DNA of 64,000 bases from Limnohabitans planktonicus II-D5. GTDB taxonomy: Bacteria > Pseudomonadota > Gammaproteobacteria > Burkholderiales > Burkholderiaceae_C. The stretch lies in contig NZ_LFYT02000001.1 of NCBI RefSeq assembly GCF_001270065.2, positions 1 through 64,000 of the forward strand, in the 5' to 3' direction. Positions 1-64,000 of this stretch are shown here, piece after piece. The translations under genes and the position numbers were made by a program. Under the pieces are notes generated by a model. The model did no database searches and had not been told where the DNA came from. It saw nothing but the letters and a program-made list of their open reading frames with translations. Position 1 is the stretch's first letter. Each line of letters starts with the position of its first letter.

Positions 1-2884
1 GTCGCTCACCGAGTCGCTTGCATTCAGGCTGTTCAATGCGGTGTTGGCTACGTAAGTCCAGTTGCCTTGTGCGTCGATGCTGAACTTGCCATGCGTTCCG
101 GCGACATCAGTCTGGGCCTTGAAAGTCTCGGCACTGTCTACGTCAGTGACCGTCAACTTGCCGTTTGTGCTCAGGGCTGCGTTGGTTTCGTCCAATGTCA
201 CTTCAGCGCTGCTGAGCACAGCCGCGTCGTTGGTGCCAGTGATCGTTACTTTGACGCTGGTCTTTGTGCCGTCAGCAGATTCCACGGGGAACGTGTCGCT
301 CACCGAGTCGCCTGCATTCAGGCTGTTCAATGCGGTGTTGGCTACGTAGGTCCAGTTGCCTTGTGCGTCGATGCTGAACTTGCCATGCGTTCCAACCACA
401 TCGGTCTGCGCTTGGAAGGTCTGTGCGCTGTCCACGTCGCTGATCGTCAGCTGTCCGCTGGTGCTCAGGACTGCGTTGGTCTCGTCCAGAGTCACTTCAG
501 CGCTGCTGAGTACAGCCGCGTCGTTGGTGCCAGTGATCGTGACTTTGACGCTGGTCTTTGTGCCGTCAGCAGATTCCACGGGGAACGTGTCGCTCACCGA
601 GTCGCCTGCATTCAGGCTGTTCAATGCGGTGTTGGCTCCGTAGGTCCAGTTGCCTTGTGCGTCGATGCTGAACTTGCCATGCGTTCCAACCACATCGGTC
701 TGCGCTTGGAAGGTCTGTGCGCTGTCCACGTCGCTGATCGTCAGCTGTCCGCTGGTGCTCAGGACTGCGTTGGTCTCGTCCAGAGTCACTTCAGCGCTGC
801 TGAGTACAGCCGCGTCGTTGGTGCCAGTGATCGTGACTTTGACGCTGGTCTTTGTGCCGTCAGCAGATTCCACGGGGAACGTGTCGCTCACCGAGTCGCT
901 TGCATTCAGGCTGTTCAATGCGGTGTTGGCTACGTAAGTCCAGTTGCCTTGTGCGTCGATGCTGAACTTGCCATGCGTTCCGGCGACATCAGTCTGGGCC
1001 TTGAAAGTCTCGGCACTGTCCAGGTCAGTGACCGTCAACTTGCCGTTTGTGCTCAGGACTGCGTTGGTCTCGTCCAATGTCACTTCAGCGCTGCTGAGTA
1101 CAGCCGCGTCGTTGGTGCCAGTGATCGTGACTTTGACGCTGGTCTTTGTGCCATCAGCAGATTCCACGGTAAACGTGTCGCTCACCGAGTCGCTTGCATT
1201 CAGGCTGTTCAATGCGGTGTTGGCTACGTAAGTCCAGTTGCCTTGTGCGTCGATGCTGAACTTGCCATGCGTTCCGGCGACATCAGTCTGGGCTTTGAAA
1301 GTCTCGGCACTGTCTACGTCAGTGACCGTCAACTTGCCGTTTGTGCTCAGGGCTGCGTTGGTTTCGTCCAATGTCACTTCAGCGCTGCTGAGCACAGCCG
1401 CGTCGTTGGTGCCAGTGATCGTTACTTTGACGCTGGTCTTTGTGCCGTCAGCAGATTCCACGGGGAACGTGTCGCTCACCGAGTCGCTTGCATTCAGGCT
1501 GTTCAATGCGGTGTTGGCTACGTAAGTCCAGTTGCCTTGTGCGTCGATGCTGAACTTGCCATGCGTTCCGGCGACATCAGTCTGGGCCTTGAAAGTCTCG
1601 GCACTGTCTACGTCAGTGACCGTCAACTTGCCGTTTGTGCTCAGGGCTGCGTTGGTTTCGTCCAGTGTCAATTCAGCGCTGCTGAGTACAGCCGCGTCGT
1701 TGGTGCCTTTGATCGTGACTTTGACGCTGGTCTGTGTGCCGTCAGCAGATGCCACGGTGAACGTGTCACTCACCGAGTCACCCACGTTCAGGCTGTTCAG
1801 GGCCGTGTTGGCTATGTAGCTCCAGTTGCCTTGCGCGTCGATGCTGAACTTGCCATGCGTGCCTGCCACATTGGTCTGCACTTGGAAGGTCTCGCCGCTG
1901 TCCACGTCAGTGAGCGTCAACTTGCCGCTGGTGCTGAGGGCTTCGTTGGTTTCGTCCAGGGACTCCACAGCGCTGCTGAGCACTGCGGCGTCGTTCGTGC
2001 CGTTGATCGTGACTTTGACGCTGGTCTGTGTGCCGTCTGCCGAGGCCACGGTGAACGTGTCACTCACCGAGTCACCCACGTTCAGGCTGCCGAGGGCCGT
2101 GTTGGCGGTGTAACTCCAGTTGCCTTGTGCGTCGATGCTGAACTTGCCGTACGTGCCAGCTGCGTTGGTCTGCACCACGAAGGTCTCGCCGCTGTCCACA
2201 TCGCTGATGGTCAGCGTGCCGTTTGTGCTCAGGGCTTCGTTGTTTTCTTCAAGCGCCACCAGTGCGCTGCTGAGCACTGCGGCGTCATTCGTGCCGTTGA
2301 TCGTGACTTTGACGCTGGTCTGTGTGCCGTCTGCCGAGGCCACGGTGAACGTGTCACTCACCGAGTCACCCACGTTCAGGCTGTTCAGGGCCGTGTTGGC
2401 TATGTAGCTCCAGTTGCCCTGCGCGTCGATGCTGAACTTGCCATGCGTGCCTGCCACATTGGTCTGCACTTGGAAGGTCTCGCCGCTGTCAATGTCGGTG
2501 ACCGTCACCTTGCCGCTGGTGCTGAGGGCTTCGTGGGTTTCGTCCAGCGTCACTGCAGCGCTGCTGAGGACTGCGGAATCGTTCGTGCCGTTGATCGTGA
2601 CTTTGACGCTGGTCTGCGTGCCGTCTGCCGAGGCCACGGTGAACGTGTCGCTCACCGAATCACCCACGTTCAGGCTGTTCAGAGCCGTGTTGGCCGAGTA
2701 GCTCCAGTTGCCTTGCGCGTCGATGCTGAACTTACCATGCGTGCCTGCCACATTGGTCTGCACTTGGAAGGTCTGTGCACTGTCTACGTCAGTGACCGTC
2801 AACTTGCCGCTGGTGCTGAGCGCTTCGTTGGTTTCGTCCAACGTCACTGTAGCGCTACTGAGCACGGCTGCGTCGTTGACAGCA
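1..2884 (-). repeat. Tandem 294-bp repeats encoding VCBS domains
   Basis: Nine complete 294-bp units (98 codons) and one partial unit run from about 2884 to the left edge, all in frame with the adhesin. The units nearer the left edge (about 239-1700) are nearly identical. Those nearer the N-terminal side (about 1709-2884) differ at many more positions, for example ESADGTKTS against ASADGTQTS. This pattern suggests recent expansion by unequal recombination or slippage on the distal side. Confidence 0.93.
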
Positions 2885-5172
2885 GTGATGCTCAATTGTT
2901 GACTGGCGGAGGTCACCGCCACGCCGTCACTGACGCCATAGCTCAGGACAACAGCGCCGTTGTAGTTGGCGGGAGCCGTCAGGGTGTACGTGCCATCATT
3001 GTTGGCAACAACTTGAATCACAAGACCAGCATCGCCTTTGGCCGTCAGGTTGACGATGCTGAGATTTTGGTTTTCTGCGTCTGAATAGCCCTTGAGCAAA
3101 TCCGAAGCTTTGATGATCGTGGAGCGGTCTTCGACGCCATCCACCAGGACCGCCTTGGCACCTGTCAAAGCGGGAGCAAAGTTGCCTGCGCTGTATTCAA
3201 ATTTGATTTGGGATGGTGCCGACTCGTTGCCCGCTCTGTCGATTTGGCGCAGTGTCAGAACAAATGCACCCTGCGGCACTGCAACAGGCGTTGAGGGGCC
3301 AGAAATCTGGGCACTCCATGTTTTCCCGTTGTCAAGGCTGTACTGCCAAACAGCACCTGCTTCGAGACCCGTGACCGTGATCATCACATTGGGTTTTCCT
3401 GCGCCTCCAACGGGGTCCGTATGGGGTGCAATCTGCGCGCCAATGGCACTGACTGTGCTGTCGTAGGTGATGGCCGCAACACCAGAGGCCACGGGTTTTT
3501 GAGTCTGAGAATCCGTGACAGTGACCGTGATGGTGGCTGAACCATCTTGCGTGAAGGTCGGTAGTTTGATGTCGACGTAGCCACGGGCTACGTCTTCGGG
3601 CGTCACGATGACCGTAGTGGGTGCCCGACCTTCTTGCGTCAGTTGGATCGTATCGCCAACTTTGACCGTGTTGGCCAGTGGCTTCAAATCAATCCGAACA
3701 GAGGGATCGGCCACATGGGTGAGCAAGGCCGAGCCATTGAGACTGGTGTCGCTGAAAGGCGCAAGTTTGAAGTCGACAACTTTATTGCCTTGCGAAACAA
3801 ACTTCAGCAGCGCCGTCAGACTCTTGAGTGCCTCTGCGGACATGGTGCCGCCCAGACTCAAGATGTTCGACAGATCATCTTGGACGAGCTTTTGGAATTC
3901 GTAAATGCCTTCCAAAGAGTCAGCGCTGAAGGTGTTGCCTTCAGCGATCAGGCTGACTGCATCGCCCGACAAGCCTGTCACCGAAGAGATGATGGACACA
4001 TCATTGAGTGCAAAGGGCTTTTGCGCTCCGCTTGCAACGTTGGCGATTTGCTGGGTCAATCCGCCAATGATCTTGCTCATGGCGTCCTGGAGCGACAAAC
4101 CAGGGTCTGAAGCACGCATGGCAGACGATGCCGTGATCAGCAAATTGGCCACTTGCGCAGCTTTGATTTGCAAAGCCAAAGCCAGGCTTTTTTGCTCAGC
4201 AGTGCCCGACATGGCAGCAGCAATTGGATCGAGCGTCAGCAAGTCTTGGCTGTCTGGAATGCCCAGGGCCGTGCGCACGGCCTGCATGGCCTTGGCCGCA
4301 GACATGCCGGGATTGGCTTCAATGAAACTCTGGACCAGTGTGGTCAGCGGATTGATGACGGTGGCACCCGATGGGGCACTCAATTCGATATCAAAATCAC
4401 GATTGGTAGATATGTCCTTACCACCCGATGCCACCACTTTGCTGGCTCGTTTGAGCAATTCGTCGTCAAATGTGTAGCGCCCCAAAGGATCAGTTTCTGT
4501 CCATGCGATGACATTGCCATTGGCATCAAGGAGTTTGACCGTTGCTCCAGCAATGTAGCCGTCGGCCACGATGCCGTTGGCATACAAAACAGCTTTGGCC
4601 ACTATGGCTGCGGGGCCACCACCCGCAAACAAGGAGTTGAACAAAAGGCCGCCACCCATGACCGCGAAAGGCGAAAAACCTGTTTCGCCAATCTTGAGGT
4701 CAGTCCATTCAAAGCCTTTGGCAGCACCTTCTGAACCTGCGTTGGCCTGCAGGGTGCTTTGTGAAGCAGAAAGAGACTGCGAGGACTCAAGCTCTTGCTC
4801 AAGTGCCAGACGCTGCTCCGGGTCAATGCCCCGGGCTTGTGCGGTGATGGCCAGCTCTTCATTGATCAGGTCTCGCAGCAGCGCAGCAGCTTGCGCCGGG
4901 TCGAGTTCTTCTTGGCCTTCTTGTGCAATGGTTTGCGTGGCGTCAAACTGCTCCAGTTCTGCATCGACGTCCACCAATGAAGCATCCGTGGCTTCTGCCT
5001 CGCGATTCGCAGTCTGCGCCTTGACATGCTCCGCAAACACATACAAGAGTGCTACTTGCAGGCTGGCGCGTGTGACATCTGACTTGGCGGCACCCAATAG
5101 CGCTCTGGCTCTCTGCATCAGAGAGCGCAGTGTTTTGACTTGCAAAACAGATGAGCGTTGAGGTGTGGTCAA
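1..5172 (-). CDS. Giant VCBS-repeat surface adhesin (N-terminal part; C-terminus lies beyond the left edge)
   Basis: The minus strand is open from about 5172 to base 1 with no stop, roughly 1,720 residues, so the gene is cut by the window edge. Residues about 1-150 are a charged non-repetitive head. A Gly-rich hydrophobic stretch follows, then an SdrD/carboxypeptidase-regulatory-like segment around residues 200-240 (GATVKLLDANG), Ig-like domains, and a cadherin-like domain around residues 694-760 (NDGTYTLTAPANYNG). About 98-residue VCBS repeats then carry the hallmark GKFSIDAQGNWTY, GDSVSDTF and TITGTND motifs. Such proteins are typically exported by type I secretion and used for biofilm or particle attachment; the secretion signal would lie off-window. 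An in-frame TAA lies upstream and no ATG precedes 5118, so a TTG at 5172 (MTTPQRSS) is my preferred start; ATG at 5118 is the alternative. A two-component system lies divergently next door. Confidence 0.88.
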   Translation of the reverse strand, partial: MTTPQRSSVLQVKTLRSLMQRARALLGAAKSDVTRASLQVALLYVFAEHVKAQTANREAEATDASLVDVDAELEQFDATQTIAQEGQEELDPAQAAALLRDLINEELAITAQARGIDPEQRLALEQELESSQSLSASQSTLQANAGSEGAAKGFEWTDLKIGETGFSPFAVMGGGLLFNSLFAGGGPAAIVAKAVLYANGIVADGYIAGATVKLLDANGNVIAWTETDPLGRYTFDDELLKRASKVVASGGKDISTNRDFDIELSAPSGATVINPLTTLVQSFIEANPGMSAAKAMQAVRTALGIPDSQDLLTLDPIAAAMSGTAEQKSLALALQIKAAQVANLLITASSAMRASDPGLSLQDAMSKIIGGLTQQIANVASGAQKPFALNDVSIISSVTGLSGDAVSLIAEGNTFSADSLEGIYEFQKLVQDDLSNILSLGGTMSAEALKSLTALLKFVSQGNKVVDFKLAPFSDTSLNGSALLTHVADPSVRIDLKPLANTVKVGDTIQLTQEGRAPTTVIVTPEDVARGYVDIKLPTFTQDGSATITVTVTDSQTQKPVASGVAAITYDSTVSAIGAQIAPHTDPVGGAGKPNVMITVTGLEAGAVWQYSLDNGKTWSAQISGPSTPVAVPQGAFVLTLRQIDRAGNESAPSQIKFEYSAGNFAPALTGAKAVLVDGVEDRSTIIKASDLLKGYSDAENQNLSIVNLTAKGDAGLVIQVVANNDGTYTLTAPANYNGAVVLSYGVSDGVAVTSASQQLSITAVNDAAVLSSATVTLDETNEALSTSGKLTVTDVDSAQTFQVQTNVAGTHGKFSIDAQGNWSYSANTALNSLNVGDSVSDTFTVASADGTQTSVKVTINGTNDSAVLSSAAVTLDETHEALSTSGKVTVTDIDSGETFQVQTNVAGTHGKFSIDAQGNWSYIANTALNSLNVGDSVSDTFTVASADGTQTSVKVTINGTNDAAVLSSALVALEENNEALSTNGTLTISDVDSGETFVVQTNAAGTYGKFSIDAQGNWSYTANTALGSLNVGDSVSDTFTVASADGTQTSVKVTINGTNDAAVLSSAVESLDETNEALSTSGKLTLTDVDSGETFQVQTNVAGTHGKFSIDAQGNWSYIANTALNSLNVGDSVSDTFTVASADGTQTSVKVTIKGTNDAAVLSSAELTLDETNAALSTNGKLTVTDVDSAETFKAQTDVAGTHGKFSIDAQGNWTYVANTALNSLNASDSVSDTFPVESADGTKTSVKVTITGTNDAAVLSSAEVTLDETNAALSTNGKLTVTDVDSAETFKAQTDVAGTHGKFSIDAQGNWTYVANTALNSLNASDSVSDTFTVESADGTKTSVKVTITGTNDAAVLSSAEVTLDETNAVLSTNGKLTVTDLDSAETFKAQTDVAGTHGKFSIDAQGNWTYVANTALNSLNASDSVSDTFPVESADGTKTSVKVTITGTNDAAVLSSAEVTLDETNAVLSTSGQLTISDVDSAQTFQAQTDVVGTHGKFSIDAQGNWTYGANTALNSLNAGDSVSDTFPVESADGTKTSVKVTITGTNDAAVLSSAEVTLDETNAVLSTSGQLTISDVDSAQTFQAQTDVVGTHGKFSIDAQGNWTYVANTALNSLNAGDSVSDTFPVESADGTKTSVKVTITGTNDAAVLSSAEVTLDETNAALSTNGKLTVTDVDSAETFKAQTDVAGTHGKFSIDAQGNWTYVANTALNSLNASDSVSD

Positions 5173-5454
5173 GGTGCCTGATTCCGTGGTTGATATGATG
5201 ACTTTTGATGAAATTGCTGAATTTGGACGAATATTAGCATGACTTTACGAAGTTCAGTAGTTTCCGCAGAATTTATTTTAAATTGATAAAAGTAGTGAAA
5301 ATATTCCAAAAAGTTAGAACTAAATGAATCAATTTAATTTGACTGACTGAAGAAAACAACCAGACTTCAGCTTGATATCATTGCTAAAATCAAAAAACGA
5401 CAAAGATTTCTATCAAATCAACAAATAGCTATTTGCACCCAATATACTGACAAC
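5173..5454. promoter_or_regulatory. AT-rich divergent intergenic region between adhesin and two-component operon
   Basis: This 282-bp stretch is clearly more AT-rich than its surroundings and separates the divergently transcribed adhesin from the 5455-8361 operon, so it must hold both promoters. I see no convincing gene and no clean sigma-70 pair, and therefore assign no exact promoter. Confidence 0.5.
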
Positions 5455-6138
5455 ATGGCACTACGACCCTTTGATTTTTTGGCAATGACAGCCTTTATGC
5501 TGACAAGCGGGGGGGTCATCTCGACTGCATGGGCGGCCAGCTCCGAAGCTCTACCTCCTTTGAAATCTCAGGCTTCGTCGTTGGTGGGTGCGAACAACGA
5601 AGACAGCGCTCGATTCAGTCAGCACGTTCAGGCTGCATCGCAGGCGACGCAAGAGCTTCAAAACGGCTTCAACAAATTACAGCGTCTGTGCACCTATGGC
5701 ACTGCACAGCCCCCTCCTGCGTCCAAACAGGCATCCGAAGAGCTGAGGCAACCATTGGCCAAAGCAAAATCCGAACTGACTGACGTGCAAGCGCTTCTTC
5801 TAACGACAGCGAAAAATTTTTCTCAATACTCTCGTATCAGCAAGAACGGTTACTGCCAATACATGCCTCAATTGGGGCCCCTGGCTGCCCTGTGCGAGGG
5901 CTACCGCTTTGACAGTCTGAAATTCAATCTGGCTTCACGCGATATGCAACGCTTGACGGCCGATGCCCACCAGCGACTTCACTTGTATGAGCAGTTCGCC
6001 AAGCTGGAAGACCAAGGCTGCGCGCGCCAGGGCTTCACTTCGAAGTTGTGGGAGACCGAATCCACCTTCCTGTGGCCCACCGTGATGAAGTCTCCCGCCG
6101 TGTTCAAGTCCACGCTGAGCCATGTTCCCGCCCATTGA
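5455..6138 (+). CDS. Predicted exported protein of unknown function, first gene of a two-component operon
   Basis: 227 residues. The N-terminus has a hydrophobic segment ending in a plausible signal-peptidase site (STAWAAS, about residues 23-29), so export to the periplasm is likely. The mature part is polar and helical in character, with four cysteines (in LQRLCTYG, NGYCQYM, AALCEGY and QGCARQ) that could form disulfides. I recognise no family. Its last 17 bp overlap the start of the histidine kinase, so the two are probably translationally coupled and this protein may be an accessory sensor or ligand-binding partner; that role is inference. Confidence 0.7.
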   Translation: MALRPFDFLAMTAFMLTSGGVISTAWAASSEALPPLKSQASSLVGANNEDSARFSQHVQAASQATQELQNGFNKLQRLCTYGTAQPPPASKQASEELRQPLAKAKSELTDVQALLLTTAKNFSQYSRISKNGYCQYMPQLGPLAALCEGYRFDSLKFNLASRDMQRLTADAHQRLHLYEQFAKLEDQGCARQGFTSKLWETESTFLWPTVMKSPAVFKSTLSHVPAH

Positions 6139-7705
6139 ACATTTGGCTGGGCACAATTTGTGGAACAGCATTCGCCATGCAGCGAACAACTGGATGGCAC
6201 GTTCCGGTGGTCTTTGGCTGGCCATTTTGAGTTTGATCATGCTGATCACCACGCCTTGGTGGGTCGAAAAAGCCATCACCAACGCGATGCAAAGCAAAAC
6301 CCATCAAAGTGCTTTGCAATATGCGCAGCAGTTGTCAGCGCGACTTGACGCCGCACAAACCCACTACGACAGAGCCGTGTCGGCAACGGACAGTCCGCGA
6401 GACGATTTTGAGCCCATCGCTCGCCAATGGCTCAAGAATTCATCCCATGTTCTGCGTGTGCAACTGCTTGATGCCAATGGGCATGTGCTCAAGTCGTTCA
6501 CGCGACAAGAGGGGGACGCCCATGATCCAACCACATTCAAACCGCTCAATCGCATCTCACTGGCTCACGCCCTGGAGCTGCAAACCCCCACTTACAGCGC
6601 CCTGTACAAGCAGCACGACCAACAGGTGGTTGATTTGTTCATACCGCATGACGGGCCATCGCCAGTGGCTTATGTGTTGACCCTCGATACACAGCCTTGG
6701 ACACAGGTGACCGGCGAAAACAAGGAAACATTGCTGACCGTCGAAGTGGTGCCCTATCAGACCCAAAACTTCTTGGATGTTTCCCGCTACATCCTGAATT
6801 TTCCGGAATGGGAAGGTCTGTGGTCTTTGCAATTTCAATCCGCCGATCCGATGCTGGGCATACTGTCAGCCCTGCGCCCGGCTTTTTTTGTTGTCACGTT
6901 GATGGTTATTGTGTTGTTTTTTTTGCACTGGCGGGATTTCCAGCTTCGACAAAAGACAGAAGCCCAATTACAAAAACAATCGCGCTTGTTGGACCAACAA
7001 AGTCGCCTGAGCATGCTGGGTGAAATGTCGGCCAGCCTGGCCCACGAAATCAACCAACCCCTCACATCGATTGCCAATTACGCCGTCGCGGGTCAGTTGC
7101 AGCTGCAGCGCCATGACGCGCAAAGCCCCGTGCTGCCCTTGCTGCAAAAAATCCAGGAACAAAGCCAGCGCGCAGCGCAAGTCCTGGTGGCCGTGCGTGG
7201 CATGACACAACCGGGCCCCATGGATGTCGCTGAAGTAAATTTACAAGCCCTGTTTTTTCGGATGGAGCCACACTTGCTATGGCTGTGCTCACAGCACCAG
7301 GTGGCACTGCACATTCAGTGTGATGCGCAATGGCGAACACTGCTTAACCCGATTTTGTTTGAGCAAGTCATCTTGAATCTGGTGAAAAACAGCATTCAGG
7401 CACTCGACAGCATCACACACAGCAGCAAGCGCATTCGCATCCAGGTCACAGGTGACCAGGAGATGTTGCACATTCAAGTTGCGGACAATGGCCCGGGCAT
7501 TCAGCCCGAAAATGTGCCTCGGATTTTTGACTCCTTTTTTACCACCAAAGCCCAGGGGCTGGGCATTGGGCTCAAGCTATGCCGCTCGGTCATCGAACGG
7601 CTGAATGGTCGGCTGACCCTGAAAAACAACAGCCCCAGAGGCGTTGGCTTCATGATCAGTTTGCCATTGCTCAGCGACACCACCCAACAGGCGCAACCCA
7701 CATGA
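6122..7705 (+). CDS. Membrane sensor histidine kinase
   Basis: 527 residues. A transmembrane helix at about residues 28-47 and another around 250-270 flank a periplasmic sensing region of about 200 residues. The cytoplasmic part shows an H-box with His308 (SLAHEINQPLTS), an N-box (NLVKNSIQAL), a G1 box (DNGPGI) and a G2 region (GLGIGLKLC). HEINQPL is typical of the DctB/FixL/TodS-like kinases that pair with FixJ/NarL-type regulators. It overlaps the upstream exported-protein gene by 17 bp and the regulator by 4 bp (ATGA), so all three form one operon. An internal ATG at 6194 is an alternative start. The signal is unknown; control of the adjacent adhesin is a reasonable guess. Confidence 0.9.
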   Translation: MFPPIEHLAGHNLWNSIRHAANNWMARSGGLWLAILSLIMLITTPWWVEKAITNAMQSKTHQSALQYAQQLSARLDAAQTHYDRAVSATDSPRDDFEPIARQWLKNSSHVLRVQLLDANGHVLKSFTRQEGDAHDPTTFKPLNRISLAHALELQTPTYSALYKQHDQQVVDLFIPHDGPSPVAYVLTLDTQPWTQVTGENKETLLTVEVVPYQTQNFLDVSRYILNFPEWEGLWSLQFQSADPMLGILSALRPAFFVVTLMVIVLFFLHWRDFQLRQKTEAQLQKQSRLLDQQSRLSMLGEMSASLAHEINQPLTSIANYAVAGQLQLQRHDAQSPVLPLLQKIQEQSQRAAQVLVAVRGMTQPGPMDVAEVNLQALFFRMEPHLLWLCSQHQVALHIQCDAQWRTLLNPILFEQVILNLVKNSIQALDSITHSSKRIRIQVTGDQEMLHIQVADNGPGIQPENVPRIFDSFFTTKAQGLGIGLKLCRSVIERLNGRLTLKNNSPRGVGFMISLPLLSDTTQQAQPT

Positions 7706-8361
7706 AGGCTCATATTTTTGTCATTGAAGACGATGCCGAATTGGCCCAAAGTCTGAAGGTGCTGCTGACCTCGGCAGGCGCAGAAAGTGTGCGTTGCTTC
7801 GAGTCACCCACGCAATTCATCAAAATCTATCCAGACCTCTCCTCTACGTTTCAGGAACAGGGATGCGTGCTGATGGACATACGCATGCCAGACATGACGG
7901 GCTCCGAGCTTTTTGCGCTCATGCAAAGTCAAAATTTTCCATGGCCCGTGATCTTCATGACAGGCCATGGAGACTTGTCGATGGCCGTGACTTTGATGAA
8001 GGCCGGGGCATTTGACTATGTGACCAAGCCATTTGATCCCATGCGACTGCTTGAAAAAGTGCAAGCTGCCATGCAACTGTCCAATTCGAGGGTTGCTGAC
8101 CAGGTGTTCAAGCGCGAGCACCTGGCCAGGCTCCTGTCATTGACACATCACGAGAGCCAGGTGTTTGCCCGCATCCTGAACAACCAGACCAATCGCGAAA
8201 TTGCCGAAGTGATGGAAAACAGCGTGCGCACGATCGAAACCCATCGCGCCAACATTTTGAAAAAAATGGGCAAATCCTCCGCCCTGGAACTGGCCCAAAT
8301 CCAGGAACGCTTCAAGCTGCTGGGTGGAATGACACCATTCCCCATGACGCAGCCTCATTGA
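7702..8361 (+). CDS. FixJ/NarL-family response regulator
   Basis: 219 residues. The receiver domain has the acidic pair D10/D11, phosphoacceptor Asp59 (LMDIRMPDMTG), Thr87 (FMTGHGD) and Lys109 (VTKPF). The C-terminal LuxR-type helix-turn-helix contains NREIAEVM and VRTIETHRANILKKMG. Longer readings of the frame exist upstream, but ATG 7702 overlaps the kinase stop as ATGA and gives a canonical receiver N-terminus. It is the cognate partner of the kinase before it. The divergent adhesin is the obvious candidate target, but no binding site was demonstrated. Confidence 0.93.
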   Translation: MKAHIFVIEDDAELAQSLKVLLTSAGAESVRCFESPTQFIKIYPDLSSTFQEQGCVLMDIRMPDMTGSELFALMQSQNFPWPVIFMTGHGDLSMAVTLMKAGAFDYVTKPFDPMRLLEKVQAAMQLSNSRVADQVFKREHLARLLSLTHHESQVFARILNNQTNREIAEVMENSVRTIETHRANILKKMGKSSALELAQIQERFKLLGGMTPFPMTQPH

Positions 8362-8424
8362 GACCTGACTGACGCATCTGCACCAATAAGCGCTGCAGTG
8401 CCGACCTGAAAACGTCTACGTCAT

Positions 8425-8808
8425 TCAGTCGCGAACAAACAAGGTCACCAGTGGGTCGGGGCCGAGCTGACGGCTCCAGTGGCCGTGAATGGCCGGATCA
8501 AACGTGGCACCTTCGGGCAAAGTGTCACTCGAATAGAAAAATTCCCCCGGGCCAAAGATGCGTGAACTGCCGTCTTGCAACAAGATTTCCATCTGCCCGC
8601 TGAGCACAAACAGCCATTGCGTAGCACCGGTGCAATGAAAGCTGCTTTGAAAACCCACAGGACTTTGACGCAATTGGTAGCCACCGCTGGGCAACAAAGG
8701 CGACAACTGGCTTTGGGGCGTGCCTTCGGTCAACTCGACCGTTTCATCGCGAAACCGCGCACGTCCGTCGGTGTCGGTGAACAAAATGACTTTTTTCAGG
8801 GTGCTCAT
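8425..8808 (-). CDS. Small single-domain cupin protein
   Basis: 127 residues starting at MSTLKKVILF. The middle holds a cupin-like beta-barrel pattern (FHCTGATQWLFVLSGQMEI, then FGPGEFF), but the usual metal-binding histidines are incomplete, so metal-dependent catalysis is uncertain. The frame is open further upstream, yet the region above 8808 overlaps the divergent promoter of the neighbouring dehydrogenase and looks non-coding. It lies convergent with the response regulator (63-bp gap) and divergent from the 2-hydroxyacid dehydrogenase. Its substrate is unknown. Confidence 0.75.
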   Translation of the reverse strand: MSTLKKVILFTDTDGRARFRDETVELTEGTPQSQLSPLLPSGGYQLRQSPVGFQSSFHCTGATQWLFVLSGQMEILLQDGSSRIFGPGEFFYSSDTLPEGATFDPAIHGHWSRQLGPDPLVTLFVRD

Positions 8809-8934
8809 GGCAAGGATTTCAAGAAAGCTGCAAAGCCCGATTGTCGCCGAGTCAACAGCCGCGCAAGGCGCTTCTGGCATAGTGGTCTTCGACTCAGATA
8901 TGGCCATGCACCCTTCCAACCCACACGAGGCAAT

Positions 8935-9927
8935 ATGAGCATCCCGTCTTTGAAAATCGTCTTTCACGGCCAGAATGCGGCCAATTTTCGTCACGACTTT
9001 GAGACCCTGATTGACCCCGCACACCAGTTGCTGGACCTGAGCGACGCACTCGATCAGGCCGGTGAACGCGAGCATTACGAAAGCGCCGATGTGGTGATCG
9101 GCATCCAACTCAACGACAGCATGCCCAGACCGCTGAAGGCCCGCTTGTTTCATGCCCCTGCGGCAGGCACCGATGCTGTCAACATCGCCTTCCTACCCCC
9201 CGCATGCACGTTGGCCAATTGCTTTGGCCACGAAAACGCGATCGCCGAATACGTGATCGCCGCACTGCTGATGCGCCATGTGCCCCTGGCACGCGCCGAT
9301 CAGGATTTGCGTGAGCAACGCTGGACCTATTGGGCCGGTCGCCCATCGGCTTTGCGCACCGAACTGGGCACGCAAACTTTGGGCCTGTTGGGATTTGGCC
9401 ACATTGCACAGACCTTGGCACAACGCGCCAAAGCCATGGGCATGCAGGTGCTTGTGGCCAACCGCAGCCCCATCAGCCATCCGGTGGTGGACCGCAGCTG
9501 GACCCTGGACGCCCTGCAGGACTTCATGGGCAGTTGCGATGCCGTGGTGGTGTGTCTGCCCTTGACCGACAACACGCAAGGTCTGGTCGATGCGCCCGCA
9601 ATAGCAGCCATGCGGCCGGATGCGATGCTGCTGAATGTGGGCCGGGGTGCGGTGATCGATGAAAAGGCCTTGTACCAAGCCCTCAAAAACCATCAGATTG
9701 GCGGCGCGGTGATCGACACCTGGTACCAGTACCCCACCCCCACGCAACCCGAGTGCGCGCCATCGCAGTTTGATTTCGCATCGCTGGACAACGTGCTGAT
9801 GACGCCCCACATGTCAGGCTGGACCACCGGCACAGTGCGCCGCCGTCAAGAGACATTGGCCGACAACATTCGACGCTTGAGCCAGGGCGAAGCATTGATC
9901 AACGTGGTGCGCGGGCCGCTGACCTGA
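8935..9927 (+). CDS. D-isomer-specific 2-hydroxyacid dehydrogenase
   Basis: 330 residues, the usual size for the family. The NAD-binding half has LLGFGHIAQTLAQRAKAMGM, and the catalytic region includes LLNVGRGAVIDEKAL and TPHMSGWTTGT with the active-site His. The family reduces 2-keto acids or oxidises D-2-hydroxyacids with NAD(P)H; the substrate cannot be assigned. I chose ATG 8935 because it follows a purine-rich ACGAGG and starts the Rossmann-like N-domain; the frame is open upstream but that part overlaps the divergent cupin gene. A REP pair follows the stop immediately. Confidence 0.85.
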   Translation: MSIPSLKIVFHGQNAANFRHDFETLIDPAHQLLDLSDALDQAGEREHYESADVVIGIQLNDSMPRPLKARLFHAPAAGTDAVNIAFLPPACTLANCFGHENAIAEYVIAALLMRHVPLARADQDLREQRWTYWAGRPSALRTELGTQTLGLLGFGHIAQTLAQRAKAMGMQVLVANRSPISHPVVDRSWTLDALQDFMGSCDAVVVCLPLTDNTQGLVDAPAIAAMRPDAMLLNVGRGAVIDEKALYQALKNHQIGGAVIDTWYQYPTPTQPECAPSQFDFASLDNVLMTPHMSGWTTGTVRRRQETLADNIRRLSQGEALINVVRGPLT

Positions 9928-9940
9928 CCCCCTGGTAAGA

Positions 9941-10003
9941 GTGGCGCCCTCGCCGCGATTGAGCGTCCGCAGCCCCCCATCGCTCCGAGGGCGGGGCTCC
10001 CAC
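9941..10003. repeat. REP-type inverted repeat (GTGGGAGC family)
   Basis: A left arm (GTGGCGCCCTCG) and a right arm (CGAGGGCGGGGCTCCCAC) face each other across about 30 bp. The right arm read in reverse begins GTGGGAGC, the foot also seen at 49711-49782 and, as a fragment, around 23047-23065. Confidence 0.6.
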
Positions 10004-10010
10004 AAGTTAT

Positions 10011-10173
10011 GGATTCGGCCCCATGAAATTTTCAATGATCAAAGAAGTTGTAGGTCGGCGCTCGAAGACCCCGACATGGGCCTGTGGCAAAACCCATCAT
10101 GTCGGCCCCTGCGATTGGCGACCTGCGAGATGACATTTCTCACATATTTCAAACTTCAACGTGCCGGATCAAT
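10011..10173. repeat. REPIN element, family 1 (about 163 bp, full length)
   Basis: The element is bounded by imperfect inverted ends, GATTCGGCCC on the left and GTGCCGGATCAAT on the right. Inside are two opposed hairpins: a B-type (GGTCGGCGCTCGAAGACCCC variant) and a degenerate A-type ending CGACCTGCGAG. The same roughly 165-bp unit occurs at 16946-17108, 47621-47782 and 60219-60383. It lies only 15 bp from the lacI-type stop codon, so it may act as the 3' end of that transcript. Confidence 0.85.
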
Positions 10174-10188
10174 AAGCAAAAACCCGTT

Positions 10189-11244
10189 TCAACTGCTCTG
10201 GCGCTGCACGATCTCAAAGCCCAAATCCAACTGCGGCACGGGTGGTGTTTCGCCTCGCATCAGGCTCAGCAGCATCTGCGCTGCAGCCTCGCCAATGCGC
10301 GCACGTGGCGTTCGCACAGTGGTCAAGGGGGGCAGCATCTGATCGCTGCCAGTGAGGTCATTGAAGCCCGCAATCGCCACCTGCGCGGGCACCGAAACGC
10401 CCAGGCGCAAAGCGGCCATCAGGGCACCTTGCGCCAAGTCATCGTTGCAAAAAAAGACCGCATCCACCGCCGGGCGCTGCTGCATGATTTGCTCGAACAA
10501 GATGCCACCCAAGGCCAAGGACGATGGCGCGGGGTTCAAAAACTCGAGCGTGGGCTCGTAAACGCCCGCCTCTTGCAAGGCGCTGCGCCAACCGAACAGG
10601 CGCTGCATCACGCGTGGGTCCAATTGCGCCGCGGCAAATGCGATGCGCTTGCGGCCTTGCGCCAGCAGGTGGCGCGTCATGGCTGCGCCTGCATCGGTCT
10701 GACGAAAGCCCACGCAATATGGCGCGTCTTCGCGCTGTGCCGCAGGCAGGTCCATCAGGTGCACACAGGGCACCTGGCTGCTGTGCATGAGTTTGCGGGT
10801 GGCCGGGTTGTGGTCCAGGCCTGTCACCAAAAGACCTGCCGGGCGATGCAGCAGTTGCTCGCGCAGCAGTTGCTCTTCTTCACTGGAGTCGTAATGGGTC
10901 ACGCCCATCAGCGTCTGGTAGCCCCCTGCCCGCAGGGTTTTTTGGGCCGAGTCCAGCAAATCCACAAACAAAGCATTGGACAGGAGCGGGATCAGGATGG
11001 CCACATGGTTGCTGCGCTGCGAAGCCAGCGCCCGGGCCGCCGGGTCGGGCACGTAACCGAGTTTGTCGGACACCGCCTGCACCCGCTCGATCAGAGCTGG
11101 GTCAACCGCCCTTTCACCACGCAAGGCCCGTGAGACGGTGCTGGGACTGACGCCAGCGGCGCGGGCCACATCGCTGAGCGTGATGCGGCCAGTGGATCGG
11201 TGGCTTTTCAAGGCTGTTTTGGCGGGAATGGGGGCGTTGGGCAA
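10189..11244 (-). CDS. LacI/GntR-type transcriptional repressor of the gluconate module
   Basis: 351 residues. The N-terminal helix-turn-helix lies around residues 21-45 (LSDVARAAGVSPSTVSRALRG), followed by the hinge (PAARALASQRSN) and a periplasmic-binding-protein-like effector domain that ends near FEIVQRQSS. Such proteins repress sugar or sugar-acid catabolism until an inducer binds. It is divergent from the reductase-gntK-TRAP operon, and two palindromes typical of LacI operators lie in the shared intergenic region. Gluconate, 2-ketogluconate or a phosphorylated derivative is the likely effector, inferred from context. Confidence 0.93.
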   Translation of the reverse strand: MPNAPIPAKTALKSHRSTGRITLSDVARAAGVSPSTVSRALRGERAVDPALIERVQAVSDKLGYVPDPAARALASQRSNHVAILIPLLSNALFVDLLDSAQKTLRAGGYQTLMGVTHYDSSEEEQLLREQLLHRPAGLLVTGLDHNPATRKLMHSSQVPCVHLMDLPAAQREDAPYCVGFRQTDAGAAMTRHLLAQGRKRIAFAAAQLDPRVMQRLFGWRSALQEAGVYEPTLEFLNPAPSSLALGGILFEQIMQQRPAVDAVFFCNDDLAQGALMAALRLGVSVPAQVAIAGFNDLTGSDQMLPPLTTVRTPRARIGEAAAQMLLSLMRGETPPVPQLDLGFEIVQRQSS

Positions 11245-11282
11245 GGGTTAATCCGGAGAAGAATTCGAGTTGGACATCTATA

Positions 11283-11296
11283 GGATAGCGCTATCC
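11283..11296. promoter_or_regulatory. LacI-family operator O1
   Basis: The perfect 14-bp palindrome GGATAGCGCTATCC has the central CG typical of LacI-family operators and lies 38 bp upstream of the repressor start. Its core resembles the 11389-11406 site. Pairing with this repressor is inferred from position. Confidence 0.75.
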
Positions 11297-11388
11297 CAAA
11301 GTTTTTCACAAAGATTTTGAAGATGCGTGGAAAACCCTGATCCGCAAGCGAAATAATCATATTTTCGTTCTAAAATTTTTTTACCTCT

Positions 11389-11406
11389 TCGGACAGCGCT
11401 GTCCGA
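11389..11406. promoter_or_regulatory. LacI-family operator O2
   Basis: The perfect 18-bp palindrome TCGGACAGCGCTGTCCGA shares the AGCGCT core with the site 108 bp away (centre to centre) and lies 27 bp upstream of the GTG start of the reductase. It sits just downstream of a TAAAAT box at 11371-11376, a position expected to block transcription of the operon. About ten helical turns separate the two sites, which would permit looping. Confidence 0.8.
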
Positions 11407-11433
11407 TACTGATTTCTGACTGGAATAATTGAC

Positions 11434-12393
11434 GTGTCCAAACCCGATGTTCTGGCTGTAGCCAAACTCCACCCCTTCTATCAACAAGCGCTGGAATCGG
11501 TCTACACCGTGCACGACCGCACCCACATCACCGACCCCACCGCCTTCGCAGCCTTGGCCCCGCGCATCGTGGGCGTGGCAGGGACTGGCGAAGCCAGCGT
11601 GCCCCGCAGCCTGCTGGCGCAAGTGACGAACGCCAAAGTGGTGTCGGTATTTGGCGTGGGCTACGACGGCGTGGATGTGGCGGCTGCCATCGAACACGGC
11701 ATCCCCGTCACCCACACCCCCGATGTGTTGACCGACGACGTGGCCGATCTGGCCATGGGCTTGGTGCTGTCGGTAGGCCGCACCATCCCCCAGGCCGATC
11801 AGTTTGTGCGGGCAGGCCAGTGGCCCAGCGGCCCCATGGCTTTGGGCCGCAAGGTCTCGGGGGCCCGCTTGGGTATTGTGGGTTTGGGGCGCATTGGCAA
11901 GGCCATTGCCCAACGCGCCAAGGGTTTTGGCATGTCGATTGCCTACACCGCCCGCACCGAAAAGGCCGATTCCGGTTTCAAATTTTTCCCCTCTGCTGCC
12001 GAGCTGGCCGCGAACGTGGATTTTCTGGTGGTCATCACGCCAGGGGGCGCAGGCACCAAGCACCTGATCAACGCTGAAGTGCTCAAGGCCCTGGGCCCAC
12101 GCGGCTTTTTGATCAACGTGGCGCGTGGCAGCGTGGTCGATGAAGAGGCGCTGATCGCGGCCCTGCAAAACGGCACCATCGCAGGCGCGGGTCTGGATGT
12201 GTTTGCCAACGAGCCCCATGTGCCCGAGGTGCTCTGGACCATGAACAAGGTGGTGATCACACCCCACATGGCCAGCGCCACCACCGAAACGCGCCAAGCC
12301 ATGGCCGATCTGGCTTTTGCCAACATGCAGGCCGGTATTTCAGGCCAGCCCTTGCGCACGCCCGTGCCCGAGTGCATGAGCATGGTGAAGTGA
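11434..12393 (+). CDS. 2-hydroxyacid dehydrogenase, probable 2-ketogluconate/hydroxypyruvate reductase
   Basis: 319 residues from a GTG start. NAD(P)-binding motif GIVGLGRIGKAIAQRAKGFG; catalytic region LINVARGSVVDEEAL with Arg, a Glu in NEPHVPE and the active-site His in ITPHMASAT. It resembles GhrB-type reductases that act on 2-keto-gluconate and glyoxylate-like substrates. It is the first gene after the two LacI operators and is followed 16 bp later by gntK, which supports conversion of 2-ketogluconate to gluconate. The exact substrate is inferred from context. Confidence 0.88.
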   Translation: MSKPDVLAVAKLHPFYQQALESVYTVHDRTHITDPTAFAALAPRIVGVAGTGEASVPRSLLAQVTNAKVVSVFGVGYDGVDVAAAIEHGIPVTHTPDVLTDDVADLAMGLVLSVGRTIPQADQFVRAGQWPSGPMALGRKVSGARLGIVGLGRIGKAIAQRAKGFGMSIAYTARTEKADSGFKFFPSAAELAANVDFLVVITPGGAGTKHLINAEVLKALGPRGFLINVARGSVVDEEALIAALQNGTIAGAGLDVFANEPHVPEVLWTMNKVVITPHMASATTETRQAMADLAFANMQAGISGQPLRTPVPECMSMVK

Positions 12394-12409
12394 GCGGCGG
12401 CATCCCAAC

Positions 12410-12934
12410 ATGAGCAACATGCCATTTCGCCTGATCGTCATGGGGGTGTCCGGTTGCGGCAAGTCGACCATGGCCGCCGCCCTGGGCGAGCGCCTGGGTC
12501 TCGACATGGTGGACGGTGATGACCTGCACCTGCCTGAAAGCGTGGCCAAAATGCGTGCGGGCATTGCCCTGCAAGACGACGACCGCTGGCCCTGGCTGGA
12601 CCGCATAGGCGCTTACCTGTCCCAGCCCGCTGCCCAAGGCCGCGTTGTGGCCTGCTCGGCGCTCAAGCGCGTGTACCGCGACCGCATCCGCGAACAAGCA
12701 GGCGATGTGTGTTTTGTATTTCTGGATGGCGAATTCGATTTGATCCAACAACGGATGCAGCAGCGTGTTGGCCATTACATGCAGCCCGGCTTGCTGGACA
12801 GCCAGTTCCGGACCCTGGAAAAACCCCAGGCCGATGAGGTCGATGTCATCCGCCTGCCCATCACCGAGTCGGTGCAGGACATGGTCCAGCAAGCGCTTCA
12901 GGCTTTGCAGGCTCGCCTGCACCCTGCCCTCTGA
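12410..12934 (+). CDS. gntK: Gluconokinase
   Basis: 174 residues, matching the size of the GntK family. A Walker A loop GVSGCGKST spans residues 12-20, followed by DGDDLH, the family's substrate-proximal motif (residues 35-40), and CSALKRVYRD around residue 82. It phosphorylates D-gluconate to 6-phosphogluconate, feeding the Entner-Doudoroff pathway (edd/eda at 56124-58591) and the phosphogluconate dehydrogenase at 18983-20392. It lies in the LacI-controlled operon between the reductase and the TRAP genes. Confidence 0.95.
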   Translation: MSNMPFRLIVMGVSGCGKSTMAAALGERLGLDMVDGDDLHLPESVAKMRAGIALQDDDRWPWLDRIGAYLSQPAAQGRVVACSALKRVYRDRIREQAGDVCFVFLDGEFDLIQQRMQQRVGHYMQPGLLDSQFRTLEKPQADEVDVIRLPITESVQDMVQQALQALQARLHPAL

Positions 12935-12953
12935 GTTGTAAGAAAGCCCCCTC

Positions 12954-13292
12954 ATGTTCATCCGCTGCGCATTTTTCCAAGGCCAAGTCAAACCCGGCAT
13001 GGAGGACGCCTTCAACCGCTACATCCGCGAAAATCTGGTGCCCCTGTGGACCCGTTTTCCGGGCGCGCAAGAAGTGCGTGTGTTGCGCCAGGTCGAAAGC
13101 GACGTGAATGACCCGCACTTTGGCATGGTGCTGTCGGTGCGCTACCCCAGCCGCGAGGCGATCGAGATCGCCCTGGCCTCAGAGGTGCGCATGAAGAGCA
13201 AAGAAGTGTCCAAGGACATGATCGCCATGTTCGATGGCACCGTGTTTCACACCGTTTTCAGCGCAGATGAATACGCGCTGCCCACCGATTGA
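12954..13292 (+). CDS. Small conserved-looking protein of unknown function, dimeric alpha-beta barrel-like
   Basis: 112 residues with no signal peptide or membrane segment. The pattern of a short beta strand (MFIRCAFFQGQVKPG), an amphipathic helix (EDAFNRYIRENLVPLW), further strands and a final helix suggests a ferredoxin-like dimeric alpha-beta barrel, the fold used by EthD and antibiotic-monooxygenase-type proteins. It lies 19 bp after gntK and 39 bp before the TRAP binding protein, so it is part of the gluconate operon. The role is unknown; acting on, or binding, a sugar-acid intermediate would fit. Confidence 0.75.
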   Translation: MFIRCAFFQGQVKPGMEDAFNRYIRENLVPLWTRFPGAQEVRVLRQVESDVNDPHFGMVLSVRYPSREAIEIALASEVRMKSKEVSKDMIAMFDGTVFHTVFSADEYALPTD

Positions 13293-13331
13293 GTTTCGCG
13301 ACAGTCCTTTACTTCAACCCGGAGACAAACC

Positions 13332-14306
13332 ATGAAACTTTCCCGCATCCTGCTCGCCTGCCTGGTCGCCGCCGTCGGCTCCAGCGCTTACGCTGCCAAG
13401 TTCAACCTCAAAATGGGCCACGCGGTCAACGCCACCGACGGCCAGCACGCCGCCGCCCTCAAATTGGCCGAGCTGGTCAAGCAACGCACCAACGGTGATG
13501 TCGAGATCACCGTGTTCCCGGCCAACCAGCTGGGCAACGACGCGGCCATGATCAACGGCACACGCGGCGGCACGATCGACATCGTCTCCAGCGGTGCCTC
13601 CAACTTCAACGGCATCGTGCCCAACACCGCCGCGATGGAACTGCCCTTTGTGTTCCGCAGCGCGCAACACGCCTACAACGTGCTCGACGGTGCGGTGGGC
13701 ACGGGCGTGCTCAACGAATTGTCCCCGCACGGCTTGAAGGGCCTGGCCTATTGGGAAAACGGCTGGCGCGCTTTCACCAACAACAAACGTCCCGTGAACA
13801 AGCCCGATGACCTCAAGGGCTTGAAGATCCGCTCCACACCCAACCCGTACCACATCCAGGCCTTCCGCCTGCTGGGCATGAACCCTTCGCCCATGCCGAT
13901 TGCCGAGCTGTACACCGCCCTGGAAACCGGCACCTTTGACGCCCAAGAGCATCCGATCAACGTGACCTGGTCGTCCAAGTTCTACGAAGTGCAAAAGCAC
14001 CTGACGGTGAGCAACCACGTGTACTCACCCCTGGTCGTGGCCATGAACAAGGCCAAGTTCGACAGCCTGCCCGCCAATTACCAAAAAGTGATGGTGGATT
14101 CGGCACGGGAAGCCGCCAGCTTCCAACGCAGCCTGAACGCGTCCAACGCGGGCAAAGTGGTGGCCGACTTGAAGAAGTCGGGCATGCAGGTGATCGAGAA
14201 CGTCGACATGGCCCCCTTCCAGAAGATCGTGTCGGCCGAGATTGCCAAGACTTTTGGTGAGAAAAACGGCCCAGCTTTGCTCAAGGCCATCGAAGACACC
14301 AAGTGA
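13332..14306 (+). CDS. dctP: TRAP transporter substrate-binding protein (DctP family)
   Basis: 324 residues with a Sec signal peptide ending about SSAYA at residue 20. The DctP fold is recognisable from KMGHAVNATDGQHAAALKLAEL, GLKGLAYWENGWRAFTN, the substrate-contact region LKGLKIRSTPN and the GTFDAQEHP segment. It captures an organic or sugar acid in the periplasm for the DctQM membrane partner. A strong intrinsic terminator lies between it and dctQ, which would make the binding protein more abundant than the membrane subunits. Gluconate or a related hexonate is the likely ligand from gene context. RBS GGAGA precedes the ATG. Confidence 0.94.
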   Translation: MKLSRILLACLVAAVGSSAYAAKFNLKMGHAVNATDGQHAAALKLAELVKQRTNGDVEITVFPANQLGNDAAMINGTRGGTIDIVSSGASNFNGIVPNTAAMELPFVFRSAQHAYNVLDGAVGTGVLNELSPHGLKGLAYWENGWRAFTNNKRPVNKPDDLKGLKIRSTPNPYHIQAFRLLGMNPSPMPIAELYTALETGTFDAQEHPINVTWSSKFYEVQKHLTVSNHVYSPLVVAMNKAKFDSLPANYQKVMVDSAREAASFQRSLNASNAGKVVADLKKSGMQVIENVDMAPFQKIVSAEIAKTFGEKNGPALLKAIEDTK

Positions 14307-14324
14307 TGATTTGACCGATAACAC

Positions 14325-14350
14325 GCCCCCTCTTTGGAGGGGGCTTTTTT
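14325..14350 (+). terminator. Intrinsic terminator/attenuator between dctP and dctQ
   Basis: A perfect 8-bp stem GCCCCCTC/GAGGGGGC with a TTTG loop is followed by six T residues. It lies inside the operon, 9 bp before the dctQ start, and so probably acts as a partial terminator. Confidence 0.88.
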
Positions 14351-14359
14351 GATGGCACC

Positions 14360-14899
14360 ATGAAAAAAATCAACGACCTTTTCTTCAAGCTGGCAGAGCT
14401 CACGCTGGTCATCATGTTGTCGGCCATGGTCATCATGGTGTTTGGCAACGTGGTGCTGCGCTACGGCTTCAACGACGGCATCATCAGCTCGGAAGAGTTG
14501 TCACGGTTTTTGTTCATCTGGATCACTTTTTTGGGCGCCATTGTCACCATGCGCGAAAACGGCCACTTGGGTCTGGACTCCATCGTGCGCAAGCTCAGCC
14601 TTCGCGGCAAAAAAATCGCCTTCGCTGTTTCCAATGTGCTGATGCTGGGCTGCTGCGCCCTCATGTTTTACGGCACCTTGAAGCAACACGGCATCAACGC
14701 CAGCACGCGCTCGGCCGTGACCGAAATCCCCATGAGCTGGGTGTACGGCGTGGGCTACATCACCAGCGTGGCCATGGGGCTGATGATTCTGGGCAAGCTG
14801 GTGCAGCTGGCCAAAGGCAACTTTGAGGAAACCGATTTGATCCAGGTGCAAGACTCCGAAGAGGTCGCGATCGCCCACACCCAAGGGGCCACCAAATGA
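14360..14899 (+). CDS. dctQ: TRAP transporter small membrane subunit (DctQ)
   Basis: 179 residues with about four hydrophobic helices, starting at residues 10-32 (LAELTLVIMLSAMVIMVFGNVVLR in part). The family signature is visible in the segment LFIWITFLGAIVTMRENGHLG. It couples the binding protein to the large DctM channel. The C-terminus ends in an acidic tail (EETDLIQVQDSEE). It overlaps dctM by 4 bp (ATGA). Confidence 0.93.
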   Translation: MKKINDLFFKLAELTLVIMLSAMVIMVFGNVVLRYGFNDGIISSEELSRFLFIWITFLGAIVTMRENGHLGLDSIVRKLSLRGKKIAFAVSNVLMLGCCALMFYGTLKQHGINASTRSAVTEIPMSWVYGVGYITSVAMGLMILGKLVQLAKGNFEETDLIQVQDSEEVAIAHTQGATK

Positions 14900-16179
14900 C
14901 CGTCATTGTGTTCATTGTGTCGCTGCTGGCTGCCATGGCGCTGGGCATGCCACTGGCGTTTTCGCTGCTGGTCTCGGGTGTGGCCTTGATGCTGCACCTG
15001 GACAACTTCGACACCCAGATCGTGTCGCAGAACCTGATCAACGGCGCTGACAACTTTCCGCTGATGGCCGTGCCCTTTTTCATGTTGGCCGGTGAGCTGA
15101 TGAACGCGGGCGGCATGAGCCGACGCATCGTTAACTCGGCCATGGTGTGGGTCGGGCACTTTCGTGGCGGCCTGGGTTATGTGGCGGTGTTCGCGGCCAT
15201 CGTCATGGCCAGCTTGTCGGGCTCGGCCGTGGCCGACACGGCAGCGCTGGCCGCCGTCTTGCTGCCCATGATGCGCAAAGCCGGTTACCGCATGGACCGC
15301 TCGGCGGGCCTGATTGCCGCGGGCGGCATCATCGCGCCAGTGATCCCCCCGTCGATTGGCTTCATTTTGTTTGGCGTGATCGGCGGCGTGTCGATTTCCA
15401 AGCTTTTCATGGCGGGCATTTTTCCGGGACTCATGATGGGTTTTGCCCTGATCGTGACCTGGTGGATCGTGGCCCGCAAGGACAAGGTGGAGGTGGCCGA
15501 AAAAGTGCCGTTCAAAGAACGCATCTCGGTGACCATCAACGCGTTTTGGTCTTACCTGCTGGCCATCACCATCATCGGCGGCATGAAGATGGGCGTCTTC
15601 ACCCCCACCGAGGCGGCGGTGGTGGCGGTGGTGTATTCCTTGTTCGTGGGTCTGTTTATCTACCGCGAAATTAAGTTCAAGGATCTGTACGGCATCATTT
15701 TGGCGGCCGCCAAAACTTCTTCGGTCGTCATGTTTTTGGTAGCGGCCGCGCTGGTGTCGGCCTGGCTGATCACGGTGGCCAATATTCCGGCGCAGATTGT
15801 CGAAATTTTGCGGCCGTTTATTGACAACAAAACTCTGCTGATGGTCATGCTGATGCTGCTGGTGATGATTGTGGGCACGGCGCTGGACTTTGCGCCCACG
15901 GTGCTGATCCTCACGCCCGTGCTCATGCCTTTGGTGCGCGAAGCAGGCATTGATCCGGTCTACTTTGGCGTGCTGTTCATCATGAACAACGCCATCGGTC
16001 TGCTCACACCGCCGGTCGGTACGGTGCTGAACGTGGTCTGCGGCGTAGGCCGCATTCCGATGCATGACGTCATCCGTGGTGTCATGCCTTTCTTGATATC
16101 CCAGGTGGTGGTGATGGGTTCGCTCATTGCCTTTCCAAGCTTGGTGATGGTTCCTCTTAAATGGTTATTGATGCGATGA
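14896..16179 (+). CDS. dctM: TRAP transporter large membrane subunit (DctM)
   Basis: 427 residues, the family's usual length, almost entirely hydrophobic with about 12 membrane segments. Conserved stretches include GLGYVAVFAAIVMASLSGSA, GGIIAPVIPPSIGFI and FAPTVLILTPVLMP. It forms the ion-driven transport channel. It overlaps both dctQ (4 bp) and the following dehydrogenase (4 bp, ATGA), marking one coupled operon. Confidence 0.95.
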   Translation: MTVIVFIVSLLAAMALGMPLAFSLLVSGVALMLHLDNFDTQIVSQNLINGADNFPLMAVPFFMLAGELMNAGGMSRRIVNSAMVWVGHFRGGLGYVAVFAAIVMASLSGSAVADTAALAAVLLPMMRKAGYRMDRSAGLIAAGGIIAPVIPPSIGFILFGVIGGVSISKLFMAGIFPGLMMGFALIVTWWIVARKDKVEVAEKVPFKERISVTINAFWSYLLAITIIGGMKMGVFTPTEAAVVAVVYSLFVGLFIYREIKFKDLYGIILAAAKTSSVVMFLVAAALVSAWLITVANIPAQIVEILRPFIDNKTLLMVMLMLLVMIVGTALDFAPTVLILTPVLMPLVREAGIDPVYFGVLFIMNNAIGLLTPPVGTVLNVVCGVGRIPMHDVIRGVMPFLISQVVVMGSLIAFPSLVMVPLKWLLMR

Positions 16180-16943
16180 ATGTTCTGGACTCTTTTCAAC
16201 TCTCGGGCCGCCGCGCCCTGATCACAGGCTCTTCTGCAGGCATCGGCTTGGCACTGGCCGAAGCCCTGGCGCAAGCTGGCGCGCATGTCATCCTGAATGG
16301 CCGCACGGCCAGCAAGGTAGAGGCCGCTGCGCACACCTTGAAGGCACAAAATTTATCGGTCAGCACCTCGGTGTTTGACGTGACCGATGCCGACAGCGTA
16401 CGTGCTGCTGTCGAGCAGATCGAGGCTGAAGGCCCGATTGACATCCTTATCAACAACGCAGGCATGCAGATTCGCGGTCCGTTGCACGAGTATGCCGACA
16501 GCGATTGGCACACCATCATGAAGACCAACCTGGACAGCGTGTACTTCGTGGGCCAGGCGGTGGCCAAAAAGATGATCCCGCGTGGGCGCGGCAAGATCAT
16601 CAACATCTGCTCGGTGCAAAGTGAGCTGGGCCGCCCCGGCATTGCACCCTACACCGCCACCAAGGGCGCGGTGAAGATGCTGACCAAAGGCATGGCCATC
16701 GACTGGGGCCAGTTCGGCATCAACGTCAACGGCATTGGCCCCGGCTACTTCAAGACCGAGCTGAACCAAAAGCTGGTGGATGACCCGGCCTTCAGCAGCT
16801 GGCTGGTCGGACGCACACCCAGCCGCCGCTGGGGCGATGTGCAGGACCTGGGCGGCGCGGCCGTCTTTTTGGCCAGTGACGCTTCACGCTTTGTGAACGG
16901 CCATATTTTGTATGTGGACGGCGGCGTGACCGCCACCCTCTAA
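16176..16943 (+). CDS. idnO: Short-chain dehydrogenase, probable gluconate 5-dehydrogenase
   Basis: 255 residues. Cofactor motif TGSSAGIG at residues 17-24, NNAG in the fourth strand (LINNAGMQIRGP), and the catalytic Ser-Tyr-Lys set visible as ICSVQSE and YTATKG. The sequence resembles Gno/IdnO enzymes that interconvert 5-ketogluconate and gluconate. ATG 16176 overlaps the dctM stop by 4 bp and is preferred over ATG 16161. Together with the idonate dehydrogenase downstream it completes an L-idonate to 5-ketogluconate to gluconate route. Confidence 0.85.
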   Translation: MNVLDSFQLSGRRALITGSSAGIGLALAEALAQAGAHVILNGRTASKVEAAAHTLKAQNLSVSTSVFDVTDADSVRAAVEQIEAEGPIDILINNAGMQIRGPLHEYADSDWHTIMKTNLDSVYFVGQAVAKKMIPRGRGKIINICSVQSELGRPGIAPYTATKGAVKMLTKGMAIDWGQFGINVNGIGPGYFKTELNQKLVDDPAFSSWLVGRTPSRRWGDVQDLGGAAVFLASDASRFVNGHILYVDGGVTATL

Positions 16944-16945
16944 CG

Positions 16946-17108
16946 ATTGATCCGGCTCTGTGAAGTATTCAATGCTCAAAGATGTTGCAGGTCGGCGGTC
17001 CAAGACCCCGACATGGGCCTGCGGCGAAACCCATCATGTCGGACTCTGCGAGTGCCGACCTACGAGATGACTTGTTTCACACATTTCAAACTTCAGCGTG
17101 CCGGACCA
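16946..17108. repeat. REPIN element, family 1, lying inside the operon
   Basis: The element starts ATTGATCCGGCTCTGTGAAG and ends AACTTCAGCGTGCCGGA. It contains a B-type hairpin (GGTCGGCGGTCCAAGACCCC) and an A-type hairpin (GGACTCTGCGAGTGCCGACC on this strand). It begins 3 bp after the idnO stop and ends 37 bp before idnD, so it is transcribed in the sugar-acid operon unless a new promoter follows. Confidence 0.88.
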
Positions 17109-17144
17109 TACGATTCAACCTATTTTTTCAAAAGAGACCTCACC

Positions 17145-18188
17145 ATGAAATCTGTTGTCTGCCATTCGGCCAAAGACCTGCGCATTGAAAACACCGAACT
17201 GCCCGCTTTGGGCGAACACCAACTGCGCGTGAATGTGGCCTATGGCGGCATTTGCGGCTCTGATTTGCATTACTACCAGCACGGCGGCTTTGGCACCGTG
17301 CGCATCAAGCAGCCCATTGCGCTGGGACACGAAGTATCTGGCGTGGTGGATGGATTGGGCAGCCAAGCCAGCGGCATCGCCAAAGGCCAGCGCATCGCCA
17401 TCTCGCCTTCTCGCCCTTGCGGCCACTGCCGCTTTTGCCAGGCAGGCCAGCACAACCATTGCCTGAACATGCGTTTTTACGGCAGCGCCATGCCCTTCCC
17501 CCACATCCAGGGCGCATTCAGCGAGCAAATCATCATCGAGGGCTACCAGGCCCACCCGATTGCCGACCACCTGAGTCTGTCTGAAGCCGCTTTGGCCGAG
17601 CCTTTGTCAGTGGGCCTGCACGCCATCCAACGCGCAGGCAGTGTGCTGGGCAAACAGGTGCTGGTGACCGGTTGCGGCCCGATTGGCTCGCTGCTGATTG
17701 GCGCTTTGCGCCGGGCCGGTGCGGCCCGCATCGTGGCCGCCGACATCGCCGATTTGCCCCTGAAGTGCGCCAAGGAAATGGGCGCAGACGAGACCATCAA
17801 CCTCAAGTCCGATGCAGCCGCCTTGGACAAATACAAAGTGGACAAGGGCCAGTTTGACGTGGTGTTCGAGGCCTCGGGCAGCGAAGCCGCTTTGCGCGTG
17901 GGACTGGACACCATCGTGCCGCGTGGCGTGCTGATCACCGTGGGCATGGGCGGCGACATCAGCCTGCCGATGACGCAGGTCGTGGCCAAAGAAGTGGACT
18001 TGCGCGGCACCTTCCGCTTCCACGCCGAATTTGCCACCGCCGTGCGCTTTTTGAACGAAGGCCTGGTCAATGGCAAACCAGTGATCACCGGCATCTTGCC
18101 CGTGGAGCGCGCCATCGAAGCCTTTGACCTGGCGGCCGACAAGAGCCAGTCTCTGAAGGTGCAAATCGCTTTCGCAGACGCTGCCTGA
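17145..18188 (+). CDS. idnD: L-idonate 5-dehydrogenase, zinc-type medium-chain dehydrogenase
   Basis: 347 residues. Catalytic zinc ligands appear as CGSDLHYY and GHEVSG. The structural-zinc cluster CGHCRFCQAGQHNHC holds four cysteines, and the nucleotide-binding motif is TGCGPIGSLL. GGICGSDLHYYQHGG is characteristic of the IdnD/sorbitol-dehydrogenase group. It oxidises L-idonate to 5-ketogluconate, which IdnO then reduces. The start at 17145 is preferred because the longer frame upstream reads into the REPIN. RBS AGAGACC precedes it. Confidence 0.9.
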   Translation: MKSVVCHSAKDLRIENTELPALGEHQLRVNVAYGGICGSDLHYYQHGGFGTVRIKQPIALGHEVSGVVDGLGSQASGIAKGQRIAISPSRPCGHCRFCQAGQHNHCLNMRFYGSAMPFPHIQGAFSEQIIIEGYQAHPIADHLSLSEAALAEPLSVGLHAIQRAGSVLGKQVLVTGCGPIGSLLIGALRRAGAARIVAADIADLPLKCAKEMGADETINLKSDAAALDKYKVDKGQFDVVFEASGSEAALRVGLDTIVPRGVLITVGMGGDISLPMTQVVAKEVDLRGTFRFHAEFATAVRFLNEGLVNGKPVITGILPVERAIEAFDLAADKSQSLKVQIAFADAA

Positions 18189-18223
18189 ACATCCCACATC
18201 CTGAAACTCTGAAAGACATTCTG

Positions 18224-18973
18224 ATGAAAAAAGTTGCCCTCGTCACCGGTGCCAGCTCCGGTATTGGCCAAGCCTGCGCCCTTGGCCTGCTCCAAGAAGG
18301 TTGGCAAGTGGTCTTGGTCGGTCGCCGCACCGAAGCCCTGCAGGACACCATCGCCAAGGCAGGCTCGAATGCCGCCAATGGCGTGGCGATGTCTGCCGAC
18401 GTGTCCAGCGAAGAACAGGTCAAAGCCTTGTTCGACAAGGTCCGTGCACAGTTCGGTCGCCTCGATTTGTTGTTCAACAACGCGGGCATCTCGCTGCCCA
18501 CCACCTTGCCCGGCGACATCACGGGTGATGACTGGCGCCGCATGGTGGACGTGAACCTGAACGGCGCGTTCTATTGCCTGTCACACGCCTTCAAGCTGAT
18601 GCAAGAGCAAAGCCCGCAAGGCGGCCGCATCATCAACAACGGTTCGATCTCGGCCCATGTGCCACGTTATGGCTCGATTGCCTACACCGCCACCAAGCAC
18701 GCCATCTCGGGCCTGACCCGCGCCGCATCGCTGGACGGCCGCGCCTTCAGCATCGCTGTGGGCCAGATCGACATCGGCAACGTGGCCTCGGACATGACCG
18801 AGCGCATGGCCAAGGGCGTGCCCCAGGCCGATGGCACCATCAAGGCCGAACCCCGCATGGACATGTCGGCCGTGGTCGACACATTCCTCACCATGTCGCG
18901 CCTGCCTTTGTCAGCCAATATTTTGTTCACCACCGTGATGGCCACCAACATGCCTTTTGTGGGTCGGGGATAA
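18224..18973 (+). CDS. Short-chain dehydrogenase/reductase
   Basis: 249 residues. Motifs: TGASSGIG at residues 8-15, NNAGIS, catalytic Ser in NNGSISAHVPR and YTATKHA. The family uses NAD(P)H for alcohol/ketone conversion; the substrate is not readable from sequence. It lies 35 bp after idnD and 9 bp before gnd, so it belongs to the sugar-acid operon and may act on a keto-aldonate. Confidence 0.88.
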   Translation: MKKVALVTGASSGIGQACALGLLQEGWQVVLVGRRTEALQDTIAKAGSNAANGVAMSADVSSEEQVKALFDKVRAQFGRLDLLFNNAGISLPTTLPGDITGDDWRRMVDVNLNGAFYCLSHAFKLMQEQSPQGGRIINNGSISAHVPRYGSIAYTATKHAISGLTRAASLDGRAFSIAVGQIDIGNVASDMTERMAKGVPQADGTIKAEPRMDMSAVVDTFLTMSRLPLSANILFTTVMATNMPFVGRG

Positions 18974-18982
18974 ATCGAACCT

Positions 18983-20392
18983 ATGCAGAAGATGGACATT
19001 GGCCTGGTGGGCCTGGGCGTCATGGGCGAAAACCTGGCGCTGAATTTGGCACGAAACGGTTTTGGCGTTTGTGGTTTTGATCTGGACTCGGCCAAGCGCA
19101 ATAGCTTTGGCCAGCGCACACAGGGGCTCAAGGCGCAGGCGGCAGCTTCTTTGGTGGACCTCGTGGCCAGCTTGCAAACGCCGCGTTGTGTTTGGCTGAT
19201 GGTGCCCGCTGGGGCTGCGGTCGATGCCGTGCTGGAGCAGCTCAGCCCATTGCTGAGCGCTGGCGATGTGGTGATGGACGGCGGCAACACGCTCTACACC
19301 GACACCCAACGCCGCATGCAGGCGCTGGAAGGCACGGGCATTCACTATGTGGGTGCGGGCGTGAGCGGCGGCGAAGAAGGCGCTTTGCACGGCCCGGCTT
19401 TGATGCCCGGTGGCGCAACTGAAGCTTGGCCGCGCCTGAAACCCATGCTGCAAGCCATTGCCGCCAAAACCGATGGCGGTGAAGCCTGCTGCGAATGGAT
19501 AGGCCCAGGCGGCTCGGGCCACTTCGTGAAGATGGTGCACAACGGCATTGAATACGCCGACATGCAAACCATCTGCGAAGCCTATTGGTTGATGCACCAC
19601 TTGCTGGGCATGAGCCCAGCCGAGATGAGCGTGGTGTTCCACGAATGGAACCAGGGCGAGCTGGCCAGCTACCTGATCGGCATCACTGCAGACATCCTGG
19701 CGCACACCGACCCCGAAACGGGCAGCGCCTTGGTGGACCTGATTTTGGACACAGCCGAACAAAAAGGCACGGGCAAATGGGCCAGCCAAATTGCCCTCGA
19801 TTTGGGGGTCACAGCGCCCACCATTGCCAATGCGGTGTTTGCACGCACGGTGAGCGGCTTGCATGCCGAACGTGCCAAAGCTTCCAAGGTATTGCCAGGG
19901 CCCGCAGCCCGCGCCGCAGGCCCACGCGATGCGGTGCTGGGCCAGATCAAACACGCGTTGCTGGCCTCCAAAATTTGCGCCTACGCCCAAGGCTTCAGCC
20001 TGCTGAAGGCCGCTGACCGCGAACACCAATGGCAACTGCCCATGGGCACCGTGGCCTCGGTCTGGCGTGCGGGCTGCATCATCCGAGCCCATCTGCTGGA
20101 GGACATTCGTGCCAGCTACGAACGCTCACCAGACCTCGACAACCTGTTGATGGACAGCCACTTTGCCGGTGTCATGGGCCGCTGCCACCAGGACCTGCGC
20201 GAAGTGGTGGCCATGGGCGCCCTCCACGGCGTGGCCGTGCCCTCGTTCATGAGTTCACTGAGCTACTACGACGCCTACCGCTCGGCCCGTTTGCCCGCCA
20301 ATTTGCTGCAGGCGCAGCGCGATTATTTTGGGGCGCACACCTACCAGCGTGTGGATCGGCCGGGTAAATTTCATACGCGTTGGAACGGCTGA
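18983..20392 (+). CDS. gnd: 6-phosphogluconate dehydrogenase, decarboxylating
   Basis: 469 residues, the size of the dimeric Gnd class. NADP-binding GLGVMGENLALN at the N-terminus, VSGGEEGALHGPALMPGG in the middle, and the substrate/catalytic block GSGHFVKMVHNGIEYADMQ. Late residues include SSLSYYDAYR and a C-terminal tail ending FHTRWNG. It converts 6-phosphogluconate to ribulose 5-phosphate, CO2 and NADPH, an outlet for gluconate alternative to edd/eda. It is the last gene of the module. ATG 18992 is a possible alternative start. Confidence 0.95.
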   Translation: MQKMDIGLVGLGVMGENLALNLARNGFGVCGFDLDSAKRNSFGQRTQGLKAQAAASLVDLVASLQTPRCVWLMVPAGAAVDAVLEQLSPLLSAGDVVMDGGNTLYTDTQRRMQALEGTGIHYVGAGVSGGEEGALHGPALMPGGATEAWPRLKPMLQAIAAKTDGGEACCEWIGPGGSGHFVKMVHNGIEYADMQTICEAYWLMHHLLGMSPAEMSVVFHEWNQGELASYLIGITADILAHTDPETGSALVDLILDTAEQKGTGKWASQIALDLGVTAPTIANAVFARTVSGLHAERAKASKVLPGPAARAAGPRDAVLGQIKHALLASKICAYAQGFSLLKAADREHQWQLPMGTVASVWRAGCIIRAHLLEDIRASYERSPDLDNLLMDSHFAGVMGRCHQDLREVVAMGALHGVAVPSFMSSLSYYDAYRSARLPANLLQAQRDYFGAHTYQRVDRPGKFHTRWNG

Positions 20393-20436
20393 TCCCCATC
20401 GCCCCGGAGGCGGGGCATCTGCTATGGATACCTGCG

Positions 20437-20597
20437 TCGGACTCTTCGAGTGCCGACCTACGGGGAAATGCCTCTTGTAGGTCGGTGGTCGAAGACCCCG
20501 ACGGATGTGCGCACAAGGGCAAGGCCTGAATGAGGCATGTGGTTGAGCTGCCAGCGTCGGACTCTTCGAGTGCCGACCTACGAGGGATTGCCTCTTG
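20437..20597. repeat. Left part of REP array (family 1), interrupted by a group II intron
   Basis: Alternating A-type and B-type REP hairpins (TCGGACTCTTCGAGTGCCGA and GGTCGGTGGTCGAAGACCCC) run from 20437 to the exact intron boundary at 20597. The sequence resumes at 22540 with the missing partner, so the two pieces were one array with a period of about 121 bp. Confidence 0.9.
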
Positions 20598-22539
20598 ATA
20601 GGGGTAGAGAAGGCCAAGGCCTCCCCTCCCTCCGAACCGTGCGTGCGGTTTTCCCGCACACGGCTCTCCAGTCAGTGGTTTCCTCATCGGGATTGGCTCG
20701 CTTGCAATCGGGCCTGCGTCATGGTGAACAGCCCCAACTCAGCGAAGTACACATTTGGCCAGCGTTTGTGATCGGCATGGCACCTTCCCATCCCCGGACG
20801 CTTTTCCTGCTTGCGCAGCATTGCACGCAGTCTCCTGCGTATGAATCCGTCTATTTTTCGGAACGTGCTTTTGCACGCATGCTTGAAGTAGCCAAACCAC
20901 CCCTTGAGCATAGGGCCAAGATCTTCAATGACAACGCGCAGACTCTCGCCTCTCGTGCGCTTGGTCTTTTCTCGCACCTTGTCTTTCAAGCTCTTGAGAC
21001 TCTTGTCCCGCACCCAGCGTCTGCCCGCCTCAAATCGGTAGCCCAGGAACTCAAAGCCCTGTCCCCTTTGCGTGCAGTCCCCTACATGGGTCTTGTCCGG
21101 GTGCAAGCTCAGCCCGTTTTGCCCTACCCACTGCTTGACCTGCTCCAGTGCCTCGTGCGCTTGTTGCGCCGTCGTGCACAGAATCACGAAGTCGTCCGCG
21201 TAGCGCACCATTCGGTAGCCCTGCGCCTTCATCTTCACGTCCAGCGGATGCAGGTACAAATTGGCCAGCAACGGGCTGATGACCGCCCCTTGCGGGGTGC
21301 CCGCCGTCGGCGTCCATCTGCGCATCTCTTGCACGATGTCTTGCTGTAGCCAGCCTTTAAACAAAGCCAGCAGCCTTCCATCGCTGATGTGCGCTCCGAT
21401 CCTGTCCATCAGTGCCTCATGCGGGATGCTGTCAAAGTACCCCTGCAGGTCTGCATCCACCACATGGGTGTAGCCTTCCTTCAAAAGTGCATCGACTTGC
21501 CGCAGCGCGTCTTTGCAGCCCCTGCCGGGTCGAAACCCGTAGCTCGTGCCCTCAAACTCGTTCTCAAAGATCGGCTCAATCACCCGCTTGACCGCCGTCT
21601 GGACTATCCTGTCCTTGACCGTCGGGATGCCCAGGGGCCGCGTTTTACCGCCAGCTTTGGGTATTTCTACCCGCCGCACCGCCTGGGGCCTGTACTCTCC
21701 TTGCTCCAGTTGTCTGGACAGCTCGCTCAGGTACCGCTGTTCATGCGCCGCAAATCCTTCAATGCTTTGCCGGTCTATGCCCCATGCCCCTTTGTTCGCT
21801 TTGACTTGTTGCCAAGCCGCTTGCAAGGTGCTTAGGCGCCAGACCTTGTCGATCAAACTGAACCACTTGTTTCCTTTGACGCCGTTGCCCAGCGCCGCCA
21901 ACATACGATCCGTCCAGACTTCACGGTCCACCCACGCCCATTGGGCCGGGCCTGACTCGGCTTGTTTAACCCCAAGGGGCACTGCCGCCGTTTCACTTTC
22001 GCTCTCGTTCATCTCTGTCTTTCTCGTATCCACTTTCCTGCCACCCTTGGCTCATGCGGCTTTCCTACTCCGCACTTCTCAGGCTGCCGTCTGCTCGGTT
22101 TAGGCTCAAGGGGCGTACCCCGGTTATCGCAAACTCTCGCTTGCACACACCGTTTCCAGTGTGGTTTGGCCCTGTCTGCTCTGGCAGCCCATCGCTACTA
22201 CGATGGCTCTGACTGCTGCAGCCCGTCACCTCAGGCCACAGCTCTCCCCGCTTATCTCACGCACACTTCCTGACGTTGCGCCTCCAACCACATGGGTGGC
22301 CCGCATGTCGTTTTATCCACCAAAACAACGCATGCGATGTGTTTCAGGCTTCGCCAAGAGACCTAGCCAGCTCGCCGCCACACCCTGCCGAATCGAGTTC
22401 GCTTTACTGCGCACCGCCAGTTCGCCTCCGGTTGCTCTCCACCCCGCCTCGCAGCGACGCAGTTACCTTCGGCTACGGGGCCTTGGCTTACCCCGACATG
22501 GACTCTCACCATGCTGTGTACGCGCCTTCACGGGCGCAC
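20598..22539 (-). mobile_element. Complete group II intron carrying its reverse transcriptase
   Basis: Comparison with the uninterrupted neighbouring repeats (for example around 22775-22790) fixes both ends: the repeat sequence GCCTCTTG stops at 20597 and TAGGTCGG resumes at 22540. On the minus strand the element begins GTGCGCCCG and ends CCTAT, matching the group II consensus ends GUGYG and AY. A domain V-like hairpin (GAGCCGTGTGCGGG, GAAA-type turn, CACGCACGGTTC) lies at about 20635-20672, followed by a domain VI-like stem. The intron is 1,942 bp with an intact ORF and so may be active. The target lies directly 3' of a REP hairpin. Confidence 0.92.
20684..22033 (-). CDS. ltrA: Group II intron reverse transcriptase/maturase
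   Basis: 449 residues. The reverse-transcriptase core is complete: GIDRQSIEGF, RRVEIPKAGGKTRPLGIPTV in the early blocks, SYGFRPGRGC, GTPQGAVISPLLANLYL, and the catalytic MVRYADDFVIL. The maturase (X) domain follows (LGPMLKGWFGYFKHA, FIRRRLRAMLRKQ). The protein ends at ASQSR without an obvious H-N-H endonuclease domain, so mobility would use nicked or single-stranded targets, as known for endonuclease-lacking lineages. It is encoded within the intron on the same strand. No frameshift is seen. Confidence 0.95.
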   Translation of the reverse strand: MDTRKTEMNESESETAAVPLGVKQAESGPAQWAWVDREVWTDRMLAALGNGVKGNKWFSLIDKVWRLSTLQAAWQQVKANKGAWGIDRQSIEGFAAHEQRYLSELSRQLEQGEYRPQAVRRVEIPKAGGKTRPLGIPTVKDRIVQTAVKRVIEPIFENEFEGTSYGFRPGRGCKDALRQVDALLKEGYTHVVDADLQGYFDSIPHEALMDRIGAHISDGRLLALFKGWLQQDIVQEMRRWTPTAGTPQGAVISPLLANLYLHPLDVKMKAQGYRMVRYADDFVILCTTAQQAHEALEQVKQWVGQNGLSLHPDKTHVGDCTQRGQGFEFLGYRFEAGRRWVRDKSLKSLKDKVREKTKRTRGESLRVVIEDLGPMLKGWFGYFKHACKSTFRKIDGFIRRRLRAMLRKQEKRPGMGRCHADHKRWPNVYFAELGLFTMTQARLQASQSR

Positions 22540-23008
22540 TAGGTCGGTGGTCGAAGACCCCGACGGATGTGCGCACACCGGCAAGGCCTGAATGAGGCAT
22601 GTGGTTGAGCTGCCAGCGTCGGACTCTTCGAGTGCCGACGTACGAGGGATGGCCTGTTGCAGGTCGGTGGTCGAAGACCCAGACGGATGTGCGCACAAGG
22701 GCAAGGCCTGAATGAGGCATGCGGTTAAGCACGCCAGCGTCGGACTCTTCGAGTGCCGACCTACGGGGAAATGCCTCTTGTAGGTCGGTGGTCGAAGACC
22801 CCGACGGATGTGCGCACAAGGGCAAGGCCTGAATGAGGCATGTGGTTGAGCATGCCAGCGTCGGACTCTTCGAGTGCCGACCTACAAGGGATGGCCTGTT
22901 GTAGGTCGGTGGTCGAAGACCCCGACGGATGTGCGCACACCAGCAAGGCCTGAATGAGTCATGTTGGTGAGCATGCCAGCGTCGGACTCTTCGAGTACCG
23001 ACCTACAA
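22540..23008. repeat. REP array, family 1: four tandem units of about 121 bp
   Basis: Units begin with GGTCGGTGGTCGAAGACCCC at about 22541, 22661, 22782 and 22903, spaced 120-121 bp. Each contains a B hairpin, a conserved spacer (ACGGATGTGCGCACA, AAGGCCTGAATGAG) and an A hairpin in opposite orientation. The array continues the piece at 20437-20597. A fragment of a different REP (GGGGCTCCCACA) and an end fragment (CACAGGGCCG) lie at 23030-23065. No gene is seen in 22540-23069. Confidence 0.92.
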
Positions 23009-23069
23009 CACCTCTGATCATTCAATGGTTCACAGGGCCGCTCAACAAGGGCGGGGCTCCCACATTCGG

Positions 23070-24263
23070 CTAGCGACTCATCCGCACCACCGCATCGGCA
23101 CGTTGGTGCAAATCAGGCAGCAACTCCAGCCCCAAGCCCGGCTTGTCGTTCAGGCTGATCATGCCGTTCTTCACCTGCGGCAATTCGGTCACCAACTCTT
23201 TGTACCAACCGCTGTAAAAAGCCCGCACGCTCTCTTGAATCAAGGCGTTGGGCGCGTGCAGCGACAAGTGGGTGGAGGCGGCCCACACCACCGGCCCGGT
23301 GCAGTCGTGCGGGGCCACGGGCAGCTGCCAGGCGTCGGCCATGGCGGCGATTTTGCGGGCCTCGGTCAGGCCCCCGCACCAACTCAAGTCCAGCATGGCC
23401 ACGCCTGCCACGCCGGTTTGCAAATAGTCTTTGAAGCCCCACTTGTAGCTGAGCGTTTCGCTCGCGCAAATCAGCGCCTTGCAGTCCACCGCGTACTGCT
23501 TGAGCAAATCGAGGCTGTCCATGCGGATCGCGTCTTCGTGCCAGAAGGTGTCGAACTCTTGCAGGGCACGTGAAATCTTTTGTGCCATGGGCAAGCGCCA
23601 CAGGCTGTGGAACTCCACCATGATGTCCATCTTGTCGCCCACCGCATTCCTGATTTTGCGAAACGGCTCGAGCGCGGTGTTCAGGTCTTGCGGGCTGATG
23701 TACTGGCCGTGCGATTTTTCTGCGGCCACATCAAAGGGCCAAATCTTCATGCCGGTAATGCCTTCACTCAGCAGCGACTCGGCCACCTCATCGGCGCGGT
23801 GCAAAAAACCCTGCAGGTCTTCGTAAGGCCCAGCGTTGTTGCCCAAACCCCAGTTGCTGCTGGTCTGGTTCACGTTGCTGCGGATGTACTGGTATCCGGC
23901 ACAGGTGTTGTAAACGCGGATCTCGTCGCGGCTCTTGCCGCCCAAAGCGGTGTAGACCGGCATGCCTGCAGCTTTGCCAAAAATGTCCCACAGCGCGATG
24001 TCGACTGCCGAGTTGCCACGCGTTTCCACACCGGACCCACGCCAGCCCAAGTAGCCGGTGATGTCGCGCTGGCGCGACTCGATGGCCAGCGGGTCTTGCC
24101 CCACCAGTTTGGGCGCGACCCACTCGTGCAAATAAGCCTCGACCGCTTGCGCCCCCATGAAGGTTTCGCCCAGGCCCACCAGGCCTTCGTCGGTGTGCAG
24201 GCGCACCCAGATGATGTTGGGAAATTCACCCAAGCGGATGGTTTCAAGTTGCGTGATTTTCAT
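23070..24263 (-). CDS. Enolase-superfamily sugar-acid dehydratase (mandelate racemase/MLE type)
   Basis: 397 residues from MKITQLETI. The N-terminal capping domain is followed by a TIM barrel. Candidate catalytic and metal residues are in GMKIWPFD (Lys/Asp), DIMVEFHSLW (Glu, His), HEDAIRMD (Glu/Asp) and ASETLS (Glu), with PHDCTGP holding the late His-Asp. This arrangement fits acid-sugar dehydratases; the substrate class cannot be read from sequence. It lies 3' of a TRAP binding protein and a terminator and opposite an IlvD/Edd dehydratase, so it is part of a sugar-acid module. ATG 24273-24275 (MGAAMKI) is an alternative start. Confidence 0.88.
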   Translation of the reverse strand: MKITQLETIRLGEFPNIIWVRLHTDEGLVGLGETFMGAQAVEAYLHEWVAPKLVGQDPLAIESRQRDITGYLGWRGSGVETRGNSAVDIALWDIFGKAAGMPVYTALGGKSRDEIRVYNTCAGYQYIRSNVNQTSSNWGLGNNAGPYEDLQGFLHRADEVAESLLSEGITGMKIWPFDVAAEKSHGQYISPQDLNTALEPFRKIRNAVGDKMDIMVEFHSLWRLPMAQKISRALQEFDTFWHEDAIRMDSLDLLKQYAVDCKALICASETLSYKWGFKDYLQTGVAGVAMLDLSWCGGLTEARKIAAMADAWQLPVAPHDCTGPVVWAASTHLSLHAPNALIQESVRAFYSGWYKELVTELPQVKNGMISLNDKPGLGLELLPDLHQRADAVVRMSR

Positions 24264-24284
24264 GGCAGCGCCCATTTCGGTCGT

Positions 24285-24317
24285 TAAAAAAGCCCCACAG
24301 CGGTTGGCTGTGGAGCT
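24285..24317 (-). terminator. Intrinsic terminator between dctP and the dehydratase gene
   Basis: Read on the minus strand, AGCTCCACAGC and GCTGTGGGGCT pair around a short loop and are followed by six T residues. It lies downstream of the minus-strand TRAP binding-protein gene and just upstream of the dehydratase start, so it probably limits read-through into that gene. Confidence 0.85.
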
Positions 24318-24350
24318 TGTGGGTTCAGCATAAAGGCTGAGCGCGAGGGA

Positions 24351-25358
24351 TCAACCGCCGCGAGACTTCTTCAACTCGTCTTGCACCACCTTGATGGCAT
24401 CCGCTCCGATCGAGTCCTTGTGCTTGTCATACACAGAAGCGACTTTCGCACGGATACGGTTTTGCTCGGCAGCGCTCACCTCGTTGACCTGCATGCCCTT
24501 GGTCTTCAGGCTGGCCAGCGATTTCTCGTTCAAAGCGCGGTTGGCGGCGCGTTGCACTTTCTGGCCTTCCATGGCCGCTTCACGCAGCACGGCTTGTTCT
24601 TGCGGGTTGAGCTGGTCCCACAGCTTCTTGCTGTAGAGCACCAGGAAAGGCGTGTAGGCGTGACGTGTCACGCTCAGGAACTTTTGCACTTCATTGAACT
24701 TGGAGGTTTCAATGGTCACAAAGGGGTTTTCCTGACCGTCGATGGTCTTGGTTTCCAGGGCAGTGAACACCTCACCGAAGGCCATGGGCACGGCGTTGGT
24801 GCCCAAAGTCTTAAAGGTGTCCAGGAAGATGTTGTTCTGCATCACGCGAACTTTCACACCGTCAAAGTCTTCCAGCTTGGTGACCGGACGCTTGCTGTTG
24901 GTGAGGTTGCGGAAACCGTTTTCCCAATAGGCCAAGTTCACTAGGCCAGCGGCTTCGAGCTTGGCATTGAAGTACTTGCCAGCAGCGCCATCCAGCACGG
25001 CATCGGCTTCTTTTTCGTTGGCAAACAGGAAAGGCAGGTCAAAAACACCCAGTTCTTTGATGATGCCCACCAGCGGCGAGCTGGAGGTGCAGACCATTTC
25101 TTGGGTGCCTGCACGCAAAGCTTGGGTGGCTGGCAAGTCGCCACCGGCTGCACCGCCCCAGAAGGCGGTGATTTTCATCTTGCCGCCGGTTTTGGCGGCC
25201 AGCACTTCTTGCATTTTCTTGACGCCCACGCCCACCGGGTGGTCTTCGTTCACGCCGTTGGTGAACTTGATGTTGCGGTCGGCAAACTGCGCCATGGCGC
25301 TCGAAGCCACCAGGAATGTGCCCGCGATCAGGGCTACCAGATTTCTGCGTTTCAACAT
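24351..25358 (-). CDS. dctP: TRAP transporter substrate-binding protein (second system)
   Basis: 335 residues from MLKRRNLVAL, with a signal peptide ending near SSAMA (about residue 22). DctP features: NIKFTNGVNEDHPVGVGVKK, ANEKEADAVLDG, LAYWENGFRNLTNSKRPV and VKVRVMQNN with the conserved Arg that binds the ligand carboxylate. An RBS AAGGAGA precedes ATG 25358; the longer frame upstream is non-coding leader. It lies 38 bp after dctM in a gntR-dctQ-dctM-dctP-dehydratase operon, so the ligand is probably the aldonate handled by the flanking dehydratases. Confidence 0.94.
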   Translation of the reverse strand: MLKRRNLVALIAGTFLVASSAMAQFADRNIKFTNGVNEDHPVGVGVKKMQEVLAAKTGGKMKITAFWGGAAGGDLPATQALRAGTQEMVCTSSSPLVGIIKELGVFDLPFLFANEKEADAVLDGAAGKYFNAKLEAAGLVNLAYWENGFRNLTNSKRPVTKLEDFDGVKVRVMQNNIFLDTFKTLGTNAVPMAFGEVFTALETKTIDGQENPFVTIETSKFNEVQKFLSVTRHAYTPFLVLYSKKLWDQLNPQEQAVLREAAMEGQKVQRAANRALNEKSLASLKTKGMQVNEVSAAEQNRIRAKVASVYDKHKDSIGADAIKVVQDELKKSRGG

Positions 25359-25396
25359 GACTGTCTCCTTTATAAAAAACACACTGGGTAAAAAAA

Positions 25397-26695
25397 TCAT
25401 CTCAACATCCACTTCATCGGCTCGATGACGATGGACGGGAAAGCAACCAACAAGGCCAGCACACCGAGCTGCGCCCACAAGAAAGGCAGAACGCCTTTGA
25501 ATGCCGTGTCCATGTTGATCTTGGCCACGCCACACACCACGTTGAGCACCGTGCCCACAGGGGGGGTGATCAAACCAATCGCATTGTTCATGATGAACAG
25601 CACACCAAAGTAGACCGGGTCAATGCCCGCCTTGATGACCAAGGGCATCAGCACCGGCGTCAAGATTAAGACGGTAGGCGTGAAGTCGAGCGCCGTGCCC
25701 ACCACCACAACCAAGAGCATCAGAACGACCATCAGCAAGGTCTTGTTGCCCATGAGCGGCTCCATCATGCGGGCCACTTCGGCCGGGATGTTGGCCACGG
25801 TGATGAGCCAGGCGCTGACCATGGCGGCAGCCACCAAGAACATGATCACCGCCGTGGTCTTGCCAGCCGTCAAAATCAGGCCATAGAGCTTGGACCACGG
25901 CAACTCGCGGTACACAAAGGCACCCACCACAAAGCTGTAAACGGCGGCCACCACCGCTGCCTCGGTCGGGGTGAACACGCCGAACTTCATGCCGCCGATG
26001 ATGAACACCGGCAAGCCCAGCGCCAAAATGCCTTCTCGCGTGGCTTTCAGTTTGTCAGACAGATTCATGCGCGGTCCCGGCTGCACGTTTTCGCGCTTGG
26101 CCACCCACCACCACGTCAAGCCAATCGCCACGCCCATCAACAAACCTGGCACGATGCCCGCCAAAAACAGCTTGGTGATGGACACGTTGGCCGCCACGCC
26201 AAAGATGATGAAACCAATGGAAGGCGGAATCACCGGCGCGATGATGCCGCCCGAGGCGATCAATCCCGCCGAGCGACCCACGTTGTAACCGGCCCGCTTC
26301 ATCATCGGAATCAGCAAGGCCGCCAGCGCCGCCGTGTCGGCCACCGCAGAGCCCGACAGCGAGGCCATGATCACCGCCGCCATCACAGCCACATAACCCA
26401 GACCACCCCTGAAATGACCGACCCAGGCCATGGCCAGGTTCACGATGCGACGGCTCAAACCGCCCGCGTTCATGAACTCACCCGCCAACAAGAAAAACGG
26501 CACCGCCAGCAAAGGGAAGTTGTCTGCGCCATCGACAAAGCGCTGCGCCAGGATCTGGCTGTCAAAGGCATTGATCATGCCGTTGCTGGCCATGTAGGCC
26601 ATCAGGCTCAGGCCACAGACCAGCAAGGCATAGGCAATGGGCATGCCCAAGGCCATGGCCCCCAGCAAGCTGAATACAAAAACGGCGATGGTCAT
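25397..26695 (-). CDS. dctM: TRAP transporter large membrane subunit (second DctM)
   Basis: 432 residues with about 12 hydrophobic segments. Conserved stretches include GLGYVAVMAAVIMASLSGSA, GGIIAPVIPPSIGFI and FTPTVLILTPVLMP, matching the first DctM in the window. It is the transport channel of the second TRAP system. It overlaps dctQ by 4 bp. Confidence 0.95.
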   Translation of the reverse strand: MTIAVFVFSLLGAMALGMPIAYALLVCGLSLMAYMASNGMINAFDSQILAQRFVDGADNFPLLAVPFFLLAGEFMNAGGLSRRIVNLAMAWVGHFRGGLGYVAVMAAVIMASLSGSAVADTAALAALLIPMMKRAGYNVGRSAGLIASGGIIAPVIPPSIGFIIFGVAANVSITKLFLAGIVPGLLMGVAIGLTWWWVAKRENVQPGPRMNLSDKLKATREGILALGLPVFIIGGMKFGVFTPTEAAVVAAVYSFVVGAFVYRELPWSKLYGLILTAGKTTAVIMFLVAAAMVSAWLITVANIPAEVARMMEPLMGNKTLLMVVLMLLVVVVGTALDFTPTVLILTPVLMPLVIKAGIDPVYFGVLFIMNNAIGLITPPVGTVLNVVCGVAKINMDTAFKGVLPFLWAQLGVLALLVAFPSIVIEPMKWMLR

Positions 26696-27273
26696 GCGCG
26701 GCCTCGCACTTCTGAATTCATGGACACGTGGGATGCAGCTTTGGGCTTCAGCTCATCCAACACCACGGTGTCTTCTGACTCGACCACCATCACCAAGTCT
26801 TCCTCTTTCAGGCGACCGGTCAGCAGCAAGCGCAATTGGTTGAGGTTCATCGCTGCCATGACGCTGGCGGTCACGTAGCCGATGCCGTAAATCCAGATCA
26901 TGGAAATGCCCACCACCACCGAAATGTTGGTGACTTGCAGATCGTGCATTTTCCAAGTGCCCCAAAAGAACAGCACATTGCAGCCGAGCATCATCACTTC
27001 GCTCAAGAAAAAGCACAGCTTTTTGCCCCCGAGCGACAAGCGGCGCACCAAGGTGTCCACACCCAAGTGGCCCTTTTCGCGCATGGCCACCATGGCCCCA
27101 AGGTAGGTCAGCCAAATGAAGCAGTAGCGCGACATCTCGTCCGAGATGGAAATGCCTGAGTTGAAGCCGTAGCGCAGCACCACATTGCCAAACACCATGA
27201 TGACCATGGCCACCAGACAAGCCACCACCAGAAACTCCAGCAGTTTGAAAAAGAGATCAATGATTTTTTGCAA
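26692..27273 (-). CDS. dctQ: TRAP transporter small membrane subunit (second DctQ)
   Basis: 193 residues with four predicted membrane helices; the family segment YCFIWLTYLGAMVAMREKGHLG is clear. The C-terminal tail beyond the last helix is soluble and acidic, somewhat longer than in the first system. The start overlaps the end of the upstream gntR-type gene by 17 bp, and its own end overlaps dctM by 4 bp, indicating one transcript. Confidence 0.93.
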   Translation of the reverse strand: MQKIIDLFFKLLEFLVVACLVAMVIMVFGNVVLRYGFNSGISISDEMSRYCFIWLTYLGAMVAMREKGHLGVDTLVRRLSLGGKKLCFFLSEVMMLGCNVLFFWGTWKMHDLQVTNISVVVGISMIWIYGIGYVTASVMAAMNLNQLRLLLTGRLKEEDLVMVVESEDTVVLDELKPKAASHVSMNSEVRGRA

Positions 27274-28078
27274 GTGCAGCCCCTGATTTTGGAATGTTCA
27301 TTTTGGAGATGGCTTTGGAAATCGTTTTGGGTTTGGTTTGGGTTTTGATCGGTGTGGCCATGCCCGAGACCATCGGCAGTTTTTTGCGAGATGACAGCAC
27401 CAGCTCAATGTCGTCCTTGGCCCCTTCGATCAGGACCATGATGGCGCGTTCGGCTTTGGCCGGTTCGCGGGCGATCACAGCATTGAGCACGGCACGGTGC
27501 AGGGGCAGTGAGTTTTTGGGGCCGTCCTTGATGCGGGCGGAAATTTCAAAACTGGTGCGCAGCAAAGCATTGAGGGCCTTGCTCATTTGCACCAGCATTC
27601 GGTTGTGAGAAGCTTGCAACAGCCCTTGGTGAAAACGCATGTCGTGCGTGACGTAATCGCCGCCCTCTTCCACCGCTTTTTTCATGCCCGCATAAGCGGC
27701 TTCGATCTGAGCAATGTCTTGTGTTGTGGCCCGTTCGGCCGCCAAACGCACGGCGGCAGGCTCCACCACGCGACGCAGCTCTTGCAAGTCTTTCAAAAAT
27801 TCGGGCGTCAGGCCGCACTGAGCTTGCCAGGCCACCACATCGGGGTCAAACCAGTTCCAGTCGGCATCGGGCAGCACACGCGTGCCCACCTTGGGGCCCG
27901 TGAACAGCAAACCTTTGGCCACCAAGGACTTGATGACCTCGCGCACCACCGTGCGACTCACACCGAATTCTTCGCACAGAAGCGGCTCAGGTGGCAAGCT
28001 GGCCCCCACCGCGTAGCGGCCCGACAAGATGGCGTGGCCCAGCAAGTCGAGGGTGTGTCTGTGAAAGTTTTTACTCAT
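27257..28078 (-). CDS. GntR-family (FadR subfamily) regulator of the second sugar-acid module
   Basis: 273 residues. The N-terminal winged helix is seen in SLPPEPLLCEEFGVSRTVVREVIKSL and GLLFTGPKVGTRV; the all-helical FCD effector domain follows with the metal/ligand motif region HDMRFHQGLLQASHN. The C-terminus has an unusual basic tail (residues about 240-273, KTQTKPKTISKAISK in part) beyond the FCD domain. It is divergent from the IlvD/Edd dehydratase and co-directional with dctQMP. The short palindromes in the intergenic region are its likely operators. Inducer unknown, probably a sugar acid. Confidence 0.92.
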   Translation of the reverse strand: MSKNFHRHTLDLLGHAILSGRYAVGASLPPEPLLCEEFGVSRTVVREVIKSLVAKGLLFTGPKVGTRVLPDADWNWFDPDVVAWQAQCGLTPEFLKDLQELRRVVEPAAVRLAAERATTQDIAQIEAAYAGMKKAVEEGGDYVTHDMRFHQGLLQASHNRMLVQMSKALNALLRTSFEISARIKDGPKNSLPLHRAVLNAVIAREPAKAERAIMVLIEGAKDDIELVLSSRKKLPMVSGMATPIKTQTKPKTISKAISKMNIPKSGAALAKNH

Positions 28079-28099
28079 GGTGATGGCGATTGCATGTTT

Positions 28100-28109
28100 A
28101 TCATATGAT
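28100..28109. promoter_or_regulatory. Candidate GntR operator 1
   Basis: The perfect palindrome ATCATATGAT lies 22 bp upstream of the regulator start. Its half-site resembles the second site near the dehydratase. Assignment rests on position and symmetry only. Confidence 0.5.
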
Positions 28110-28212
28110 GATTGTCAAGGCCCTTGCGACTCTGGAAAACCCTAGGACAGTCATCTTGGTGTCAATCGATTTTCTGCATGTCGCTGGCTTTACAAGATCC
28201 GCTTGTTTTTTA

Positions 28213-28225
28213 ATCGTCATACGAT
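28213..28225. promoter_or_regulatory. Candidate GntR operator 2
   Basis: ATCGTCATACGAT has arms ATCGT/ACGAT around a 3-bp centre and lies about 48 bp upstream of the dehydratase start, on the opposite side of the intergenic region from the ATCATATGAT site. It probably controls the plus-strand genes. Confidence 0.5.
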
Positions 28226-28273
28226 AGTATTTTGAAATTCTTGGCTATTTGACCTTTCACTGGAAGCACACCC

Positions 28274-30022
28274 ATGAGCGACAAAAACGGCAGCCCACCC
28301 CGCAAAAAACCCGAAGACCTGCGCAGCCAGCAATGGTTTGGCCGCCAAGACCGCGATGGCTTTGCCTACCGCAGCTGGGTCAAAGGCAAGGGCGTGCCGC
28401 ATGACCAGTTTGATGGTCGCCCGGTCATTGGCATCTGCAACACCTTCAGCGAACTTACGCCCTGCAACTCGCACTTTCGCACGCTGGCCGAGCAGGTCAA
28501 GATCGGGGTTTATGAAGCGGGTGGCTTTCCGCTTGAATTCCCCGTGATGTCGCTGGGCGAAACCCTGCTGCGCCCCACCGCCATGCTGTACCGCAACCTG
28601 GCCAGCATGGACGTTGAAGAGAGCATTCGCGGCAACCCGATTGACGGCGTGGTGTTGCTCATGGGTTGCGACAAAACCACGCCCAGCTTGCTCATGGGCG
28701 CGTCCAGCGTGGGCCTGCCCACCATTGGCGTCTCGGGCGGTCCCATGCTGAACGGCAAATGGCGCGGCCAAGAGCTGGGCTCGGGCACCGGGGTGTGGAG
28801 CATGAGCGAGCAGGTGCGTGCGGGCACGCTCAAGCTGACCGACTTTTTTGAAGCAGAAAGCTGCATGCACCGCAGCCACGGCCACTGCATGACCATGGGC
28901 ACCGCCAGCACCATGGCCAGCATGGTAGAGGCCCTGGGCATTGGCCTGCCCGGCAACGCCACTTACCCCGCTGTGGATGGCCGCCGCAATGTGCTGGCCC
29001 GCGAAGCCGGGCGGCGCATCGTCGAGATGGTGCACACCGACCAGACCATCAGCAAGGTACTGACCCGCGAAGCTTTTGAAAACGCCATCCGCACGCTGGC
29101 GGCCATTGGCGGCTCGACCAACGCGGTGATCCACCTGATCGCGATAGCTGGGCGTTTGGGTTTGAAGCTCACCGTGGACGACTTCGAGCGCCTGGGCAGC
29201 GAGTTGCCTTGCCTGCTCAATTTGCAACCCTCGGGCGATCACCTGATGGAAGACTTTTGCTATGCAGGGGGCTTGCCGGTGGTGATGAAAGAAATCGAGC
29301 ACCTGCTGCACTTGAGTCTGGTGACGGTGAGCGGTAAAACGGTGAGCGAAAACATCGCCAGCGCCGTGAACTACGACCCGCGCGTCATCAAAACATTTGA
29401 AGCCCCGTTCAAAGAAAAGGCGGGCATCGCCATCCTGCGCGGCAACTTGGCCCCACGCGGTGCGGTCATCAAGCCCAGCGCTGCCACACCTTCGCTGATG
29501 GTGCACACCGGCCGCGCCGTGGTGTTTGAAGACAGCCACGATTTCCACAAACGCATCGATGACGAAGGTCTGGATGTGGACGAGAACTGCATTTTGGTTT
29601 TGAAGAACTGTGGCCCCAAGGGCTACCCCGGCATGGCCGAGGTGGGCAACATGCCGCTGCCACCCAAGGTGCTGCGCAAAGGCATCACCGACATGGTGCG
29701 CATCAGCGACGCCCGCATGAGCGGCACGGCCTACGGCACCGTGGTGTTGCACACCACGCCTGAAGCCGCCGCGGGCGGCCCGCTGGCCGTGGTGCAAAAC
29801 GGCGACATGATTGAGCTGAACGTGCCCGAGCGCAAACTGCAACTGCTCATCAGCGACGAAGAACTGGCACGCCGCTTGTCGCTGTGGGAAAAGCCCGCGC
29901 CCGCCATGAATTCGGGCTACTGGAAGCTTTACATCGACCATGTGCTGCAAGCCGACGAAGGCGCAGACATGGACTTTTTGGTCGGCCAGCGCGGCGCGGC
30001 TGTGCCCAAAGACAACCATTGA
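28274..30022 (+). CDS. IlvD/Edd-family sugar-acid dehydratase (L-arabinonate dehydratase-like)
   Basis: 582 residues. Candidate Fe-S cysteines are Cys64 (SELTPCNSH), Cys132 (LMGCDKTTPS) and Cys205 (SHGHCMTMG). They share a constant +5 offset from the Cys59/127/200 set I recall for Rhizobium L-arabinonate dehydratase. The late catalytic region RISDARMSGTAYG carries the conserved Ser. It would dehydrate a pentonate or hexonate to a 2-keto-3-deoxy acid. It is divergent from the GntR-TRAP operon and followed by a DenD-like dehydrogenase. The precise substrate is not decided. Confidence 0.9.
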   Translation: MSDKNGSPPRKKPEDLRSQQWFGRQDRDGFAYRSWVKGKGVPHDQFDGRPVIGICNTFSELTPCNSHFRTLAEQVKIGVYEAGGFPLEFPVMSLGETLLRPTAMLYRNLASMDVEESIRGNPIDGVVLLMGCDKTTPSLLMGASSVGLPTIGVSGGPMLNGKWRGQELGSGTGVWSMSEQVRAGTLKLTDFFEAESCMHRSHGHCMTMGTASTMASMVEALGIGLPGNATYPAVDGRRNVLAREAGRRIVEMVHTDQTISKVLTREAFENAIRTLAAIGGSTNAVIHLIAIAGRLGLKLTVDDFERLGSELPCLLNLQPSGDHLMEDFCYAGGLPVVMKEIEHLLHLSLVTVSGKTVSENIASAVNYDPRVIKTFEAPFKEKAGIAILRGNLAPRGAVIKPSAATPSLMVHTGRAVVFEDSHDFHKRIDDEGLDVDENCILVLKNCGPKGYPGMAEVGNMPLPPKVLRKGITDMVRISDARMSGTAYGTVVLHTTPEAAAGGPLAVVQNGDMIELNVPERKLQLLISDEELARRLSLWEKPAPAMNSGYWKLYIDHVLQADEGADMDFLVGQRGAAVPKDNH

Positions 30023-30040
30023 TAGACCGCCCTTCTTTTG

Positions 30041-30111
30041 GTGGAGCCCACCCTGTGGGCGATTCCGCGTGGACCACGAAGACCTGCATCGCCCACGGGG
30101 TGGGCTCCTAC
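30041..30111. repeat. REP pair, GTAGGAGC family
   Basis: Inverted arms GTGGAGCCCACCCTGTGGGC and GCCCACGGGGTGGGCTCCTAC flank about 28 bp. Read on the minus strand the right arm starts GTAGGAGCCCACC, i.e. a GTAG foot plus hairpin, similar in design to REP sequences of Pseudomonas. It lies between the dehydratase and the DenD-like gene. Confidence 0.75.
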
Positions 30112-30151
30112 AAAAAATGCATCTCGCTCTGAATAAACCAAGGACATGAAC

Positions 30152-31156
30152 ATGCGTATTTTGATCACCGGCGGTGCCGGATTTTTGGGCGCCCGACTGG
30201 CCCGCGAAATTTTGAAGCGCGGACAGCTCAATGGCCAGACCGTGACGGAATTGGTCATTGCCGACCTGTTCCCCGCCCCCGCCGATATGCTGGCCGACCC
30301 TCGGGTCAAGGGCCATGCGGGCCCCATGCTGGAACAAGGCGACTTGTTCAAGAGCGGTTTTGACGGCGTGTTCCATTTGGCCTCGGCCGTGTCGGGCGAG
30401 TGCGAGTTGGACTTTGATTTGGGTCTGCGCTCCAACGTGGACAGCTCGCGCTTGTTGCTCGACAGCATCCGCTCGTCCGGCAAAGCCTCACGCTTGGTCT
30501 TTGCCAGCTCGGTGGCCGTGTTCGGGCCTGATGCGGCCAACCCCATGCCTGCGCTGGTGGCCGACACCACCTTGCCCACGCCACAAACCTCGTATGGCAC
30601 ACACAAGCTGATGATCGAGTACATGGTGGCCGACTACACCCGCAAAGGCTACATCGACGGCCGCGCCGCCCGCCTGATGACGGTGGCCGTGCGCCCCGGC
30701 AAGCCCAATGGCGCGGCGTCCTCCTTCTTCAGCGGCATCATCCGCGAGCCTTTGGCGGGCACCGCCACCACCTGCCCGGTGGACGCGCATGTTTCACACC
30801 CCATCTCTTCGCCGGGTAACACCATGCATGGCCTGATCACCGTGTTCGAGGCCAGCCGCGAAGCCTTTGGCGGCCGCATGGCCCTGAACCTGCCGGGCTT
30901 GAATGTGAAGGTCAGCGACATGCTGGCCGCGCTGGAAAAAGTCGCTGGTCCCGCTGTGCGTGCCCGCGTGACTTTTGAAAAAGACGAGCGCATCGCCGCC
31001 ATCGTGGACAACTGGGCCAAAGCTTGCACCTTTGAGCGTGCGCATGCCTTGGGTTTGCGGGCTGATGCCAGCTACGAGGCCATCATTGAGCAGTACATCG
31101 AGGACTGCAAAACACGGCCGGGCTACCCGGCCGAGGCGTTGAGTGGCTTGAAGTGA
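30152..31156 (+). CDS. NAD-dependent epimerase/dehydrogenase, D-erythronate dehydrogenase (DenD)-like
   Basis: 334 residues of the extended SDR fold. N-terminal ITGGAGFLGARLA binds NAD; VFASSVAVFG supplies the catalytic Ser and SYGTHKLMIEY the Tyr-x3-Lys. The C-terminal half (AVRPGKPNGAASSFFSGIIREPL) resembles DenD-type enzymes that oxidise four-carbon aldonates. ATG 30152 is chosen because AAGGA lies 7 bp upstream; ATG 30146 is too close to it. It probably works with the sugar-acid dehydratase, but substrate and role are inferred. Confidence 0.85.
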   Translation: MRILITGGAGFLGARLAREILKRGQLNGQTVTELVIADLFPAPADMLADPRVKGHAGPMLEQGDLFKSGFDGVFHLASAVSGECELDFDLGLRSNVDSSRLLLDSIRSSGKASRLVFASSVAVFGPDAANPMPALVADTTLPTPQTSYGTHKLMIEYMVADYTRKGYIDGRAARLMTVAVRPGKPNGAASSFFSGIIREPLAGTATTCPVDAHVSHPISSPGNTMHGLITVFEASREAFGGRMALNLPGLNVKVSDMLAALEKVAGPAVRARVTFEKDERIAAIVDNWAKACTFERAHALGLRADASYEAIIEQYIEDCKTRPGYPAEALSGLK

Positions 31157-31214
31157 TTGAACAATCCACGGCCGCAACCAAACGTTGAATGCCACCCCTT
31201 GTCAACTGGTGGCT

Positions 31215-31601
31215 TCAGCGAGGTTTGTAGGCCGTGACATCGATTTCAACCTTGGCATCAATCATCAGCCTGGACTCCACTGTGGATCTCGCTGGACGGT
31301 GCTCACCAAAGCACTCCATGTAGATGCGATTGAAGCTCCCGAAGTCCCGCGCATCGTTCAGCCAGACGTTCACTTTGCACACATCATCCAAGGTACAACC
31401 TGCCAGAGACAGCGCTTGTTGTATGCGGACAAAGACTTGGCGTGTTTGAGCCTCAATCCCACCGAACACCACTTCGCCTTGGTCATTGGTCGGCACTTGA
31501 CCCGAAACAAAAACAAAATCGCCAGCGCGTGTGGCGGGTGAAAGCGGACGGGCCAAACGGTCTGAGGCAATGGGTGATGTGCCAAGCATTTCAACATTCA
31601 T
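31215..31601 (-). CDS. ridA: RidA/YjgF-family enamine/imine deaminase
   Basis: 128 residues. Family hallmarks: FVSGQVPTND near residue 32, the central VNVWLNDARDFGSFNRIY, and the active-site Arg in FGEHRPARSTVESRLMIDAKVEID. RidA proteins hydrolyse 2-aminoacrylate and related imines released by PLP dehydratases. RBS AGGAG lies just upstream. It is divergent from a peptide-type ABC operon that includes a D-serine dehydratase-like enzyme, a functional match because such an enzyme would release 2-aminoacrylate. Confidence 0.9.
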   Translation of the reverse strand: MNVEMLGTSPIASDRLARPLSPATRAGDFVFVSGQVPTNDQGEVVFGGIEAQTRQVFVRIQQALSLAGCTLDDVCKVNVWLNDARDFGSFNRIYMECFGEHRPARSTVESRLMIDAKVEIDVTAYKPR

Positions 31602-31613
31602 GTGTTGTCTCCT

Positions 31614-31662
31614 ACAGGGTTGATAAGTCTCAATTGATCAATTATGTACAGGAAAACCCTGT
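31614..31662. promoter_or_regulatory. Operator-like palindromes in the ridA/ABC divergent promoter region
   Basis: An inverted pair ACAGGGTT (31614-31621) and AACCCTGT (31655-31662) surrounds a perfect 12-bp palindrome AATTGATCAATT (31632-31643). The region separates ridA from the ABC operon. The RpiR-type regulator in the operon is the obvious candidate ligand, but this is inference. Confidence 0.5.
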
Positions 31663-31740
31663 ATTCGCACGATTCTGGCTTGTTTTAAGATGAATCGTGT
31701 AAAAAATTTACATGATTCCTTTCATTTTCAGGAGACCCAC

Positions 31741-33276
31741 ATGCTGCGTTTGCCACGTCGACACCTGCTGACTTTGCTCTTGGCGGCATTGCCAATGGTT
31801 TCTTTAGCAGCGCCGCCCAAGGGTGGTGCTGCCAATTTGGCCATGATTGGTGAGCCCCAAAGTCTGGACCCGATGGCCTCCACAGCGGATCTGGTGGGAA
31901 CCATCATGCAGCATGTGTATGAAACCCTTTACACATTTGACGCGAAATGGAATGCCATACCCATGCTTGCCGATGGCATGCCCAAAATGTCGGCCGATGG
32001 TCTGACCTACAACATCAACATCCGCAAGGGCGTGAAATTGCACAGCGGCCGTGACTTGGATGCACAGGATGTGGTGGCCTCACTCAAGCGCTGGATGGAC
32101 ATGGCACCGCGCGGAAAATCGATCGCCAAGGACACGGCAAGTCTTGAAGCCAAAGGCAGCCACACACTTGAATGGAAGTTCAAAGTACCCAACGCCTCAC
32201 TGCTGTCGCAACTGGCGCTGCCCTCGGGCATGGCCGCCATCATGGCCAAGGAAAGCATCGCCACCCCGCTCACCACATTTGTGGGAACCGGCCCCTACAA
32301 ATTCAAGGAGCGCCGCCCCGACCAGTTCGTGATCCTGTCGCGCTTTGACACCTACAGCCCACGCAACGAGGCGGCCAGCGGCTACGGTGGCAAACGCGAA
32401 GCCCTACTGGACGAGTTGCGCTTCACGCCCGTGCCCAACGCCAACACACGCGTGGAGGGGGCCTTGGCCAATCAGTTCCAATTTGCCGACCAATTGCCTG
32501 CAGAGGCATTGTCGCGGGTGGAAAAAGGCGGCGCTGGCGTGGTGCCCATCCTCACACCTTCTTTCGGCTTTCCATATTTGGTTCTCAACACCAAAGAAGG
32601 CGTGATGGCCAACCAAGGCATGCGCCAGGCGATTCAAATCGCCATTGGGCAAGGCGAGATGTTGACCGCCGCTTACGGTGACAAGCGTTTCTTCACCGTG
32701 GAAGGCAACCACTTCCCGCAAGGCACGCCGTTTTACTCCACAGCCGGCACTGACCAGTACAACAAGCAAGACGCCAAGCGCGCCAAAGAAATGGCAGAAA
32801 AAGCTGGTTACAAGGGAGAGACCATCCGGCTGCTGACCAGCCGCAATTTTGAGTTCCACCACACCATGGTGCAGGTGATGGCCGAGCAGCTACGCGCCGC
32901 CGGATTCAAGCCAGAAATGCAGGTGGTCGACTGGGCCACACTGGTGCAGCGCCGGGGTGACTCCAAAGTGTGGGACATTTACATGACGCACTCGGGTCAG
33001 TTCCCCGAACCCATGCTCTCCCCACCACAACTGGGCGACGGCGCACCAGGCTGGTGGGACACACCCGCCAAGGCCAAGGCACTGGGCGACTTCAACCGAC
33101 AAGCCGATCCGACCAAACGCGCGCAGCTCTGGGGCACCGTGCAACAGACCGTCTACAACGAAGTGCCTTACATCAACGTCGGCAAATTCAGCAGCTTGTC
33201 TGCGCGCTCGTCCAAGCTGGAAGGCTACACACCGGCCACATGGCCGTTCTTTTGGAACACGGGCTTGTCCAAGTGA
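31741..33276 (+). CDS. ABC transporter substrate-binding protein, family 5 (oligopeptide/dipeptide type)
   Basis: 511 residues with a signal peptide (RRHLLTLLLAALPMVSLAA). Family-5 features: GEPQSLDPMASTADLVGTIMQ, VYETLYTFD, the LRKGVKLHSG-like segment (NIRKGVKLHSGRDLDAQDV), TGPYKF, and a C-terminal ligand-binding lobe. RBS CAGGAGA precedes ATG 31741. It heads an operon with two permeases and two ATPases. In the context of D-amino-acid enzymes, the cargo may be peptides or N-acyl-amino acids containing D-residues. Confidence 0.93.
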   Translation: MLRLPRRHLLTLLLAALPMVSLAAPPKGGAANLAMIGEPQSLDPMASTADLVGTIMQHVYETLYTFDAKWNAIPMLADGMPKMSADGLTYNINIRKGVKLHSGRDLDAQDVVASLKRWMDMAPRGKSIAKDTASLEAKGSHTLEWKFKVPNASLLSQLALPSGMAAIMAKESIATPLTTFVGTGPYKFKERRPDQFVILSRFDTYSPRNEAASGYGGKREALLDELRFTPVPNANTRVEGALANQFQFADQLPAEALSRVEKGGAGVVPILTPSFGFPYLVLNTKEGVMANQGMRQAIQIAIGQGEMLTAAYGDKRFFTVEGNHFPQGTPFYSTAGTDQYNKQDAKRAKEMAEKAGYKGETIRLLTSRNFEFHHTMVQVMAEQLRAAGFKPEMQVVDWATLVQRRGDSKVWDIYMTHSGQFPEPMLSPPQLGDGAPGWWDTPAKAKALGDFNRQADPTKRAQLWGTVQQTVYNEVPYINVGKFSSLSARSSKLEGYTPATWPFFWNTGLSK

Positions 33277-33292
33277 CTACCAAGGCTGATTG

Positions 33293-34261
33293 ATGTCCCG
33301 CATGTCCTGGGCCAGCCTTGGACGCACCCTGCTTGGCCGTCTCGGTGGCATGCTGGTGGTGCTGTCCTTGGTCTCCGTGCTGGTTTTCCTGCTCACACGC
33401 TTGGCCTCTGGCGATCCGATGGCGCTCCTGCTGGGTGATCAGGCTTCGCTGCAGGACATTGCCGAGGCACGCCAGCGCTTCGGGCTGGACCAATCTCTGT
33501 TCACACAATATTTGCTTTGGCTTGGAGAGGTGCTCAAGGGCAATCTGGGGCAATCCATCTTTTTGCAAATGCCCGTCTCGCAGGTACTGCTTGACCGGGC
33601 AGAACCGACGGCCTGGCTGGCTATTTTTTCTGTGGCTTTGGCCATGCTGATCGGCGTTCCCTGCGGCATCGCTTCTGCGGTCTGGCGTGGCCGCTGGGTA
33701 GACCAGTGTGTCAGTACCTTGGCCATGCTGGGGGCCAGCATGCCCAGCTTTTGGATGGGTCTGATGGTGATACAGCTACTGGCTGTGGGCGCAGGTTGGT
33801 TTCCAGTATCCGGTTACGGCGACCCCAATGCCGATTGGTTGACTCGCCTGCACCATTTGATGCTGCCCGCGCTGGTGCTTGGCACGCTCAACTCGGCCTT
33901 GATCATCCGCTTCACGCGAGCCTCAATGCTAGACATTTTGAGCGAAGACTACATCCGTACCGCCCGCTCCAAAGGGTTGACAGAAAGCACCGTCGTGCTC
34001 AAGCACGCGCTGCGCAATGCTTTGGTGCCTATCCTAACGGTGCTGGGCCTCACGCTGGCCTTGATGGTGGGTGGTGCGGTGGTGACCGAGACCGTTTTCA
34101 ACCTCCCTGGCCTGGGCAACTTGGTGGTGCGCGCCGTTTTGCGCCGCGACTATCCAGTCATCCAAGGCGCCTTGCTGGTGATTGCCGGCGTCTACGTGGT
34201 CATCAATTTCACCATCGACGTGCTCTACGTCTTTGTCGACCCCCGGGTGCGCCATGGCTGA
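33293..34261 (+). CDS. ABC transporter permease (DppB type)
   Basis: 322 residues with six membrane helices. N-terminal VLSLVSVLVFLLTRLASGDP is typical of DppB/OppB; the EAA loop is seen in YIRTARSKGLTESTVVLKHALRNAL. It forms half of the membrane channel with the DppC-type partner, which it overlaps by 8 bp. The start is the ATG at 33293, 16 bp after the binding-protein stop; a TTG just before it is less likely. Confidence 0.93.
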   Translation: MSRMSWASLGRTLLGRLGGMLVVLSLVSVLVFLLTRLASGDPMALLLGDQASLQDIAEARQRFGLDQSLFTQYLLWLGEVLKGNLGQSIFLQMPVSQVLLDRAEPTAWLAIFSVALAMLIGVPCGIASAVWRGRWVDQCVSTLAMLGASMPSFWMGLMVIQLLAVGAGWFPVSGYGDPNADWLTRLHHLMLPALVLGTLNSALIIRFTRASMLDILSEDYIRTARSKGLTESTVVLKHALRNALVPILTVLGLTLALMVGGAVVTETVFNLPGLGNLVVRAVLRRDYPVIQGALLVIAGVYVVINFTIDVLYVFVDPRVRHG

Positions 34262-35096
34262 ATGGCGCGTGGCCCTGCGAACCCTTTTTGCCCGCCGGGT
34301 GGTGCTGATTGCGCTGGTGCTGCTGGCGCTGATGCTGCTGATGGCCGCCATCAGCCAATGGGTGCTGCCGCATGACCCCATGACCATGAAAATCAGCCAG
34401 CGCCTGCGCGCGCCGAACTGGAGCCACTGGAGTGGCACGGACGAGCTAGGCCGGGACATCACCAGCCGCATTTTTTATGGCGCACGCTACTCGCTGGCCA
34501 TTGGTGCCGGGACCGCCTTGCTAGCGGTCATGTTGGGTACTGTGCTGGGTTTGCTGGCCGGTTTTTTCAAGGCCTTGGATGCGCCGCTGATGCGGGGTGT
34601 GGACGCCATGATGGCCTTTCCCGACATCCTGCTGGGCATCGCCCTGGTGTCGATTTTGGGAGCAAGTCCGAGCAACGTGGTGCTGGCCCTGACCATCGTT
34701 TACACGCCGCGAGTGGCCCGCGTGGTGCGTGCATCCACGCTGGTGATCCGCGAACTTCCCTATGTCGAGGCTGCCCGCGCCGTGGGGGTTAGCACACCTC
34801 GGCTCCTGGGCGTGCACATTCTGCCCAACCTGATGTCGCCGGTCTTGGTGCAGCTGAGTTTCATCTTTGCCTACGCCTTGCTTGCCGAGGCCGGTTTGTC
34901 GTTTTTGGGTGTCGGCGTGGGCGCTGAAATCCCCACTTGGGGCACCATGGTGGCCGCCAGCACGCAGCATGCCGACCGCGCCGTTTGGACTCTGTTTTTC
35001 CCCGGCATGGCCATCATGCTGACAGCTCTTTCACTGCAAATACTGGGGGATGGCGTGCGCGACCTGCTCGACCCACGGCTCAAAGGTTCCACATGA
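34254..35096 (+). CDS. ABC transporter permease (DppC type)
   Basis: 280 residues. The DppC signature HPHD-like opening (QWVLPHDPMTM), WSGTDELGRDITSRIFYGARYSL and the EAA loop YVEAARAVGVSTPRLLGVHILPN are present, with six membrane helices and the common LAEAGLSFLGVG motif. ATG 34254 overlaps the preceding permease by 8 bp. Pairs with DppB to import the ligand. Confidence 0.93.
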   Translation: MAEWRVALRTLFARRVVLIALVLLALMLLMAAISQWVLPHDPMTMKISQRLRAPNWSHWSGTDELGRDITSRIFYGARYSLAIGAGTALLAVMLGTVLGLLAGFFKALDAPLMRGVDAMMAFPDILLGIALVSILGASPSNVVLALTIVYTPRVARVVRASTLVIRELPYVEAARAVGVSTPRLLGVHILPNLMSPVLVQLSFIFAYALLAEAGLSFLGVGVGAEIPTWGTMVAASTQHADRAVWTLFFPGMAIMLTALSLQILGDGVRDLLDPRLKGST

Positions 35097-36106
35097 CTGC
35101 CCTGCTGCCCCGACTCAGTGTGCGCAATCTGCACACTCAACTGCTGCACAGCGAGGGCTCGCTGCCGCTGGTGCGGGGTGTCAGCTTTGAACTGTTCGAC
35201 GGGCAAACCTTGGCCTTGGTGGGAGAGTCCGGCAGCGGCAAGTCACTCACGGCCCTGAGCCTGATGCGATTGTTGTCGCGCAATGCCCGCTGGACCTGTT
35301 CAGGGCAGGCCTTGCTGACCGATGCCCAAGGCCAGGTGCACGATCTCTTACAGGTCAGCGACAAGCACATGCGCCACCTGCGAGGCAACCAAATCGCCAT
35401 GATCTTTCAAGAGCCCATGACCTGTCTGAACCCGGTGTTGTCGGTGGGCGAGCAGATCGCCGAATCGGTGCGCTTGCACAAGGGCGTAAACGCTGCAGCT
35501 GCGCGCGCTCAAGCCCTGCGCGCACTCGAGCAGGTCGAAATACCAGCTGCACGCCAGCGTCTTGCGGAGTACCCCCACCAACTCTCGGGCGGCATGCGCC
35601 AGCGCATCATGATCGCCATCGCCATGGTCTGCGAGCCGCGCGTGCTGATCGCTGACGAACCCACCACCGCGCTGGACGTGACTATCCAGGCGCAGATCCT
35701 AGCGCTGATGTCCCGATTGCAAAAAGAAACAGGCATGAGCATGCTGTTCATCACCCACAATTTGGGCGTGGTGGCGCACCATGCTGAGCGCGTGGCGGTC
35801 ATGTACGCAGGCCAGGTGGTCGAACATGCGCAGGTGCATGAACTCTTTGCCAAGCCTGCACACCCTTACACACAAGGCCTGCTGGCCTGCCTGCCGGGCC
35901 GCGCGCGCCAACTGGCCCGCCAGACAGGTCAACCGGTGGCGTTGCAAGACATTCCTGGACAAGCACCGGCCATGGACCATCTGGGGTCCGGCTGCAGCTT
36001 TGTGGGGCGCTGCAGCGTCAGCCTGCCCGCCTGCCAACATCAAGCGCCGCCCTGGGTCGGCAATCCCAGCAGCGCTCGCCTGTGCCACCTCGAAGGCCAG
36101 CCATGA
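35093..36106 (+). CDS. ABC transporter ATP-binding protein (DppD type)
   Basis: 337 residues. Walker [10 protein letters not shown]-loop [10 protein letters not shown], signature LSGGMRQR, Walker [13 protein letters not shown] and the H-loop FITHNLGVV. The C-terminal oligopeptide-transporter extension with cysteines ([15 protein letters not shown]) likely binds an Fe-S cluster, as in related ATPases. ATG 35093 overlaps the upstream stop (ATGA), and the longer frame upstream is a shadow of the permease gene. Confidence 0.94.
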
Positions 36107-37056
36107 CACGTCCCTTGGTGCGCATTCAGGACCTCACGGTCGAGTTTGGCAGCGGCGTGCAGCGCGTGCGCGTCGTGCGCGGTGTCAGTTTTGACATCGC
36201 CCCGGGTGAAGTACTGGGCCTCGTGGGCGAATCCGGTTCGGGAAAGAGCACTTTGGGGCGTGCCCTGATCCGGCTGATCCAGGCCAGCGCGGGCTCTTCG
36301 GTGCAACTGGACGGCCGTGAACTCATGGGACTGAGCCAGGGCCAAATGCGCCCCTTACGCCGCCAAGTGCAGATGGTGTTTCAAGACCCCAGCCTCAACC
36401 CACGCCAGCGCGCCGGGGACATGCTCGCTGAAGTGCTGTCCACGCACGGCCTGCACACGGGGCCTGCCCGTGGCCCTCGTATCGCCGACTTGATGCAACG
36501 GGTTGGCCTCAAACCCGAACACGCGAGCCGCTATCCGCATGAATTTTCGGGCGGTCAGAAACAGCGCCTGGGCATTGCCCGCGCACTGGCCGCCGAACCT
36601 CGCTTCATCGTGGCAGACGAGCCGCTGTCGGCTCTGGACATGTCAATCCAGGCACAAATTGTCAACTTGCTGATCCGCTTGCGCCAGCAACTGGGGCTGA
36701 CTCTGCTGTTCATCTCGCACGACCTCGACGTGGTTCAGTACCTGTGCGACCGGGTTGTGGTCTTGTACCTGGGCCGGGTAATGGAGATAGCCCCCACGGC
36801 CGCCCTGTTTGACTCGCCCGCACACCCGTACACCCAGGCTTTGCTGGCAGCCGCACCGATTCCAGACCCGTCTCAGGCAGCGCCTTGCGTACATTTGCAG
36901 GGCGATCCGCCCAGCCCCTTGAACCCGCCCTCCGGCTGTGTGTTTCGCTCCCGTTGCCCACATGCTGTGGCCGCCTGTGCCGACAGCGTCCCCCCACTCA
37001 CTCCGACCACATCTGGCCGCCTCGTGGCCTGCTGGCGACATGATGAATTGAATTGA
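36103..37056 (+). CDS. ABC transporter ATP-binding protein (DppF type)
   Basis: 317 residues. Walker [11 protein letters not shown]-loop FQDPSLNPRQRAGDM, signature FSGGQKQR, Walker B FIVADEPLSALD and the H-loop LFISHDLDVV. The C-terminal region holds GCVFRSRCPHAVAAC with spaced cysteines. ATG 36103 overlaps the DppD-type stop by 4 bp. It energises the transporter together with that partner. The next gene starts 3 bp after its stop. Confidence 0.94.
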   Translation: MTRPLVRIQDLTVEFGSGVQRVRVVRGVSFDIAPGEVLGLVGESGSGKSTLGRALIRLIQASAGSSVQLDGRELMGLSQGQMRPLRRQVQMVFQDPSLNPRQRAGDMLAEVLSTHGLHTGPARGPRIADLMQRVGLKPEHASRYPHEFSGGQKQRLGIARALAAEPRFIVADEPLSALDMSIQAQIVNLLIRLRQQLGLTLLFISHDLDVVQYLCDRVVVLYLGRVMEIAPTAALFDSPAHPYTQALLAAAPIPDPSQAAPCVHLQGDPPSPLNPPSGCVFRSRCPHAVAACADSVPPLTPTTSGRLVACWRHDELN

Positions 37057-37059
37057 ACC

Positions 37060-38325
37060 ATGCAGCTGAATCCGACATTTAAGGGTTACCCTGGACACCT
37101 TGCCCCCATCGATATCCAGGTCGTTGGCCAACAGGGTTGGCAGGTCCTCAACGGAGATTTATCGTTTCCGCTGGCGGTGCTGAAAGACTCTGCACTGCAA
37201 CACAACCTGCAGTGGATGAAAGATTTCTGCCAGACCCGTGGGCTGGACATTGCGCCGCATGGCAAGACCACCATGTCGCCCGAACTGTATGCCCGCCAGC
37301 TGGATGCGGGTGCATGGGGCATCAGTTTTGCCAATGTCTTTCAGGCAGGTCTGGGGGCGCGCCACGGCGTTCGTCGCATCATCATCGCCAACCAAGTTCT
37401 GCAAGGGGTCGATCTGGACTGCTTGTCAGCCTTGTTGCGTGCGCATGAAGGATTGCAAGTCTTTTTTCTGATTGACTCGCTGGCTCAATTGCGTTTGATC
37501 GAAGAATGGCGTGTTGAGCGACAGTCCAGTTCGGTGTTCACTGTCTTGTTGGAGCTGGGCATCGCGGGCAAACGAACGGGTTGCCGCGACCATCAGGAAG
37601 CACTCACACTGGCACAGAGCATACGCCGCAGCCCAGCAGTGCAACTGGCAGGCATCGAATGTTACGAAGGCGCTTTGGCCACTTGCAACCACGAACACGA
37701 CAAAGACAGCGTGGCGGCCTTGATGGCTCGCGTACAACAAATAGCCATGGCATGCGAAGCCGATGCTTGCTTTGAAACAGACGAAGTGATCATCTCGGCA
37801 GGGGGATCGGCCATATTCGATTTGGTCGCGCAACATTTGACACCCCATTTGAATCGGCCTTCGCGGGGCATTCTTCGTTCAGGTTGTTACCTCACGCATG
37901 ACCATGTGCAATACAGGCATCATTTGAAGTGCGTCGGCGAGCGTCTGAATTTGCAGGAGACCTTGCGCCCAGCCTTAGAGGTGATCAGTGTTGTCCAGTC
38001 TTGCCCAGAGCCAGGCTTGGCCATTTTGTCAATGGGTAAGCGCGATGTCTCGTACGACCTGGACTTGCCGGTGCCTGAATGGCGTGCACAACTGGGGGAT
38101 ATCCAAACCCGCAAGGTGCCTGCCCATTGGGTCGTCAGCGCCCTCAATGACCAGCATGCCTATTTGCAATTTGACGCGCACACCCCCCAAGATCAGCACC
38201 CGATGGTGGGCCAACTGGTCGGCTGCGGCGTCTCACACCCTTGCACGACATTTGACAAATGGCGCTGGATGCCCGTGGTTGACGATGCTTATCTCGTCGT
38301 CGATGCGGTATCGGTGAATTTTTGA
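37060..38325 (+). CDS. PLP-dependent D-serine dehydratase/D-threonine aldolase-like enzyme (fold type III)
   Basis: 421 residues. The alanine-racemase-like barrel has the PLP lysine in IAPHGKTTMS (Lys69), followed by the phosphate-binding and substrate regions. The C-terminal domain has GCGVSHPCTTF, whose His-x-Cys matches the zinc ligands known in eukaryotic-type D-serine dehydratases. Family members eliminate water from D-serine or cleave D-threonine-type substrates. It sits in an ABC-importer/D-aminoacylase operon, supporting D-amino-acid breakdown. Dehydratase versus aldolase activity cannot be decided from sequence alone. Confidence 0.85.
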   Translation: MQLNPTFKGYPGHLAPIDIQVVGQQGWQVLNGDLSFPLAVLKDSALQHNLQWMKDFCQTRGLDIAPHGKTTMSPELYARQLDAGAWGISFANVFQAGLGARHGVRRIIIANQVLQGVDLDCLSALLRAHEGLQVFFLIDSLAQLRLIEEWRVERQSSSVFTVLLELGIAGKRTGCRDHQEALTLAQSIRRSPAVQLAGIECYEGALATCNHEHDKDSVAALMARVQQIAMACEADACFETDEVIISAGGSAIFDLVAQHLTPHLNRPSRGILRSGCYLTHDHVQYRHHLKCVGERLNLQETLRPALEVISVVQSCPEPGLAILSMGKRDVSYDLDLPVPEWRAQLGDIQTRKVPAHWVVSALNDQHAYLQFDAHTPQDQHPMVGQLVGCGVSHPCTTFDKWRWMPVVDDAYLVVDAVSVNF

Positions 38326-38337
38326 TGTCTGCTGGAC

Positions 38338-39252
38338 ATGAGTGAACGTTACCCCCATTTGCTTCAGCGCTTGCAGCAGGCCGCATCCGGTTTGCCTCGT
38401 GCTCAACGGCAAGTGGTTGCGGTCGTGCTCCAGGATCCAGAACGCGCCCTGTCCATGAGCGTCGATGCCTTGGCTGCGCAAGCTCAGGTATCCATGCCCA
38501 CCATCATGCGCACCGCCCGTCAACTGGGGTTTGAGGGCGTTCGAGAATTCAAGCTGGCCCTTGCACAGGATTTAGCCCGACATGCACCAGTGCACAGATC
38601 GGTCACGATGCGCGACAGCACCTCAGACATCGTTCAAAAAATCCTCAGCAGCGCCGCTGCGTCCATCAGTGCTTTGCAGCAAGAACTGGACCCGGCTGTC
38701 CTTGAAAAAGCGGCCCAATTGCTGGCCAGGGCTGACCGCATTGACTGCTATTCGGTGGGGGCTACATCCGCATTCATGGCCAATGACCTGCAAGGTCGAT
38801 TGTTCAGACTCGGACGCCATGCGCATGCGGTGCACGATGCCCACCTACAACTGATCTCTGCGGCCACTTTAGGCCCTTCTGGCGTAGCGGTGGCGATCTC
38901 GCACGTCGGACGTATGCCTTTCATGCTAGAAGCAGTCAGCTTTGCCAAATCCCAAGGTGCCCAAGTGATCGCCATCACGCAACCTGGCACAGCATTGGCC
39001 CAGATGGCCGACGTGGTCATTGAAGTCAGCGTTCCTCCAGATGCTGTGATGCGTGTGGGTACTGAGGCATACATTGCTCATTTGTTGGTCATTGAATTGC
39101 TGATGGTGCTGGTGCTCAAAGCCTTGGGGCCCGATGCTGCCCTTCATCTGGCGAAATTCAAATCGGTCTTGCAGGCCCACGGGCAGGATGTGGACAGACA
39201 CCCGACTGTGGACTGGGCTTGGTCCAATGTCGAGAAAGATACGCAAGCATGA
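38338..39252 (+). CDS. RpiR/MurR-family regulator
   Basis: 304 residues. The N-terminal helix-turn-helix lies around residues 35-70 (LSMSVDALAAQAQVSMPTIMRTARQLGF). A SIS domain follows, with sugar-phosphate-type loops (YSVGATSAFMANDLQGRLFRLG, AISHVGRMPFMLEAVSFAKSQG). The ligand may be a phosphorylated or amino-sugar-like compound; in this operon an amino-acid derivative would be unusual, so the effector is open. It overlaps the deacylase by 4 bp (ATGA). It probably acts on the palindromes near 31614-31662. Confidence 0.9.
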   Translation: MSERYPHLLQRLQQAASGLPRAQRQVVAVVLQDPERALSMSVDALAAQAQVSMPTIMRTARQLGFEGVREFKLALAQDLARHAPVHRSVTMRDSTSDIVQKILSSAAASISALQQELDPAVLEKAAQLLARADRIDCYSVGATSAFMANDLQGRLFRLGRHAHAVHDAHLQLISAATLGPSGVAVAISHVGRMPFMLEAVSFAKSQGAQVIAITQPGTALAQMADVVIEVSVPPDAVMRVGTEAYIAHLLVIELLMVLVLKALGPDAALHLAKFKSVLQAHGQDVDRHPTVDWAWSNVEKDTQA

Positions 39253-40688
39253 AAACGCTTTTGTTGCGCAATACGCAATTGGTGGATGGTACAGGTGCCC
39301 CCGCTCGACCGGCTGACCTTTGTGTACAGGGTGACCGCATTGTGGCCATCGGTGAAAACTTGGCGTTGGATACCGATGAAATTTTGGATGTGAAGGGTTT
39401 GACGGTCACACCTGGTTTCATCGATGTGCACACCCACGACGATGCCATGGTCCTGCGCGATCCAGGCATGTTGGCCAAAGTGTCACAAGGCGTCACCACC
39501 GTCATCACGGGTAACTGCGGTTTATCGCTGGTACCTTTGGTCAGTGATTCGCCGGGTTCACCCCTTGATTTGCTGCACACCAGCGAATTTCGTTTCGCGC
39601 AACTGAACGACTACGCGCATGCACTTGCAAACAACCCACCAGCGGTCAATGTGGGGGCCTTGATTGGTCACACCACTTTACGCGCTACGGTCATGGCCGA
39701 CCTCCATCTTGCGGCCACTGCCGATGAAACCAAAGCCATGCAAACATTGCTGGATCAAGCCTTGAACCAAGGTGCACTGGGTTTATCTTCTGGCCTTTTT
39801 TACCAGCAAGCTTATGCCGCCGACCTGCAAGAAATGCAGTCCCTGACGCGTGTTCTTGGCCGCCATGGTGCTGTTTACGTGACCCACATCCGTGACGAAA
39901 TGGACGACATACTGGCAGCCATGCAAGAAGCGGCAGACACTGCCTTGGCAGGCCAGGCCACTTGGATCATGTCGCATCACAAATGTGCAGGGCCTCGCAA
40001 CTGGGGCCGCACCATCGAAACCCTGGCCATGCTTGAAAGGCTCAGCCATCGCCAAAGCGTAGGCACCGATGTATACCCTTACAGCGCGGGCTCTACTTTG
40101 CTGCGCGAAGATCTGGTGGATGGTGTCATCGATATTCTGATCACGCGCAGCGACACGCATCCTGAAATGGTCGGCCGTCACCTGGCGGATATTGCGCAGG
40201 AATGGGGAACTGACCAAAAGCAGGCCTGTCGTCGACTGATGCCAGGTGGGGCCTGCTATTTTCAGATGCATGAAGATGATGTGCGCCGGGTTCTGGCTCA
40301 CCCCATGAGCATGATCGGCTCCGATGGATTACCCCATGATGAACGCCCCCACCCCCGATTGTGGGGGGCCTTCGCACGCGTGCTGGCGCATTATTGTCGC
40401 GATGAAAAACTGTTCAGCTTGCCCGAGGCCATTCACAAAATGACCGGCTTGTCAGCCCAGCGTTTTGGGTTGATCGACCGGGGCGTGTTGCGTGAAGGCG
40501 GATTTGCCGATCTGGTGGTGCTGGATCCAGGCCGTGTAAAGGACAAAGCCACTTATGAAAACCCGCAACAAATGTGCGAAGGCATTGAGCGGGTGATGGT
40601 CAATGGTCAGTGGTCTTTTGCCAATCAACAAGTTCAAGGAACAAGAGCTGGAAAATTTTTGCGCCGTTTGAATCAGCCGCCCATCTGA
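39249..40688 (+). CDS. N-acyl-D-amino-acid deacylase (amidohydrolase superfamily)
   Basis: 479 residues, the size of D-aminoacylases. Metal ligands His61/His63 in FIDVHTHDD, Cys90 in TGNCGLS, the VTHIRDEMD and MSHHKCAG histidines and Asp in MIGSDGLPHD all match D-aminoacylase and N-acyl-D-glutamate deacylase patterns. It would release free D-amino acids from N-acyl-D-amino acids inside the cell. It is the last gene of the operon with the importer and the PLP enzyme, which would then use the D-amino acid. Confidence 0.9.
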   Translation: MKTLLLRNTQLVDGTGAPARPADLCVQGDRIVAIGENLALDTDEILDVKGLTVTPGFIDVHTHDDAMVLRDPGMLAKVSQGVTTVITGNCGLSLVPLVSDSPGSPLDLLHTSEFRFAQLNDYAHALANNPPAVNVGALIGHTTLRATVMADLHLAATADETKAMQTLLDQALNQGALGLSSGLFYQQAYAADLQEMQSLTRVLGRHGAVYVTHIRDEMDDILAAMQEAADTALAGQATWIMSHHKCAGPRNWGRTIETLAMLERLSHRQSVGTDVYPYSAGSTLLREDLVDGVIDILITRSDTHPEMVGRHLADIAQEWGTDQKQACRRLMPGGACYFQMHEDDVRRVLAHPMSMIGSDGLPHDERPHPRLWGAFARVLAHYCRDEKLFSLPEAIHKMTGLSAQRFGLIDRGVLREGGFADLVVLDPGRVKDKATYENPQQMCEGIERVMVNGQWSFANQQVQGTRAGKFLRRLNQPPI

Positions 40689-40765
40689 ACGCAGAGCTCG
40701 CCGTTTGAAGCTGCTTTATTCTTCACAAGCTGAAACACCAGGGCATTTTTCAAAAAGCTTTTGAC

Positions 40766-41737
40766 ATGAACCACCCCAACAAAACCCTGGACATCGTGGC
40801 GCTTGGCGAAGCCATGGTCGAGTTCAACCAGCGACCTCATGAACAGACCGACAACGCCCCGCTCTACCAAGTAGGCTTTGGCGGCGACACCAGCAACGCC
40901 GCCATTGCCGCAGCCCGCGCTGGGGCTCGTGTGGCCTACCTGACGCGTCTGGGTGCCGACCGCTGGGGTGATCGCCTGATGGACCTGTGGCAGCGCGAAA
41001 ATGTGGACACCACCACCGTGTTGCGCGACACCCAAGCGCCCACCGGCATGTACTTTGTGAGCCACGACGCGCAAGGTCACCACTTCAGTTATGCGCGTGC
41101 GGGCTCGGCCGCCAGCCGCATGCAGCCACAAGATCTCACGCTCTGGCAAGACGCCATCGCCCACAGCCATTGGCTGCACCTGTCGGGCATCTCTTTAGCC
41201 ATTTCCGCCACGGCCTGCGACACGGCTTTTGCAGCCATGGCGCTTGCCCGCAGCAGCGGCACACGGGTGGCGCTCGACTCCAACCTGCGTTTGTCGCTGT
41301 GGCCCCTGGCCCGGGCGCAGGCCTGCATCAACCACGCCGTCAGTTTGTGCGATCTGTTTTTGCCCAGTCTGGAAGACATGACCGCGCTCACCGGCCTCAC
41401 CCAAGCGGCCGACATCGTCGCCTGGAGCCACGCACAGGGTGCCGCGCAAGTGGTGCTCAAACTGGGGGCCGATGGGGCGCTGGCCAGCGACGGCAAAAAC
41501 CAGCAACGCCTGCCAGGCCATGCAGTCACGGCAGTCGACGCCACAGGCGCGGGCGACTGTTTTGCGGGCAACCTGTTGGCGCGTTTGTCGGCGGGCGACG
41601 ACCTGTGGGCCGCCACCAATTACGCCAACGCCGCAGCCTCGCTCTCGGTGCAGGGCTTCGGCGCGGTCGGCCCCTTGCCCACACGCGAGGCCGTGCTGAA
41701 AGTGTTGAACGCCCCCTCGAAAGGCCCTACAGCATGA
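40766..41737 (+). CDS. kdgK: 2-dehydro-3-deoxygluconokinase (PfkB family)
   Basis: 323 residues. N-terminal PfkB motif GFGGDTSNAAIAAARAG, and the C-terminal signature DATGAGDCFAGNLLARL with catalytic Asp (GAGD). Conserved ALDSNLRLSLWP is typical of KdgK. It phosphorylates 2-keto-3-deoxygluconate to KDPG. It overlaps the second kinase by 4 bp (ATGA) and is followed by a KDPG/KDPGal aldolase, so the three genes form one small operon. Confidence 0.93.
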   Translation: MNHPNKTLDIVALGEAMVEFNQRPHEQTDNAPLYQVGFGGDTSNAAIAAARAGARVAYLTRLGADRWGDRLMDLWQRENVDTTTVLRDTQAPTGMYFVSHDAQGHHFSYARAGSAASRMQPQDLTLWQDAIAHSHWLHLSGISLAISATACDTAFAAMALARSSGTRVALDSNLRLSLWPLARAQACINHAVSLCDLFLPSLEDMTALTGLTQAADIVAWSHAQGAAQVVLKLGADGALASDGKNQQRLPGHAVTAVDATGAGDCFAGNLLARLSAGDDLWAATNYANAAASLSVQGFGAVGPLPTREAVLKVLNAPSKGPTA

Positions 41738-42633
41738 GCAGCACAAGACCTTTGATCGCCATCGACTGGGGGACCTCTTCGCTGCGCGGCGCGCGACTCG
41801 GTGCAAGCGGCCAGGTGCTCGAATCCCGCGAATTTCCACGCGGCATCCTCACCGTGCCGCCCGGCCAGTTTGAATCGGTGTTCCAAGAATTATTTGGCGA
41901 CTGGATGCAAGCTCCGGGAGCGCTCTGCCTGATCTCGGGCATGGCGGGCAGCCGCCAAGGCTGGCAAGAAACACCCTACTGCCCCTGCCCCGCAGGCTTT
42001 GCTGAATTGGGCCAGCACCTGCTGTGGCTGCAGCCCGGACGCATCGCCCTGGTGCCGGGCCTGAGCTGCCTGGGTGCAGATGCCCTGAACACACCCGATG
42101 TGATGCGCGGCGAAGAGGTGCAAATTTTTGGAGCCCTGCAGATGTCGGACCGCGACAGCGCCACGCTGGTGCTGCCGGGCACACACAGCAAATGGGTGCA
42201 GGTGCAAGGCGGGCGCGTCACGCAGTTCCAGACCTTCATGACCGGCGAGGTGTTTGCGCTGATGAGCCAGCACTCAATTTTGGGCAAGACGATGGACTTG
42301 CAGGGCGCTTTTGACGAAGCGATATTTTTGCAAGGCGTGGACCAAAGCCAACAAAGCGGCAGTGTGTTGCACCACCTGTTTGCGGTGCGCACGCTGGGAT
42401 TGTTTGAACGCCTGAGCGCGGCCCAATTGCCCAGTTACTTGTCGGGCCTGCTCATTGGCGAAGAGCTGCGCCACCAGACGGCTTCAGCCCACCCCGAGCC
42501 CGTGATTTTAATGGGCAGCGAAGCCCTGACCCTGCGCTACACCCTGGCCCTGCAGCACCTGCGCATACCCTGCCAAAGCCGAGGGGCCGAGGCCACTTGG
42601 GCGGGCTTGTTTGCGCTGGCATCAGCATGCTGA
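41734..42633 (+). CDS. dgoK: 2-dehydro-3-deoxygalactonokinase
   Basis: 299 residues. The ASKHA-type fold is shown by IAIDWGTSSLRGARL at the N-terminus, the phosphate-2 region VLPGTHSKWVQVQGG and the later MGSEALT. This is the DgoK family, which phosphorylates 2-keto-3-deoxygalactonate to KDPGal in D-galactonate breakdown. The longer open frame upstream is a shadow of kdgK; ATG 41734 overlaps the kdgK stop. It precedes the aldolase by 52 bp. Confidence 0.93.
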   Translation: MSSTRPLIAIDWGTSSLRGARLGASGQVLESREFPRGILTVPPGQFESVFQELFGDWMQAPGALCLISGMAGSRQGWQETPYCPCPAGFAELGQHLLWLQPGRIALVPGLSCLGADALNTPDVMRGEEVQIFGALQMSDRDSATLVLPGTHSKWVQVQGGRVTQFQTFMTGEVFALMSQHSILGKTMDLQGAFDEAIFLQGVDQSQQSGSVLHHLFAVRTLGLFERLSAAQLPSYLSGLLIGEELRHQTASAHPEPVILMGSEALTLRYTLALQHLRIPCQSRGAEATWAGLFALASAC

Positions 42634-42685
42634 CAGGCCAGCGGCTCATCGCGGCGAGGACGCCGCACCTGCAAGGAATTCCACC

Positions 42686-43351
42686 ATGACACTGACCACA
42701 AAGCCCGCCCATGCCCTGGCGCAAGCCATGGCCCAACTGCCCTTGATCGCCATCCTGCGAGGCCTCACGCCCGCTGAAGCCCCCATCATCGGAGAGGCGC
42801 TGGTCAGCAGCGGCTTTGCCATCATCGAAGTGCCGCTCAATTCCCCTGAGCCTTTGCAGAGCATCGCCGCTCTGACTCAGCAGTTTCCGCAAACCCTGAT
42901 CGGCGCTGGCACGGTGCTGAACGCGCAGCAGGTCAAAGACGTGCACGCCGCTGGCGGCCGCCTGGTCGTGGCCCCCAACTTCAACACCGCCGTGGTGGCG
43001 CAAGCCCTGGCATTGAACATGGTGGTGCTGCCCGGCGTGGCCACGCCCACCGAAGCCTTTGCCGCACTCGATGCGGGTGCGAATGGCCTCAAGCTCTTCC
43101 CTGCCGAGATGATTTCACCCGCCACCGTCAAAGCGCTGCGGGCCGTGCTGCCCAAAGATGCCGCCTTGATGCCCGTGGGCGGCATCACGCCGCACAATAT
43201 GGCGGCTTATTTGGCGGCTGGTGCGTCCGGCTTCGGTTTGGGGTCGGCCTTGTTTGCGCCGGGGCGCAGCGCCCATGAGGTGCGAGTTCAAGCTGAAGCG
43301 TTTGTCAGGGCCTTCAAGCATCGGGGCGCATCTCTTGATCCGACACGCTGA
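42686..43351 (+). CDS. dgoA: KDPG/KDPGal aldolase (2-dehydro-3-deoxy-6-phosphogalactonate type)
   Basis: 221 residues. The class I aldolase barrel shows IAILRGLTPAEAP, the Glu in EVPLNSPEP, the Schiff-base Lys in GLKLFPAEM and the phosphate-binding VGGITPHNM. RBS AAGGA is 8 bp upstream of ATG 42686. As kdgK and dgoK precede it, it may cleave KDPG and/or KDPGal to pyruvate and glyceraldehyde 3-phosphate. Its last codons (Leu-Asp-Pro-Thr-Arg-stop) are read from the left end of the downstream REPIN array. Confidence 0.9.
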   Translation: MTLTTKPAHALAQAMAQLPLIAILRGLTPAEAPIIGEALVSSGFAIIEVPLNSPEPLQSIAALTQQFPQTLIGAGTVLNAQQVKDVHAAGGRLVVAPNFNTAVVAQALALNMVVLPGVATPTEAFAALDAGANGLKLFPAEMISPATVKALRAVLPKDAALMPVGGITPHNMAAYLAAGASGFGLGSALFAPGRSAHEVRVQAEAFVRAFKHRGASLDPTR

Positions 43352-43983
43352 AGTTTGAAATGTAAGAAATGTCAGCTCGCAGGTCGGCACTCGCAGAGTC
43401 CGACATGATGGGTTTGGGCACAGGCCCCTGTCGGAGTCTTCGACCGCCGACCTACAACATCAATGTGTGAGAGATGCCATCTTGTAGGTCGGTACTCGCA
43501 GAGTCCGACATTTTTGGCTTCTGCACAGGCACCTGTCGGGGTCTTCGACCGCCGACCTACAACATCAATGTGTAAGAGATGCCATCTTATAGGTCGTTAC
43601 TCGCAGAGTCCGACATTTTTGGCTTCTGCACAGGCCCCTGTCGGGGTCTTCGACCGCCGACCTACATCATCAATGTGTGAGACATGCCACCTTGTAGGTC
43701 GGTACTCGCAGAGTCCGACATTTTTGGCTTCTGCACAGGCCCCTGTCGGGGTCTTCGACCGCCGACCTGCAACATCAATGTGTGAGACATGCCATCTGGT
43801 AGGTCGGCACTCGCAGAGTCCGACATTTTTGGCTTCTGCACAGGCCCCTGTCGGGGTCTTTGACCGCCGACCTACAACATCAATGTGTGAGAGATGCCAT
43901 CTGGTAGGTCGGTACTCGCAGAGTCCGACATGAGGAGTTTGGGCACAGGCCCCTGTCGGGGTCTTCGACCGCCGACCTACAGT
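43335..43983. repeat. REP array, family 1: six tandem units of 105 bp
   Basis: Units begin with GTAGGTCGG-type sequence near 43381, 43486, 43591, 43696, 43801 and 43906, an exact 105-bp period. Each holds an A hairpin (GGTCGGTACTCGCAGAGTCC), a 24-bp spacer, and a B hairpin (GTCGGGGTCTTCGACCGCCG), followed by CTAC. The left boundary carries the family end TTGATCCGACACGCTGAAG; no matching right end is seen. A plus-strand open frame at 43463-43933 merely translates the repeats. The 677-bp gap from 43352 to 44028 otherwise holds nothing recognisable. Confidence 0.95.
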
Positions 43984-44028
43984 TGCTTTGAGACTTGATG
44001 ACTTCCCAAGGCAAGCGCAATCAAACCA

Positions 44029-45069
44029 TCAATGGCTTTGGCTGGATTCGTTCTCAGTGGCGATCTGTTCAAACTGCTGTTTTGCAAATGCCCACACCAT
44101 GCGCGATGCATCGGGCCCTTTGGGATCTGAATAAGCTTGTGATGCCGCCCCACCGCTCCAGGCATGCCCCAGGCCACTGATCTCCTTGTAGGTCACCTGC
44201 AAGCGTTCACCCACAAACCAGTCCATCGTGCTGAATGCATAACGCTTTCCATGGCGAACCGCACGCGCCGCTTCGGGTTGCGCGTGGCAATGTGCAGCCC
44301 ACCGAAGCGCGGCCCTAAGTCCATTAGCGCTCGCGACCACAGGGTCTGCGTTGCCTTGAATCACCAGCAATGCGGGCAAGACGGCTGCATCTTTGTCGGC
44401 CTGATGCAATGGCACACGAAAGCGTCCGTGCATGGCAGCCACTGCTGTGGCGGAAGAATTGGCAGACGTGGGCTCTACCCCTGAGTGCATCACCACAGCG
44501 GCAAAGCGGCGTGGGAAGTGCAGCGCTGTGAGCGCGGCCATGCTGGCACCCGCTGACAGCCCTGCAATGGCCACCCGCGCGCGATCGATCGCATGCAAAC
44601 TGCTGACATGGTCCAAAGCGGTCACGATACTGGCCGCTTCAAGCTTGGCGCGACCGCTGCGCTTTTGAAACCAGTTCCAACACCCCATGGGATTGGCTTG
44701 CCGGTCTTGCCGAGGGTAAAGCACCATGAATCCAAAGTGTTTGGCCAGCTGATTCATCTGGGTGCTGGCAGAAAATTCCAACGCATCCTGACCACAGCCG
44801 TGCAGCATCACCAACAGTGGGCTTGGCTTCGATGAGGACAAGTTGGGCGGTTTGTAAAAACCATATCTTCTCAGCCCCGAGGGGCTCAGTGACATGCCCT
44901 CACTCCAGCCTTGAACGGGCGCAGCCACCCGGGGCTTGCGTGGGGCAACCGAAGAGCGCGATGCAAGCCGCAACACACCTTGGCCCGCACTGGCCGCACG
45001 ACGCATCACCCAACGCGCTTGTTTATTGGCCATGCGCGACAACAGACCCCAAGCTGAGCGGCGTGCCAT
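44029..45069 (-). CDS. Poly(3-hydroxyalkanoate) depolymerase-family esterase
   Basis: 346 residues from ATG 45069. The alpha/beta-hydrolase features are LLVMLHGCGQDA (oxyanion loop), nucleophile Ser in IAGLSAGASMA, Asp in the VIQGNADPVV region and the catalytic His in SGLGHAWSGG. The protein belongs to the PHB-depolymerase-like/LpqC esterase family; the basic N-terminus lacks a clear signal peptide, so location is uncertain. A GTG at 45108 would add 13 residues. It is 102 bp downstream of katE on the same strand. Confidence 0.85.
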   Translation of the reverse strand: MARRSAWGLLSRMANKQARWVMRRAASAGQGVLRLASRSSVAPRKPRVAAPVQGWSEGMSLSPSGLRRYGFYKPPNLSSSKPSPLLVMLHGCGQDALEFSASTQMNQLAKHFGFMVLYPRQDRQANPMGCWNWFQKRSGRAKLEAASIVTALDHVSSLHAIDRARVAIAGLSAGASMAALTALHFPRRFAAVVMHSGVEPTSANSSATAVAAMHGRFRVPLHQADKDAAVLPALLVIQGNADPVVASANGLRAALRWAAHCHAQPEAARAVRHGKRYAFSTMDWFVGERLQVTYKEISGLGHAWSGGAASQAYSDPKGPDASRMVWAFAKQQFEQIATENESSQSH

Positions 45070-45171
45070 GCGCTCAGTTCTGCGGTGATGATGAAGGGAT
45101 GCGCGCACTCACACTGTGGTTGCGCCTCTTTGTGACTTGTGAAACTTGGCCAGCTGACTTGACACCGCTCA

Positions 45172-47556
45172 TCATGAACGCGCGCCTTGATTTTGCAACA
45201 AGGCGGCTTCGCGTTGCGGGTGCCGTTGAAGTGCGAGAGCCTGGATGAATGCATCCTGCACTTCGTCCGTGTAGGTTTCCTCGATGATCAAGCCTTGATC
45301 CAGCTTACCCGCCGCCACTTGCGATGGCACGCCAGCTGCCGCAAGAAGTGCTTGCGAGGCCCCCAGGGACAACAGGGTTTTTCCATGCCTGTATGTGTCT
45401 TTGATGAAGTCCAGGGTGTGGGGGTCGCTGGCCAAATTTTGGACAGCTTGCTCACCCTCTGGCAGCACCAGCGCATCAAACAAAAAGCCAGGTTCATTTT
45501 CAAGCGATGCATCCGCCACGACCGGCACTTGATCGCTTGTTTGAACTTCACCGATGTGGGGTGCCACGAAACAGGGCGTTGCGCCCAGAGCGGTCAGTTC
45601 GGCATGCACAGCTGCTGCGCTTTGACCCAGCATGCCGTGCGCAGCCAGTATGGCGATCTTCAGGCCCGCAATCGAACCTTCACCGGGACGGGCCGTCAAT
45701 GACAGCAAAGGCGAAACCGACACCTCGGGCTTGGACGGCTTGGCCAATGCCAAGGGCATGGCAGGCGGCATGCTGGTCATGCCCAAGCCATCCGCCACTT
45801 GCTGGGCCAGTGCTTGCGACACGTTGCGCAAGGACGACACCATGCGTTGGCGAATCGCGGGCACCGTCAGCTTGCTCAATTCAAATCGAAACGCAGCGGC
45901 AATATGGGCCTGCTCCACAGGCGTTTGGCTGTTGAAAAACAACTTCGCCTGGGTGTAGTGGTCCGCAAATTTTTCCGGCTTGCCCCGCACCTTGGCTTGC
46001 AATTGCTTGGCCTGCATGCGCTCAGGCACCGTGACAAACCCTTGCTCAGCCCCGGCCTGGAAAGGACAGCCGCCCCCCAGTGAGTTGGGCTCATACGACA
46101 CCCGACCGCGTGGAATGGCCTGTCGATGCATGCCGTCACGCTGGTTGTTGTGAACCGGGTTGACAGGACTGTTGATGGGGAGTTCGTGAAAGTTGGGGCC
46201 GCCCAGCCGTGAAATTTGCGTGTCCATGTAGGAATGAATGCGACCGGCCAGCAAGGGGTCGTTCGAAAAATCAATGCCGGGGATGACATGGGCTGCGCAA
46301 AAAGCCACCTGTTCGGTTTCTGCAAAAAAATTGTCCGGGTTACGGTTCAAGACCATGCGCCCCACCAGCTTGACGGGCACCAATTCTTCAGGAATCAGCT
46401 TGGTGGCATCCAGAACATCGAAACTGAATTTGGCTGCTTGCTCTTCCGTGAAGATCTGCAATCCCAGTTCCCACTCGGGGAATGCACCCGACTCGATGCG
46501 CTCCCACAAGTCACGGCGGTGGTAGTCGGGGTCTGCCCCAGAAATTTTCACCGCCTCATCCCACACCATGGAGTGGGTGCCAAACTTGGGCTTCCAGTGG
46601 AACTTGACGAACACAGATTCGTTTTGTGCATTGACTAAACGGAAGGTGTGCACGCCAAATCCTTCCATGGTCGCATAGCTGCGCGGGATGGCGCGGTCAC
46701 TCATGGCCCACATCAACATGTGGGTGGACTCCGGCATCAAGGAAACGAAGTCCCAGAAGGTGTCGTGCGCGCTTGCAGCTTGCGGCATCTGATGATGCGG
46801 CTCAGGTTTGACCGCATGGATGAGGTCGGGGAACTTGATGGCATCCTGTATGAAGAAAACCGGCATGTTGTTGCCCACCAAATCCCAATTGCCCTCATCG
46901 GTATAAAACTTGACAGCGAAACCGCGCACATCACGCGCCGTGTCCTTGGAGCCACGCTCGCCTGCCACCGTAGAAAACCGGACAAACACAGGCGTCTTCT
47001 TGCCCTCTTCTTGAAACGGTGCAGCTTGGGTCACCTGCGTCAAGGGTTCATAGCATTCAAAATAGCCATGTGCCCCAGAGCCCCTTGCATGCACGATGCG
47101 CTCGGGAATGCGCTCATGGTCAAAATGCGTGATCTTCTCGCGCAAGATGAAATCTTCCAGCAAGACCGGTCCCCGCAAACCATCCTTGAGGGAGTTTTGG
47201 TTGTCGCTGATGGGCACGCCTTGATTGGTTGTCAGCATTTGTCCGCTTGAATCCACGCGAACGCGGTCCAGTGAACCGATACCGGCATTCAGGCCCTCTG
47301 CGGCCATGCTGCCCGTCTTGGGCGTGCCTTGGGACTCCGTCAGTGTGCTGCCAGTGGGCAGTCGCGACTCGGGCTGTATGGTCTGCCCGACTTTGGGATG
47401 CATGGCGCTGTCAATGCCGTGCTCAAAGCCTAGATGGGCGTTGAATGGCATAGCCGCTGCAAGCTCCTGCGTTTGCATGGTTTTTTCAGACGCACTGTTG
47501 AAATCGCTGGATTGCAGGGCAACTTTGCCTTTGCTTTTCATTTTGCTTTTTGCCAT
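45172..47556 (-). CDS. katE: Monofunctional large-subunit catalase (HPII type)
   Basis: 794 residues. Core motifs: distal His in HARGSGAHG, Asn in [11 protein letters not shown], the proximal heme Tyr in [15 protein letters not shown], and the [10 protein letters not shown] segment. A C-terminal domain of about 150 residues ([11 protein letters not shown] through LEQGLIIEE-like) is the flavodoxin/DJ-1-like extension that defines the large clade. ATG 47556 begins [10 protein letters not shown]; the longer frame reads into the REPIN. The gene is in a cluster with other stress-type genes, so general stress induction is likely. Confidence 0.96.
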
Positions 47557-47620
47557 AGGAATGAACCACCTTTTCTGAAGTTTTTGAAGCACTGTGAGTT
47601 GGAGAATCCGACTGCAAACA

Positions 47621-47782
47621 ATTGATCCGGCACGTTGAAGTTTGAAAGGCGTGAGAAATGTCATCTCGTAGGTCGCCACTCGCAGAGTCCGACATGATGG
47701 GTTTCGGCTCAGGCCCATGTCGGGGTCTTCGACCGCCGACCTACAACATCTTTGAGCATTGAAAACTTCACAGGGCCGAATC
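47621..47782. repeat. REPIN element, family 1 (about 162 bp, full length)
   Basis: Starts ATTGATCCGGCACGTTGAAG and ends AACTTCACAGGGCCGAATC. It contains an A hairpin (CACTCGCAGAGTCCGAC) and a B hairpin (GTCGGGGTCTTCGACCGCCG). It lies in the leader between a tiny upstream ORF and katE, so it may shape katE expression or mark the 3' end of the small gene. Confidence 0.9.
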
Positions 47783-47783
47783 G

Positions 47784-47858
47784 TTATCGGAAAAACAAGG
47801 CAATCAAAATGATGATGGGAATCGGGATACCGAGAAAATACAAAAGCAAAGAACGCAT
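47784..47858 (-). CDS. 24-residue hydrophobic membrane peptide
   Basis: Begins MRSLLLYFLGIPIP and ends FFR; too short for routine ORF lists. It is one predicted membrane helix with two Pro residues near the N-terminus. On the minus strand AGGA lies about 8 bp before the ATG, a good ribosome site. Small peptides of this type often lie near stress genes in proteobacteria, and this one is between katE and a membrane protein. Function unknown; a leaderless artefact cannot be excluded. Confidence 0.6.
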   Translation of the reverse strand: MRSLLLYFLGIPIPIIILIALFFR

Positions 47859-47904
47859 GGTGTGAATCCTGTCTATGTCAATGAGGTTTCAGAATCAGGG
47901 GGTG

Positions 47905-48882
47905 TTACAGGTCGCGTTGTCGGCCGCCAAAAATGGCAGCCCAACTGGCCATGAAAGCCCCTATAAGCATGGAGACAACCATCCACAATGCCGCATAGGT
48001 AGAGGCCTTGCGGGCCTGCTCTGCGGCCTGGATGGCGCTTGTTTGTGCCGCAATGAATCGCGCTTGCATGCGGCCATACACATCAGTCACCCGCTGCTGC
48101 GCTTGTTGTGGCGTCAAACCCGTGCGTTGCGCAACGATCTGCGAGACATGGCTCAAATCATCTGGCGGCAATGGGCCTGTGCGCAAACTGTTGAGCATGA
48201 TGTGCATGACCTCGGACTGTTGCTCAGACGCTGAGATCTCCGGACTCAATCGCTCGCTGCTTGTTCGGGGTCCACTGACTGAACTGGCGGAAGAAGGCAC
48301 GCGGAACAAGGAATCCAGAAAGTAAACGTTTTGAAGGTTGTCAGCCTCTGATGGCGTCAGCCCGACATGGGCCGCCGTGGCCCCAGCAATCGAGGCGCCA
48401 CCGATCACCGTGGCAGCAGCTTGTGTGCCTGCGCCTGTGATGGAAGAAACGAAGGAAGCCAGCACGGTTGCAGTAACCAAGGTCGAGACGGCCCAGGACA
48501 AAAATCCATGCGCAGTGTCCCGAAAATAGGTCTCTGACTTGTCGACATGGTCCCAGCGCGTTCTCAAGCGACCCGCAATGTAGCCGCCCAAGCCAGAAGA
48601 GATCAACTGAGTGAGTGTCAGCCACACAATCGCAGTGATGCCCAAACCGATGGCACTGATTCCTTTTGCGGACCAGGGCGAGACGACCGATAAGCCCAAG
48701 CCTGTGCCCAGAATCAAGAGCACGATCGACATGACCGTCGCAGTGGCTGCACCGGCCCAAATAGCCGCCCAAGAAACGGCGCTGAGCTGCAGACCAGCCA
48801 ACTTGGCCACATCCGCACTCGCTCGCAAATTTTGATATTCCGGGGTCGCGGGGCTTCTCGGCAAGGGCATTGAAGTATTCAT
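47905..48882 (-). CDS. Membrane protein of unknown function
   Basis: 325 residues. Two or more hydrophobic helices near residues 35-65 and 75-105 contain many small residues (GAATATVMSIVLLILGTGLG), with Gly-rich turns. A further helix lies around 125-160, then a polar region of about 130 residues, and a final helix (YAALWMVVSMLIGAFMASWAAIF) just before GGRQRDL. I do not recognise a characterised family. It lies between the PRC-barrel gene and the small peptide/katE, all on the minus strand, so a role in envelope stress is a guess. Confidence 0.7.
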   Translation of the reverse strand: MNTSMPLPRSPATPEYQNLRASADVAKLAGLQLSAVSWAAIWAGAATATVMSIVLLILGTGLGLSVVSPWSAKGISAIGLGITAIVWLTLTQLISSGLGGYIAGRLRTRWDHVDKSETYFRDTAHGFLSWAVSTLVTATVLASFVSSITGAGTQAAATVIGGASIAGATAAHVGLTPSEADNLQNVYFLDSLFRVPSSASSVSGPRTSSERLSPEISASEQQSEVMHIMLNSLRTGPLPPDDLSHVSQIVAQRTGLTPQQAQQRVTDVYGRMQARFIAAQTSAIQAAEQARKASTYAALWMVVSMLIGAFMASWAAIFGGRQRDL

Positions 48883-48979
48883 GGGTGTCCTTGAAAAAGA
48901 ATGAACAGATAGACCAGGATGAGGGGATGAATCGGGCTACGAAAACCCACAAACTCATCTGGTGGAGCCTGCCCACAAA

Positions 48980-48997
48980 GTCAGACAGGTGTCTGAC
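48980..48997. promoter_or_regulatory. 18-bp inverted repeat upstream of the membrane-protein gene
   Basis: GTCAGACA and TGTCTGAC are perfect inverted arms separated by GG. The site is in the 188-bp gap between the PRC-barrel gene and the membrane-protein gene (about 98 bp upstream of the latter's start). It has no T-tract on either strand, so an operator is more likely than a terminator. Confidence 0.5.
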
Positions 48998-49070
48998 AGG
49001 GGCAAAAATCACTGAAAAGCCTGAAATTGGGGCAAGCTGTTTGGCATCACATTGCCCCCGTGTTCAGTGT

Positions 49071-49448
49071 TCAGATTTCCCAGTAAGGGCGTTTTTCGTA
49101 GTACTTGTAAATGTCGCGATTCCACTCTTCAGTGGCCATCGTTGGCCAATTGGAAGAATCAAAACCAGGTGCCTTGCCCAAAATGTCTTTGCTGACATCC
49201 AGCACGTACTCATCGTTGACGTGGCTGTAAGTCAAGGCCGAAAAAGGCACTGCGAAAAGCTTTTCGCCCAAGCCCAGAAAGCCGCCAAATGACAGGACTG
49301 CGTAGGCAATTTTTCCGCTGACGGGGTCCAGCATGAGTTCTTTGATGTCCCCCAGGTTTTCCTGCATTGAATTCACAACATCTTTGCCGATGACATTCGA
49401 TGCCTTGATGGGTGTATTTTGGAAAGAGGATGGTGGTATTTGAGTCAT
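49071..49448 (-). CDS. PRC-barrel domain protein
   Basis: 125 residues. The PRC-barrel pattern is NVIGKDVVNSMQENLGDIKELMLDPVSGKIAYAVLSFGG, followed by AVPFSALTYS and a DKDILG-like segment (DVSKDILGKAP). Such small proteins are known from photosynthetic reaction centre H-type domains and from stress/adaptor proteins of proteobacteria; this one lacks a membrane anchor. It is the first gene of the minus-strand stress-type cluster. Confidence 0.85.
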   Translation of the reverse strand: MTQIPPSSFQNTPIKASNVIGKDVVNSMQENLGDIKELMLDPVSGKIAYAVLSFGGFLGLGEKLFAVPFSALTYSHVNDEYVLDVSKDILGKAPGFDSSNWPTMATEEWNRDIYKYYEKRPYWEI

Positions 49449-49901
49449 AGTGAATTTCCTTGTGGAAGGTGGAGAAAATGGACACCTCTGAATTCACCGC
49501 TTCACGGATCTATGTGTGAAGCTATTTTCGGGGTATCCACGATTCACTGTATGCACTCATCCAAGCAGGGTCGGTGCGCTTTCACACCAAATGTCTGCAT
49601 CAGGTTTTGTGGGTTGGCATGGCCTCGCAGGCGATGCAGCGCTGTTGACTACCGCCTATAGATTCGGCCCGAAGAAGTCTGAGCCGTGTGTTGCCTGTTG
49701 GGAGGATTTTGTGGGAGCTTGCCAGCCAAGCGAAAACCATGTGGTCCACCAGCGTCTGATCGCCAGCAGGGCTAGCTCCCACAAGACGCAAGATTGAGGT
49801 CACCCTGCAGACTTCACAGGGCCGGATCAATCATGGCCAACGAGTCCAGACCCTGCAAGGGGCCTTGTTTTTGAGTCGCGCAAGCGCGTTGAAAACTGAC
49901 G
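49449..49901. other. Intergenic region without a supported gene, containing a REP pair and end fragments
   Basis: Short open frames exist here but lack codon-use or ribosome-site support. Recognisable items are a REP pair at 49711-49782 and two fragments that look like family-1 REPIN ends: AGATTCGGCCC near 49663 and CTTCACAGGGCCGGATC near 49812. Confidence 0.5.
49711..49782. repeat. REP-type inverted repeat, GTGGGAGC family
   Basis: GTGGGAGCTTGCCAGC on the left faces GCTAGCTCCCAC on the right, with TGATCGCCAGCAGG before the right arm. The reversed right arm reads GTGGGAGCTAGCCCTGCTGG, so the two arms are near-copies. This shares the foot and layout of the 9941-10003 element. Confidence 0.8.
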
Positions 49902-50792
49902 TCAGGCCTTCTCGCCCAGCCGCCCATCCCGAAAATCTGCCAAGGCCTGGTAGATCTCTTCCTTGGTGTTCATGACAAAGGGGCCGTATTGCACGATGGG
50001 CTCTTTCAGGGGTTTGCCCGCCACCAAGATGAGTTTGGCATCGGCACTGGCTTCGATCACCACGCCATCGGCCTGCGGGGTGTTCGCCAAAATGGCCATG
50101 CGCTGCACCGGCACGGCCTGCCCTGCGATGCGCACATCGCCCCGATACACGTACACAAAGGCGTTGTGTCCTGCGGGCAAGGTTTGTTCAAAACGTGAGC
50201 CCTCTGGCATGTGCACGTCCAGGTAAATCGGCTGGGTGATGCTGCGGCTCACCGCGCCTTGCACGCCGTGGCTTGTCCCCGCGATCACCGTCACGGCCAC
50301 GCCATGCGGCGTTTGAAATTGCGGCAGCTGGTCGTTTTGAAAATCACGGTACCAAGGCACGTTCATCTTCTCGCTGCTGTGCAGGTTCAGCCAGAGCTGA
50401 AAGCCCTCCATCACGCCATCGGCTTGCTGCGGAATTTCGGAGTGGATCACGCCTTGGCCTGCGGTCATCCATTGCACGCCGCCGTTTTGCAACAGGCCTT
50501 CGTTGCCCGCGCTGTCGCGGTGCAGCATGCGCCCGGCGATCATGTAGGTCACGGTTTCAAAGCCCCGATGCGGGTGGTCCGGGAACCCGGCGATGTAGTC
50601 GTCCGGCTTGTCGCTGCCAAAGGCGTCGAGCATCAAAAACGGATCAAGCCGGTGCTGCAGGTCTTGCGTGAGGATGCGGCTGAGCTTGACGCCCGCGCCG
50701 TCTGACGTGGCCTGGCCGGTGACCAGGCGCTCGACAGTGCGGGACATGTTGACACAGGGGTGGCCGTTCAAGGGGGTGTTTGATGTGCTCAT
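49902..50792 (-). CDS. Pirin-family protein
   Basis: 296 residues, the usual pirin length. The N-terminal cupin has the metal-binding set in PDHPHRGFETVTYM (His-x-His) and the later VIHSE (His, Glu). The C-terminal cupin domain follows with HMPEGSRFEQTLPAGHNAFVYVYRG. Pirins bind Fe and some have quercetinase activity; here the role is unknown. It is a minus-strand gene, with TapT, the RIO kinase and the VOC protein lying upstream of it on the same strand. Two nearby Met residues leave the start slightly open. Confidence 0.92.
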   Translation of the reverse strand: MSTSNTPLNGHPCVNMSRTVERLVTGQATSDGAGVKLSRILTQDLQHRLDPFLMLDAFGSDKPDDYIAGFPDHPHRGFETVTYMIAGRMLHRDSAGNEGLLQNGGVQWMTAGQGVIHSEIPQQADGVMEGFQLWLNLHSSEKMNVPWYRDFQNDQLPQFQTPHGVAVTVIAGTSHGVQGAVSRSITQPIYLDVHMPEGSRFEQTLPAGHNAFVYVYRGDVRIAGQAVPVQRMAILANTPQADGVVIEASADAKLILVAGKPLKEPIVQYGPFVMNTKEEIYQALADFRDGRLGEKA

Positions 50793-50837
50793 GATGGGAG
50801 TTTAGCGACTGCATGCTTTGCAACGCCTGCCGAGCTG

Positions 50838-51662
50838 TCACCTACAGGGAGATGATCCGCCCGCTGCCCTGTCAGATGCCACAGGGAAGCTGGGCTCTTG
50901 TGAACTGGCACAGCGCTTTAACTGTGCATGCGCGGCCCCTTGCAGGTCCGGCGGCAGCTGGTGCTTGGCCTGCAAATAGTGGTGGGTGTAGACGTCCAGA
51001 TAAGCCTGCAGGGTGTCGGCTGCACGCACCTCGCCCGCCAATTCCAAACACAGCGAAGCCACCTCGCTGGTGCAAAAGTGGTCATCGCGTTTGGAGCGGC
51101 GCAGTTGGTAACGAGAGATCTGTTCGGGCTTCAGACTGAGCACCGGCAAGTGGTTCAGGTAAGGGCTTTTTCGGAACATCTTTCGGGCTTCGGGCCAGGT
51201 GGCGTCGAGCAAGATGAACAGCGGGCGCTGCCCGGCGGGCAAGTTATCTAAGAGGGTGGGCACGTCACCCACCACCCGCTCAGGTGCCACAAATTCGCCC
51301 GGAAACACCACAAAGGCCTGCCACTGCGGATCGGCCAGCAGCGCCAGCAAAGCCGGGTCCACCTCGGTGCGGGCCCAGCCAAAGGCAAAGGTGTCCGTCA
51401 CCACATCGGCGATCAGCCAGCCGGTGTTGCTGGGTTTGAGGGGTTCGATGTCGGCCATGAGTAAGCACATGCCCGATTGCGTGGGCAACTCCGGGCGCAG
51501 ACCGCAGATGCAGTGGCTGGGCACCAGGCGGCAGCCGGGGCAGCGCTCACCTTTGATGCCGCCACGTGCCATGAAGGGTTTGGCACTGCGGGCCAGGCGC
51601 TCGGTGCGCAGGCGCGACACCGCGTGAGGGGCTTTGTCCTGCTCAGGTCTTGTTGAACTCAT
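50838..51662 (-). CDS. tapT: tRNA-uridine aminocarboxypropyltransferase, DTW-domain protein
   Basis: 274 residues. N-terminal zinc motif CPGCRLVPSHCICG (four Cys), and the defining DTW-type motif LLDATWPEARKMFRKSP. The C-terminal half continues with the family patterns PVLSL and RRSKRDDHFCTSEVASLCLE. TapT/TuaA enzymes transfer the aminocarboxypropyl group from SAM to uridine in tRNA. The last about 30 residues (CASSQEPSFPVASDRAAGG) look like a poorly conserved tail. A RIO kinase lies just upstream on the same strand, ending 15 bp before this start. Confidence 0.9.
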   Translation of the reverse strand: MSSTRPEQDKAPHAVSRLRTERLARSAKPFMARGGIKGERCPGCRLVPSHCICGLRPELPTQSGMCLLMADIEPLKPSNTGWLIADVVTDTFAFGWARTEVDPALLALLADPQWQAFVVFPGEFVAPERVVGDVPTLLDNLPAGQRPLFILLDATWPEARKMFRKSPYLNHLPVLSLKPEQISRYQLRRSKRDDHFCTSEVASLCLELAGEVRAADTLQAYLDVYTHHYLQAKHQLPPDLQGAAHAQLKRCASSQEPSFPVASDRAAGGSSPCR

Positions 51663-51677
51663 GCGCTGACGAAAGCC

Positions 51678-52556
51678 TCAAACCGCCGTGGCCATGCGCA
51701 AACGTCGCGCAGCCTCTTCGTCGCGCGCATCGTCGATCTCGCGCAGCACGGCCTGCATGTCCACATCGGCCGTCGAGCGCTCGAAGCGGCCCGTGAGCGG
51801 TGTTTCATTGCTCAGCAAACCGGCTTGGTAAAGGCTCCAGATTTCGGGGCCGTATTCGGTCTGACGCAACTCTGGCGCGAACTGCCCGAAAAAATCCCTC
51901 AGGTTGCCCACATCGCGCAGCAGCATACGTTGTGCGTGGTTGTTGCCCGCAGCGTCTACGGCCTGGGGCAAGTCGATGATGACCGGCTCGTCCACTCCGG
52001 GCAGATCGCCCTCGCCGGGGATGTGCGCCAACAAAATATTGAACTCCGACAAATCGCCGTGCACCACACCCGCGCACAGCATGCGCACCACCTCGCCAAT
52101 CAGGGTGGCGTGGTGCTGCAGCGCTTGCGCGGGGGTGAAGGCCACATCGTTCAGGCGCGGGGCGGCATCACCCTGCGCATCGGTGACCAGCTCCATGAGC
52201 AGCACGCCGTCAAAAAAGTTAAAGGGCCGAGGCACGCGCACGCCCGCTGCGGCCAGGCGGTACAGCGCATCCACCTCGGCGCTTTGCCAAGCGGCTTCTT
52301 GCTCCTGGCGGCCAAACTTGCTGCCCTTGGCCATGGCCCGGGCTGAGCGCGAGTTTTTGACCTTTCGGTTTTCGGTGTAGTCCACCGCTTGCCGAAAACT
52401 GCGGTGGGTGGCCTCTTTGTAAATCTTGGCGCAGCGGGTTTCGTCGCCGCAGCGCACCACAAACACCATGGCCTCTTTGCCACTCATGAGCTGACGCACT
52501 ACGGTGTCGATCAGGCCCTCTTCGACGAGGGTCTGCAGTCTTGGGGGTGCCTTCAT
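51678..52556 (-). CDS. RIO-family serine/threonine protein kinase
   Basis: 292 residues. P-loop-like GKEAMVFVV, ATP-binding Lys in RCAKIYKEA, catalytic loop VVHGDLSEFNILL and metal-binding Asp in VIIDLPQAVD. It resembles the PA4780-type bacterial RIO kinases that phosphorylate proteins and are thought to act in stress or RNA metabolism. Its start overlaps the VOC-protein stop by 4 bp (ATGA), a tight coupling. TapT follows 15 bp after it. Confidence 0.92.
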   Translation of the reverse strand: MKAPPRLQTLVEEGLIDTVVRQLMSGKEAMVFVVRCGDETRCAKIYKEATHRSFRQAVDYTENRKVKNSRSARAMAKGSKFGRQEQEAAWQSAEVDALYRLAAAGVRVPRPFNFFDGVLLMELVTDAQGDAAPRLNDVAFTPAQALQHHATLIGEVVRMLCAGVVHGDLSEFNILLAHIPGEGDLPGVDEPVIIDLPQAVDAAGNNHAQRMLLRDVGNLRDFFGQFAPELRQTEYGPEIWSLYQAGLLSNETPLTGRFERSTADVDMQAVLREIDDARDEEAARRLRMATAV

Positions 52557-52930
52557 CCAGGACGATGCAAGGCGCAGATTTTGTTGCCGTCGGGATCGCG
52601 CAAGTAAGCCAGGTACAGCTTGCCTGAAGGCGTTTCACGGAAACCAGGGGGGTCTTCGCAAGTGGTGCCGCCGTTGGCCAAGCCTGCGGCATGGAAGGCA
52701 TCACCCTGCTCTGCCGACTGCACCGTGAAACCAATGGTGCTGCCATTGCCATGGCATGCGGGGTCGCCATTGATGGGTGTGGTGATGGCGAAGGTGCCGG
52801 TGGGGCTGCGGTAGAAATAACGGTTTTTGTTGGCCACCCCAGGGCCATAGCCCAAGGTGCCCAACATGGCGTCATAAAACTTTTTGGAAACTTCCAGGTC
52901 ATTCACACCCAGCATCACATGACTGAACAT
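52553..52930 (-). CDS. VOC-superfamily (glyoxalase/bleomycin-resistance-like) protein
   Basis: 125 residues from MFSHVMLGVN. The two beta-alpha-beta-beta-beta modules are visible with FSHVMLGVNDLEVSKKFYDAML and FYRSPTG, then LAYLRDPDGNKICAL. Metal ligands (His in HVMLG and others) suggest a metal-dependent enzyme of unknown substrate. A GGAGAG sequence lies just before ATG 52930, favouring it over the upstream Met. Its stop overlaps the RIO kinase start by 4 bp. Confidence 0.88.
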   Translation of the reverse strand: MFSHVMLGVNDLEVSKKFYDAMLGTLGYGPGVANKNRYFYRSPTGTFAITTPINGDPACHGNGSTIGFTVQSAEQGDAFHAAGLANGGTTCEDPPGFRETPSGKLYLAYLRDPDGNKICALHRPG

Positions 52931-52943
52931 CGCACTCTCCATT

Positions 52944-52962
52944 AAAAAAACCCGTTGCCGGG
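52944..52962 (-). terminator. Short hairpin plus T-tract upstream of the VOC gene
   Basis: On the minus strand a CCCG/CGGG stem with a GCAA loop is followed by seven T residues, just before the VOC gene start. The stem is only four to five base pairs, so this is a weak, possibly leader-type, terminator. Confidence 0.3.
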
Positions 52963-53132
52963 CGAATCGAATTGCGGTCATGTTACTTGATGAGGTCAAC
53001 ACTGAAATCCGCCACAAACCCCAAGTCCTGGCTGCCCCGCCTGCAAACCCCATGCGATCAGGGTAACAGGTGACAGCAAAGCATTTGGCCTTGTGGCAGC
53101 ATCGCGTGCATGCGTTTCAAGGAGACCCCTGC

Positions 53133-53927
53133 ATGCCCATTCCCAATGCCCTCTCGTTTGGCCTGCAAGGCCGTGTGGTCATCGTCACCGGCGCGGCCAA
53201 CGGCATTGGCGAGGCCTGTGCCCGCCGCTTTGCTGGCGAAGGTGACCATGTGGTGCTGGCCGATGTGAACAGCGAGCGCGGCGCTGCCGTGGCCGCCGAG
53301 CTGCGCAGCGATGGCCACAGCGCTGGCTTCATGGTCTGCGACGTTTCGCGCAAGGCCGATGTCGACGCCTTGGTGGACCATGTGCTGCAGGCCTTTGGCC
53401 GCGTGGATGTGCTGGTCAACAACGCGGGCATTTTCAAGGCGGCTGATTTTCTGGACGTGACCGAAGAAGACTTCGATGCCGTCATCAAGGTGAACATCAA
53501 GGGCTCGTTTTTGATGGGCCAGGCCGCTGCCCGCGCCATGAAGAGCACCGGAGGCGGCTCCATCATCAACATGAGCTCGGTCAACGCGGTGCTGGCCATC
53601 CCCAACATCGCCAGCTACAACGTGAGCAAGGGCGGCATCAACCAGCTGACGCGGGCCATGGCTTTGGCGCTGGCCGACTTCGGTATCCGAGTGAACGCAG
53701 TCGCCCCCGGCACCATTGCCACCGAGCTGGCACGCCAGGCGGTGCTGACCAGCGAGGCCGCCGAAAAGAAAATCATGATGCGCACGCCCATGAAACGCCT
53801 GGGCGAACCCGACGAAGTCGCCAAGGTGGTGGCCTTTTTGGCCAGCGATGCGGCAAGCTACATCACCGGTGAAATCGTCACCGTGGACGGCGGTCGCATG
53901 GCGCTCAACTACACCGTGCCTGTTTGA
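53133..53927 (+). CDS. Short-chain dehydrogenase/reductase
   Basis: 264 residues. Motifs: TGAANGIG, NNAGIF, catalytic Ser in NMSSVNAV, Tyr-x3-Lys in YNVSKGG. A good ribosome site (AAGGAG) precedes ATG 53133. It is the first gene of a five-member plus-strand operon-like row that also holds a thioesterase, GloA and an SDR with unusual motifs. The substrate is unknown. Confidence 0.9.
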   Translation: MPIPNALSFGLQGRVVIVTGAANGIGEACARRFAGEGDHVVLADVNSERGAAVAAELRSDGHSAGFMVCDVSRKADVDALVDHVLQAFGRVDVLVNNAGIFKAADFLDVTEEDFDAVIKVNIKGSFLMGQAAARAMKSTGGGSIINMSSVNAVLAIPNIASYNVSKGGINQLTRAMALALADFGIRVNAVAPGTIATELARQAVLTSEAAEKKIMMRTPMKRLGEPDEVAKVVAFLASDAASYITGEIVTVDGGRMALNYTVPV

Positions 53928-53941
53928 AGAAAACCCCATTG

Positions 53942-54502
53942 ATGAACACATCCTCCTCCCTACTCGACAGCTGGTTGGCGCAAGAGCAAGTGGTGCGCCA
54001 GCGCCTGGATGCAGGCGCTGGCCCCGGCGTGGCGCGGCCGGACCAAGTCGCAGGCAAAACCGGCCTGGAAGTCATGCAAGGCCTGCTCAGCGGTGAACTG
54101 CCCTACGCCAGCATCGCCAAAACACTGGACTTCGTGCTGATCGAAGTCAGCGCAGGCCAAGCCATTTTTCAAGGTACCCCGGGCTTGAACCACATGAACC
54201 CGCTGGGCACCGTGCACGGCGGCTGGTTTGCCACCTTGCTCGACTCGGCCTTGGGCTGCGCAGTGCACACCATGATGCCGCCCGGGCGCGGCTACACCAC
54301 GGCCGACCTGAGCGTCAAGCTCGTCAAAGCCCTCACACCCAAAGTGCAGCGCGTGCGGGCCATTGGCCAGGTGGTGCACTGTGGCCGCCAACTGGCCACC
54401 GCCGAAGCCCGGCTGGTCGGCCCTGATGGCACACTCTATGCCCATGCCAGCACCGCTTGCCTGGTTTTTGAAATGCCTTCCCCAACTGGAAACAAACCAT
54501 GA
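53942..54502 (+). CDS. PaaI-type hotdog-fold thioesterase
   Basis: 186 residues. The hotdog thioesterase pattern [20 protein letters not shown] (with the HGG turn) is characteristic of PaaI/YdiI-type enzymes, and the later [12 protein letters not shown] fits the family. It would hydrolyse acyl-CoA thioesters. The N-terminal about 50 residues are a less conserved lead-in. ATG 53942 follows the SDR stop by 14 bp, and the stop overlaps gloA by 4 bp. Confidence 0.85.
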
Positions 54503-54909
54503 GACTCCTTCACACCATGCTGCGCGTGGGCGACCTGCAACGCTCCATCGACTTCTACACCAACGTGATGGGCATGAAGCTGCTGCGCACCTCGGAAAAC
54601 CCCGAGTACAAATACTCGCTGGCCTTTGTGGGCTATGGCAACAACCCCGACCACGCCGAGTTGGAGCTGACCTACAACTGGGGCGTTGAAAGCTACGAGA
54701 TGGGCACGGCCTATGGCCACATTGCCCTTGGCGTGCCCGATGCCTATGCCGCTTGCGAAAAAATCAAGGCCGCTGGCGGCAGAGTCACACGCGAGGCCGG
54801 CCCCGTCAAAGGCGGCACCACGGTGATCGCTTTTGTGACCGACCCGGATGGCTACAAGGTCGAGCTGATCCAGCGGGCCGAATACGCAGCGGGCCAAGGC
54901 TTGAGCTGA
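54499..54909 (+). CDS. gloA: Glyoxalase I (lactoylglutathione lyase)
   Basis: 136 residues. Metal ligands are present: His in [10 protein letters not shown], Glu in HAELELTYN, His in YGHIALGV and Glu in KVELIQ. This quartet and the length identify the Ni/Co-type bacterial GloA, which converts the methylglyoxal-glutathione hemithioacetal to S-lactoylglutathione. It overlaps the thioesterase by 4 bp. Confidence 0.94.
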
Positions 54910-54925
54910 AAAACGGACTCAGCTC

Positions 54926-55603
54926 ATGATCGACCTGAGCGGCCAACGCATTCTGGTGACCCAGGCCAAAGACTTCATGGGCCCAGCCCTGTGCCATGAG
55001 CTGAAGGCCTGCGGTGCCGAAGTGATCGCTGACGAGCGCCTGCTCACCCACCCGCTGGACGCACAGACGGTGATCGAGGCGGCCGGGCCGCTGGATGCGC
55101 TGGTGATCAACTTGGCGCTGCCTGCGCCGTCCACGCCGATCACGCAGATTGACGAGGCCGAATGGCGGCAGGTGTTTGAGGTGATGGTCGACCCGCTGCC
55201 CCGCTTGGTGCGGGCGGTGGTTCCCGGCATGAAGGCCCGTGGCGGCGGCAAGATCGTGGTGATGGGCAGCGCCTCTGCCTTGCGCGGCATGAAGCGTGCC
55301 GCCACCTACAGCGCGGCGCGGGGTGCGCAGCTGGCCTATGTGCAGGCTGCGGGCGTGGAGCTGGCCCCGGACAACATCCAGCTCAATGCGGTGGCGCAAA
55401 ACTTTGTTGACAACCCCACCTACTTCCCGCCCGAGGTGCAGGCCAACCCGCGTTTTCAGGAGCGCCTCAAACGCGAAGTGCCGCTGGGCCGCTTGGTCAA
55501 AGCCGAAGAAGACGCCCGCTTTGTAGCCTACCTGTGCAGCAATGCGGCCAGCTGCTTTGTCGGGCAGGTGTTCCCGATGTCGGGCGGCTGGGCGGTGCGC
55601 TAA
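54926..55603 (+). CDS. Halohydrin-dehalogenase-like SDR (both family signature motifs present)
   Basis: 225 residues of SDR fold but without the TGxxxGxG cofactor loop. The N-terminus has T12-Q-A-K-D-F17-M-G19, matching the T-x4-F/Y-x-G halide-site signature, and S115/Y128/R132, matching S-x12-Y-x3-R. In normal SDRs the last residue is Lys. The closing segment VDNPTYFPPEV and FVGQVFPMSGGW resembles the HheC layout. The known family releases halide from vicinal haloalcohols, giving epoxides, with no NAD(P)H. Whether this enzyme does so is untested. It starts 16 bp after gloA. Confidence 0.75.
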   Translation: MIDLSGQRILVTQAKDFMGPALCHELKACGAEVIADERLLTHPLDAQTVIEAAGPLDALVINLALPAPSTPITQIDEAEWRQVFEVMVDPLPRLVRAVVPGMKARGGGKIVVMGSASALRGMKRAATYSAARGAQLAYVQAAGVELAPDNIQLNAVAQNFVDNPTYFPPEVQANPRFQERLKREVPLGRLVKAEEDARFVAYLCSNAASCFVGQVFPMSGGWAVR

Positions 55604-55614
55604 AAGCCCCACCT

Positions 55615-55750
55615 CGTCATTGAGAGCGCAGCGCGGCCCTTCAGCAACAGCCGAATGCACTGAAAGGACCATGTCGTCATTGCGAGCGCAGCGTGGCAAT
55701 CCAGCAACAGCTGCCTGGACTGCCACGTCGCTTCGCTCCTCGCAGTGACG
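55615..55750. repeat. REP pair of the CATTGCGAGCGCAGCG type
   Basis: A partial copy (CGTCATTGAGAGCGCAGCGC) is followed by a full one (CGTCATTGCGAGCGCAGCGT then GGCAATCCAG). An opposed arm TGCCACGTCGCTTCGCTCCT ends CGCAGTGACG. This is a distinct REP family, seen in many proteobacteria. Confidence 0.8.
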
Positions 55751-55850
55751 TGCGGGTGAGGGCCAAGTTGGCGGCCTCAGCCCCGACAAGAACCTGTGCC
55801 AAGCCAGCCATGTCGGACCTGACGGTGCCGACCTGCAAAATCAGGCCCCC

Positions 55851-56122
55851 GTAGGTCGGCACTCGCAGAGTCCGACATGTGCAGCACCCAGCGCACACCC
55901 AGTGTCAAGGCCCAAGACCACCGACCCACAAATTACCCATGCCCCATAGGTCGGCACTCGCAGAGTCCGACATGTGCAGCCACCAGCGCACGCCAAGTGT
56001 CGAGGTCCAAGACCACAGCCTCACAAATTACCAAAGCCCCCGTAGGTCGGCACTCGCAGAGTCCGACATGGGCAGCCCCCAGCGCACGCCAAGTATCGAA
56101 GCCCAAGACCACCGACCTGCAG
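55851..56122. repeat. Diverged REP array, family 1: three units of about 95 bp
   Basis: GTAGGTCGGCACTCGCAGAG recurs near 55851 and 56042 and as a GTAG-less variant near 55947. Spacing is about 95 bp. The partner hairpins are decayed (AAGGCCCAAGACCACCGACC). The last copy abuts the eda stop codon at 56124-56126. No gene is supported between 55604 and 56123. Confidence 0.88.
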
Positions 56123-56123
56123 A

Positions 56124-56759
56124 TCAGCGCGGCAACCGACTCGCCTCACGCGCCAAGGCTTCAATGCGTGACCAGTCGCCTTGGGCCAAGGCATCTGCAG
56201 GCACCAACCACGATCCACCCACGCAAGCCACATTAGGCAAGCTCAGCAGCTCATGGGCGTTTTGCTGCGTCACGCCGCCCGTTGGGCAGAACTTCACATC
56301 AAAAAACGGACCGCTCCAGGCCTTGAGCATGGCCGGGCCGCCCGCTTGCATGGCCGGGAAGAATTTGAGTTCGGTGTAGCCGTCCTCCTGCGCCATCATG
56401 ATTTCGCTGCCGGTGGCCACCCCGGGCAGCAATGACAAACCGTTGTCGCGGCAAGCCTGCCCCACCGCACGGGTGTAACCGGGGCTGACCGCGAAACGGG
56501 CACCGGCTTTGGCTGCTGCTGCGGCGTCAGCTGGGCTGCGCACCGTGCCCGCCCCCACCACTGCGCCGGGTACTTCCTGCGCAATCGCTTGCATGCAAGC
56601 CAGCGCATGCGGGGTGCGCAAGGTGACTTCGAGCATGCGGATGCCACCCGCCACCAGGGCGCGGGCCATGGGCACGGCATGGGCCACATCGTTCAACACG
56701 ATCACGGGGATCACGGGGGCGTCCTGCATGACTTGCAGGGCAGAGAAATTCACAGCCAT
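56124..56759 (-). CDS. eda: KDPG aldolase
   Basis: 211 residues. Class I aldolase patterns: [20 protein letters not shown], Glu in [17 protein letters not shown], Schiff-base Lys in LKFFPAM and [11 protein letters not shown]. It cleaves 2-keto-3-deoxy-6-phosphogluconate to pyruvate and glyceraldehyde 3-phosphate, the last Entner-Doudoroff step. Its start overlaps the edd stop by 10 bp, so the two are coupled. Confidence 0.95.
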
Positions 56760-58591
56760 GTGCAGGCTCCTTCTTCGGCTTTGAGCGCATTACGGCGCAG
56801 GTTGGCAAACAGTTCACGGCCCATGCCCACGCCGTTGGCGGCGCGCAGCTCGGCGGGCATTTGGGCCAATGGGCGGGCAGCCCATTCGGCCTCGCTCACC
56901 AGCACTTGCAAGGTGCCTGCCACGCCATCGAGGCGGATCAGATCGCCGTCTTGCACTTTGGCCAGCGGTCCACCGGCTGCGGCTTCGGGTGAGACGTGGA
57001 TGGCGGCAGGCACTTTGCCCGAGGCACCGCTCATGCGGCCATCGGTGACCAGCGCCACCTTGAAGCCCTTGCCTTGCAGCACCGCCAGCGGCGGCGTGAG
57101 TTTGTGCAGTTCGGGCATGCCGTTGGCTTGCGGGCCTTGCCAGCGCACCACACAGACAATGTCGCGGTCCAGCTCGCCTGCCTTGAACGCGGCTTGCAGT
57201 TCGTCTTGTGAATTGAACACGCGGGCCGGGGCTTCGATGACATGAAAGGCTTCCGGCACGGCCGAGATCTTGATCACGCTGCGGCCCAGATTGCCTTGCA
57301 AGAGCTTCAAGCCACCTGTGGCGCTGAACGGGCTGGTCGCGGGTCGCACCACGGTGTCGTCTTGGCTGGCATCTGAATCGTGCCATACCAGCTGGCCATT
57401 TTGCGCAGAAGGGATGCGGGTGAATTCACGCAGGCCGCCAGGGCGCACCGTGAGCACATCGGCGTGCATCAGGCCAGCATCGAGCAGTTCGCGGATCACA
57501 TAACCGGGACCACCTGCGGCCTGGAACTGATTCACATCGGCACTGCCATTCGGATACACACGCGTCAGCAGTGGCACCACGTCCGACAGGGCAGAAAAAT
57601 CGTCCCAGTCGATCACGATGCCCGCCGCACGCGCCACCGCCACCCAGTGGATCAAATGGTTGGTCGAGCCGCCCGTGGCCAGCAAGGCGACCATGGCGTT
57701 GACGATGCAGCGCTCGTCGACCAAGCGGCCAATCGGCGTGAAGTTTTTGTCCTTGACCAGCGCCAGCACGGTGCGGGCCGCTTCACGGGTCAGGTCCTGG
57801 CGCACGCTTTCACCCGGGTTGATGAAGGCCGTGCCGGGCACATGCAGGCCCATAGCTTCGAGCAGCATCTGGTTGCTGTTGGCCGTGCCGTAAAAGGTGC
57901 AGGTGCCTTCGCCGTGGTAGGCCTTCGACTCCGCTTCCAGCAATTCGGGGCGGCCCACCAGTCCCAGTGCAGCTTGTTCACGCACCTTGGATTTTTCGTT
58001 GTTGGACAGGCCGCTGGTCATGGGGCCTGCGGGCACAAACACGGTGGGCAAATGGCCAAACTGCAGGGCACCGATCAAGAGGCCCGGCACGATCTTGTCG
58101 CACACACCCAGCATCAGGGCCGCGTCAAACACGTCGTGGCTAAGCGAAACAGCCGTGGCCATGGCGATCACATCGCGGCTGAACAGGCTCAGCTCCATGC
58201 CCGGTGTGCCCTGGGTCACGCCATCGCACATGGCGGGCACGCCCCCGGCCACTTGGGCAGTGGCTCCCAATTTGCGGGCCTCGTCTTTGATAAGGTCGGG
58301 ATAGTGCTGCAGCGGCGCGTGGGCCGACAGCAAGTCGTTGTAGGCGTTGACGATGCCAATGTTGGGCGCACGCGGTGCGACCACTTTGATTTTGTCGAGC
58401 GCCGTGGCACGGCCCTTGTCGCCTTCGGGCATGGCGGCAAAGGCGTGGGCCACGTTGGCGCAGCCCAGGCGCTGGGCACCGGGGTCGCGTTGGGCAGCGG
58501 CATCCACCTGCTGCAAATAAGCCTGGCGGGTCGGGCGACTGCGTTCGGTGATGCGGGCTGTGACCGCGATCAAAATCGGGTGAAGGGTCAT
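56750..58591 (-). CDS. edd: 6-phosphogluconate dehydratase
   Basis: 613 residues. Family features: [22 protein letters not shown], the Fe-S cysteines in [31 protein letters not shown] and [13 protein letters not shown], and late [15 protein letters not shown] with the catalytic Ser. It makes KDPG from 6-phosphogluconate supplied by GntK or glucose metabolism. The protein is distinct from the IlvD/Edd enzyme at 28274-30022, which lacks these residues' spacing. It is followed directly by eda. Confidence 0.96.
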
Positions 58592-58713
58592 GTTTGGACG
58601 CCGGGTCAGGCGTGGTAACTAAATTACATGAGCGATGGTAACCGCGTTCCCCCGATTTGGTGCGTATGGCGGGTTACAGACTGGGTACAACTCAACAAGG
58701 CACAAGGGCAGGC

Positions 58714-58740
58714 ACAAAAAAACCCGCCGAAGCGGGTTCT
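58714..58740 (-). terminator. Intrinsic terminator
   Basis: AACCCGC/GCGGGTT with a CGAA/TTCG loop forms a perfect 7-bp stem. On the minus strand it is followed by a run of T residues. It lies just downstream of the 75-residue gene and upstream of edd, separating the two minus-strand transcripts. Confidence 0.88.
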
Positions 58741-58757
58741 TTTGTGCGTGAGCCCCA

Positions 58758-58985
58758 TCACTTGGCGGCAGAGGCATCGGCAGCGGGTGCAGCAGCAGGC
58801 GCGGAGGCGTCAGCAGCTGGGGCAGAAGCTTCGGCAGCAGGGGCTGTCACGGCTGCGGGCGCTGCAGGATTGGCTTTTTTGGTCTTGGCAATACCAAACC
58901 CAATGGCCAGGCCCACGGCCAGCACGATCACGGCGACCAGAATGGCCCACACTACGGTTTGATTGTCATCTTGAGGGGTCGACAT
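58758..58985 (-). CDS. Small single-pass membrane protein with Ala/Pro-rich tail
   Basis: 75 residues: a short polar N-terminus (MSTPQDDNQT), one membrane helix (VVWAILVAVIVLAVGLAIGFG) and a low-complexity tail of Ala, Pro, Ser and Asp. No family recognised. ATG 58985 is divergent from chaC. The intact terminator downstream supports a real gene. The Ala-rich tail may be periplasmic or cytoplasmic; its role is unknown. Confidence 0.7.
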   Translation of the reverse strand: MSTPQDDNQTVVWAILVAVIVLAVGLAIGFGIAKTKKANPAAPAAVTAPAAEASAPAADASAPAAAPAADASAAK

Positions 58986-59036
58986 GTTTGTTTTCTCCGA
59001 AAATAGTCGGCAGATTGTAATGGGGCCTGACTGCAC

Positions 59037-59663
59037 ATGACTGATACACCCGCCGACGCCCAAACCACCCAAGCCATCGACAGCGCCTCTGACCGCGCAT
59101 CGGCGGCACACCACAGCCGCTTGCTTGACCATTTTCGTGCGCAGGTGTCAGGCCAGGATTTGTGGGTGTTTGGTTATGCCTCGCTGTTATGGCGCCCCGA
59201 ATTTGACGCCCAAGAGCAGCACCCCGCCAAGGTCTGGGGCTGGCACCGCGCCCTGAAAATGTGGAGCCGCCTGAACCGGGGCAGCCCCGAATGCCCGGGC
59301 CTGGTGTTTGCCTTGTTGCCCGGTGGCAGCTGCCAGGGCGTGGCCTACCGGGTGGCCCGGGATCAGGCCGACGAGGTGCTGGTACGGCTGTGGGAGCGGG
59401 AAATGCCCATGGATGTGTACACCCCCAGCTGGCTGCCATGCAACACGCCGCAAGGCCCCGTCAAGGCGCTGGCCTTTACCCTGCCGCGCAGCAGCCCCAG
59501 CTTCACCGGCCAGTTGCCTGCGGAGACCTACCGGCAAATTTTTCAGCAGGCCTGCGGGCGCTTTGGCACCACGCTGGAGTATGCCCGCCAAACCTACGAC
59601 AGCTTGCGGGCCCACGGCATCGAAGACCGGGCGCTGGCCGCACTGCTGCGCTATGCCGACTGA
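59037..59663 (+). CDS. chaC: ChaC-type glutathione-specific gamma-glutamylcyclotransferase
   Basis: 208 residues. The fingerprint WVFGYASLLWRP contains the Y-G/A-S-L substrate loop; LNRGSPECPGLVFAL and the Glu in REMPMDVY region complete the active site. ChaC enzymes degrade glutathione to 5-oxoproline and Cys-Gly. The first about 35 residues are a polar extension. The stop codon sits at the very start of the heptamer repeat tract. Confidence 0.9.
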   Translation: MTDTPADAQTTQAIDSASDRASAAHHSRLLDHFRAQVSGQDLWVFGYASLLWRPEFDAQEQHPAKVWGWHRALKMWSRLNRGSPECPGLVFALLPGGSCQGVAYRVARDQADEVLVRLWEREMPMDVYTPSWLPCNTPQGPVKALAFTLPRSSPSFTGQLPAETYRQIFQQACGRFGTTLEYARQTYDSLRAHGIEDRALAALLRYAD

Positions 59664-59664
59664 G

Positions 59665-59903
<239 letters not shown>

Positions 59904-60218
59904 GTGGTGAGGATGACTCACCCGGGCCAGCCAGGGCGCACGGCATGAGCTCAGCGCCCCCGGATTGCGCTGGCTCAAAGCCTTAAACCTAGAAAACGCA
60001 GTTGACCGCTTTGAACCCGCTGGAAACCCTGATGTAACCTCATCTTTGTGAGCACGAAGACGCTCACCTTATGGGTGATACCGCTACGCACCCGATGGCA
60101 CAGCCCTGGGGGCACTGGCGGCGTTGTTCGTCGTTGCAGGGGTGCAGCCTGCGGCCTCCTCGCGCCTGGCCATTGCCCCCCATGGCAGCACCCTCGGGCG
60201 CGTTCAACTGCGTTTTCT

Positions 60219-60383
60219 ATTGATCCGGCACGCTGAAGTTTGAAATGCGTGAGACATGTCATCTCGTAGGTCGGCACTCGAAGAGTCCGACGTTATTGGT
60301 TTCGGCACAGGCCCCTGTCGGGGTCTTCGACCGCCGACCTACAACAGCTTTGCGCATTGAAAACTTCACAGGGCCGAATCAAT
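60219..60383. repeat. REPIN element, family 1 (165 bp, full length)
   Basis: Bounded by ATTGATCCGGC and GCCGAATCAAT, the cleanest example of the imperfect terminal inverted repeats. Contains A (CACTCGAAGAGTCCGAC) and B (GTCGGGGTCTTCGACCGCCG) hairpins. It sits between the heptamer tract and a short reverse-oriented heptamer fragment. The region 59904-60218 holds no recognised gene. Confidence 0.92.
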
Positions 60384-60392
60384 AACGTCCAC

Positions 60393-60437
60393 CGCTCAAC
60401 GCCAAACGCCAATCGCTCAACCTAAAGCGCCCAACGC
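60393..60437 (-). repeat. Short degenerate heptamer tract in opposite orientation
   Basis: CGCTCAACGCC, AAACGCC, AATCGCTCAAC and GCCCAACGCT are reverse-complement versions of the GTTGRGS heptamers found at 59665-59903. They lie on the other side of the REPIN, just before the bchP stop. Confidence 0.6.
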
Positions 60438-60444
60438 TAGGGCA

Positions 60445-61653
60445 TCAGGTTCGCGCCATCCCCAGCAGGTGCGCCATGTCCTTGAGGAAGATGCGCACAT
60501 GGGCCATCGGGTCTTTGCGCGCCAGTTCCTTGTTCATGTAGGACTCAAAGGTCAGGCGCTGCACGTCGCGGTCTTCGCAAATCTTGACGAACTTTTCGCG
60601 GCGTTTGTCGTTTTGGTACCAGAAGTACTGCATCACGCCCAAAATCCAGAACACGCGGCCATGCTGCTTCATGAAACTCTTGCGGCCTTGTTTCAGGCAG
60701 GCGCTGTTGCCGGTTTTCAAGGCCTCATGGGCGGCCTTGGACACGCGCCGGGCGCAGTCCATGGCGTAATAAATGCCTTCGCCCGACGATGGGGCCACCA
60801 CGCCTGCGGCGTCGCCAATCACCACCACGTCCCGGCCGTTGTCCCACTGGGGCAAGGGTTTGAGCGGAATGGGCGCGCCTTCGCGGCGCAAAGTAGGCGC
60901 GTGGGTCAAACCCGCAATTTCTCGCAAGCGCGCTGTGGCGCTGCGCAGCGAATAACCCTTGTCGGCGCTGCCCATGCCCACGCTCATGGTCTTGCCGTGC
61001 GGAAACACCCAGCCATAAAAGTCGGGCGAGACCTCCCCTTGGTAGTACACGTCGCAGCGCGCTGCGTCGTAGCCGGGTTGGCCCACGGGGGACTCAATGA
61101 TCTCGTGGTACGCGAACACATACTTGGTTTTGTGTGCATTGGGAATGGCCTGGCGCGCCACTTCCGAGCGTGCGCCGTCAGCCCCCACCACCATGCGGGT
61201 CGACACCTTGATCGGCTTGGCGTGTTCCAGTGCGGCATGCTCTTTGGACGTGACCGGGGTGTAGTGCACCCACAACTGGCCGCTGTCGTCGTGCTCCAGT
61301 TTGTCAAAAATGGCCTGACGTCGCACGGCACCCGACTGGGCAGCACGATCGCGCAAATACTCGTCAAACTCGTCGCGGTCCACCATGCCGACAAAGCCGT
61401 TGTCAATGGGAATGTCCACTTTGTTGTCGGTGGGCGAGATCATGCGGGCGCAACGCACCTTGGCCACCAGCAGGTGGTCGGGGATGTCGAAGTCCTGGAT
61501 CAAGCGCGGCGGAATCGCGCCTCCGCACGGCTTGGTGCGGCCCTGGCGGTCCAACAGCAATACGCGCCAACCCTGGCGCACCAGGTCATGGGCGGCCGTG
61601 GCCCCCGAAGGCCCGCCCCCCACCACCACGAAATCAAAATCAGTCTGGTTCAT
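60445..61653 (-). CDS. bchP: Geranylgeranyl reductase of bacteriochlorophyll synthesis
   Basis: 402 residues. FAD-binding VVGGGPSGATAA near residues 10-21, DRQGRTKPCGGAIPP, and VVIGDAAGVVAPSSGEGIYYAMD, all characteristic of ChlP/BchP. It reduces the geranylgeranyl tail of bacteriochlorophyll to phytyl. It overlaps the pucC-type gene by 4 bp, and together with bchG these form a pigment-tail operon common in anoxygenic phototrophs. Confidence 0.95.
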   Translation of the reverse strand: MNQTDFDFVVVGGGPSGATAAHDLVRQGWRVLLLDRQGRTKPCGGAIPPRLIQDFDIPDHLLVAKVRCARMISPTDNKVDIPIDNGFVGMVDRDEFDEYLRDRAAQSGAVRRQAIFDKLEHDDSGQLWVHYTPVTSKEHAALEHAKPIKVSTRMVVGADGARSEVARQAIPNAHKTKYVFAYHEIIESPVGQPGYDAARCDVYYQGEVSPDFYGWVFPHGKTMSVGMGSADKGYSLRSATARLREIAGLTHAPTLRREGAPIPLKPLPQWDNGRDVVVIGDAAGVVAPSSGEGIYYAMDCARRVSKAAHEALKTGNSACLKQGRKSFMKQHGRVFWILGVMQYFWYQNDKRREKFVKICEDRDVQRLTFESYMNKELARKDPMAHVRIFLKDMAHLLGMART

Positions 61654-63026
61654 GAGCTTGACCCACCTTTCAGCATGAGGGGACTGTCAAAACGCAATGG
61701 CGTGCGCTGCGCTGCAGGTACTTGGCGCAGGCGCAAAGCCACCGCTGCCGAGACCGCAAACATGAGCCCTTGCAAGGCAAACACGGCCGCATAGGCTGTG
61801 CGCTGTTCGCCCAAAAGGGCGTGGGCCAGGTCGCTGGCGGCCGTGCCCAGCAAACCACCCAAGCCAAAGGCCGCCGCTTGCGCCGCGCCCCACAAACCCA
61901 TGCGCGTGCCTTCGCGGCCCTTACCGCTCTGGCCCTCTCCGGCCAGGCGCATCATGGTGGCAATGGCCGCGATCGAAAACGCGCCGTTGGCCACCCCCAA
62001 AAACACCACATTGGCCTGCAGCGGCCACGCTGCGGACAGGGCCGAGCTGACCAAACCCACCGTGGCCAGCGCCGAAAACAGGCAGCCGCCCACCATCCAC
62101 GCCTGCACCGATCCCAGCCGACCCGCCACCCAGCGCGAACCGGCACCGGCCACTGCCAGCATGCCGATCAGCACGCCCATGTGGTGCCAGCCCGACAGCT
62201 GCGTGGTTTGCCCCGGCGTGAAGCCGTGCACCGCGCCTGCAAAGGGCTCCAAAATCAAGTCTTGCGCGCTGTAGGCCAGCATGGACATGAACACAAACAC
62301 GGTGAAGGTGCGCGCTGCCGTGTCGGCCCACACCTCTTTGAAGGCTTCTTTGAAGTCTTGCTTTTGCAGGCGCTCGGCAGCCTCGCTTCGCAGCGGCACA
62401 GTCTGCGTTTGTGCGTCCTTTTCCAGGCCCCACAAACACAGGGCCGTGATCAGCGCCGTCAACACACTCAAACCCGCCGAGACCTGCAACAGCACCTGCG
62501 GGCTGTAAGGGTCGATCAGCTTGCCCACCACACCGGCTGTGACGGCAAAGCCCACGATCATCATCAGCCACACCGTGGTGGCCGCTGGGGCGCGGCGCTC
62601 CTCGGGCACGCGCTTGGCCATCAGCGTCAGCAGCGATGTGCCGCAAGCGCTCACGCCCAAACCGATCAGGCTGAACGACAACCAGGCCAACAGGGCACCA
62701 TAAAAGGGCTCGGCGGCCATCCACACCGTGGCCCACGCGGCCGTGAAGCCGCCCGCACCCAGGACCAGCATGCCACCCATCATCCAGGGGGTGCTGCGGC
62801 GGCCTTTGTCAGCACCAAAACCCATGCGCGGGCGCACCATCTGCACCGCGTAATGCCAAGCGACCAAAAAACCAGGCAGCAAGGCGGGCAGCGCCAGCTC
62901 AACGACCATGATGCGGTTGAGCGTGGAGGTGGTCACCACCACCACCGCCCCCAGACAGGCCTGAATCAGGCCCAAGCGGATGATCTGAAACCAGCCAAAC
63001 ATCGGCATGTTCAACGCTGTGCTCAT
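61650..63026 (-). CDS. pucC: PucC/LhaA-type MFS protein for light-harvesting complex assembly
   Basis: 458 residues and about 12 membrane helices. Opening LGLIQACLGAVVVVTTSTLNRIM is typical of the Bch2/PucC family, as are GFLVAWHYAVQMVRPRMGFG and GADKGRRSTPWM. Family members are needed for assembly or bacteriochlorophyll delivery to light-harvesting proteins. ATG 63026 overlaps the bchG stop; longer frames upstream are shadows. Confidence 0.93.
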   Translation of the reverse strand: MSTALNMPMFGWFQIIRLGLIQACLGAVVVVTTSTLNRIMVVELALPALLPGFLVAWHYAVQMVRPRMGFGADKGRRSTPWMMGGMLVLGAGGFTAAWATVWMAAEPFYGALLAWLSFSLIGLGVSACGTSLLTLMAKRVPEERRAPAATTVWLMMIVGFAVTAGVVGKLIDPYSPQVLLQVSAGLSVLTALITALCLWGLEKDAQTQTVPLRSEAAERLQKQDFKEAFKEVWADTAARTFTVFVFMSMLAYSAQDLILEPFAGAVHGFTPGQTTQLSGWHHMGVLIGMLAVAGAGSRWVAGRLGSVQAWMVGGCLFSALATVGLVSSALSAAWPLQANVVFLGVANGAFSIAAIATMMRLAGEGQSGKGREGTRMGLWGAAQAAAFGLGGLLGTAASDLAHALLGEQRTAYAAVFALQGLMFAVSAAVALRLRQVPAAQRTPLRFDSPLMLKGGSSS

Positions 63027-63994
63027 AAGGCCCCCACGGTGTGTTGCAACTGATTCAACTGGCGCAGGCCCCAGGCGCTGGCCATCATGCCGCTGACAAA
63101 CAGCGGCACACCAAAGGCCGACACATGCAAAGCCCGCTCCACCGGTTGGCGCAAAAATTTGGCCATCAAGGGCCCTTGCAAAAGAGCCAAAGCCAAGACA
63201 GCCGAAGCGTGCCAAGGCAGTTGCCAGCTCAAAAGCAATGCCGACACCACCACCTGCGGCACCAGCATGAACACACAGGCGGTGCGCGCTGCACCGTGCG
63301 CGCCCAGCTGCACCGGCAGCGAGGCCACGCCCATGCGGCGGTCGCCCTCAATCGCCTTGAAATCGTTGAGCGTCATGATGCCGTGCGCCCCCACGCTGTA
63401 GAGCAGCGCCAGCGCCACCGAATGCGGGCCGGGCCAGGCCCCGCCCAGCATGACGGCCGTGCCCGTGAGCCAGGCCAGACCTTCATAACTCAGGGCGCAA
63501 GCCGCGTTGCCCCACCAGCCGTTGTTTTTCAGGCGCACAGGTGGTGCGCTGTAGGCCCAGGACAGCGCAATGGCCAAGGCGCAAGCGGCAAAGCCCCAAG
63601 GCCCCATGAGCGTGGCCCACATCAGCGACAGCGCAGTCCAGGCAATGGCAATGCCCAGCCCCCAGCGCCCGGGCATGCGGCCCGAGGGGATGGGGCGGTT
63701 CGGTTCGTTGATGGCGTCCACATGCCGGTCAAACCAGTCGTTGACCGCCTGGCTACTGGCACACACCAGCGGGCCAGTCAGCACCAGGCCCAAGAGCAGC
63801 AAACCCCAATGCGCGCTCAGGGCTTGACCCGAGGCCACCACCCCGCAGGCAAAGGCCCACATGGGCGGGAACCAGGTGATGGGTTTGAGGAATTCGGCCA
63901 CCGTGCGCAAAGCGGGCCGGGTGAGCACGGCCACGGCAGCATCCGCGTGAGCGACCTGGGGTGAGTGGGCGTGAGCCAGTGGCGGGGTGTCCAT
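63023..63994 (-). CDS. bchG: Bacteriochlorophyll synthase (UbiA-type prenyltransferase)
   Basis: 323 residues. The first Asp-rich motif is in NDWFDRHVDAINEPNRPIPSG, and the second in NDFKAIEGDRRMG; both lie between hydrophobic helices, as expected for UbiA-family prenyltransferases. It attaches the geranylgeranyl or phytyl tail to bacteriochlorophyllide. Only six bases remain upstream of the start, so the ribosome site cannot be fully judged. It overlaps pucC by 4 bp. Confidence 0.94.
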   Translation of the reverse strand: MDTPPLAHAHSPQVAHADAAVAVLTRPALRTVAEFLKPITWFPPMWAFACGVVASGQALSAHWGLLLLGLVLTGPLVCASSQAVNDWFDRHVDAINEPNRPIPSGRMPGRWGLGIAIAWTALSLMWATLMGPWGFAACALAIALSWAYSAPPVRLKNNGWWGNAACALSYEGLAWLTGTAVMLGGAWPGPHSVALALLYSVGAHGIMTLNDFKAIEGDRRMGVASLPVQLGAHGAARTACVFMLVPQVVVSALLLSWQLPWHASAVLALALLQGPLMAKFLRQPVERALHVSAFGVPLFVSGMMASAWGLRQLNQLQHTVGAL

Positions 63995-64000
63995 GCCCCC

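Follow-up and report, generated by a model that had tools for sequence, protein, structure and literature searches.

A putative D-type halohydrin dehalogenase gene at a variable slot in Limnohabitans planktonicus II-D5

Here we analysed a stretch of 64,000 nucleotides from Limnohabitans planktonicus II-D5 (the window; assembly GCF_001270065.2, contig NZ_LFYT02000001.1, positions 1 to 64,000) that contains a gene, called hheD in what follows, whose product is very probably a cofactor-free halohydrin dehalogenase (HHDH) of type D, judging from its sequence and that of its homologues, in which the nucleotide site of the SDR fold would have been turned into an anion pocket. The gene is optional and usually lies between gloA and eda (Table 1), in a variable slot that has several occupants, hheD being one. 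For the window protein we infer an activity that interconverts haloalcohols with epoxide and halide, and likewise its substrates and pathway. Window HheD adds one protein to an already well-described enzyme family, and its finding is expected rather than surprising.

Table 1. Genes and motifs in the region of hheD (window coordinates)
Feature	Position	Strand	Basis
Redox-type SDR (TGAANGIG, YxxxK), head of the tandem row	53133..53927	+	NF005559, 277 bits (cut-off 215)
Hotdog-fold thioesterase, overlapping the start of gloA	53924..54502	+	TIGR00369, 68 bits (cut-off 36.6); PF03061
gloA (lactoylglutathione lyase), ending 16 nt before hheD	54499..54909	+	TIGR00068, 176 bits (cut-off 120)
hheD-like gene, predicted D-type HHDH, 225 aa, ATG start	54926..55603	+	Sequence, PDB matches, tree
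Motif 1, T12-x4-F17-x-G19; presumed nucleophile pocket replacing the nucleotide loop	54959..54982	+	Sequence; definition as given in PMC4989007
Motif 2, S115-x12-Y128-x3-R132; presumed catalytic triad, Arg replacing Lys	55268..55321	+	Sequence; motif definitions as given in the cited literature
Stretch Q158-P168, opposite SNYVENPDYFP in the alignment with dehalogenase 6a41 (PDB); would form a second wall of the halide pocket	55397..55429	+	Alignment
eda-like gene (presumed), convergent with hheD, other border of the variable slot	56124..56759	-	Gene order
edd-like gene (presumed)	56750..58591	-	Gene order

Sequence motifs and family assignment

According to PMC4989007, HHDH genes can be mined with the two motifs T-x4-F/Y-x-G (motif 1) and S-x12-Y-x3-R (motif 2), and the use of both brought to light 37 new genes, of which 19 were selected and confirmed to be active; SDRs carry T-G/A-x3-G/A-x-G and S-x(10-14)-Y-x3-K, as described in PMC11976700. 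Scanning the window protein with such patterns confirmed the motif pair that a sequence-only reading of this DNA had claimed, motif 1 reading T12-QAKD-F17-M-G19 and motif 2 S115...Y128-SAA-R132, and bore out its two further statements that the TGxxxGxG loop of SDRs is missing and that Arg stands in place of Lys, as the protein contains no match to [TS]Gxxx[GA]xG or to S-x(10-14)-Y-x3-K. The residues T12, F17, G19, S115, Y128 and R132 are invariant in 33/33 aligned homologues (an alignment of the window protein and 32 of 53 related loci), so that the pair of motifs is more than a product of chance. Used as query, the window protein matches 25 places in its own genome, and among the 24 other SDR-like proteins motif 2 occurs in none and a stray motif 1 in two. 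A first pass through 50 gene calls from related loci recovered motif 1 in 45 and motif 2 in 49, the misses being cut contigs or short gene calls save in L050 and L060. At both of these loci the hheD-like gene looks broken near its start (near 8001 in each case), with a stop shortly after an intact motif 1 in L050 and with motif 1 not found in frame in L060.

The best PDB matches by sequence and by fold were HheD2, HheD8 and then HheB. In a tree built with HHDH types A and G left out, the window protein and the HHDHs were separated from the 24 own-genome SDR-like proteins with support 100/99, and the window protein fell within a D-type group of 34 rows (support 93/95, just below star level); a position inside a non-dehalogenase SDR clade, looked for in the same tree, was not found. 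HheD2 (PDB 7b73), from a gammaproteobacterium, is a member of this D-type group, has the same motifs and is 66-68% identical to the window protein, which lies inside the range of 57-95% used for subtype D, about one third of the residues being different; the enzymes HheD19-38 share 57-95% identity with verified HheD enzymes (PMC4989007), and HheD2 has a length of 230 aa (PMC5892878). Taken together, motifs, PDB matches and tree support the HHDH family membership that had been proposed. As for the HheC layout attributed to the region after the last strand, its elements NPTYFPPEV and GQVFPMSGGW are indeed present and the layout is shared, but the window protein is of type D and far from HheC (PDB 1pwx), which has the same motif pair and yet reaches a score of 63.9 bits, compared with 325 for HheD2.

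It is scarcely credible that the window protein is an NAD(P)-dependent redox SDR in which the HHDH motifs arose by chance: its Pfam matches, and the NCBIfam ones among the matches listed, bear SDR labels only, but both the Gly-rich loop and the Lys are absent, the matches in PDB and the placement in the tree are those of HHDHs, and all six motif residues are conserved in its homologues.

Within the D-type group, HheD8 (PDB 8xxb) is 57-60% identical to the window protein. The entry 8xxb is, per its title, a chloride-bound D-type structure of the HheD8 triple mutant A69F/M124P/R127G; in the alignment the mutated sites correspond to A67, M122 and A125 of the window protein (offset +2), wild-type HheD8 and the window protein agreeing at the first two (Ala, Met) and differing at the third, with Arg in HheD8 and Ala in the window protein. 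HheB (PDB 4zd6), the nearest other subtype at 42-43% identity, has Tyr in motif 1 where the window protein has Phe and stays outside the D-type group. At L058 (2068-2745) an alphaproteobacterial HHDH-like protein, 51% identical to the window protein, has HheB as its partner in the tree (support 99/94) and may connect types B and D. In a literature search the terms "halohydrin dehalogenase" and "Limnohabitans" co-occurred only through a reference list, Table S1 of PMC4989007 lying outside the scope of the search.

Model and proposed mechanism

The window protein was modelled with AlphaFold as a monomer, using the 33-row alignment, and the model had a mean pLDDT of 86.3 and a pTM of 0.83, with confidence falling around residues 111-130, 161-170, 181-190 and 221-225, the catalytic loop included. 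HHDHs are homotetramers (PMC4989007), and their mechanism has been worked out on HheC (PMC4989007, PMC11976700). By analogy with HheC, S115 would hold the substrate hydroxyl and Y128, its pKa lowered by R132, would take the proton from it; the substrate oxygen would then displace the vicinal halide to give an epoxide. Homology also points to a halide pocket in the window protein, into which the halide would depart and which would be lined by the loop T12-G19 and probably by the stretch 158-168. In the reverse direction an epoxide would be opened by halide, azide, cyanide or nitrite.

The locus and its variable slot

In the window the redox-type SDR gene, the thioesterase gene, gloA and hheD follow one another on one strand, either overlapping or no more than 16 nt apart, and two genes in the opposite direction, which we take from their sequence to be eda-like and edd-like, lie beyond hheD (Table 1). 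The thioesterase frame is listed with a TTG start, and an ATG is present at 53942. Immediately behind hheD (55675-55703, + strand) there is a dispersed repeat, CGTCATTGCGAGCGNAGCG..GGCAATCCA, with an imperfect inverted partner, recognised by eye, that extends to about 55752; its pattern has 52 exact matches in the genome and the reversed control pattern has 0.

Among the 22 loci that resemble the window most closely, gloA lies directly upstream of hheD in 19, the exceptions being L024 and L057, where the gene is located elsewhere, and L059, which is cut by a contig end. We also inspected 15 genomes without hheD, picked by hand out of the 64 such genomes in the genus, and in 12 of them gloA and eda are kept in order, the gap between them ranging from 0 to about 1.2 kb. 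L078 and L083, two of these 12, have an open frame of 327 aa with a signal-peptide-like start between gloA and eda, and the remaining gaps checked contain no frame of more than 117 aa. In the other three genomes the contig ends after gloA (G034), eda is not in the stretch (G017), or the thioesterase alone was found (G009). Searches with tblastn and blastn revealed no clear remnant of hheD in 18 loci of the 15 genomes: the sole tblastn match under E 0.5 was one of 20% identity (1e-4) in L088, just past gloA, which is probably another SDR, and the sole blastn match under E 0.1 was one of 21 nt between the spacer behind hheD and a distant place in L082.

Since the gloA-eda row exists without hheD, the row is no evidence of a pathway. 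The sequence-only reading had pointed to a row shared with a thioesterase and GloA; this row is real, and it is as pathway evidence that it fails. Another proposal would be that hheD and the genes for the SDR, the thioesterase and GloA form an operon dedicated to electrophile detoxification, in favour of which speak the tight co-directional arrangement of the four genes and the usual position of gloA directly upstream in the loci most like the window. We nevertheless consider such an operon very unlikely, because most of the inspected hheD-free genomes retain the order of gloA and eda, the SDR or the thioesterase gene is absent or moved in some carriers of hheD (for example L014, L016 and L020), and in the clusters of neighbouring genes the members of the row do not recur outside the near clade, except for an SDR match in L043, to which a further one in L033 is to be added.

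Neighbours differ outside the near clade. We grouped the genes within 3.5 kb of hheD into clusters common to at least three loci, using 54 loci (53 and the window), and we rejected a conserved operon partner as functional evidence, shared clusters being confined to the near clade or to close relatives; this does not hold for the SDR match in L043 or for a ureG-like gene in L031, L034 and L045, and two loci of the set (L040 and L049) are without a genus name. Our home-made calling of open reading frames missed hheD itself in 4/54 loci and shortened it in others, so neighbours may have been missed too. In L031, L034 and L045, which belong to two Comamonadaceae and one gammaproteobacterium, the hheD-like gene adjoins or lies near this gene, which we presume to be ureG-like. 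In the Thauera loci the neighbours of hheD are what we take from their sequence to be an alpha/beta-hydrolase-like gene, or photolyase-like and phosphodiesterase-like genes.

Distribution and selection

The gene was found in 26/90 genomes of the genus (19/56 of the good ones) at E<=1e-60, an allele of 62-65% identity being present in three of these, in 58/399 genomes and 40/141 genera of a family sample at E<=1e-50, and in 4/398 genomes of a phylum sample at E<=1e-60, the own genome counted. The view of HHDHs as rare thus agrees with the phylum sample and not with the family and the genus. In all, 53 loci are related to window hheD; its near relatives are 86-97% identical, and eight of these are Limnohabitans records, including the fragment L059. 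Two contigs from metagenome-assembled genomes carry hheD-like genes under other labels, L019 (Akkermansia muciniphila, 93%) and L055 (Klebsiella pneumoniae, 64%); since L019 has the gene order of Limnohabitans, at least the Akkermansia muciniphila label looks wrong.

In the genomes that carry it, hheD evolves under purifying selection. Of the 22 near sequences, 17 were compared by the simple Nei-Gojobori method, giving 136 pairs, 135 of them usable; the median dN/dS was 0.066 (range 0.026-0.140), and from this low ratio we infer that the gene has a function in the genomes that carry it.

Possible partner enzymes and native function

The hheD row contains no epoxide hydrolase gene, and an epoxide hydrolase-like gene lies on another contig. 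A search of the own genome by EHN domain or LEH family gave no epoxide hydrolase. PF00561 had 30 matches there, and a loose scan for an Asp nucleophile, with motifs that we assumed, gave output for 12 of these 30 loci, a good part of which lay in other frames; four loci were chosen by eye (L120, L121, L123 and L125). The L120 protein (contig C48) has an epoxide hydrolase as its best PDB match (5nfq, 1.9e-44), and every NCBIfam match of the L120, L123 and L125 proteins is below cut-off. L121 (766-2247; G000 contig C3, about 299,116-300,597) is a single open frame in which a DhlA-like haloalkane dehalogenase is fused behind TadA, with 326 bits for NF002043 (cut-off 265), 204 bits for the TadA family NF008113 (cut-off 150) and a match to PDB 2xt0 at 3.5e-107. 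Contig C21 encodes a fluoroacetate-dehalogenase-like protein (PDB 3qyj, 5.8e-78; 9c9f, 2.1e-73) with no NCBIfam match above cut-off, C6 encodes a protein with a similar motif, and the type II haloacid dehalogenase family TIGR01428 has six matches in the own genome, none above cut-off.

In the genus, the epoxide hydrolase-like protein was found in 78/90 genomes and the DhlA-like dehalogenase part in 77/90. Neither is associated with hheD: the former occurs in 22/26 carriers and 56/64 other genomes (Fisher p 0.74) and the latter in 23/26 and 54/64 (Fisher p 0.75). Among the relatives of the epoxide hydrolase-like protein in the genus, 21 copies of about 58-63% identity have a single in-frame stop codon within the matched region (TAA in 19, TAG in 2), which may reflect a different end of the gene.

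How these enzymes could relate to hheD has to be considered together with what is described of the family. PMC4989007 counts only two known HHDH genes that share an operon with an epoxide hydrolase and states that other physiological functions cannot be excluded; for HheC, PMC11976700 describes a predicted joint action with an A. radiobacter epoxide hydrolase, and an engineered route of DhaA, HheC and EchA leads from trichloropropane to glycerol (PMC5539299). The presence of the HHDH, haloalkane dehalogenase and epoxide hydrolase classes in one genome is a lead and no evidence of a pathway, and an epoxide formed by HheD could be cleared by the epoxide hydrolase-like protein of contig C48. Following this lead, Limnohabitans-type freshwater bacteria might possess a natural route from haloalkane through halohydrin and epoxide to diol, in which the TadA-fused dehalogenase and the epoxide hydrolase would be near-core and HheD would be an accessory middle step, gained or lost at the variable slot, with natural organohalogens rather than pollutants as substrates; we regard this as speculative and quite unlikely. 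Less improbable, although still doubtful, is that the protein has the fold and the catalytic residues of an HHDH but, rather than dehalogenate, natively serves to open or form a natural epoxide, or some other beta-substituted alcohol, with another anion, the halide chemistry being promiscuous, which would be compatible with the family assignment. Purifying selection on a gene whose locus has no cluster for a halohydrin pathway, the different neighbours in other genera and the remarks of PMC4989007 on operons and other functions argue for it; against it, the motif residues are those of dehalogenating enzymes, and the HHDH literature, in the parts consulted, gives no natural substrate.

The 53 related loci and the 58/399 family genomes provide a broad set of D-type-like HHDHs as candidate biocatalysts, and, with hheD occupying the slot in some related genomes and missing from it in others, a comparison of strains could address the natural function of HHDHs. 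The haloalkane-to-diol route, if true, would give D-type HHDHs a physiological role.
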